This document shows, piece after piece, positions 1 to 33,631 of a DNA stretch of 33,631 nt. The notes under the pieces are model-generated. The model saw only the letters and a list, made by a program, of their open reading frames with translations, ran no database searches and was not told where the DNA came from. Made by a program: the position numbers and the translations under genes. Source of the DNA: a virus. The stretch lies in the IMG/VR virus record IMGVR_UViG_3300017706_001668, positions 1-33,631 of that record; one strand, written 5' to 3'. The first letter of the stretch is position 1. Each line of letters opens with the position of its first letter.

Positions 1-2632
1 ATAATCTGTATGTCGAAGAAACATTACCAGTGTCGCTTATTCCTCCACCAACTTTAATACCATAAGCGACATTCAACCTACCATCAGCCCTCAAAGACAT
101 ACCAGCTTGATAGCTAGTATTCATGCTTGCATACCTCCAAACAAATCCCTGGCTGGAACTATTAGTGGTAAATGCCATTGATCTGGCAATACTACTCAGG
201 TCTCCGTGGTAGTTATTAATAGTACCTACAGTTAACGGATAACTCGCCGATACTGGCGACCCTGAATAATAACCATTTAAATACAGTTTATCTGTTTTAG
301 CAGATTCATGATTGCCAATGGATAAGTTAGCCAGTGGAGAACTGAGATCATTAGTCGAAGCCTGATTTACATAACTAATTTCAACATCATCTCCATTAAA
401 CGCATCATTGAGTTTTGCATATAATCCAGTTTCTGATGTATGCCCCTCAACATTGATGTCAGAAATAGATTCATTAAACAAAAACTGTATATAGCTTGCG
501 TTAACTGTTTTTGTAACGCCAAATACTTTGGCGAAGACGTGTTTATCCTTATCGTCCAAACTTCTTATTAGGATGTGGTCGCTTTGAGAAATAGTAGAAA
601 TTTCATCACTTTCATCAGTTCCACTTGCAAGGTTATGACTCACCCTCAGAATAACCCCAGCACCTGGAGATGCGTCGATCCAAACAGCCTGCCCATTGCT
701 TGGTGTATCAGTATTAGAGCTTGAACTTACAAAATCTCTTGCATATCTAGTAGTATTCTTGCTGACTAGACCAACTAATTCACCATCACTAGTAATTGAT
801 CGATAACCGCCAGCGCCAATAGAACCACTTGGAGATACATGCGTTGCCGTATCAAACCCAGCGCCTTTCTGACCTTTTGTACCAGTTGGACCTTTATTAC
901 CAGTTGGACCTTTTGTACCAGTTTCGCCTTTTGTACCAGTTGGACCTTTTGTACCAGTTTCGCCTTTTGTACCAGTTGGACCTTTTGGACCTATTGGACC
1001 TTTTGTACCAGTTGGACCTTTTGTACCAGTTGGACCTTTTGTACCAGTTTCGCCCTTTGTACCAGTTGGACCTTTTGGACCTATTGGACCTTTTGTACCA
1101 GTTTCGCCTTTTGTACCAGTTGGACCTTTTGGACCTATTGGACCTTTTGTACCAGTTGGACCTTTTGGACCTATTGGACCCTTTATGCCCTTTTCACCTT
1201 TAACGCCTGCGCCTTTCTGACCTTTGGTGCCTTTCTGACCTTGATCGCCAGTTCTGTCAAAAGATATAATTAAATCATCACCCGCAGTGAAACCATTATT
1301 CCCAGACCCAAAGGCTCCAGTAATAAATGTACAGCTTATGCTATAGTATCCAGTTTTGTCTATCAGCGAATCAATCTCATATATAGCATATTTTGAGGAG
1401 TCCGCTGAGTTAGTTACTTTAAAATTGCCAAGATGACTTGATGTGGAATCATCTAAAGTTGCCAGGAAATTAGTAATATCATTTCCTGTTTCATCTTGAT
1501 CGTCTAGAAACATCTTATTCGCAGAAGAAGCGGTCAGATTATTGAACTTTACTCTTCCATCACCTGGATCGCTATCTGAAGTGGCGTTGAAGAACTCATA
1601 ACCAAAGGACACGCCACCGAAGTTTCCTTTCTGACCTTTGTCGCCTTTCTGCCCTTTCTGACCTTTGTCGCCTTTCTGCCCTTTCTGCCCTTTTGGACCT
1701 TTTGAACCTTTTTGACCTTTGTCACCGACATCACCAGTTCTAGCAAACGTAATGATGTGCCTTTCGCCATCAGTGAATGATCCAGTTCCTAGTGACCCAG
1801 ATACACCAGAAACATAAATCCTGAAATTACCTACAAGCTCTGTAATAGATGAAATTGTATATAATACAAAATCTTCAGAATCATCTATTTTTGATATTCT
1901 AACATGACCTTTGATAGTTGATGTTGAATCATCAATAGTTCTTAAGTATGATTGTATATCAGTGCCATTGATATCATCATCATGTATGAGAATAGAACTG
2001 GCGCTTAACGCATTGCTGTTTAATATTTTAAAATGACCGTCGCCTGGACCAACATTCGAATTAGTGGTGCTAGTGAATTCGTACTCGAATGATGCCCCAC
2101 CGAAATTTCCTTGTTGACCTTTCTGACCCTTGTCACCCTTCTGACCTTTTGTACCAGTTTCGCCTTTTGTACCAGTTGGACCTTTAAATCCAGTTGGACC
2201 TTTAAAGCCAGTTTCGCCTTTTGTACCAGTTGGACCTTTTGGACCAGTTGGACCTTTAAAGCCAGTTTCGCCTTTTGTACCAGTTGGACCTTTTGGACCA
2301 GTTGGACCTGCTGGACCTTTTGGACCTGCTGGACCTTTAGAACCAGTTGGACCTTTTGTACCAGTTGGACCTTTAAAGCCAGTTTCGCCTTTCTGACCCT
2401 TAATACCGTCAGAAGATCCTTGCCATACTCCAGAAGAGTCAATTATTTCTGTGCCGCCAATGGAAAGAGAAGATACGTTAGCGCCAACTTCAAATATAGT
2501 ATCACCACCACGAGAATAGAGGATATGATCTGCAGTATTAAGTGCGAGCTCGCCTTCTACAATTTTATTTGTATCAGGGGCATTTCCCTTAACATTGCTG
2601 CGTTTGATTTTTATGAGAGACTTATCTGTCAT
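1..2632 (-). CDS. Long collagen-containing tail fibre protein (C-terminus beyond window)
   Basis: The frame is open from the ATG at 2632 to the left edge (at least 877 codons), so the gene is partial at its 3' end. Domains in order: an N-terminal module of about 75 residues (IKIKRS, then [14 protein letters not shown]) shared with two neighbouring proteins; a 100-residue Gly-X-Y stretch; a globular module of about 120 residues; a 37-residue Gly-X-Y stretch; a second, clearly homologous copy of that module; a Gly-X-Y stretch of about 131 residues; and a beta-rich C-terminal part of at least 285 residues ending in a [14 protein letters not shown] segment typical of marine phage fibres. Collagen-like shafts linking globular modules are known in phage fibres and imply a trimer. 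Receptor binding at the distal C-terminus is inferred from position. The upstream AAAGG is a weak ribosome site. No S74 chaperone is visible inside the window. Confidence 0.9.
857..1249 (-). repeat. Collagen-like Gly-X-Y repeat tract 3 of the long fibre
   Basis: On the minus strand the DNA repeats an 18-base theme encoding GPTGTK or GETGTK, with GPIGPK variants. One short break in register occurs near its start (GAG followed by VKG). Glu-containing triplets (GET) alternate with Lys triplets, so charge is partly balanced. Many units are identical at DNA level, which favours recombination and length change. Confidence 0.9.
1625..1735 (-). repeat. Collagen-like Gly-X-Y repeat tract 2 of the long fibre
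   Basis: 37 residues rich in GQK, GDK and GSK triplets, with no proline in most of them. It separates the two homologous globular modules (about 1253-1624 and 1736-2107). Confidence 0.85.
2108..2407 (-). repeat. Collagen-like Gly-X-Y repeat tract 1 of the long fibre
   Basis: About 100 residues of Gly-X-Y ([18 protein letters not shown] units) directly after the N-terminal module. The DNA repeats cctttaaagccagtttcgcc-like and ttttgtaccagttgga-like units on the plus strand. Confidence 0.9.
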
Positions 2633-2655
2633 GAATTGAGAACCTTTAAATCATC

Positions 2656-2713
2656 GCCTTATATAAGGCTGAATAATAAAGAGGAGTCGTACTTATATAA
2701 GCAGATAGACTCC
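2656..2713 (-). terminator. Inverted repeats between two fibre genes, possible weak terminator
   Basis: The gap 2633-2729 holds a 14-base perfect palindrome GCCTTATATAAGGC (2656-2669), a second copy of its core CTTATATAAG (2692-2701), and an enclosing pair GGAGTC (2683-2688) / GACTCC (2708-2713). Read leftward, the stem is followed by TCTTTATTATT. This could be a weak terminator or a processing hairpin after the 2730-3497 gene. The stem is only 6 bp with a long loop, so the call is tentative. Confidence 0.3.
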
Positions 2714-2729
2714 CCCATCTTTTAAATAT

Positions 2730-3497
2730 TTACGAAGAGCTGTATGTACCGCCATCAATGATAGCAACAACTTCACCCATAGCGTAGCCAGTAGCGGTTG
2801 GATCTACAGTTGCTGTAGGTTCAGTTTGTAGTCCTGTATAGAACTTAAACTTACCACTATCGCTCGCATCTCTGAAGTAACCAGCATATTTATTAGTTGC
2901 GGTATCAATATACAACCCATATACGCCAGTATCAACAGTATCGCCAACATTATTCGCAGAAAGTTTTAGGGCAGAATCGTCTACAGATACTGTAGATGAA
3001 GAAATATAAGTGGTGGCGCCTGTTACTATTAGGTTACCACCAATCGCAACATTACCCGAAGCAACTATATTCTTAGTAACATTTAATTGACCAGCAATGG
3101 TCACGTCATCTGGAAGACCGATAGTAGCAGACGACCCTTCGCCTGCAGTATGAGCCACTTCAACCTCGTTGGCTGTTCCAACAATACCAGACATGTAGTT
3201 GCCACTAGTATCAGTACCAAGAGCAACAGAATTTTCAGCAATAGTAGTGGACATACTGACATCCTGACTACCATTAAAACTGACAGTACCAGTAACATCA
3301 CCAGTGAGGGCAATATTTCGCGCATTAGTTAGAGTGTCAGCAGTAGCCCCAGCAACCGTAATAATATCAGTTCCGTTTGTGGAAGAATATAATTTTTTAT
3401 CAGCTAAATTGATAGCCAGTTCCGCTTTAGCCAATTGCCCATCGGCTGGAACTGCGCTGGCTGTTTCATTATGTTTAATTTTTATTACTGAAGCCAT
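2730..3497 (-). CDS. Fibre-like virion structural protein, 255 aa
   Basis: The N-terminus (residues 1-50: VIKIKHN, then AELAINLADKKLYSS) matches the opening module of the neighbouring long fibre and of the cupredoxin protein, so it is probably the baseplate- or fibre-attachment module. Residues about 55-100 (ALTGDVTGTVSFNGSQDVSM) are a segment common in phage fibres. Residues about 135-230 (GQLNVTKNIVASGN, then ISSSTVSVDDSALKL) resemble a module also present in the 1280-residue fibre at about residues 740-830. There is no signal peptide or membrane segment. A TATAAATA box lies about 63 bases upstream within the preceding gene. The exact role is unknown; short fibre or fibre-hinge protein is an inference. 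Confidence 0.8.
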   Translation of the reverse strand: MASVIKIKHNETASAVPADGQLAKAELAINLADKKLYSSTNGTDIITVAGATADTLTNARNIALTGDVTGTVSFNGSQDVSMSTTIAENSVALGTDTSGNYMSGIVGTANEVEVAHTAGEGSSATIGLPDDVTIAGQLNVTKNIVASGNVAIGGNLIVTGATTYISSSTVSVDDSALKLSANNVGDTVDTGVYGLYIDTATNKYAGYFRDASDSGKFKFYTGLQTEPTATVDPTATGYAMGEVVAIIDGGTYSSS

Positions 3498-3515
3498 TCG
3501 ATTAAACCTTATATA

Positions 3516-3824
3516 TTATGTTAAACCGCCCCTTCTGGGTTTCGGTATTACCTTTTCTTTATTTATAATAATATCCTTGCTCACATGTTTTTCGTAATAT
3601 TTAATTTCCATTTCCTGCCTTTCAACTTTTGCAGTTAAATCAGCAACTTGAGATATGATTGTTGGGGGAACAGGGATTGCTTCTGCTCTAGCACGTTCCC
3701 CTTCTAGAGTTTCGGTTAGGATTATGATCTTAGTTCTGAGAGCGACTATAGTTTTGTTTAGGTTTGCTATTTCGGTTTCTGTTTGTTTATTATAAATATC
3801 TAGTAAATTATCATCACCCATCAC
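3516..3824 (-). CDS. Small coiled-coil protein, 102 aa
   Basis: Residues about 15-48 show heptad-like Ile/Leu spacing with charged residues, and residues 58-82 form a second likely helix, so this is probably a coiled coil. The C-terminus is basic (KPRRGG). Start choice is open: GTG at 3824 sits 7 bases after AGGAAG, and ATG at 3821 sits 10 bases after it. The two differ by one residue. The gene lies between two fibre-cluster genes with 14-18 base gaps. I do not recognise a family; a virion or fibre-assembly role is inferred only from position. Confidence 0.7.
   Translation of the reverse strand: MMGDDNLLDIYNKQTETEIANLNKTIVALRTKIIILTETLEGERARAEAIPVPPTIISQVADLTAKVERQEMEIKYYEKHVSKDIIINKEKVIPKPRRGGLT
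3560..3567 (-). promoter_or_regulatory. Candidate T4-type late promoter TATAAATA inside the coiled-coil gene
   Basis: Exact match to the T4 late (gp55-dependent) consensus on the minus strand, near the 3' end of the 102-aa gene. It would start a transcript with a leader of roughly 55 bases for the 2730-3497 gene. It overlaps codons for Ile-Asn-Lys, so chance is possible. Confidence 0.45.
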
Positions 3825-3838
3825 TTAATTTCTTCCTA

Positions 3839-4576
3839 TTATGAAATTGTAATATTACCAACCATTGAGCTATGGAATTGACAAACATAGTAGAATGTTC
3901 CTGCGCTTCCTATAACCCACCTTACTGTTCCAACTTCAGCACCACCATTAGTGACACCAGATGCTTGATTATCAGTTCCAGTTCCAGAAACTGTTTTTAT
4001 CCAGAATGGGTGTCCGCTTGCATTAACATTGAAGTCGACGATATCCCCATTATTGAAATTTAAACCTGCATTATCACCGTTCACGCTTCCGTTTCTATCA
4101 GTACCGCTTAATGCGTAAGCGCCTGCTCCGTTATTTGTAACAGATATGGTATAGTCTGCAGTAGCTGGAGTTGTGGCAGCTGTATAAACTCCTCCTGATA
4201 TCTCACCAAATACAGGAGTACCATCGCTTGATGCTTGCATAACCTGACCAGAAGTGCCTGTTGTTTGTAATACCATACCGTTAGCAGCAGTATACATTAA
4301 TCCGTTTGATTCAAAATCAGTAAGGACTAATTCTTCTATATTGGCTCTTTCGCTGGCGGTCAATGTAGTAAAGGCAACGGTATCTCCTAAGAGCTGGCTT
4401 TCGAGGTTGGCGACTTTTTCTACAAGTAACTTACCGCCTATGTACTCAACAGACGTCGAAGAGTCGCCGATAAACAGTTTATTTGAAGAATGCGAGTATG
4501 CTATTTCGCCATCAACTAAAGATGATGGCGAATTGGTTGTTTGACTTTTCTTTATTACTAATACGACATCGCTCAT
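3839..4576 (-). CDS. Fibre-cluster structural protein with C-terminal cupredoxin-like (type 1 copper) domain, 245 aa
   Basis: Residues 1-48 are the same attachment-like module as in the neighbouring fibres (LVIKKSQ, then GEIAYSHSSNKLFIGDS). Residues about 50-130 are a linker with a short helix and Gly/Ser/Thr-rich beta sequence. Residues about 141-245 look like a cupredoxin: an opening beta strand (YTISVTNNG), a first ligand in GHPFWIK (His189), then GTFYYVCQFHSSMVG giving Cys232, His235 and Met238. His plus C-x2-H-x2-M is the complete type 1 copper ligand set with the short loop seen in amicyanin; plastocyanin has C-x2-H-x4-M. There is no signal peptide, so it would fold in the host cytoplasm and be built into the virion. 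Its start overlaps the upstream stop (TGATG). Copper binding and function are inferred. Confidence 0.8.
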   Translation of the reverse strand: MSDVVLVIKKSQTTNSPSSLVDGEIAYSHSSNKLFIGDSSTSVEYIGGKLLVEKVANLESQLLGDTVAFTTLTASERANIEELVLTDFESNGLMYTAANGMVLQTTGTSGQVMQASSDGTPVFGEISGGVYTAATTPATADYTISVTNNGAGAYALSGTDRNGSVNGDNAGLNFNNGDIVDFNVNASGHPFWIKTVSGTGTDNQASGVTNGGAEVGTVRWVIGSAGTFYYVCQFHSSMVGNITIS

Positions 4577-4836
4577 CAGAAGTTTCCGCCAGATATTGTG
4601 ATTGTATCAGTAGTAGAGTTATATGTAACAAATTGCCTCAAGGTGAATCCTTGTGTGGAGCTATCAAAAACTAAAATAGAGTCGTTGGGTGATGCGTTCA
4701 TATTAACATCAGGCAATATAGATAATGTCGGACTAGAAATTTTTTGAAATGTGCTTAGCGTTAAAGGAGTTCCAGTGTCATTTAAAACAACCTTATTTTG
4801 ACTCGGAGTACTCAACCTAACTTTTAAGTCTGACAT
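4576..4836 (-). CDS. Small structural protein of the fibre cluster, 86 aa
   Basis: The start is supported by AGAGG 7 bases upstream, and the stop overlaps the next start as TGATG, which suggests coupled translation. The protein is Ser/Thr/Asn-rich and probably all-beta, with the segments DSILVFDSSTQGFTLRQFV and TITISGGNF at the end. Such short beta segments are typical of marine phage fibre-associated proteins. No catalytic motif, signal peptide or membrane segment is visible. The function is unrecognised; a virion role is inferred from its neighbours. Confidence 0.7.
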   Translation of the reverse strand: MSDLKVRLSTPSQNKVVLNDTGTPLTLSTFQKISSPTLSILPDVNMNASPNDSILVFDSSTQGFTLRQFVTYNSTTDTITISGGNF

Positions 4837-4844
4837 TCTAACCT

Positions 4845-5183
4845 CTATTGTGTTACTTGTGGTGTTACTGTCGCTATACCCTCAACAAGCCTTGTTCTTT
4901 TGTCACCAGCGCTTGTGATTTCAACATCATATACATACCTACCAGCAGGAATGTTCACGGTTGTTATTCTTGGTAATGAGACTGTCAATAAACCAGTAGT
5001 CCTATCAGTATCAAATGTTATAACGAATGCAGCTGTAGGGGTAGAAGAAGTGTAATGCTTTCTCATCTGCCCAGCTGCAGTATATCCGCTTAAATTTGTT
5101 GGGGTTCCATCATCATTAGTAACAGATAAAACCGTACTGTAATCTGTTCCTTGATCGATAATTATATTAGCTTTAGCTCCCAT
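4845..5183 (-). CDS. BppU-N-like beta-sandwich structural protein, 112 aa
   Basis: The pattern (GTDYSTVLSVTNDDGTPTNL, Gly-Tyr-Thr, then QMRKHY, GRYVYDVEIT and a closing RLVEGIATVTPQVT) is that of the small immunoglobulin-like domain found at the N-terminus of phage baseplate and fibre proteins such as BppU-type proteins. Here it is almost the whole protein. A GGGGAG ribosome site formed by the last codons of the upstream fibre lies 6-7 bases before the ATG. It probably attaches to, or completes, the large fibre encoded immediately upstream. The fold assignment comes from recognising the sequence pattern and is unverified. Confidence 0.75.
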   Translation of the reverse strand: MGAKANIIIDQGTDYSTVLSVTNDDGTPTNLSGYTAAGQMRKHYTSSTPTAAFVITFDTDRTTGLLTVSLPRITTVNIPAGRYVYDVEITSAGDKRTRLVEGIATVTPQVTQ

Positions 5184-5186
5184 ACA

Positions 5187-8100
5187 TTACTCCCCTAGAT
5201 CCACAATCAACGCCCTCAGTTCTTCATTCTCTGCTTTCAGTTCTTTAATCGCTTCAATGAATAGCGCTGATAGCTGATCATAATCTACAGTCAAGTAATC
5301 ACCTTCAATCTCTTTATGTAGAGAAGTAGACTTTTTCTTAACAGCCGAAGGGAGAACCTTTTCAACTTGCTGAGCAATAACGCCCGCAGATGGTTTATCT
5401 CCAACTATATAATTATACTCCACGCCATCAATTTGTTTAATCTTGTCGACAGCATTTTCTATCTTATTGATATTATCCTTTAACCTTTCATCAGATGGGG
5501 TAGATGAGTATGCTATAACATCACCAATAACATGGAAATCGCCAGTGCCTGTTAATTTACTCAAAGTACCGTCGATTAGCATCCATCGAGTATCTAAATC
5601 TGCTGTATGACCTGGACCAGACAGCGTGACCACGCCAGTTCCGCTATTAAAGCTCAAGCCAGTTATATCTGAAGAGCCTGCTGGACCTTTTGGACCTGCT
5701 GGACCTTTACCGCCTCCTGGACCTTTTGGACCTCCTGGACCTTTTGAACCTCCTGGACCTTTTGAACCTCCTGGACCTTTAGTACCTCCTGGACCTTTAG
5801 TACCTGTATCTCCCTTTGTACCTGCTGGACCTTTTGTACCTCCTGGACCTTTTGGACCTGCTGGACCTTTACCGCCTCCTGGACCTTTTGGACCTGCTGG
5901 ACCTTTTCCGCCAGTTGGACCTTTAGAACCTGTATTTCCCTTTGGACCTATCGGACCTTTTCCGCCACTTGGACCTTTAGAACCTTTAGAACCAGTTGGA
6001 CCTTTTGTACCAGTTGGACCTTTAGAACCTGTATTTCCCTTTGGACCTATTGGACCTTGTGGACCTTTTGTACCAGTTGGACCTTTTGTACCAGTTGGAC
6101 CTTTTGTACCAGTTGGACCTTTAGAACCTGTATTTCCCTTTGGACCTATTGGACCTTTTGGACCTATTGGACCTTTTGTACCAGTTGGACCTTTAGAACC
6201 AGTTGGACCTTTTGGACCTATTGGACCTTTTGTACCAGTTGGACCTTTAGAACCAGTTGGACCTTTTGTACCAGCTGGACCTTTAGAACCTGTATTTCCC
6301 TTTGGACCTATTGGACCTTTTGGACCTATTGGACCTTTGCCGCCACTTGGACCTTTTGAACCAGTTGGACCTTTTGAACCAGTTGGACCCTTTGGACCTT
6401 GTAGGGCAGCATTAGCTATTGTAATTTTCTTTAGTTGGGTTCCAGAAGTATCACTAACATCTTGAACCAATATCATGTCACTAGATTGAGCGTTAGCTAG
6501 TTCGGTTCTTTCGCTAATTGTTTTTTTGGCGGAAGAGAGGGCTTTGAAATATGAGACATCACCAGTAGTATCGTTATGCTCAGAGAGTTGCCAGTTTTTA
6601 TTAGTTTCGTTCCAACGGAAATCTACATTATTATTTGCGCCACGATTAACAGTTATACCAGCATTTTGGGTAGCAGTAGCATCAGAAGCAAGATCAGAAT
6701 TTAATGTAATCTTATTGTCAGCAATATCTAGAGTGGCAGAGTTTACTGTAGTAGTTGTTCCAGCGACAGACAAATTACCAGAAATTACTACATTCTCAGA
6801 AACAGTTAATTGGCCACCAACTACGGCATCACTTGTAACGTCTAAAGAACCAAAAGCAGCTGATTGGGTAACACTAACACCACCTGGAATAGAAACAAAA
6901 TCATTGAACACTGTATTAGCATTAATGACCAGCGTTGTCAATTCGCCATTGGTCCATTTGGTATGCCTTTCGCCTTCCTCTTGAGCTGACCAATCGCGAC
7001 CTATAGTAACATTTGTACCGTTAGCATTGAACTTCCCGTTTACATGCGTATTACCAGTAACTTGTATATTTTCATCTACATTTAATTGACCTTTTACTGT
7101 GACGTCATCACTTATCGTAGTTGCACCATCAACTCCAAGAGTACCTTTGACGGTAGCATTATTGTTTATCGTAGCTGCGCCATCAACTCCAAGAGTACCT
7201 TTGACGGTAGCATTATTGTTTATCGTAGCTGCGCCATCAACTCCAAGAGTACCTTTGACGGTAGCATTGTTATTGATAGTAGTTGCGCCTTTAATGCCAA
7301 GAGTGCTATTGATAGTAGTTGCGCCATCAACTCCAAGAGTGCCTTTAACATTAGCATTGTTATTGATAGTAGTCGCACCGTCAATAGAAGCAGTACCTTT
7401 AACGGTAGCATTGTTATTGATAGTAGTTGCACCATCAACTCCAAGAGTGCCTTTAACGGTAGTGTTGCCAGAAACCGTAAAGTGATTCTTGACCTCAGTA
7501 TTCGCATCAATTGTAGCAGTTCCTTTGACGGCAAGGCTATTGTCAATAGTAGTTGCGCCTTTAATGCCAAGAGTGCTATTGATAGTAGTTGCGCCATCAA
7601 CTCCAAGAGTGCCTTTAACATTAGCATTGTTATTGATAGTAGTTGCGCCATCAACTCCAAGAGTGCCTTTAACATTAGCATTGTTATTGATAGTAGTCAC
7701 ACCGTCAATAGAAGCAGTACCTTTAACGGTAGTGTTGCCAGAAACCGTAAAGTGATTCTTGACCTCAGTATTCGCATCAATTGTAGCAGTTCCTTTGACA
7801 GCAAGGCTATTTTCTACTGTAGTTGCGCCTTTAATGCCAAGAGTGTTATTTAGAGTAGTTGCGCCTTTGACGTTTAATGTGCTATTAATTTCAGATGCAC
7901 CATCAATCCTTGCAGTACCCTTAACAGTAGCATTGTTATTAATGGTTGTCACCCCATCAACTCCAAGAGTGCCTTTGACGGTAGCATTGTTGCTGATAGT
8001 AGTTGCGCCCTTAACACCAAGAGTGCTATTGATAGTAGTTGCGCCATCAATACTTGCAGTACCCTTAACAGTAGCATTGTTATTAATGGTTGTCGCCCCA

Positions 8101-9029
8101 TCAACCCCAAGAGTGCCTTTGACGGTAGCATTGTTATTAATGGTTGTCACCCCATCAACTCCAAGAGTGCCTTTAACATTAGCATTGTTATTGATAGTAG
8201 TTGCGCCATCAACATCAAGAGTGCTATTTAAAGTAGTTGCGCCATCAACATCAAGAGTGCTATTTAAAGTAGTTGCGCCATCAACATCTAATGCGCCTTC
8301 AAAATTCGCATTACCATTAGAGTCAACAGTTGCTACAATATTATTTCCGCTATCAGCTATTACGAATTGAGATTCTCCGCCAGAATCAGATAGCAATAAC
8401 CTTAAATCTGACCTTCCGAGCTGATTATCTGCAGCTAGGAAGAATTCTATCTTATCCCCCTCACCGCCCGCAAACCTCAAGTGCGGTGAGTCCTTATTAT
8501 CTTGGAATGATGAATTGGCACCAGATAATACAATATGGGCTGAATTAGTTGATAAGTCAGTAATATCTCTCAGAGTTAGGAATTTAAATTCGGGGTTGTC
8601 ATCAGATGTAGCTATTCTTAAGAATTTTCCCTTTGATCCGCCACCAACTATAATACGACTGATATCGCCAAGATTCACACGGTCAGTACCTGCAGTATCA
8701 AAAATAACATTACCAGTAAATGTGGTATTTGCATTTACAAGAAACGCCTTACTCTCTATAGTTGTGTTAGAACCAATGGTCAATAAATTACCACCAGAAG
8801 AAGAACCTGACGATGTATTACCAGCTTTTAATGAATTAGTTCTGAATTCATTAGCAGATAATGTCCCTACAATGTGACCATTACCAACAGTAAATGCTTT
8901 CCTATTAGCAGAACCGTCACGGGATACGGTAACAACATTATTACTAATAATAGTTGCTATGAAATTGGTATTCAATCTCCAAGTATTAAAACTATTATTG
9001 AGTTCTGTATTTGAAACATTAATTGACAT
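5187..9029 (-). CDS. Large tail fibre with beta repeats, collagen shaft and S74 self-cleaving chaperone, 1280 aa
   Basis: Residues 1-95 form a conserved fibre head (FNTWRLNTNFIATIISNNVV, then VGNGHIVGTLSANEFRTNSL). Residues about 245-650 are an array of 12- and 18-residue beta repeats of the type VDGATTINNNATVKGTLG, probably a trimeric beta-helix. Residues about 740-830 contain a module shared with the 255-aa protein. Residues 878-1118 are 80 uninterrupted Gly-X-Y triplets with 40 Lys and one Asp. The C-terminus from Ser1179 (SDERLKDNI) is a Peptidase_S74 intramolecular chaperone, followed by a terminal coiled coil (LSALFIEAIKELKAENEELRAL). In characterised S74 proteins the chaperone drives trimerisation and cleaves itself off next to the conserved Ser, with a nearby Lys. 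That chemistry is inferred here from the intact motif. This is the best candidate for a host-contacting fibre. Confidence 0.92.
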   Translation of the reverse strand: MSINVSNTELNNSFNTWRLNTNFIATIISNNVVTVSRDGSANRKAFTVGNGHIVGTLSANEFRTNSLKAGNTSSGSSSGGNLLTIGSNTTIESKAFLVNANTTFTGNVIFDTAGTDRVNLGDISRIIVGGGSKGKFLRIATSDDNPEFKFLTLRDITDLSTNSAHIVLSGANSSFQDNKDSPHLRFAGGEGDKIEFFLAADNQLGRSDLRLLLSDSGGESQFVIADSGNNIVATVDSNGNANFEGALDVDGATTLNSTLDVDGATTLNSTLDVDGATTINNNANVKGTLGVDGVTTINNNATVKGTLGVDGATTINNNATVKGTASIDGATTINSTLGVKGATTISNNATVKGTLGVDGVTTINNNATVKGTARIDGASEINSTLNVKGATTLNNTLGIKGATTVENSLAVKGTATIDANTEVKNHFTVSGNTTVKGTASIDGVTTINNNANVKGTLGVDGATTINNNANVKGTLGVDGATTINSTLGIKGATTIDNSLAVKGTATIDANTEVKNHFTVSGNTTVKGTLGVDGATTINNNATVKGTASIDGATTINNNANVKGTLGVDGATTINSTLGIKGATTINNNATVKGTLGVDGAATINNNATVKGTLGVDGAATINNNATVKGTLGVDGATTISDDVTVKGQLNVDENIQVTGNTHVNGKFNANGTNVTIGRDWSAQEEGERHTKWTNGELTTLVINANTVFNDFVSIPGGVSVTQSAAFGSLDVTSDAVVGGQLTVSENVVISGNLSVAGTTTTVNSATLDIADNKITLNSDLASDATATQNAGITVNRGANNNVDFRWNETNKNWQLSEHNDTTGDVSYFKALSSAKKTISERTELANAQSSDMILVQDVSDTSGTQLKKITIANAALQGPKGPTGSKGPTGSKGPSGGKGPIGPKGPIGPKGNTGSKGPAGTKGPTGSKGPTGTKGPIGPKGPTGSKGPTGTKGPIGPKGPIGPKGNTGSKGPTGTKGPTGTKGPTGTKGPQGPIGPKGNTGSKGPTGTKGPTGSKGSKGPSGGKGPIGPKGNTGSKGPTGGKGPAGPKGPGGGKGPAGPKGPGGTKGPAGTKGDTGTKGPGGTKGPGGSKGPGGSKGPGGPKGPGGGKGPAGPKGPAGSSDITGLSFNSGTGVVTLSGPGHTADLDTRWMLIDGTLSKLTGTGDFHVIGDVIAYSSTPSDERLKDNINKIENAVDKIKQIDGVEYNYIVGDKPSAGVIAQQVEKVLPSAVKKKSTSLHKEIEGDYLTVDYDQLSALFIEAIKELKAENEELRALIVDLGE
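5190..5495 (-). other. Peptidase_S74 intramolecular chaperone domain
   Basis: Last 102 residues of the 1280-aa fibre: the S-D-x-R-L-K-x-N-I motif at Ser1179, AGVIAQQVEKVLPSAV, YLTVDYDQLSALFIEAIKEL, and a short coiled coil. This is the usual order for the family. The predicted cut is just before Ser1179. Confidence 0.88.
5676..6398 (-). repeat. 80-triplet lysine-rich collagen-like tract of the 1280-aa fibre
   Basis: Exactly 80 Gly-X-Y triplets without interruption. Lysine occupies the Y position of every second triplet almost throughout (40 Lys), with a single acidic residue (GDT). DNA units of 18 bases ([18 protein letters not shown]) are highly repetitive. Confidence 0.93.
7090..8298 (-). 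repeat. 54-base (18-residue) and 36-base tandem repeats in the 1280-aa fibre
   Basis: Near-identical 54-base units encode VDGATTINNNATVKGTLG-type repeats. The promoter-proximal end (about 8210-8298) uses 12-residue units (STLDVDGATTLN). A longer block containing agtgttgccagaaaccgtaa occurs at 7461 and again at 7731, exactly 270 bases apart (5 x 54). Confidence 0.9.
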
Positions 9030-9055
9030 TTGAAATCTCTATAATTGGTTGACTT

Positions 9056-9262
9056 TTACTTATTTATTAATGTTGTTAACATGCTTTTTATACTATCAAT
9101 ATCATTTTTTATGCTGTCAACTTCTTCTTTTAATTTTTTATGAGAAGCTGCTCTGCTCTTTGCAGAATCATATCTTCTAAGAGCAGCCTCATCATTTATG
9201 TATATGGAGCCAGTTTCCATATCTTTCGTTAGTTCTGGGTTATCTACTATTCCAACTTTCAT
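9056..9262 (-). CDS. Small coiled-coil baseplate/fibre linker protein, 68 aa
   Basis: The N-terminus MKVGIVDNPELTKDM is followed by a basic helix and a C-terminal heptad pattern (LKEEVDSIKNDIDSIKSMLT), so residues about 40-66 are a likely coiled coil. The ATG follows the stop of the 812-aa gene after one base, which suggests coupled translation. Marine T4-like phages commonly encode a short protein of this kind directly before their fibre genes. A trimeric adaptor for the following fibre is plausible but inferred. Confidence 0.8.
   Translation of the reverse strand: MKVGIVDNPELTKDMETGSIYINDEAALRRYDSAKSRAASHKKLKEEVDSIKNDIDSIKSMLTTLINK
9061..9068 (-). promoter_or_regulatory. Weak late-promoter-like box AATAAATA before the 1280-aa fibre gene
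   Basis: Seven of eight bases match the T4 late consensus on the minus strand, overlapping the stop of the 68-aa gene and about 32 bases upstream of the fibre start codon. The mismatch is at the first position. Confidence 0.3.
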
Positions 9263-9263
9263 A

Positions 9264-11702
9264 TTATGTAATTGACAAAGGAACTTTGTGACTAGTTATA
9301 ATCAAAGAAGATATTTCAGGAGAATGAGCCGTTCCCCTAATATCAGGTCTAGTAAACACCACTTTTAATTGATATTCATCAACGCCATGGTGGACCGAGC
9401 CGTCCCCTGATCGGTAAGATATAACGCCATTATTGCTTGAGTTTTCCCGCAATGCATTGTCAGAAACCCCCAAGAAGTTTTCGCCATCAGTATTTGCTGC
9501 AACTCTGAAGCTCAATTTAACTTTATCTTCCCTGTCACCAAGAGTTGATCTAGGGTATGGCACTGCTTTATATTGGGTCATTTCTGTATATTTCTTATCA
9601 GTAATCACCTCTGGGTCGCTATCATTCTTAGCCCTAATGAATATTTTTATTTCACTTTCTTGAGGGAAATATGCGCTAGTAACAACATTTATTCTTTCTG
9701 ATGGGTCCACAGATCTGCCGTCATTAGTTCTAATTGGTTGACTAATATACCTAGCAGCTGCTTCTCCAGCTGGGAACGTCTCATTAGCAGAGTTACTGCT
9801 TATTCTCTCCCTCATTGCCGAAACTGTAACGTGGTCTATATCTACAATTGCGCTAGAATTCTCATTTAACGTGGTCATAATACCTTTAACCAAAAGAGTT
9901 GAGTTATTCTTATTCGAGCGACTATATATTCTCTTTGACTCTTTGTCAAACTCAACTAATCCTGATGCCGTGAGCTGCGCCCAAGTAGGATCAGTTACCC
10001 CAGAGTTATTGGTTGACTTTAAATACCATTTCAAATCGCTTGAGCTGACCATATTTGATGGAACATTAATCTTTACCGAATCAATAGAAGGGTTGACTAC
10101 ACCATCAATTTTAGCAACAGCTCCATAACTTTGTCCACGGATATATTCACCGCTCCTAAACCCTAGCGTAGGGGTTCCAGTTGAATCCGTCAAGCGTATT
10201 CTTCCGAAATCTGTATTAACGTGATTAATGATACCAGTAACAGTATTTGAAGTGAATGAGTTGGTGATTCCAATTTTAGCATAGCCATTTCCATTAGAAG
10301 GAAATGCGGAACTATATAAATTAGCTGTAGAAGCGAATGTTCCAACTGCATCAAGTTTTACTGTAAGTATATCGTTAGATGTGTCGTCATTAACTATTGA
10401 TCGTATGGTTCCATGCCCATACCCAGAGTCTCCAGGCTCAGCGCCATTTCTAGCGTTATGCGTTTGTACAACACTACCCAATGCTGGGGCGCTTAATGAA
10501 GTATAATCAATACTTAAAAGCGACTCACCTCTGACGACCTCATCTAATTGGAACCCCTGATCGCCAGTAATAACAGTTGGGGAAATATCACTTATATTTA
10601 AGAATTCTAGCTTCTCATTATCCAGTTGGAAGTCAGAAACTGTTTGCTTATCAAATTTCATGTATTGAACAACCATTTTCAATCTTTCATTTTTCAACTC
10701 TGCCCATTGATCGCCTGACGCAGAACCAAACAGCGCTGTAGAGTTTGGGGGGAAAAATGCTTTCTTATTACTAATGCTATCTGGTTTATTTTTTTGAGCC
10801 GTCCAGAGCTCAAAATCATATTTCTTCTCAGTTGGCATTACTGTAAGTGAGTATTTCCTACCATTCTTAAGGAAGATTGGGTCTTCTAATTTAAATTTTG
10901 TTTCCGTTTGAGCTGCTGTAGAAGTTGTTACATCTGGAGCGTTTATTATTTGACTCTGACCCAATACTTGATCAGTTGGTTTGCCGTTTTGACCAACAGT
11001 CCTAATTTGTATAAACACAGAAGAATCTGAATCTGCTGGCTTCTTTTTGAAGTATAGAAGGATATCCTTAACATATGCCCCATCCTGATCCCCAATCTCA
11101 GCAACGAATGTTTGAGATAAGAAGTCAGGAACTTCTTCCAGCACATCCTTATTAGTTAAAATAGTTTTAGAACCGTCAGCCTTTAATTCAGAAAGGGATA
11201 TTCCAGATGTCTGTTTGACGTCATCGTAATCAAATCCGTTAGAATTTGATGGGGCATAGTAATACTGCCCGCACCTTGTTGTCGAACCCAATTTACCAGA
11301 ACTAATAGAGCCACTATTGCTAGGAGGAGCAACATCACTCACTTCGAGTAAATGCTTAAACCCTTTAAATTTCATATCATTATCGTTTGGTATCTTGAAG
11401 AAAAAAACCAACTGCCCGTGCACATTAGTAACCAACTTTGCGCCAAATTTATCGTTGCCTTGCATCCTTACATACTTTTCTATGTTTCTTCCATCGAATC
11501 TAGCCCAAACCCGTGTATTGGGTTTCAAGCCAGTGCACGTTACCTTTCTTTCACTATGTGCTTTTAGCGTGTAGTCATTAGTACCGCCTTGATATCCAGA
11601 TATATCTGAAAATTCAGCAAGACCTGTATAATCTATCCCAGCCTTTCTATATTTTTCTTTAAGAGAAGCAGCGGTTGACGCAGATTGATTGTTGTTTGGC
11701 AT
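9264..11702 (-). CDS. Large virion structural protein, 812 aa, probably baseplate- or fibre-associated
   Basis: The protein is soluble, beta-rich and Ser/Asn/Asp-rich, without signal peptide or membrane segments. Residues about 40-125 (SERKVTCTGLKPNTRVWARFDGR, then QLVFFFKIPND; shown in parts) look like a beta-sandwich domain. Residues about 190-300 (QTFVAEIGDQDGAYVKDILL, then IQIRTV and KNGRKYSLTVM) look like a second. Residues about 640-812 resemble baseplate-periphery sequence (YISQPIRTNDGRS, AYFPQESEIKIFIRAKND, then EYQLKVVFTRPDIRG). It sits directly after the DUF4815-like protein, an order I associate with marine T4-like phages. A clean SD (AGGAAAAG) supports the ATG at 11702. It may replace T4 gp9/gp10/gp11-type peripheral proteins; this is inferred from synteny only. 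Confidence 0.8.
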   Translation of the reverse strand: MPNNNQSASTAASLKEKYRKAGIDYTGLAEFSDISGYQGGTNDYTLKAHSERKVTCTGLKPNTRVWARFDGRNIEKYVRMQGNDKFGAKLVTNVHGQLVFFFKIPNDNDMKFKGFKHLLEVSDVAPPSNSGSISSGKLGSTTRCGQYYYAPSNSNGFDYDDVKQTSGISLSELKADGSKTILTNKDVLEEVPDFLSQTFVAEIGDQDGAYVKDILLYFKKKPADSDSSVFIQIRTVGQNGKPTDQVLGQSQIINAPDVTTSTAAQTETKFKLEDPIFLKNGRKYSLTVMPTEKKYDFELWTAQKNKPDSISNKKAFFPPNSTALFGSASGDQWAELKNERLKMVVQYMKFDKQTVSDFQLDNEKLEFLNISDISPTVITGDQGFQLDEVVRGESLLSIDYTSLSAPALGSVVQTHNARNGAEPGDSGYGHGTIRSIVNDDTSNDILTVKLDAVGTFASTANLYSSAFPSNGNGYAKIGITNSFTSNTVTGIINHVNTDFGRIRLTDSTGTPTLGFRSGEYIRGQSYGAVAKIDGVVNPSIDSVKINVPSNMVSSSDLKWYLKSTNNSGVTDPTWAQLTASGLVEFDKESKRIYSRSNKNNSTLLVKGIMTTLNENSSAIVDIDHVTVSAMRERISSNSANETFPAGEAAARYISQPIRTNDGRSVDPSERINVVTSAYFPQESEIKIFIRAKNDSDPEVITDKKYTEMTQYKAVPYPRSTLGDREDKVKLSFRVAANTDGENFLGVSDNALRENSSNNGVISYRSGDGSVHHGVDEYQLKVVFTRPDIRGTAHSPEISSLIITSHKVPLSIT

Positions 11703-11729
11703 TTATCTTTTCCTGTATTTAATTTTTTA

Positions 11730-14700
11730 TTAGAATCCTAAACCGCCACCGTAGCTCAGCCACCCGCCACCGATGGTGAAATTTCCTGACCAGTTATATC
11801 CATATCCGCCACCATATGAAGGAGAAGAACTACTTGTGGCTGGCGCTGAAGATACTACTGATATCGGCTCAGCTATCTGTTGTATCGCACAGACAGGGTG
11901 CTTAAGAGCCATCTGGCCATTCCAGGTTTTAGCTGGGGTTTCTGTTTTAACAGATACAGTTCTAGAACCTGTAGCAAAAACCTGACTGACCAATTCGCCG
12001 TACCCACTGGGAACCATTGTTACTTTATTATTACCAACTCGCACGCCAGAGTTAGATTTTAGTTCTAACTCAATATCTTGCAGAGTTGGTATCGCCCTCA
12101 TAGGATTTCTTACGAACGACAAGTCGCTACTTCTTAATGTATTACTTGCGTCTTGCGCTGGTCGAGGGTCTAATGTTATAGAATTTTTTGGCGGTTCAGC
12201 TGAATCTATTGGGTCGTCTGGTCTCAAAACGCTATTCTTAAGGGCATCTATTTCAAATGCATTCAGTGAAATTAGATTAGTATTTTCTTCTACTGTGCTT
12301 TCCAATTGACGAAGATCAGCCATGGTGAACCTTCTGTTATCCCTTGGATTGACCAGAACTTCATAAGAAGGTCTTCCATAGAAAGTTGCAGACTCAGGAG
12401 AAAGTGATGGGTATGGAGGAATATAGATACCAGCCAAAGTCATGGTATTATCATCTTGCATAGGTAGAGATGGGCTTTCAGATGAAGCACCTTTCTTAAC
12501 ATCTACAACTCCATTTTGCCGTATCGATACGATATCCATCCTAGGAAGGTATCTTTGAACATCAGCTTGGAAGTTCTTATCTGGTGTTGGTAGATGAGCA
12601 CCCGCAGAAAGTGTATTAAAGTTCGCAGATAACCCTGGATTAGTTGGAGCTGCCGCTGCTGTGCCAGTCGTACTAGGCGTTGCCGTTAGTTCTTTAATCG
12701 GTCTAAAATCAACACTATCTCGTAAATCGAAAAACCTACCATTAGAAGCGGTGAATCTTTGTATTTCTGCGGTTGCTATTTTATCTGCTGCGTCAGGATT
12801 TGAATCGTCAACAGGGTATGAGTCTACAGTTAAAAACCCGACACCAGCAGTTCTATCTCTATCGAAGTAGTTAAATTTAACCAGCAGACCTTTATTGGTA
12901 AGGTCTAACTTGCTAGTCGGGTTCTTAACTAATCTAGCTATATCATACATCGAGTCTCGTTGACCGTCATCTATTCTAAATTCTGTAGTAACTAATTCAT
13001 CAGCAGTAGTAACGCCAGTATTAGATCCCATATACACAGCTTTAATTTCTGCGCCATCAGGAACTCCCAATGACCAAGGTCCAGCTTTCGATTCTGAATG
13101 GCTTCCTGTATTAATATGCACATATCTGTCTTTTCGTACAACCTTTTTATCAGGCTGGCACTGAGTGCGAAGGACGTCAAAGTAAACCGAAGCATTAAAC
13201 CCTCCAGAAAGACCACCTTCATTAAGTTGTATCTGGTGTTGAGAACTAGTTGACACAAACGTCAAATCTGCAGAATTAAATATGTAACCAGCTGGCATAA
13301 ATTTAACATGGGCTAATCCGCCAGTATAAGTGTTAGTAGTTGCAACAGTCATAGAACTGTCGCTAACAATCGCAGTAATCAGTTGAGGATTATTACTTCC
13401 AACAGTTATGTAATCGCCAACACTATAATCAGTTGTAAACGCTGTCGTCGACCCATGATTGGTAATTGTTGAACCGTTTTGAGCAACTGTACCTGTCTTA
13501 TTAGATGTAGTTACATCTTGTTGAGCCACAACAATAAGATTCAACGCATCTGTCGAGCTAAGACTAGGGGAGTTTCCTGTGTCATCATTACTTTGATTAG
13601 TCCCAGCATGCGCTGTATTTGCTGTGATAGTCGCATCGCCACTACTATTGAACTGTCCAGTCGTTTCTGTTCTAAATACATATTGAGTTTGAACCGATCC
13701 TGATCCATCTTGTAGTGTTTTGACACCAGTGCTTTGAAGTGGGAAAATCAATGAAGTCAAACTTGTATCTTTAAGTTTTGATACGCCACCTTCTTGGATA
13801 ACATCAGCTCTGGACTTCTTGTTGTTTGGGTTTTGTTGAATAACTGACTTAACTTGGGAAAACGTCTTACCATCATTCATATCAATATTGAACAAATACA
13901 ACCTGAACTTTCCGTCAGGTGAGCCTGACCTTCCGGAATGGTACTGGAATCCTCTAATATTAGCAGTACCAATTTTACTACCAACAAGCCCAGCAGAATT
14001 AGAAAATCTATTCTGCGTAACTGCTTGTTGGATTCCATCGTACAATTCAATTTCACGAATACCTTGGAAGTCCCAAGTTCCAGCGACCTCATCACAAATA
14101 ACGTAATTGCCAAATGCTTGCCCAACAACAATATCATTTTTTACTTCAAATTCTTTAGCTTTATCTATTTCGACACGAACAAGGTCTGTGAGTTCTGTTC
14201 GATAACCTCTAACATAACCAACAGAAGGCTCAACCTCGACTACCAACTTATCTCTATCGCCAGACTGAGATGCACCGTATACTCCATTATTATTATCTGT
14301 TCTTAAGTGTTCTTCTACCCGAACAACAAAAGGATTTAGCGCATAGTCACCAGATTCTTCATAGGTTCTTTTGGCCATTTCGTCATCTAAATCACCATAA
14401 CCAGTAGTCTTGAGCCGTATTACCCTGCCTTCTTGAATGTCCATCACAGGGAAGAACCCAGCTGTGCTATCGTCTGTTAATAATTTAGATTTTATTTTTG
14501 TTGATATTTTTAATCTTGATGCTCCAGGAGCTGTAAAGTTAGTAGCTCCTGACGCATTATCCAAAAGAGAAGAATCTTGGTTAGAATCTACAATTGTTTC
14601 AATAGTTTCAAACCCAACCCTGATGGTTGGCGTTGTTGTGTATTTACTTACTGCACCGCTCTGTTGCTTAGACCTGATAAAATTACCTTTATGGTATACA

Positions 14701-15266
14701 ACACCCTCAGTAGCACTAGCGCCAAGACCAACTCCAGTTGCGCTAGAATTTATTGTATTTGCCGCAGCGATAAATGTATTACCAACAGCTCCCCTGAACA
14801 CTAGAACTTCATTATCTGCAAAGGATTTAGTTACATTATCAGTACCAGAATCTAAGTAAGATACGAATGCTGTTAGGTAGTTTGGGGCGTTTCCTTCAGA
14901 ACCGTCTACTATATCTAAAACTCTAGCGTTGATTCCAGTAGTTTGACCCTCAATAACGCAGTTGGCGACGCTCCCACCGCTAAAAAATTGACTCAACGAT
15001 AATATAGTATTATTGGCATTCTTATCTCTAAGTTTGACATAATTCCATTGCTGCAATTCTACATCGCAACCATTCAGGATGGTTCCGTTATCTAGAACCT
15101 CATCACCAAACCTCTCCACTTGATTTTGAAGAATCGATTGTAATTGAGTCAACTCCCTAGCCTGTACAGCATATCCAGGTCTAAACAACACTCGATGGAA
15201 GTTCTTATCTTCGTTAAAGTCGTCGAAGAAAGGACTTTGATTTAGGTTAGTTTCAATTGATGCCAT
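11730..15266 (-). CDS. DUF4815-like large virion structural protein, 1178 aa
   Basis: The N-terminus (NLNQSPFFDDFNEDKNFHRV, then LFRPGYAVQARELTQLQSIL and VERFGDEVLDNGT) is the highly conserved opening of the DUF4815-like baseplate proteins of marine T4-like phages. The middle is long, Thr/Asn/Asp-rich and beta-like. Residues about 1000-1110 contain VNPRDNRRFTMADLRQLEST followed by a helical stretch and SLNAFEIDALKNSV. The last 40 residues are Ser/Ala-rich and then Gly/Tyr/Trp-rich (GGGYGYNWSG, GGGLGF). It follows gp8 with an 11-base gap carrying an AAAGG ribosome site. It probably sits at the outer baseplate where T4 has gp10/gp9, linking wedge to fibres; this is an inference. Confidence 0.85.
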   Translation of the reverse strand: MASIETNLNQSPFFDDFNEDKNFHRVLFRPGYAVQARELTQLQSILQNQVERFGDEVLDNGTILNGCDVELQQWNYVKLRDKNANNTILSLSQFFSGGSVANCVIEGQTTGINARVLDIVDGSEGNAPNYLTAFVSYLDSGTDNVTKSFADNEVLVFRGAVGNTFIAAANTINSSATGVGLGASATEGVVYHKGNFIRSKQQSGAVSKYTTTPTIRVGFETIETIVDSNQDSSLLDNASGATNFTAPGASRLKISTKIKSKLLTDDSTAGFFPVMDIQEGRVIRLKTTGYGDLDDEMAKRTYEESGDYALNPFVVRVEEHLRTDNNNGVYGASQSGDRDKLVVEVEPSVGYVRGYRTELTDLVRVEIDKAKEFEVKNDIVVGQAFGNYVICDEVAGTWDFQGIREIELYDGIQQAVTQNRFSNSAGLVGSKIGTANIRGFQYHSGRSGSPDGKFRLYLFNIDMNDGKTFSQVKSVIQQNPNNKKSRADVIQEGGVSKLKDTSLTSLIFPLQSTGVKTLQDGSGSVQTQYVFRTETTGQFNSSGDATITANTAHAGTNQSNDDTGNSPSLSSTDALNLIVVAQQDVTTSNKTGTVAQNGSTITNHGSTTAFTTDYSVGDYITVGSNNPQLITAIVSDSSMTVATTNTYTGGLAHVKFMPAGYIFNSADLTFVSTSSQHQIQLNEGGLSGGFNASVYFDVLRTQCQPDKKVVRKDRYVHINTGSHSESKAGPWSLGVPDGAEIKAVYMGSNTGVTTADELVTTEFRIDDGQRDSMYDIARLVKNPTSKLDLTNKGLLVKFNYFDRDRTAGVGFLTVDSYPVDDSNPDAADKIATAEIQRFTASNGRFFDLRDSVDFRPIKELTATPSTTGTAAAAPTNPGLSANFNTLSAGAHLPTPDKNFQADVQRYLPRMDIVSIRQNGVVDVKKGASSESPSLPMQDDNTMTLAGIYIPPYPSLSPESATFYGRPSYEVLVNPRDNRRFTMADLRQLESTVEENTNLISLNAFEIDALKNSVLRPDDPIDSAEPPKNSITLDPRPAQDASNTLRSSDLSFVRNPMRAIPTLQDIELELKSNSGVRVGNNKVTMVPSGYGELVSQVFATGSRTVSVKTETPAKTWNGQMALKHPVCAIQQIAEPISVVSSAPATSSSSPSYGGGYGYNWSGNFTIGGGWLSYGGGLGF

Positions 15267-15277
15267 TTATATTACCT

Positions 15278-17044
15278 TTAGAAATCTAATATGATTTTAA
15301 TATCTTCTGTTTGGTCAGGAGTTCTAGAAACAGGCTGAACACTCTCAGTATAGATAACTTCCCCTGAACACGTATTTGCTTCTGGACCCTTTATGAACTC
15401 TATTGTCCCCAAAGCTGTGTCGTTACCCTTTTCTAAAACTACGTCATCTTTTGTGAACGGTATATGTGGACCATAACTGTTTACATTATTTAGGTACATT
15501 GTAAAGAACGATGTATCTGATTGCGTCTCATCATCTCTGATAAAGACAACTTCAGCATTTGCCCCCTGTAAAGCATTGGTCATTGCCTGACCCCTTCTTC
15601 GCTCTAATCCAAGTTCTGTAACAAATTCCAAAGTTCCAAGTTCCGCTGCTAGCCTGTTCCTTTCGTTTGTTATGATATCCTTAGCAACTAGTCTTTGTTC
15701 AACAGGAAGCTCACTAATATATGATATTGTCGCCCTTGTGGTTAATCTTAAATTAGTCGGGCTGTTAGAAGTATTCGCAACGCTTTCGAGTGCCTGATGC
15801 TGGTTGTTAGAATTGACCTTCAGAATCGGGTCTTTTAGTATGCTTATTGTCCTAAACTGCGTATTTGAAGGGATGTACCCATTACCGTTGGCCGATATCC
15901 CCTCGCTAGCATTGAATTTCACATTTAAGCAAAGTTTATCGGCAGCAAGCTCTCTAACTGGATCTTTACCATGACCGCCAGCGGGAGATAGGATTGCATT
16001 CGCCGATGCGCCTGAACCATGTACGCTGTTAGCGGTAATTTTGACATGCGCCCTAGTATATCCAGAACCAACATTAATCACCGATATCTCATCAACTGAA
16101 CCAGTAGTATCGTTCAATTTAGCATACGCCTCTGCACCACTACCGTCACCAATTATAGTAACTGATGGTGCTATCCTGACAACTGAATCCGTAGCTGGTG
16201 GCGTCGTGAACGATGCATTAACCGTCAATGTTCTTGTCGACCCAACATACTTTTCAATCCTTCTAAGTTGCCCCACTCCAGTTCCTGAAGAAATATATAC
16301 ACTAGAACCATTGTAGAACCCTTCTACAGCAGAGACGCCAGAGCCTGAAATTTGTAATGAGTTAGAACCTCCAACCAAAACATTACCACCTGATACTTGA
16401 GAATATCCTGAACCTATTGTGTTGGTTTCAATTATCTGAATAGCGCCATTAACAGCTGCGTTCTGAACAGCAGCTTGTCTAGTTTGTTCAGGGGATGCGT
16501 CTGGGTTAGTAATGGTCTTGACTGGAATGTGAGAAGCTGTTAAAAACTTTTCGGCTTCACCTAAAGAAACGGTATATATGTACTTCCAAACATACCCATC
16601 AGAAGTGGTAAATGGTAATGTCGAATATCCTGTTGGTCTGACAGTAGAAGCTGCTGCAGAATTATTGAATAGGCACTTATACACATTATACTCATCAGTC
16701 ATTACATAAAATCTTTTAGAATACATCGCATCTACTGATGATTTGTACATAGCATAAACAGTTCCAGACTGCCAATCATACCTAGCCGCAACATGAGAAA
16801 CGCTACCAGTGTCTACTCGTTTCGCACCGATAAAATCTTTTTGTACATTATAATGTATATTTGCATCAGAACTACTCACTTCTTCTGGAAGTGGTTCTGT
16901 GGACCAATTCGAACTCTTTCCTATAGCTGCATATATAATATATGAATTCTTAGTGCTTCTTCCATCTGATGCGCTCATAGCTTTGAGAAACGCTCTTGCG
17001 CTTCTCACTGAAAGGTCTTTGGTTCCGAAACTATACGTTGCCAT
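15278..17044 (-). CDS. 8: Baseplate wedge subunit gp8-like, 588 aa
   Basis: Residues about 90-185 carry the conserved gp8 signature: ARYDWQSGTVYAMY, FYVMTDEYNVYKCLFNN, then TSDGYVWKYIYTVSLGEAEK. T4 gp8 has 334 residues. The extra length here includes a beta-rich insertion around residues 200-370 with GSGY-type motifs (IGSGYSQ, VGSGYTRAHVKI) that also occur in the adjacent gp7. The C-terminal half contains SYISELPVEQRLVAKDI and a final segment on out-of-plane attachment (SFFTMYLNNVNSYGPHIPF). The start overlaps the gp7 stop by one base (TAATG). In T4, gp8 dimers bridge wedge arms with gp7 and gp10. Confidence 0.9.
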   Translation of the reverse strand: MATYSFGTKDLSVRSARAFLKAMSASDGRSTKNSYIIYAAIGKSSNWSTEPLPEEVSSSDANIHYNVQKDFIGAKRVDTGSVSHVAARYDWQSGTVYAMYKSSVDAMYSKRFYVMTDEYNVYKCLFNNSAAASTVRPTGYSTLPFTTSDGYVWKYIYTVSLGEAEKFLTASHIPVKTITNPDASPEQTRQAAVQNAAVNGAIQIIETNTIGSGYSQVSGGNVLVGGSNSLQISGSGVSAVEGFYNGSSVYISSGTGVGQLRRIEKYVGSTRTLTVNASFTTPPATDSVVRIAPSVTIIGDGSGAEAYAKLNDTTGSVDEISVINVGSGYTRAHVKITANSVHGSGASANAILSPAGGHGKDPVRELAADKLCLNVKFNASEGISANGNGYIPSNTQFRTISILKDPILKVNSNNQHQALESVANTSNSPTNLRLTTRATISYISELPVEQRLVAKDIITNERNRLAAELGTLEFVTELGLERRRGQAMTNALQGANAEVVFIRDDETQSDTSFFTMYLNNVNSYGPHIPFTKDDVVLEKGNDTALGTIEFIKGPEANTCSGEVIYTESVQPVSRTPDQTEDIKIILDF

Positions 17045-20000
17045 TAAGTTATTGTCCCATTATTGTAGTAATATTCAACACCTGATACTGCAGTGGATTC
17101 CCAATGAGTGTGTAAATTTGCTAAGGTATTGCTTGTTATTATATTTAGTTTAACTTTCGCATACTCATCAGAAGATATTTTAATAATTATCTCATCACCG
17201 CTGTTGAAATTCGTGAATTGCGTACCGCTTCCGACCAATCTACTTTTGGCTAGACCGCCACCAGTGCCTGAAACCATCCCAGTAGAAGGTGTTAAGGATA
17301 CACTTCCAGCGCCTTTTAATGTTTTAGTATTGAAGTTATCAGCAGTAACACCTATAGCCACGTTTGAATGCGCTTGATACCTTCCAAATATTGTTTGACC
17401 TGCTGGGTGAACAAGTTTTAAAGCAACATCCTTATATCTATCAAGAGAAATAGGTGCAATTAATTCGTAGGAGTATTCTTGATAGAATGTACTATCTTGT
17501 ATATACCCCCTCTTAGATGAAACGTGACTTCTAGTGGTAGCATAGTACCCCTGTGAATTTGCCGTCCCACTCAACTTCAACCTTGCTGTTGCTTGCGTTG
17601 AATTTGATCTACCAGAATCTTGTATCCGTACCACTTCTTTATCTCTATACGAGAACCCAGAGTCTATGACTTTAACCCCTGTTATTGTTCCGTTTGCGCC
17701 CACCGATGCGTTTATTTTTGCGTTTCTTCCCAACACACCTTCGTCTTGAATTGCTGTGATTGTGGCGCTGCCAGTACTATCTGGGTTTCTAGTATCCAGC
17801 TCTCCAGGAATATATTCTCCAGTATATTTCTCAATAACAACCGATTGCCCAACCTGGAACTCAATATTACTTGGCTCTCTTTGTAAGAAGTCCTGCCAAA
17901 CTCGTATCTTTGTTTGGTATTTCCCATTCGCTAATTGAATTGTCACAGGGGCAACAGCTGGGCGAGCGCCACCCTTAACGTCACCAGAAGCTGTTCCATT
18001 TTTACCTTGGACCTGTACAACTCGATCATTAGTATCCAACCCAGTAACCGAAGAGTCGCCCGTATTCCAGTTAGCATCATCAGATTCTATGGTAATATAT
18101 TGTTCACCTATACCCAGAGAGGATATATTGGGTTCAACCAGTCTAACTGTTGGTGCTACTGTAAACCCTGAACCGCCAACTCTATCGGAAAGATTTGTTA
18201 TTGTACCGAACGTAGCTGTTTTGAATACCAAAGAGTCTTCAAGTTTGGTATATACGTGCTCACAATTAGTATTTGAAGAAGTAGTAGCGACCACTCCCTG
18301 AACTGTACTACTACCCACCTTTCTAACATTCTGTCCCTGTATGAACGCAGAAAGACCTCCAGTTTGAAATTGTTGACATACACCTGATGTATTATTTGCT
18401 CCGACCTTCATCTTCATCAAATCCCTAGTATCTGACCCAGAAGGAGCGGGATTATACCCATTAGATTGTGTGTTGAATATTTGCTTCACAACAGCAAACG
18501 ATGGCTTTCCACTAAAAGTCGAATTGCCAACAGTAACCAACTCATCACCAACGCTAATATTACTGCTCCCTAAGATACCCACTTCTAGAACGTGGTCGCC
18601 AACATTATTGGCAGAGTATGCTGCAACCTTACCAACATTGGCTGCTTGTACGTTTTGACCGATATGGATGTATTCACCACTACCAACAGTTTCCGTTGTC
18701 GTAGTTCTGTGATATGGTTTTAACTTAGCGCCTAATGTTTGCTGCGCACCCCAGATCGACATACCAGAGGTTCCGTCGCCAGCGTATGTATAAGAAGCTG
18801 CCACATTATTAGGTGCGTTTTGTAGAGTGAACCTGCAACCAGTGCTGCTGTTCGCTGGGGTTGTAGAAGCGGAACATCTATACCAACCATTTCCAGCAGG
18901 CTCTATCTTAACATTATCCCAAGTTAGAGGGTTCCCATAGTCAGCAACAACGCCATCAGCAACATCAAATACTGGGTATAAATTATTACCACCCACACCC
19001 ATACCTCTAAACGAAAGCCACCTCTTACTCCCAGCAGAAATAGGCTTAGCGTACACAGAGAAGTTCCAAGCATTAGTTGTATTGTGAGATATTGCCGACG
19101 TCTTAACGCCTAGATAATGATTCTGATCAGTTTCGGTATCGCTTTCAATTAAGTTTTCAGCTGTTAGAAGACCGTCAGGCGCAGTTACTTGATTCGTGTT
19201 TTCTATGCCGATTTGGGGTGATACCCAATTCTGATTATCATTTATATTTTCCGAGTCAAGAAAATAATTATGAATACTATTGGTAAAGTTCTTATATGTA
19301 TCAACCCTCAAGATGGTAGCACCAGCAGTACCATCAACAATCTGCTGAACATGCCCATTAGCTCCTGTCGCGGAGCCAGTTATACTATCACCAACAAGTA
19401 TATTCTTACTGTTAGCGACAGTAATCAAAGAATTTGATGATGTCAAGAAAGGGATGCCATCAGTAGTTACTTGATTTTGCTCTGGAAACCCAAACTGAGG
19501 CGACCCGATTATCGTATTCGCAAACGAAGACATCTTCAAAACAGTATCGCCTTCATACACATTGGGTGCGTGAGAACCAAAGATATTATTAGCGCCTATT
19601 AAATTTGTATTAAAGGCAATAGCAAAAGTATCAGATATATCTGGCTGCTTTAGCCTGAAACTTGGTTTCTCTTCGCCATCACCTCCTTGTATAAAGATTT
19701 GCGTCTCGCCTTGGTCTTCCCCATATATATCAGAAGTGTACCCCGAACCGCCATCATTAAGATCAAATGTTATAGAACCTAGTAAATCTACCGTGCCTGA
19801 AATCACAACCTTACCGAAAATACCAGAGTCATCTGATATAATATCAACTGTGTCTCCAGGCGTATATCCACCGCCTTGGGTTATTAGTTCTACATTAGAG
19901 ATACCAGATTCAATAATAAATCCGCTCTCATCACCATTGGCTATAACTGTCTCTAAGTTTTGAAATTCACCCCTTACCTTAGAAACTATTATTTGAAGGA

Positions 20001-20529
20001 CATCCCTATTCCTAACAACCCTACCGACTACATCTTCAACCAGAGCTTCAGCAGTAGAGTTTTGTCCAACAATGATCTTACCTATCAGACCAAAAGCGCT
20101 CTTATCATAATTTGTAACCAAATATTGATCAAGCCTCCAGTCCCCATCAGAAATCTTTAACATCTGATCGGAAGGGTAGTTTATTTCAATATCTTCGTTG
20201 TAAATGCTTCTGAATAGTAGTTTATATGAGGCAAGAGTACCCCTCGCTATATTAAAATACTTTACATATTTTGCCAAAAGGCGCTTATCAGATATAACAT
20301 CATGAGGGACAGAAGGTAATAGCGTATTTTGAAAATAATCAATATATTCATCTAGAGTTGTGTCTATATTCTTATAATCTTGCACGCTCTGTATGGCATC
20401 TGTAAGTTTTCCGTTTTGCTCAAGATACTCGTAATAACCTTCAATAAAAGCAAGGAAATTTTGCCCATCCTCTTTGTAGAAATCAGGGAACTGATTCTTT
20501 ACTAGGCTTGAAAGTTTATTTTTTAGCAT
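17044..20529 (-). CDS. 7: Baseplate wedge subunit gp7-like with lectin/CBM-like insertion, 1161 aa
   Basis: The N-terminus (LSSLVKNQFPDFYKEDGQNF, LAFIEGYYEYLEQNGK, SVQDYKNIDTTLDEYIDYF) is typical of marine T4-like gp7. Position between gp6 and gp8, with one-base overlaps at both ends, supports the call. Several GSGY/GGGYT repeats (residues about 210-280, 780-800, 940-960) alternate with acidic beta segments. Residues about 420-613 differ: NYFLDSENINDNQNW opens a jelly-roll-like domain with NFSVYAKPISAGSKRWLSF and NGWYRCSASTTPANSS, a pattern found in carbohydrate-binding-like domains of phage fibres. Downstream, gp7-type sequence resumes. T4 gp7 has 1032 residues. In T4, gp7 seeds wedge assembly by binding gp10 and gp8. 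Confidence 0.88.
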   Translation of the reverse strand: MLKNKLSSLVKNQFPDFYKEDGQNFLAFIEGYYEYLEQNGKLTDAIQSVQDYKNIDTTLDEYIDYFQNTLLPSVPHDVISDKRLLAKYVKYFNIARGTLASYKLLFRSIYNEDIEINYPSDQMLKISDGDWRLDQYLVTNYDKSAFGLIGKIIVGQNSTAEALVEDVVGRVVRNRDVLQIIVSKVRGEFQNLETVIANGDESGFIIESGISNVELITQGGGYTPGDTVDIISDDSGIFGKVVISGTVDLLGSITFDLNDGGSGYTSDIYGEDQGETQIFIQGGDGEEKPSFRLKQPDISDTFAIAFNTNLIGANNIFGSHAPNVYEGDTVLKMSSFANTIIGSPQFGFPEQNQVTTDGIPFLTSSNSLITVANSKNILVGDSITGSATGANGHVQQIVDGTAGATILRVDTYKNFTNSIHNYFLDSENINDNQNWVSPQIGIENTNQVTAPDGLLTAENLIESDTETDQNHYLGVKTSAISHNTTNAWNFSVYAKPISAGSKRWLSFRGMGVGGNNLYPVFDVADGVVADYGNPLTWDNVKIEPAGNGWYRCSASTTPANSSTGCRFTLQNAPNNVAASYTYAGDGTSGMSIWGAQQTLGAKLKPYHRTTTTETVGSGEYIHIGQNVQAANVGKVAAYSANNVGDHVLEVGILGSSNISVGDELVTVGNSTFSGKPSFAVVKQIFNTQSNGYNPAPSGSDTRDLMKMKVGANNTSGVCQQFQTGGLSAFIQGQNVRKVGSSTVQGVVATTSSNTNCEHVYTKLEDSLVFKTATFGTITNLSDRVGGSGFTVAPTVRLVEPNISSLGIGEQYITIESDDANWNTGDSSVTGLDTNDRVVQVQGKNGTASGDVKGGARPAVAPVTIQLANGKYQTKIRVWQDFLQREPSNIEFQVGQSVVIEKYTGEYIPGELDTRNPDSTGSATITAIQDEGVLGRNAKINASVGANGTITGVKVIDSGFSYRDKEVVRIQDSGRSNSTQATARLKLSGTANSQGYYATTRSHVSSKRGYIQDSTFYQEYSYELIAPISLDRYKDVALKLVHPAGQTIFGRYQAHSNVAIGVTADNFNTKTLKGAGSVSLTPSTGMVSGTGGGLAKSRLVGSGTQFTNFNSGDEIIIKISSDEYAKVKLNIITSNTLANLHTHWESTAVSGVEYYYNNGTIT
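18691..19272 (-). other. Carbohydrate-binding-like domain inserted in gp7
   Basis: Covers gp7 residues about 420-613. The signature runs NFSVYAKP, then a basic-aromatic RWLSFRG, FDVADG, KIEPAGNGWYRCS and finally SGMSIWGAQ with AKLKPYHRT. Domains of this pattern in phage fibres are usually terminal; here the domain is internal to a wedge protein. Confidence 0.7.
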
Positions 20530-22295
20530 TATGTTTGTTCACCAATAACATTGATAACAGCGTCTTTAGATTCTATAACTAGTATCTGCTCCCTTAGTGG
20601 GATGACGTCCATATTTTCCGTTGTTGCTTGAATTTTAAGTTCTATACCAGAAATCGCTGAAGGAGAGAAATTTTGAACCTCGATTACCCCACTAATATAG
20701 TCAACAGTTCCAGCTATGGGTATTATATTTATTTTTTCATTATCAAGCCCATATCTAAATATGCTAATATTGCCCAAGGAATCATCACCTATATATGCTT
20801 GGAATCCTAGATATGTAAAAGACGTTGACGATACACTACCAGTTCTAATCGCATTATTAAACTTTACTTGTACCAAAGAAGGTGCGTTTAAGTTTGGAGA
20901 AACTCTTCTCTGTATAACAATGCTAGCATCATTATTCAATATTGCACCGCTGGATGTATCGTCTAAAGACCTAACAAATCTGGAAAACCTAAACCTGTTA
21001 CCAAACCGCTCAAGATTATCTTGAGCATATCTAGCGATAGAATTCCTAATATCTTCTTCAACTCCGCTCGAAGTCAACGATGACCGAGTCGTATCATAAT
21101 ATGTTGTAATTGACGGAATTATATATGTATATTCAGCATCGATAACCACAGGGTCAACTGCTAATGGAGTTCTATCTTTTATATTGAATGATATCTCTTT
21201 CTTTTTGTTTTCAGTAGCAAACTTCTCACCAAAAGGCTTCACAGCTATAAACACTTTACCATTAACAGCTGGCACAGCTTGTTCCCCGCCAAAGGCGATA
21301 ACTGACTGTAGATCTGGGTTTTCGTTGAGGATAATTCTCTGGTAATCCTCAGCAATCACAGCTCTATTCTGCGTTTGGTAGTTTCTTGGGGCTGAAAACT
21401 TTATAGAATCAATTGTTTCTTGTGGGCGACCACCGCTTGCGGGTTTGGATACTGAGTTTATTTTAGAATTTGTAAATGTCGTGCCTATTTCTATATTATC
21501 AACGCTGAATGATGACGCACCATTTGTAGCATCAGCATTGTTTATTAAATACTCAACTTTAATTAAATTTCCTGGTTTTACCGACTTTCCTAGAGAACCA
21601 GAGCCAAATATGATTTCATACTTGCTATCGGCAGATTCTTCTATAAAGTAAATTGGAGAGGTTTTGAATATTTGTTTTATATCAGTAGCTTCTACGAATT
21701 CGGTGATTGTCGTATCAGATGAAGAATTCTGAACCTTTACAACTATACTTGATGTGTCTACATTTTCATTGGGTATAATATATTTTTTAGGTGTAGAATC
21801 AACTATCCAATTATATGTAAGAGGTTCTCCCTCTCGTATAGATAATGTTTTTTTAAAATTACCAGACGTATCGCGATCAATTCTATTTGCGGATGGAGTA
21901 ACAAATGTATATGTAACATCATCAACAGTAGTCGTAAATTTAGAATTCTTCGGTAGTGTTACCTGAGGAATACCTGAATCGATACCTTCGATCTCTAATT
22001 CTATTTCCGCTGAAGCGCCGATAGAAGAGACAGGCGTATATCCAAGTTCCTTCGCCCTAGAAACAACTGAATCTCTTTGCTGCGCAGTATCCAAAAACAT
22101 CTCATTAGCAACCATATTTAAATAGTATGCATTATAATGAGTATTGTAAGCAAGAACGTCTAATAGAGTTGACATAGCAGATCCATCAAAGTCATAATCT
22201 GAGAATTGATTCTGACTTCTTAGATACGTTTTTAAGTTTGTTCGTATGTCGCTAAAGTCTAGCTCTGTAACTTGTAAGTATGTATTTGCTGACAT
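20529..22295 (-). CDS. 6: Baseplate wedge subunit gp6-like (J-like family), 588 aa
   Basis: Conserved N-terminal gp6 features: TELDFSDIRTNLKTYLRSQN, FDGSAMSTLLDVLAYNTHYN, YYLNMVANEMFLDTAQQRDS, SRAKELGYTP. The middle contains APRNYQTQNRAVIAEDYQRI and the C-terminal half contains YAQDNLERFGNRFRFSRFVR followed by RRVSPNLN. T4 gp6 (660 residues) forms the inner wedge ring that controls baseplate opening; a similar role is expected. The ATG abuts the gp25 stop (TAAATG), and the gp6 stop overlaps the gp7 start (TAATG), giving the usual 25-6-7-8 order of T4. Confidence 0.93.
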   Translation of the reverse strand: MSANTYLQVTELDFSDIRTNLKTYLRSQNQFSDYDFDGSAMSTLLDVLAYNTHYNAYYLNMVANEMFLDTAQQRDSVVSRAKELGYTPVSSIGASAEIELEIEGIDSGIPQVTLPKNSKFTTTVDDVTYTFVTPSANRIDRDTSGNFKKTLSIREGEPLTYNWIVDSTPKKYIIPNENVDTSSIVVKVQNSSSDTTITEFVEATDIKQIFKTSPIYFIEESADSKYEIIFGSGSLGKSVKPGNLIKVEYLINNADATNGASSFSVDNIEIGTTFTNSKINSVSKPASGGRPQETIDSIKFSAPRNYQTQNRAVIAEDYQRIILNENPDLQSVIAFGGEQAVPAVNGKVFIAVKPFGEKFATENKKKEISFNIKDRTPLAVDPVVIDAEYTYIIPSITTYYDTTRSSLTSSGVEEDIRNSIARYAQDNLERFGNRFRFSRFVRSLDDTSSGAILNNDASIVIQRRVSPNLNAPSLVQVKFNNAIRTGSVSSTSFTYLGFQAYIGDDSLGNISIFRYGLDNEKINIIPIAGTVDYISGVIEVQNFSPSAISGIELKIQATTENMDVIPLREQILVIESKDAVINVIGEQT

Positions 22296-22706
22296 TTACC
22301 TAACTCTTTCTAGAATTACATCCAAAACCACTGGGGTTGGATCATTAATTATCATGAACGCTACAGAGATAACCAAAGCATGCATGTCTCGTTTTTCTTC
22401 AACCAAAACCTCAACAATATCAGCTCTTGGTTCGTGATTAGCTATCGTTTCGCGAATAGCACTTTCCATTTGCTGCTTTACAGCTGGAGAAAACAACTCA
22501 AATAAATAATATCGAATACCGCAACCAATATTTGGTTTGAATGGTCTTTCATAATAATCTGTAAGTATAAGAGATTTTACGGATTGCCTTACAGCATCAC
22601 GATTTATCTTTCTGGTAACCTTTCCACTATTTGGGTGCGCAAAGAACCCCAAATCTATATCGCTATATATCTCTTTTCGTTTAATCTTTCCTACTAGATC
22701 AGACAT
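22296..22706 (-). CDS. 25: Baseplate wedge subunit gp25-like, 136 aa
   Basis: The family signature is clear: DLGFFAHPNSGKVTRKINRD, SLILTDYYERPFKPNIGCGI, YLFELFSP, then the conserved NHEPRADIVEV core and VVLDVILERVR at the end. The length is close to T4 gp25 (132 residues). gp25 anchors sheath to baseplate and is related to TssE of type VI secretion. It follows the small Hc1-like gene by 6 bases with AGG within the gap, and abuts gp6. Confidence 0.95.
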   Translation of the reverse strand: MSDLVGKIKRKEIYSDIDLGFFAHPNSGKVTRKINRDAVRQSVKSLILTDYYERPFKPNIGCGIRYYLFELFSPAVKQQMESAIRETIANHEPRADIVEVLVEEKRDMHALVISVAFMIINDPTPVVLDVILERVR

Positions 22707-22712
22707 CTATAC

Positions 22713-22883
22713 CTACTTTGTATTTTTAGATTCTTGTATTTCTTTTCTTCTGTCTTTACAAAGTTTGCTTATCTCAGCTAGAGCCTTTCTTGCTCTTGTT
22801 CCAGCTGACTTATTTCCTTCTGCAAACTTTCCGTTTTCGTGAACATAAGTTTCAAATAAATTAATTAAACTATCGTGAGACAT
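22713..22883 (-). CDS. Small histone H1-like (Hc1-type) basic protein, 56 aa
   Basis: I chose ATG 22883 because AAGGA lies 7 bases upstream; a longer frame to 22910 lacks such a site. The sequence reads LFETYVHENGKFAEGNKSAG, then TRARKALAEISKLCKDRRKEI. The core GNKSAGTRARKAL followed by a K-K-RRKE helix matches the bacterial Hc1/histone H1-like pattern (F..GNKAAGTRxRK...L..LAK..R.E). It is the first gene after an exact late promoter and precedes gp25. DNA binding is a family-based inference. It could equally be a helix-hairpin assembly factor, as the gene is co-transcribed with wedge proteins. Confidence 0.75.
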   Translation of the reverse strand: MSHDSLINLFETYVHENGKFAEGNKSAGTRARKALAEISKLCKDRRKEIQESKNTK

Positions 22884-22954
22884 AAAATAATCCTTGACTT
22901 TTGCAATCAATCAGGTATAATAAATATTGTACCGCTTTAAGTAATACTAGTTTC

Positions 22955-22962
22955 TATTTATA
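22955..22962 (-). promoter_or_regulatory. T4-type late promoter TATAAATA
   Basis: Exact 8/8 match on the minus strand in an 83-base intergenic gap, one of the largest in the window. It is placed to transcribe the Hc1-like gene, gp25, gp6, gp7, gp8 and onward, with a leader of about 65 bases. In T4 this box is read by the gp55/gp33/gp45 late system. Confidence 0.8.
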
Positions 22963-22966
22963 ACTG

Positions 22967-23860
22967 TTAGAATGATTGTATTGTTATAATATCAGAAGCA
23001 GTTACTCCATCAGTAAAATCCACACTAGTACCATTAGTTGCAGTGTAATCAACATTAGCAGACAACCTTACGCCATTCATAAAGACAACAGCCTTTCCTG
23101 GGGAATATCTTAAAATAGTTCCAAAGTTATCAGTACCAGAGAAAGCTGTTTGATTTGATGTACCAGTATAAACAAATTCACTATATCGACTACCTATACC
23201 CAAAGAACCAAAAGAAGGTAATCGTAACTTCTCAACTCCTTCATATGAGAATATAAGATCATTTCCTATTGATGCGTCTGCTCCTAAGAAATTTGCTGTG
23301 ATGTCGATATTTCTCATAGCAACATTAACATCTCGAGTTTGCACATACATCACGAGGTTTCTAAATTGCTTATCGCCCTGAGAAGGAATAACAACACTAT
23401 AGTTTTTTTCTACTGAACCGCTCACGGTTACAGAGTCAGTATTAATCGCTGGATTGACGTCTGGATGCGGATTCTTTTCAAATCTGAAATACACATCAGC
23501 TGAACCGCCTGATGGAACTGATGCAGTAAATGTAATAAAACTAGCATCAGCAAAACTACCAGTAAAGCTAACTGGATATATCTCAGCTTCTTCATTACCA
23601 AACCCTCCCCATACTTGTGCGCCTGTTGGCCAGCGATATACTAGATTACCATTAGAACCTGATACTATCGTTGCGCCACCAAATGACAGAGCCATGCTTG
23701 CTGTTTTCGTTTGTTGAGGAGATTCATCAGGAGGAGTCTTTTCTACTGTCCAACCAGCAATCTTAAGAAGACCTTCAATACCTTCTCCGCTAGTTGGATC
23801 GATCTCTACGCCACCAAGTTTAATGGTAAACGCTGATTCATCTAAAAATTGCTTTGCCAT
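22967..23860 (-). CDS. Virion structural protein next to gp5, fibre-domain C-terminus, 297 aa
   Basis: I placed the start at ATG 23860 (MAKQFLDESAFTIKLGGVEI), preceded by AGTAGG that overlaps the gp5 stop. The frame extends further upstream but only through gp5 sequence. Residues 1-60 contain an LGGVEIDPTSGEGIEGLLK segment. The middle is beta-rich (YPVSFTGSFADASFITFTAS). The last 70 residues (EFVYTGTSNQTAFSGTD, SPGKAVVFMNGVRLSANVDY, VDFTDGVTASDIITI) match the short tail-fibre-like domain that recurs in marine phage structural proteins. Its position after gp5 suggests a spike or hub partner, or a hub-bound cargo protein. There is no catalytic motif. The family is otherwise unrecognised. Confidence 0.78.
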   Translation of the reverse strand: MAKQFLDESAFTIKLGGVEIDPTSGEGIEGLLKIAGWTVEKTPPDESPQQTKTASMALSFGGATIVSGSNGNLVYRWPTGAQVWGGFGNEEAEIYPVSFTGSFADASFITFTASVPSGGSADVYFRFEKNPHPDVNPAINTDSVTVSGSVEKNYSVVIPSQGDKQFRNLVMYVQTRDVNVAMRNIDITANFLGADASIGNDLIFSYEGVEKLRLPSFGSLGIGSRYSEFVYTGTSNQTAFSGTDNFGTILRYSPGKAVVFMNGVRLSANVDYTATNGTSVDFTDGVTASDIITIQSF

Positions 23861-23867
23861 ATAATAC

Positions 23868-24788
23868 CTACTTCGGCTTACTTGTAGTTCCAGCACCAAG
23901 ACCTGGAGTATCAGTATGAGTATGACCCTTACCAGATATTCCTGCCGAAACATGATCGACAGATGCTGTAGATTTTCCAGTAATATCTAAATCACCAGTT
24001 AAATTTATATTGCCTGTCCAGTTGGTTGTTGGGGTATCTACTGTCGTAGTACCCGCAACTGTAAGGTTGGTGTCACCGTCAACTGTGACATTTGTATTTC
24101 CATCTACAAATATTGTAACATTACCCTTAACGTGCAGGCTATCATTACTAGCAACTAGAGTATAATTATCTTTAACGACTTTTGTAACTTTGTCGCCGTC
24201 AGGGTACACCTCATACATTGTACCGCTTCTGTGGAACTCTTTGATCCTTTCCGCATCAGGCGTGTCGTCATATTCTTTATAATGACCCGACTCGGTTTCC
24301 ATCACATGGTTCATCGGATATACAGCAGAGAATTTGCTTTGGGGGATGCTTATTTTATTACTCGCTGGAACGGAATCAGTATTCTGCCCTCTCGCCCTCT
24401 TATTTACATCCGACTCTCCAGTGTATTTGGGATAAACGCCATTGGGGTCGTTAAACCCAAGCGTAGTTTCTGCAGCCTCAGAAGGCGCACCCGCAAGAGT
24501 TCCCACAACCGCAGGCTCTTGAGCTCTATCTCCATCTAGAAAAAACCCAACAACCCAAGTACCCTCTACCATCCCTGTCGGAGACTTGCCGATACCACTT
24601 ACTGAAGCAGAATCTATACCGCCCAGCGGTATTGCCCAAGGTAGGGTTTCTGTAGGTATCTTATCTTTACTGTCGGTGTGGTATCCATATGCGCGAACAC
24701 GCACACGACCCAGTTCTGCTGGGTCATTGCGATCTTCAACTACACCGAAAAACCAAGTAAAGTTTCCCTTACCGACAAAATCTCTCAT
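23868..24788 (-). CDS. 5: Baseplate hub/spike protein gp5-like without lysozyme domain, 306 aa
   Basis: Residues 1-100 form the OB-fold domain (FTWFFGVVEDRNDPAELGRV, then VRAYGYH and GTWVVGFFLDGDRAQEPAVV). Residues about 205-250 carry the T4 gp5 beta-helix octads VxGxxxxx in register: V220-K-G, V228-D-G, V236-D-G, V244-A-G. The C-terminal segment ISGKGHTHTDTPGLGAGTT has an HxH motif (His289/His291) like the iron-binding tips of P2 gpV and phi92 gp138 spikes. T4 gp5 has 575 residues and a lysozyme domain between OB-fold and helix. Here nothing resembles it, as in other marine T4-like phages. It follows a 39-aa gene by 4 bases. It is expected to form the membrane-piercing trimer on the gp27-like hub. 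Confidence 0.9.
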   Translation of the reverse strand: MRDFVGKGNFTWFFGVVEDRNDPAELGRVRVRAYGYHTDSKDKIPTETLPWAIPLGGIDSASVSGIGKSPTGMVEGTWVVGFFLDGDRAQEPAVVGTLAGAPSEAAETTLGFNDPNGVYPKYTGESDVNKRARGQNTDSVPASNKISIPQSKFSAVYPMNHVMETESGHYKEYDDTPDAERIKEFHRSGTMYEVYPDGDKVTKVVKDNYTLVASNDSLHVKGNVTIFVDGNTNVTVDGDTNLTVAGTTTVDTPTTNWTGNINLTGDLDITGKSTASVDHVSAGISGKGHTHTDTPGLGAGTTSKPK

Positions 24789-24792
24789 CTAT

Positions 24793-24912
24793 TCATTCTC
24801 TGAATTTATTGTCTATCCAACATTTACCATAGTATAATATACCCAACCAAACTGTGAACATTATACCATCAAAATAAGATAAGTTATTCCACGCTTCTAA
24901 TGGCGCTTCCAT
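24793..24912 (-). CDS. Tiny single-span membrane protein, 39 aa
   Basis: A 39-codon frame (MEAPLEAWNNLSYFDGI, then a hydrophobic stretch MFTVWLGILYYGKCWI) lies exactly between the 53-aa gene and gp5. Its ATG abuts the preceding TAA (TAAATG) and its stop lies 4 bases before the gp5 ATG, so the spacing is that of a real operon gene. One membrane span at residues about 17-33 is likely, with an acidic N-terminal part and a basic end. The function is unknown. Possible roles include membrane attachment during baseplate assembly or a lysis accessory; neither is supported directly. Confidence 0.65.
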   Translation of the reverse strand: MEAPLEAWNNLSYFDGIMFTVWLGILYYGKCWIDNKFRE

Positions 24913-25074
24913 TTACTTTTTCTTAGCCTTTTTTCTTTTTTTCTTCGGCTTTTCTTCAACCAACTCTTCTTCATCATGAGTCGGTTCTTTTATCTCTTGA
25001 AGAAATTGTGGTTTTGTTTTTTCGTTTATTTCTGAGAGAAACTTCTTTTCTCTATCTGATCCAGGTATTGGCAT
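24913..25074 (-). CDS. Tiny charged protein with polylysine tail, 53 aa
   Basis: The frame opens with MPIPGSDREKKFLSEINEKT, passes through an acidic patch (THDEEELVEE) and ends in a strongly basic tail (KPKKKRKKAKKK). AGGAG lies 6 bases before the ATG and overlaps the stop codon of the hub gene, an arrangement that supports real translation. Tight packing between hub and spike genes suggests a role near baseplate assembly, but no family is recognised. The basic tail may be disordered and bind nucleic acid or an acidic partner; this is inferred. Confidence 0.7.
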   Translation of the reverse strand: MPIPGSDREKKFLSEINEKTKPQFLQEIKEPTHDEEELVEEKPKKKRKKAKKK

Positions 25075-25083
25075 ACAAATCTC

Positions 25084-26451
25084 CTATTGTTTTGTAGCTG
25101 TATCTTTAACGCATTCCATTATGGTTGACATAGATTCTGACCCATCAAGGAACTTATTTCTTAGTTTTGTAATTAGGTACTTTCCGCTCAGGTATTTATC
25201 TTCGGCACCCACTTGGTCTTTTACGTTAGAAGATGATGGGATACTTAATTTTATCACGTCACCGACATCCAACTCGCTATCTCCAGGAACAACAACCTCA
25301 ACCTGAGTATTGAAAATATGAGAGAAATATCCCTCGCTCTGCGCCAAATGTTCGCTAAATTTTTTAGTTGAAGCAATCTCAGACGAAAACAACGAATCAT
25401 TATCATGACCGTGCCTTGATGTATTCATTCTGACTACAGGTTCTCCTATAGTTTGCCCGCCAGCGATTTTAAATTTTTGTAACTTTTTAAATTTAGAAAT
25501 ATAGTCATCATACTTATAAACAACTTCTCTCTTATTTTTCTTTAGCGTGTCGATGAATATATTTCTAGACTGATATAATCCTGACTCTAAATTTTCTAAA
25601 AAGTCTGATTGTTTTAAAACCTCAAATGATCTTATATTTGTGGCTTCTGTATATTCATCGTTCTTCTTATCTTTGAACATTCCTGAAAAGTTTGATGATA
25701 TATATGAGTATGTTTCTTTTGATTCTTTTTGAACTAATCGCCCTAAGTTTTTAAAATTAAATCCCCTGCTATTTTCATAAAACATATAGTAAGGAATATG
25801 ATCGTCTGAGTCGGACTCCTTACAAAGAAAATCTATAGTATCGTCTACTGATAAATTTGGTATTATGAACTTTTGCTTCCCATTAGTCTTATCAAAATCA
25901 TTTTGTTTAGTTACTCTAAAATTAACAGCTTCTCTGACGGAAGAGTGGATCGACTTGGCGTTTGCGTTATATACAAATTCGCTAGTTATACTCTGTATCA
26001 TGGATGAAATGTCATTACCCTCGACACCGCCATAAGATCTAGAGATTTTTTGACTGGATGCCATATAAGCCTCGACGCTAATTCCTGAAAAGAAATAAAC
26101 TTCGCTATTTTCTTCGATCCGTTTCCTGTCAGACATTTCATATAAATTAAACACATGATTCTTATACGGCAAGCTTGCGTCGTTAGATCTATATGAAACA
26201 ACTAGCATCTCTGCTCCAGAAAATCCGCCTTGGGTGACACCATCTTTAATTTCATTTATTGTGTTAAACAAACCAAGAGAATCATTTACCACTAAATCGC
26301 ACTGGAGATAGTGCTCGAATAAACTTTGATAGACGCTGAACTCTACCGTTACAGACTGCAAGTCAATAACTTGACCAGTAGCTGTGATCAGCTTAAATGT
26401 TCGAACATCGACATCACCTGCGTGTTTGTAGCCTTTTATAGATTCTGACAT
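25084..26451 (-). CDS. 27: Baseplate hub subunit gp27-like, 455 aa
   Basis: The N-terminal half shows the hub beta-domain pattern (TFKLITATGQVIDLQSVTVE, FEHYLQCDLVVNDSLGLFN, VVSYRSND). The middle includes SISSMI-type helix ISSMIQSITSEFVYN and NLSVDDTIDFLCKESDSDD, followed by PYYMFYENSRGFNFKNLGRL, a segment typical of gp27-type hub proteins. The C-terminal third (EVVVPGDSELDVGDVIKLSI and KYLITKLRNKFLDGSESMST) closes a second hub domain. T4 gp27 has 391 residues. The start overlaps the gp53 stop by one base. In T4, gp27 trimers carry the gp5 spike and contact gp48, gp53 and gp29. Its genomic position between gp53 and gp5 fits. Confidence 0.85.
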   Translation of the reverse strand: MSESIKGYKHAGDVDVRTFKLITATGQVIDLQSVTVEFSVYQSLFEHYLQCDLVVNDSLGLFNTINEIKDGVTQGGFSGAEMLVVSYRSNDASLPYKNHVFNLYEMSDRKRIEENSEVYFFSGISVEAYMASSQKISRSYGGVEGNDISSMIQSITSEFVYNANAKSIHSSVREAVNFRVTKQNDFDKTNGKQKFIIPNLSVDDTIDFLCKESDSDDHIPYYMFYENSRGFNFKNLGRLVQKESKETYSYISSNFSGMFKDKKNDEYTEATNIRSFEVLKQSDFLENLESGLYQSRNIFIDTLKKNKREVVYKYDDYISKFKKLQKFKIAGGQTIGEPVVRMNTSRHGHDNDSLFSSEIASTKKFSEHLAQSEGYFSHIFNTQVEVVVPGDSELDVGDVIKLSIPSSSNVKDQVGAEDKYLSGKYLITKLRNKFLDGSESMSTIMECVKDTATKQ

Positions 26452-27059
26452 TAAACGCCATTCCTCAGGATATCTTCAACCTCATCTCTAATTTGAGGCA
26501 AGTATCTCTTATCTAGCAAAGATATAGATCGCCTCGATTCATTCAACTCAACCTCGTAATCATATTTTGTAACAACAGATTTTTGATAATCTACATGTGT
26601 AGAGTTGTATGTAGATTGATCGACCACAACAACCCTCTCTTTTAGTATGGAATTGTCCGATAAAACTTCTCGTTTGGCTGGAACTTTATTACCTTGATTG
26701 AATTTAGATAAATAAATCCTATACTCATGGATTTGAGACTGAGCTTCTGATAAGGATCCATACTTTGAAATAATATGCGATTCAAAGTCAGTTGTGGATA
26801 GCGACCACTCAAAATGTACATCTTTAATATTTGAGAAATGCAAAACTAACCAAGCATAATTTGAATCTCCATAATATTTCTCAGCAATGGTATCTGGTCT
26901 ATCGCCTTCTTGTATCTCATATTGGTAGTAGACATCAGTTCTATCCGATAAAGAACTTGGTATCTTGAACCTTCTCAATATATTTGTGACCGAAACGGTA
27001 TTCCCACTTTTGCCTATATCATGGTCAATTGTTGGGAAATATGAAAAATAATTAGACAT
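26451..27059 (-). CDS. 53: Baseplate wedge subunit gp53-like, 202 aa
   Basis: The length matches T4 gp53 (196 residues). The LysM-like core is visible at residues about 42-75 (YYQYEIQEGDRPDTIAEKYY, then GDSNYAWLVLHFSNIKD), followed by the helix FESHIISKYGSLSEAQSQI. The C-terminal part (YDYEVELNESRRSISLLDKRY, shown here because it resembles other gp53 ends) leads to a short helix at the stop. gp53 binds the wedge to the hub and helps close the baseplate ring in T4. It is flanked by one-base overlaps with gp48 and the hub gene. Confidence 0.9.
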   Translation of the reverse strand: MSNYFSYFPTIDHDIGKSGNTVSVTNILRRFKIPSSLSDRTDVYYQYEIQEGDRPDTIAEKYYGDSNYAWLVLHFSNIKDVHFEWSLSTTDFESHIISKYGSLSEAQSQIHEYRIYLSKFNQGNKVPAKREVLSDNSILKERVVVVDQSTYNSTHVDYQKSVVTKYDYEVELNESRRSISLLDKRYLPQIRDEVEDILRNGV

Positions 27060-28171
27060 TATGTTTCACCCTGTTTTTTACTATTTACTGGTTCAGGCAA
27101 CCCAGAATCTAAATCGCCACGTGTAATAATTTTCGTTTCTTGGAATGAGAGTTGAATCTCAACAGATACTGGAGCTCCAGTATCTTGGAAAAACAGCGGG
27201 ATACCTTCTCCGTTGTAATTTATATTCATAGATTTCAGAACACAAGTTCCTATTTTGTATAGATTACCTGCGATTGCGTCAGCGAAAGATACTTCAAATT
27301 CGTCTGGGTATTTGAAAGCTAGAGAACCCGCAGCATATTCGGGGTGCATATGATATTTGTATGCGTTTATTATTTTTTGTATTGCTATTGACTCTTCAGC
27401 ATTTCGTGCGATAAATTTATAGGTGAAGCTATGCTCTCGCATATCAACCCCCTTGAACAATACAGCCATATGCGGGTTAACAGCCAACCCCTCATCGAGC
27501 ATGGTGCCTTGAATTACTGAAGCCCCAGTGAAAGCGCCACCCAAAGCTGCACCAGCACCACCGCCCAACTTCGCTGCTGCAGCTGTCGCTACTGCTGCAG
27601 CAATAGGAGCTCCTGCTTGGACTTGGGCGTCTGTATCTCCAGACTTAAATGCACCCACCGAGGAACTTATTCTTGAAGAAATTAAATCTGATATATCATT
27701 TCCGGCAGCACTCAGCTGACCGCCTGATATCCTACCAGCTGAAGCAGCACCGAGTGCGCCCAAATCAGAATTCTCATACTGAGCTCCATATGTGGTTTGT
27801 AGGTTGCTCGGTATTGGTAATACTATATTTCTAATAGTCAAATCTTCCGCAGCATCTTTTCTACTTTGACGTACACGATTCTTTACAGTAAAAATCATGT
27901 AATGCTCATCAGTTAGATCTGCAGGGAATTGAAGCGGTTCTTTCACCTTACTGTTATCATAAAGGTCAGCTAAAGGTGAATTTAATATGGTTCCAGTTTT
28001 TGTTTTCTCTAATAGTTCGTTAAAGTTGGCATTAATTGATACGCCATTACTTCCTGCCGAAATTGAAAAACTACCCCTGCCTGCTGCCCCAGCAAAGTCT
28101 TCTATATTTCCCTTTACCTCAGCGACCTGCGATTTTATTCCAGATGTTATTTGTTTCAGGTTTATTTTCAT
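27059..28171 (-). CDS. 48: Baseplate tail-tube cap gp48-like, 370 aa
   Basis: Residues about 80-145 (LQFPADLTDEHYMIFTVKN, NIVLPIPSNLQTTYGAQYEN, SDLGALG) and residues about 230-350 (NPHMAVLFKGVDMREHSFTY, KFIARNAEESIAIQKIINAY, KYPDEFEVSF, YKIGTCVLKSMNINYNGEG) follow the gp48 pattern. T4 gp48 is similarly long (364 residues). An Ala/Gly-rich stretch around residues 187-225 is probably a flexible or membrane-like helix. It is the first gene of the leftward arm, with a leader of only about 30 bases from the late promoter at 28208-28215, and no strong ribosome site. In T4, gp48 crowns the hub and is the platform for gp54 and the tube. Confidence 0.87.
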   Translation of the reverse strand: MKINLKQITSGIKSQVAEVKGNIEDFAGAAGRGSFSISAGSNGVSINANFNELLEKTKTGTILNSPLADLYDNSKVKEPLQFPADLTDEHYMIFTVKNRVRQSRKDAAEDLTIRNIVLPIPSNLQTTYGAQYENSDLGALGAASAGRISGGQLSAAGNDISDLISSRISSSVGAFKSGDTDAQVQAGAPIAAAVATAAAAKLGGGAGAALGGAFTGASVIQGTMLDEGLAVNPHMAVLFKGVDMREHSFTYKFIARNAEESIAIQKIINAYKYHMHPEYAAGSLAFKYPDEFEVSFADAIAGNLYKIGTCVLKSMNINYNGEGIPLFFQDTGAPVSVEIQLSFQETKIITRGDLDSGLPEPVNSKKQGET

Positions 28172-28185
28172 TGAACGAGCCTGTA

Positions 28186-28193
28186 TATAAATA
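28186..28193 (+). promoter_or_regulatory. T4-type late promoter TATAAATA (rightward)
   Basis: Exact 8/8 match, upstream of gp4 with a predicted leader of about 25 bases. It lies on the far side of the leftward promoter (28208-28215), so each transcript crosses the other promoter. Confidence 0.8.
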
Positions 28194-28207
28194 TGCGTTG
28201 ACGTATC

Positions 28208-28215
28208 TATTTATA
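28208..28215 (-). promoter_or_regulatory. T4-type late promoter TATAAATA (leftward)
   Basis: Exact 8/8 match on the minus strand, upstream of gp48. Only 14 bases separate it from the rightward box, and both start points should fall within that gap. Confidence 0.8.
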
Positions 28216-28223
28216 ATCAGATT

Positions 28224-28661
28224 ATGGCTCAATTTTATAAAGGCAAATATCAATGTAAATTCCCTGAGAAGTACAAGGGAGATCCCTCGGATATTATTTA
28301 TCGATCAAGCTGGGAATTAAATTGCATGTCATACTTTGACAAGAACCCAGACATAGTTTGGTGGGCTTCGGAGCCTTTCCCTATCGGATATCGATCACCA
28401 ATCGATGGTAAGAAACACCGTTACTTTGTTGACTTTGTCATCAGAACTAAAAACAAAGAAACAATTATGATTGAGGTCAAACCGCACCACCAAACGCATG
28501 AACCCAAAGCACAGAAGCGGTTGACCAAAAGGTATCTAAATGAAGTAAAGACTTGGGGCGTGAACCAAGCCAAATGGGAAGCAGCAATAGATTATTGTAA
28601 AGATCGTGGTTGGAAGTTTCAGATTCTCACTGAAAAAGAGCTGTATAAAAAGAATAAATAG
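28224..28661 (+). CDS. 4: Head completion protein gp4-like, 145 aa
   Basis: The sequence is close to T4 gp4 (about 150 residues): FPEKYKGDPSDIIYRSSWEL, NPDIVWWASEPFPIGYRSPI, DGKKHRYFVDFVI, then IMIEVKPHHQTHEP and TKRYLNEVKTW. The arrangement E (SSWE), D (FVDF) and E-x-K (IEVKP) is the nuclease-like core of the TnsA/PD-(D/E)xK type present in this family. gp4 completes packaged heads so that tails can attach. In T4 it directly precedes gene 53; here gp53 is on the opposite strand across a divergent promoter pair. There is no good ribosome site before the ATG, so the short leader may matter. Confidence 0.93.
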   Translation: MAQFYKGKYQCKFPEKYKGDPSDIIYRSSWELNCMSYFDKNPDIVWWASEPFPIGYRSPIDGKKHRYFVDFVIRTKNKETIMIEVKPHHQTHEPKAQKRLTKRYLNEVKTWGVNQAKWEAAIDYCKDRGWKFQILTEKELYKKNK

Positions 28662-28683
28662 TACATAACAAGGAGCAATTGCT

Positions 28684-29274
28684 ATCGCTACTATATTTGA
28701 TGACCTACTCGCAGCTGGTGTTCGTAAAGGACAGATACCAAATCGCACTCAAGCTGCTAGAGATTGGTTTAGAAATAAAGCAAGACAGCAAAGAAGTGCT
28801 GCTGTGTATCCAGACAATATAATTAAATCTAGCGATAGCAGGAAGGCTCGTGTACTTATTGGTAGGATGTACCACTTTAAGTATGAGCCTAAAGGCGCAA
28901 AGGAACTGCCATATTATGACAGGTTTCCTTTAATATTCATGGTAAGCGTAGCTCCTGGTGGGTTTTATGGAATCAATTTACACTACCTTCCGCCCCAACT
29001 CAGAGCCAGATTGATGGACTCGCTATATGATATTACAAATAATACGAAATATGATGAGTCTACAAAGCTAAAAGTATCATATGATGTACTAAATAGTGCT
29101 AGCAAATACAGGTTTTTCAAACCAACCTTTAAGCATTATCTCAGTTCTCAGGTCAGATCGAAGTTTATTGAGATTAATTCTACGGAATGGGATACTGCGC
29201 TATTCCTCCCAACAGAAAGGTTCCAGAAAGCCAAGAAAACTAAAGTCTGGTCAGATAGTAGGAAAATGATTTAA
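28684..29274 (+). CDS. Conserved T4-like virion/assembly protein of unknown function, apparent ATC start, 196 aa
   Basis: A GTG at 28804 would give only 156 residues, but the frame is open upstream and reads (M)ATIFDDLLAAGVRKGQIP, then RTQAARDWFRNKA, which looks like a natural N-terminus. No ATG, GTG or TTG exists in frame between the stop at 28666 and 28804. AAGGAG at 28670-28675 is 8 bases before ATC 28684, so ATC (or less likely ATT 28678) is the probable start. The central block IGRMYHFKYEPKGAKELPYY, DRFPLIFMVSVAPGGFYGIN, LHYLPPQLRARLMDSLYDIT is strongly patterned. The stop overlaps the next ATG by one base. I recognise the pattern from marine myophages but cannot assign a function. Confidence 0.82.
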   Translation: MATIFDDLLAAGVRKGQIPNRTQAARDWFRNKARQQRSAAVYPDNIIKSSDSRKARVLIGRMYHFKYEPKGAKELPYYDRFPLIFMVSVAPGGFYGINLHYLPPQLRARLMDSLYDITNNTKYDESTKLKVSYDVLNSASKYRFFKPTFKHYLSSQVRSKFIEINSTEWDTALFLPTERFQKAKKTKVWSDSRKMI

Positions 29275-30002
29275 TGGGATTTAATGTCAACGATATGGTG
29301 TCGTCACTCAATAAGAGTGGGTTCGCAAAACCTTCTCACTTTGAAGTATTCATTCAAGGCGGTGGGGATATAGACACTGAGCGTGAACTATCATATAGAG
29401 CAGAATCTGTAGATATTCCAGGAAGAAGTATCGCTTCCGTTGAACATAAATTTCAAAATTATGGACCAGTGAATAAAGTTGCTTATGGGGCAATCTATGG
29501 TGACGTAACTGTTCAGTTCCTCGTCAGTCAAGATATGAGAGAAAAAGAATACTTTGAGATATGGCAAGAAAAAATGGTTGGGACTGGCGCATTTGCTGAT
29601 GGGCAAGCGCAGTACAATACAAAATATTTTGATAATTATGCGGGAACTATAGAAATACGACAATATGGTTCACACGGAAACCTACATTCAATACACACAT
29701 TGAACGAAGCATACCCTTTAATCGTAAACCCAATCACAATGAACTGGGCTGAAGACGGTGCTGTAAGAATGGGTGTTACGTTTGCTTATAGAAATTACAA
29801 GTGCATTTTCACAAAACAAGACCAACCAGAAAAGGGGTTTGGGTTTTCAGTCAGACTTGGGACTGGTGGTATTAGTGGAAGTTTGAGTTTGCCTAAACTC
29901 GGAAATATAGTTGGGTCGAGTGAAGTTGGCGGACAAATTAATGCAGCTGTAGGTAACATAAATAACAGAGTTGCCTCGATAAGAAGCTCATTACAATTTT
30001 AA
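29274..30002 (+). CDS. 54: Baseplate tail-tube initiator gp54-like (gp19 tube fold), 242 aa
   Basis: The order of elements is that of the T4 gp19/gp54 tube fold: SHFEVFIQGGGD, then LSYRAESVDIPGRSIASVEH, NYGPVNKVAYGAIYGDVTVQ, REKEYFEIWQEKMVGTG, and AYPLIVNPITMNWAEDGAVR with a closing strand VTFAYRNYKC. The C-terminal tail (residues about 190-242) is Gly/Ser-rich. gp54 sits on gp48 and starts tube polymerisation; the gp48 homologue lies just across the divergent promoters. The gene could instead be a tube-protein paralogue, because the family signature covers both; context favours gp54. Confidence 0.75.
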   Translation: MGFNVNDMVSSLNKSGFAKPSHFEVFIQGGGDIDTERELSYRAESVDIPGRSIASVEHKFQNYGPVNKVAYGAIYGDVTVQFLVSQDMREKEYFEIWQEKMVGTGAFADGQAQYNTKYFDNYAGTIEIRQYGSHGNLHSIHTLNEAYPLIVNPITMNWAEDGAVRMGVTFAYRNYKCIFTKQDQPEKGFGFSVRLGTGGISGSLSLPKLGNIVGSSEVGGQINAAVGNINNRVASIRSSLQF

Positions 30003-30028
30003 ATTATTTTATATAACTGGAGAATATC

Positions 30029-30730
30029 ATGGCTTTACCATCATTATCTGCGCCCGAATTTATAACGACAGTGCCGTCGACGGGTGAAGAGATAAAATAT
30101 AGACCATTTCTAGTCAAAGAAGAAAAGATACTTCTTATGGCTTTAGAAGGAAATGATCAAAACGAAATAACTAATGCTATAATGAAGATACTTAGCAATT
30201 GTGTTCTAAGTAATGTTGACATTAAAAAGCTAGCAACATTCGATATTGAATACTTATTTTTAAAGTTGCGTGGAAAATCTGTAGGGGAAGTGATAGAAAT
30301 AAAGGTTGGTCATACAAACCCAGATAACTCTTGTAAGCATAGAACTGAATTAGAAATAAACATTGATGAGATTCAAGTTGTTGGTGATAAGCCGAACGAT
30401 AAAATACAACTAGATGAATCTATCGGTGTTAAACTTAGATTTGCTGGAATGAATGATATATCTGATGTGGATACAGAATCTTCATCAGACTTATTTAAAA
30501 TGATAGCAGGTTGTATTGAATATGTTTATGACCAAGAAAATGTTTATGGTGAATTTAGTCAGAAAGAAATGGAAACTTGGCTTGAACAATTAAGTTCCGA
30601 GCAATTCGCAAAAATAACAGCGTTCTTTAACGATAGCCCAAAGCTACAACATGTGGTAAAGTGGAAATGTCCTGAATGCGGTGAAGAAGATGAGATGACC
30701 TTGGAGGGTCTTGCTGCTTTTTTTATGTAA
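30029..30730 (+). CDS. 26: Baseplate hub assembly protein gp26-like, 233 aa; 0-frame product
   Basis: The conserved gp26 block is at residues 15-60 (VPSTGEEIKYRPFLVKEEKI, LLMALEGND), followed by LATFDIEYLFLKLRGKSVGE. The C-terminus has a C-x2-C pair (KCPECGEEDEM; Cys214 and Cys217) and ends GLAAFFM. T4 gp26 has 208 residues. CTGGAG lies 7 bases before the ATG. In the last codons the mRNA reads GCU UUU UUU AUG UAA, which is a T TTT TTT slippery heptamer right before the stop. A -1 shift would fuse residues 1-232 to the downstream 57-codon frame (292 residues). The position upstream of the tape-measure gene is that of tail-assembly chaperones in other phages. Confidence 0.9.
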   Translation: MALPSLSAPEFITTVPSTGEEIKYRPFLVKEEKILLMALEGNDQNEITNAIMKILSNCVLSNVDIKKLATFDIEYLFLKLRGKSVGEVIEIKVGHTNPDNSCKHRTELEINIDEIQVVGDKPNDKIQLDESIGVKLRFAGMNDISDVDTESSSDLFKMIAGCIEYVYDQENVYGEFSQKEMETWLEQLSSEQFAKITAFFNDSPKLQHVVKWKCPECGEEDEMTLEGLAAFFM

Positions 30731-30766
30731 GCATGGTACATGACTCATTGGCGAATATGTACCAGC
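30718..30766 (+). promoter_or_regulatory. Probable -1 programmed ribosomal frameshift signal
   Basis: Three elements are in series. The heptamer T TTT TTT at 30718-30724 is in the correct X XXY YYZ phase of gp26. A spacer of 6-9 bases follows. Then comes an inverted repeat TGGTACAT (30734-30741) / ATGTACCA (30757-30764), which can be extended by flanking GC pairs (30731-30732 with 30765-30766) across a bulged A. The 15-base loop lies between. The -1 frame entered at 30724 (Tyr-Val-Ser-Met) is exactly that of the next small frame. All positions were read directly; slippage itself is inferred. Confidence 0.72.
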
Positions 30767-30906
30767 TGAACTTCGCTCTAATGCAACACCATAAGTACAG
30801 CTTAACTGAGCTGGACAATATGATTCCATTTGAGCGAGACATTTACGTTGCCCTTTTACAAAACTTTTTGAAAGAGCAAGAAGAAGAACAGAAAAATAGG
30901 AACTGA
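30733..30906 (+). CDS. 57-codon frame after gp26, probable frameshift extension (gp51/chaperone-T-like)
   Basis: The frame reads MVHDSLANMYQLNFALMQHH, then KYSLTELDNMIPFERDIYVA and a charged helical end. The motif FALMxxHxYSLxELxxMxPxERxIY is typical of the short C-terminal half of tail-assembly chaperones, where a helix-rich domain follows a Ser-Leu-x-Glu-Leu core. Its ATG has no ribosome site and is buried in the predicted stem, so expression by -1 frameshift from gp26 is more plausible than independent initiation. If frameshifted, the product is gp26(1-232)-YVS-57 residues. Its stop is followed after 2 bases by the next ATG. Confidence 0.78.
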   Translation: MVHDSLANMYQLNFALMQHHKYSLTELDNMIPFERDIYVALLQNFLKEQEEEQKNRN

Positions 30907-30908
30907 TA

Positions 30909-31232
30909 ATGACAGAAGAAACAGAGAATAATAAAGTATTTCACCCAGCCGACACGAACGGAGACGGTAATGTGAGCGATGCTGAAGAGCAGTTGTATTT
31001 GGAATTTAAAAGAAAAGAACTCGAAGACGCAGATGCTATGCGTGATGCCCAACGTAATATGACATGGTTTGCGCTTGGTGGGTTACTACTCTATCCGTTT
31101 GCTGTTGTTATTGCATCATTAATTGGATTAGATCAAGCCCAAGAAACTCTAGGCGATATGGCACCAACATACTTTGTGTCTGTTGCTGGTATCGTTGCTG
31201 CGTTCTTTGGGTTTCAAAACAAAAAGAAATAG
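30909..31232 (+). CDS. EF-hand protein with two membrane helices, 107 aa, holin-like topology
   Basis: Residues about 12-26 contain a textbook 12-residue calcium loop DTNGDGNVSDAE (acidic or oxygen ligands at positions 1, 3, 5, 9 and 12, Gly at 6, hydrophobic at 8). A charged helix follows (QLYLEFKRKELEDADAMRDA). Then come two hydrophobic spans at residues about 51-74 (MTWFALGGLLLYPFAVVIAS) and about 83-103 (APTYFVSVAGIVAAFFGF), and a short Lys-rich end. Two spans with a charged tail is the layout of class II holins. However, the gene sits between the tail chaperone and tape-measure genes, so a tail-linked membrane role is equally possible. Only the motifs are seen; function is inferred. Confidence 0.8.
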   Translation: MTEETENNKVFHPADTNGDGNVSDAEEQLYLEFKRKELEDADAMRDAQRNMTWFALGGLLLYPFAVVIASLIGLDQAQETLGDMAPTYFVSVAGIVAAFFGFQNKKK

Positions 31233-31241
31233 GAATGAATA

Positions 31242-33326
31242 ATGGCTGACCCGAAGTTACCTGAAGTTCTACAAGCTAATTTAGATACTAATGTGACAGT
31301 ATCTCAGAACCAACAGAAATTACAGAATGCGATGGCGGTATTTGCTGCCAGTAACAAGACATTCTCTAAAACTTCTGTAGCACTAAACGACTTCGCCAAA
31401 CAGCAAATTACCAAACTAAATCCATTTAAAAGTTTAAAAGATAAATTCGATAATTCGTTTGCTGGTCAAAAACTCAGGCAAAAGAAAGAAGAAGAAAACC
31501 TAGCGAAGGCTGCGGGAATAACACGTGATGAACTACTATTACTCAAAGCTAACAAGGAACTAAAAGAGGCGCAGACCGCTCAGGCTGATGCGTTAAAGAA
31601 TTCCCTTGATGAATATGGACTAAACGTAAATACATTCTTCAATGATGCGGGTGAGCTTCAGACTAGAATGGCTGAACGTGACGAAAATGGCAGGTTCCAG
31701 TCAGCCCAAACCATTGTTAATGGTATCGTAGGCTCTATGGAAAGCGGTCAGATGCAAGAAATAGAAAACCGCAGAGAGCAAGCCAGACGTGATGAAGAAC
31801 AGTCTGTATTATTAGAGTCATTAGCTGGAGGAATCAGCAAACTAGGAGACAACCTCCTCAAGGGATTGAAGGCTTTAGGCAAAGGCGGTGGTATGGGTCT
31901 TGGTATTTTTGCTGGTCTAGTTGCCACGCCATTAATAGTGCTTTCTAATTTCTTCGGTCAACTTAAAAAGGAATTTAGAGCTCTAAAGAACCTGACGAAT
32001 ACTAAAATACTTGCGCCAATCAAATCATTAGGAACGTGGTTAAAGGGTCTTGGCGGGCAATTCAAAACCCTTACATCAACAAAATATTTTACGCCATTTA
32101 AGAATTTCGGGAATTGGTTAAAGGGTCTTGGTGGGCAATTTAAGGGACTTTTCTCAAGTAAATTGGGCAACTCATTAGACCCAATTAAAAACCTTGGAAC
32201 CTCTTTAAAGACAGCAGGGAATCAGTTGAAGGCATCTACTGCTAAAAATATTATTGATCCCCTTAAATCCCTTGGGTCTTCTTTGAAGAATGCTGGTAGC
32301 CAATTCAAAGCAGCTAGTAAAGCTAATGTCATAAATCCAGCCACCAATGCAATCACTGGTATTCGGAGTTACTTCTCAGGTCTAGGTGCCAATGTAAAAA
32401 CGGCATTTAGTCAAGGTGGAAAATTTGGTATTGTTTCAGACATAGGGAAATCTATAAAGGGAATGTTTGGTTCGGGCGGCAAGTTCGCTAGCATAAGCAA
32501 TGCATTCAAAGCTGGGTTCCAACCTATATCTAAATTCGCAGCAGGTGCTGGTAAACTTCTTGGTAAACTATTCCTACCAGTGACAGTCATCATGGGAATC
32601 ATTGATGCAGTCAAAGGATTTATGGAAGGGTTTTCTGAAGAAGGAATTGTTGGGGGATTGGTTGGCGCATTCGAAGGGGTTATCACTGGACTAGTTGCTG
32701 TTCCTCTCGATCTACTTAAAAATTTGGTTTCGTGGATTGCTGGAAAGCTAGGGTTTGAAGGTTTATCGGAGAAACTTGACAGCTTCTCGTTCGCTGAAAT
32801 GTTTGCTAAATTCTTCGACTTTATCCAGAATATAAGACTGTCAATCAGCGACTGGATTGAAGATAAACTATTGAGTTTGAGGGGTTTGATCCCATCATTT
32901 CTTGGCGGTCTGAGTGATGAAGAACTTGCTGGGAAAAGAGCTAATCTAGAAGCCGAGCGTGCGGCACGTGATGACATCATAAAAGAAAACAGGCTGAAGA
33001 AAACCGCTAAGAACAAAGGCATTCCAGTTGACGAATTGAAAATGAATATGCTTGCCGATGAGACAAATAATAGGCAAGCAGCTGACCTTGCTAGGGAAAA
33101 ATTAAGCGGTAATCCTGCTGGGGCAGGGGGAAATAAAGGGGCAGAGGTCAACGCTCAGTCTGCTCAGGCTGCTTCTGCAGCTGGGAACGTAGTAGTTACA
33201 ACTATCGCACCCACTAATGTTAATGCTCCAACTTCAACTAGCGTTAGTAACCAAACAAATGTAACTCCAACCGCATCTAGAAGTAGGAATAGATCTAGAC
33301 GTGGTAGACAATACGCTCCTGCATAA
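31242..33326 (+). CDS. Tail tape-measure protein (gp29-like role), 694 aa
   Basis: Long alpha-helical protein. Residues 1-200 are charged coiled-coil-like sequence. Residues about 220-240 form a hydrophobic helix (GLGIFAGLVATPLIVLSNFF). Residues about 256-362 hold four imperfect 26-29-residue repeats of the type P-I-K-S-L-G-x-x-L-K-x-x-G-x-Q-F/L-K. Residues about 440-520 form a hydrophobic block (LLGKLFLPVTVIMGIIDAVK, GIVGGLVGAFEGVITGLVAV) typical of the membrane-inserting part of tape measures. The C-terminus is Ala/Asn/Thr-rich and ends basic (SRSRNRSRRGR). T4 gp29 has 590 residues. The gene follows the chaperone module, as expected. The ruler function is inferred from composition and position. 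Confidence 0.85.
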   Translation: MADPKLPEVLQANLDTNVTVSQNQQKLQNAMAVFAASNKTFSKTSVALNDFAKQQITKLNPFKSLKDKFDNSFAGQKLRQKKEEENLAKAAGITRDELLLLKANKELKEAQTAQADALKNSLDEYGLNVNTFFNDAGELQTRMAERDENGRFQSAQTIVNGIVGSMESGQMQEIENRREQARRDEEQSVLLESLAGGISKLGDNLLKGLKALGKGGGMGLGIFAGLVATPLIVLSNFFGQLKKEFRALKNLTNTKILAPIKSLGTWLKGLGGQFKTLTSTKYFTPFKNFGNWLKGLGGQFKGLFSSKLGNSLDPIKNLGTSLKTAGNQLKASTAKNIIDPLKSLGSSLKNAGSQFKAASKANVINPATNAITGIRSYFSGLGANVKTAFSQGGKFGIVSDIGKSIKGMFGSGGKFASISNAFKAGFQPISKFAAGAGKLLGKLFLPVTVIMGIIDAVKGFMEGFSEEGIVGGLVGAFEGVITGLVAVPLDLLKNLVSWIAGKLGFEGLSEKLDSFSFAEMFAKFFDFIQNIRLSISDWIEDKLLSLRGLIPSFLGGLSDEELAGKRANLEAERAARDDIIKENRLKKTAKNKGIPVDELKMNMLADETNNRQAADLAREKLSGNPAGAGGNKGAEVNAQSAQAASAAGNVVVTTIAPTNVNAPTSTSVSNQTNVTPTASRSRNRSRRGRQYAPA
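32007..32330 (+). repeat. Four imperfect 26-29-residue repeats in the tape-measure protein
   Basis: Units start at ILAPIKSLG, YFTPFKNFG, SLDPIKNLG and IIDPLKSLG. Spacing from proline to proline is 26, 29, 26 and 26 residues, the last to a partial fifth unit (VINP). Two of them share the exact string WLKGLGGQFK. Gain or loss of a unit would be expected to alter tail length. Confidence 0.8.
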
Positions 33327-33348
33327 AAAAGGGCAGCCGAAGCTGCCC
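33325..33348 (-). terminator. Intrinsic terminator of the gp32-like gene, C(UUCG)G loop
   Basis: Read leftward: a 7-bp GC-rich stem GGGCAGC / GCTGCCC around TTCG, followed by TTTTTT. The loop-closing pair gives the extra-stable C(UUCG)G tetraloop. The six T residues overlap the stop codon of the convergent tape-measure gene (33324-33326). In the rightward direction the loop is CGAA and there is no T-run, so it should work mainly for the minus strand. Confidence 0.9.
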
Positions 33349-33367
33349 CAAACCTACCAAGAATGAA

Positions 33368-33631
33368 TTAATCTTCTTCGGCTAGTTTCTCAAAGAACGA
33401 TAGACTATCATCTTCCTCATCCTGCGCAGGAGCTGCAGCTACTGGAGCTGGTTTAGCTGCTGCCACTGGAGTTGACTTTTCAAATGGAATCTCATCATCC
33501 GTAGCTTCCATAGCTGAAGCAGTTGTCGGAGCGGTGCTACCAATGCCCAGAACACGGTTCAACTTAGTCTCAAGTTCCGCATAAGATTTAAAGTTCTTAC
33601 GCTCAAGGAATGCAGCTAGTGAATACAAACC
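33368..33631 (-). CDS. 32: Single-stranded DNA binding protein gp32-like, C-terminal 87 residues only
   Basis: The frame continues past the right edge (…GLYSLAAFLERKNFKSYAEL); the TTG at 33628 is internal, not a start. What is visible is a helix (ETKLNRVLGIG), an Ala/Pro/Thr-rich linker (VAAAKPAPVAAAPAQ) and a strongly acidic tail with an aromatic pair (DEEDDSLSFFEKLAEED). An acidic C-terminal tail after a flexible linker is the hallmark of T4 gp32 and of SSB proteins, where it binds replication partners. The core OB-fold and zinc site lie outside the window, so the call rests on the tail and on T4-like context. Confidence 0.75.
   Translation of the reverse strand, partial: GLYSLAAFLERKNFKSYAELETKLNRVLGIGSTAPTTASAMEATDDEIPFEKSTPVAAAKPAPVAAAPAQDEEDDSLSFFEKLAEED

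Follow-up and report, generated by a model that had tools for sequence, protein, structure and literature searches.

In lambda (gpG/gpGT) and other phages with a -1 frameshifted tail assembly chaperone (TAC), a single gene gives a short form and a frameshift-extended form, with a slippery heptamer (GGGAAAG in lambda) just ahead of the stop codon, and the gene lies between those for the tail tube and the tape measure. In E. coli dnaX, the -1 signal has three parts: a slippery heptamer (A AAA AAG), a Shine-Dalgarno (SD)-like element some 10 nt 5' to it and a 3' stem-loop; the dnaX shift gives the shorter protein.

A 2016 review (PMC5009743) described the G-T frameshift as widely conserved in long-tailed phages “except T4”, and T4 gp26 and gp51 were described as hub assembly chaperones (PMC3004832), gp51 being required for assembly and absent from the particle. 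In the Vandenendeviridae/Andersonviridae (phage Adele, PMC12846349), a poly-T -1 site at the end of TAC-N was proposed from sequence, as in this work, and the small downstream frame had likewise been misannotated as a gene; those phages belong to other families and their motif is GTTTTT. For T4-like phages, the TAC genes were identified by Vladimirov et al. (2022), according to the papers citing that study: PRFect (PMC10885494) refers to it for some T4-like phages having a short gene and a longer fusion gene, not a frameshift, and the study of phage Adele (PMC12846349) refers to it for -1 signals of the poly-T kind in T4-like TAC-N genes. Judging by these citations, it had already been published that gp26 and gp51 are chaperones and, very probably, that some T4-like phages frameshift, and the original prediction was out of date in regarding frameshifting at T4-like gp26 as not established. 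No report on the stimulator part of the T4-like signal was found in this literature, Vladimirov et al. being represented by its citing papers. As far as found, four things are new: how large the conservation test is, selection on the SD-like stimulator, covariation in the stem, and the strict division of the examined records into one-gene and two-gene phages.

The window (the whole stretch of 33,631 bases from an IMG/VR record) was DNA of a T4-like phage. Its gp26 homologue and the small frame that follows almost certainly form one gene, encoding a tail assembly chaperone pair by means of a -1 frameshift on T TTT TTT. The features of the locus were as follows:

29274-30002, + strand: tail tube protein, upstream neighbour (phrog_45, E 2e-28)
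30029-30730, + strand: gp26 homologue, short tail assembly chaperone (TAC-N), zero-frame product of 233 aa
30704-30709, + strand: GGAGGG, internal SD-like element in the LEG codons, its GGAGG ending about 10 nt 5' of the heptamer
30718-30724, + strand: slippery heptamer T TTT TTT, putative -1 shift site, in phase with gp26
30718-30906, + strand: -1 frame extension, putative C-terminal part of the long chaperone (TAC-NC), 62 aa, with its stop at 30904-30906
30728-30730, + strand: zero-frame TAA stop of gp26, one codon beyond the heptamer
30734-30764, + strand: stem-loop, presumed stimulator, with arms at 30734-30741 and 30757-30764, 9 nt past the heptamer
31242-33326, + strand: probable tape measure protein, downstream, 694 aa (phrog_27688, E 6e-13)

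Protein families, fold and gene neighbourhood

Family profiles recognised both parts of the gene. The zero-frame product matched PF12322 (E 1.1e-65) and phrog_150 (E 4.4e-70); the extension matched phrog_634 (“baseplate hub assembly catalyst”, E 5.1e-27), a protein named “gp51” in cyanophages, and also the C-terminal end of phrog_150 (positions 231-281, E 5.6e-8). The profile search against chaperone families that had been suggested for the small frame accordingly identified it as a phrog_634 member, homologous to the C-terminus of T4 gp51. The Pfam family RE_HaeIII (E 0.06) was discarded as a chance match to the extension, and sequence searches of the PDB gave no match for gp26 and only chance matches to coiled coils for the extension.

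The AlphaFold model of gp26 (57 sequences, pLDDT 88.6) was compared with solved structures using VIA-align. Residues 1-87 aligned with 3fgx (Z 7.9), with the HK97 tail assembly chaperone gp13 (2ob9, Z 7.5 over 83 residues) and with YqbN (3klu, Z 7.5); 5ir0 came next at 4.8, and the rest were at 2.5 or less. We take 3fgx and YqbN to be prophage kin of tail assembly chaperones. A Foldseek search of the same model against the PDB gave E-values that were not significant. The alignments, with Z under 8, lend moderate support to a tail assembly chaperone fold in the modelled N-domain of gp26, the short form, like that of HK97 gp13. Relative to lambda-type chaperones, gp26 is a bigger protein (233 aa) whose additional half is rich in beta strands. 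The fourth structure, 5ir0_B, which aligned with residues 8-91 of the model, is ORF19 of a Vibrio cholerae PICI-like element and possibly a satellite relative of tail chaperones.

The gene lay downstream of the tail tube gene; the position between tail tube and tape measure genes that is usual in lambda-type phages would apply if the large protein further downstream is the tape measure. The product of 31242-33326 is probably that protein, a weak assignment: the phrog_27688 member of phage phiM19, also two genes downstream, matched the tape measure family phrog_305 at 1.8e-5. Several other genes of the window were also noted. The gene separating the chaperone from the probable tape measure, 30909-31232 (+), encoded a 107-aa protein with two hydrophobic segments and a loop resembling an EF-hand (DTNGDGNVSDAEE), its match to PF13202 reaching only E 0.1. 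A gp4-like head closure protein (28224-28661, +; phrog_218, E 1.5e-58) was in addition a match to PF08722, the N-terminal family of the TnsA endonuclease (E 4.3e-23). On the minus strand, 2-2632 and 5187-9029 encoded two long proteins that have collagen-like G-X-Y repeats and are probably tail fibre or adhesin-like.

The slip site and the -1 frame

The 3' end of gp26 reads GCT TTT TTT ATG TAA, and the in-phase T TTT TTT that had been predicted near the stop was found at 30718-30724, with only the ATG codon between it and the stop. The -1 frame was open from 30718 to 30903 and, also as predicted, ran into the next small frame. The length of 57 codons originally given for the extension needs amending: an ORF of 57 codons does exist in this frame, starting at the ATG at 30733-30735, but counted from the slip the extension has 62 residues. 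The heptamer alone is weak evidence for frameshifting, because the 9,501 codons of the window contained 45 in-phase X XXY YYZ heptamers (two of them T TTT TTY); it is conservation, not the heptamer by itself, that decides the case.

Two IMG/VR scans plus four phage records provided 163 loci with both parts, the window included; these contained some contigs fetched twice, and 113 were left after removal of near-identical ones. The extension was in the -1 frame relative to gp26 in all 163 loci (113 non-redundant), and in all 163 the end of gp26 carried an in-phase TTTTTT (TTTTTTC in 85, TTTTTTT in 71 and TTTTTTA in 7), separated from the gp26 stop by a single codon in 133. When loci were chosen by gp26 alone (n = 80), 78 of the 78 reaching past gp26 had the -1 extension; in the other two (L036 and L042) the gp26 match was cut at the end of the DNA. 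Codon choice was equally strict: the third base of the codon preceding the TTTTTT was T in 113 of 113 loci (867 of 1,483 at other occurrences of these residues), and Phe231, the first of the Phe pair, was TTT in 111 of 111 genes of the codon alignment, being the sole conserved column free of synonymous variation (other conserved Phe columns were 42-84% TTT). Owing to the common descent of the loci, none of the across-locus tests in this work is fully independent. The alignment of relatives proposed as a check on the original prediction came out in its favour as to the heptamer, the -1 phase and the missing ribosome site, conserved in every relative examined.

Most records annotate the small frame as a separate gene (the cyanophage “gp51”), which would be translated by re-initiation or coupling past the gp26 stop, and the window has an ATG 2 nt past that stop. 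We consider this very improbable and reject it: a ribosome-binding site is missing and often the start codon too. The gp26 gene has its own SD sequence (anti-SD duplex -6.4 kcal/mol) and the two genes after the extension reach -4.2 kcal/mol each, whereas no ribosome site was detected at ATG 30733 (best anti-SD duplex +0.9 kcal/mol). In the 41 loci having an ATG near the extension start, the mean of the best anti-SD duplex was -0.66 kcal/mol and none reached -6, compared with means of -5.6 for gp26 (59% reaching -6) and -4.4 for the gene after the extension; the claim that the small frame has no ribosome site of its own was thus borne out. Over codons 1-12 of the -1 frame, 68 of 113 loci had no ATG and 48 of 113 had none of ATG, GTG or TTG. 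The extension protein was conserved from the first FF onward, that is, conservation begins at the heptamer, ahead of any start. A separate gene would also leave the invariant heptamer and phase unexplained, and T4 carries this peptide as a fusion with a gp26 domain (see below). The internal ATG at 30733 is probably not used.

Database annotation of the extension was uneven. It was unannotated in VH7D, AS-yj, ACG-2014d and S-WAM1, and in Mosig, Melnitz and P-TIM40 it was annotated from a start within the conserved part, so the database start positions are probably wrong.

Elements flanking the heptamer

The commonest form of the upstream element across loci was GGAGG or GAGG in the LEG codons, ending 10 nt 5' of the heptamer; it was degenerate or absent in a minority of loci (none in 9 of 113). 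The Glu codon of LEG was GAG in 59 of 79 cases, against 680 of 2,591 other Glu codons (P 1.5e-18), and among eight conserved Glu columns it was 73% GAG, the seven others being 14-33%. The anti-SD duplex was stronger than in synonymous shuffles (-6.85 vs. -5.21 kcal/mol, P 5e-11). Judged by codon usage and anti-SD pairing, the SD-like element is under selection; this presumed stimulator is a point of difference from lambda-type chaperone genes.

Downstream, the arms TGGTACAT (30734-30741) and ATGTACCA (30757-30764) form the perfect 8-bp inverted repeat that had been predicted behind the heptamer, with a spacing of 9 nt and a 15-nt loop, and the ATG of the small frame (30733-30735) overlaps the start of the stem, also as described. 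The fold was -14.7 kcal/mol (z -2.84 vs. dinucleotide shuffles, 2 of 200 shuffles being as good). Regarding its conservation, in 21 sequences (the window and near relatives) 95.8% of the pair cells were formed, compared with 13-57% in slid controls, and two pairs had changed on both sides. The 8-bp stem was specific to near relatives; in remoter ones it was often replaced by other, sometimes weak, hairpins. Across loci, the 48 nt past the slip folded at -7.6 kcal/mol vs. -5.1 in codon-preserving shuffles (P 1.7e-9). A 3' stem-loop is thus under selection, as indicated by folding energy and covariation.

The layout is that of E. coli dnaX: an SD-like element about 10 nt upstream, an X XXY YYZ heptamer and a 3' stem-loop. 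The heptamer differs (U UUU UUY here, U-rich also in comparison with that of lambda), and the shift leads to a longer protein here, unlike in dnaX. The locus has sequence features of programmed -1 frameshift sites of the X XXY YYZ class: an in-phase heptamer, a conserved open -1 frame lacking its own initiation site and two flanking, presumably stimulatory elements, both under selection.

Slippage of RNA polymerase on the T run might also produce the long form, and runs of at least seven T were present in nearly half of the loci. Six T is a short run for polymerase slippage, and in 85 of the 163 loci the run breaks off with a C after six T; moreover, an X XXY YYZ register kept in phase, an SD-like element spaced as in dnaX and a 3' stem that covaries are signals to the ribosome. 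Transcriptional slippage is disfavoured by the common TTTTTTC form in particular, and its probability is as small as that of a separate gene. The remaining idea, that the protein itself needs the terminal FF of gp26 and that the heptamer and phase are by-products, draws on T4 gp26, which retains GLKEFF without a slippery run, so that these residues have some value of their own, but it is refuted by the codon data (TTT in 111 of 111 and T always in the preceding third position, against fractions of 0.42-0.84 TTT in other conserved Phe columns) and by the constant presence of the -1 extension, and its probability is negligible.

Under ribosomal -1 frameshifting, most ribosomes would terminate at the gp26 TAA, releasing the short form (TAC-N), and a minority would slip one base back on T TTT TTT, both tRNA-Phe re-pairing, to produce gp26 with the 62-codon C-terminal tail (TAC-NC). 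GGAGG, 10 nt upstream, would raise the slip rate by pairing with the anti-SD of the ribosome, and so would the stem-loop 9 nt downstream. We infer from these elements and by homology that slipping occurs, at what rate, how each stimulator acts and which partners the two forms have: if lambda gpG/gpGT is a guide, the tape measure protein would be coated by the short form, and tail tube subunits would be brought in by the C-terminal tail of the long form.

Distribution and the T4 proteins gp26 and gp51

The same arrangement was found in ten named phages: the cyanophages S-PM2, P-TIM40, ACG-2014d and DSL-LC02; Mosig (Pelagibacter), Melnitz (Methylophilales), phiM19 (Sinorhizobium) and pf16 (Pseudomonas); and VH7D (Vibrio, Schizotequatrovirus) and AS-yj (Aeromonas, Ceceduovirus). 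T4 gp26 (208 aa) was without the extension, and its terminus still reads GLKEFFELL without a slippery run. T4 gp51 (249 aa) was a second PF12322 protein (E 3.9e-52) ending in the extension (phrog_634, E 1.2e-23): the extension profile aligned with gp51 residues 200-244 (E 7.5e-6), and by the alignment the join lies close to the FF/heptamer position. When aligned gp26 sequences were compared with T4 gp51 by HHalign, only a short local piece was recovered, the match to gp51 coming from the PF12322 profile. As read from these alignments, T4 gp51 is a gp26-like domain followed by the same extension in one frame. With homologous domains, T4 gp26 corresponds to the short form and gp51 to the short form plus extension. 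Short and long forms sharing their N-terminal part, as in tail assembly chaperones, are thus indicated both by the frame arrangement and by T4 gp51. The chaperone fold of the N-domain and the fused form in T4 sustain the proposal that gp26 and the small protein be unified with the G/GT chaperones, and a gp51 that is needed for assembly yet absent from the particle fits the lambda gpG/gpGT scheme by analogy.

Whole-record searches found one PF12322 gene in each of the 11 frameshift phages (the ten named above and AG-345-L05), and two in each of T4, RB43, Aeromonas 25 and Thanatos-2, which have two paralogous genes instead of one gene with a frameshift. In RB43 the fused gp51 and gp26 were in tandem on the same strand (L175:2501-3794), an order possibly closer to that of the original duplication; the two genes were divergent in T4, Aeromonas 25 and Thanatos-2. 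In the tree, gp51 and the gp26 of frameshift phages were set apart from T4-type gp26, the root and long branches leaving the order of events open. Because the root is open, we infer, rather than observe, that the frameshift was replaced by a duplication in the T4 line, which is the likely course.

Tentatively, we extend this to the whole group: chaperone frameshifting of T4-like phages may use a full dnaX-type signal (internal SD, U UUU UUY heptamer and 3' stem-loop) across the lineage (Kyanoviridae, Emdodecavirus, pf16, Schizotequatrovirus and Ceceduovirus), lost in T4 and the phages nearest to it once a duplicate copy fused in frame, gp51, had assumed the role of the long form. If so, the T4 “exception” would be a lost frameshift.

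The “gp51” of cyanophages and other marine T4-like phages is most likely, on the sequence comparisons presented, the frameshifted tail of gp26 and not a gene of its own; its annotation would therefore be wrong or missing in hundreds of deposited genomes. The T4 hub chaperones gp26 and gp51, the latter long listed as of unknown function, would find their place in the lambda G/GT scheme. T4 appears to have replaced the frameshift trick of tailed phages by two separate genes, and this replacement of a frameshift by a duplication is a testable evolutionary step.
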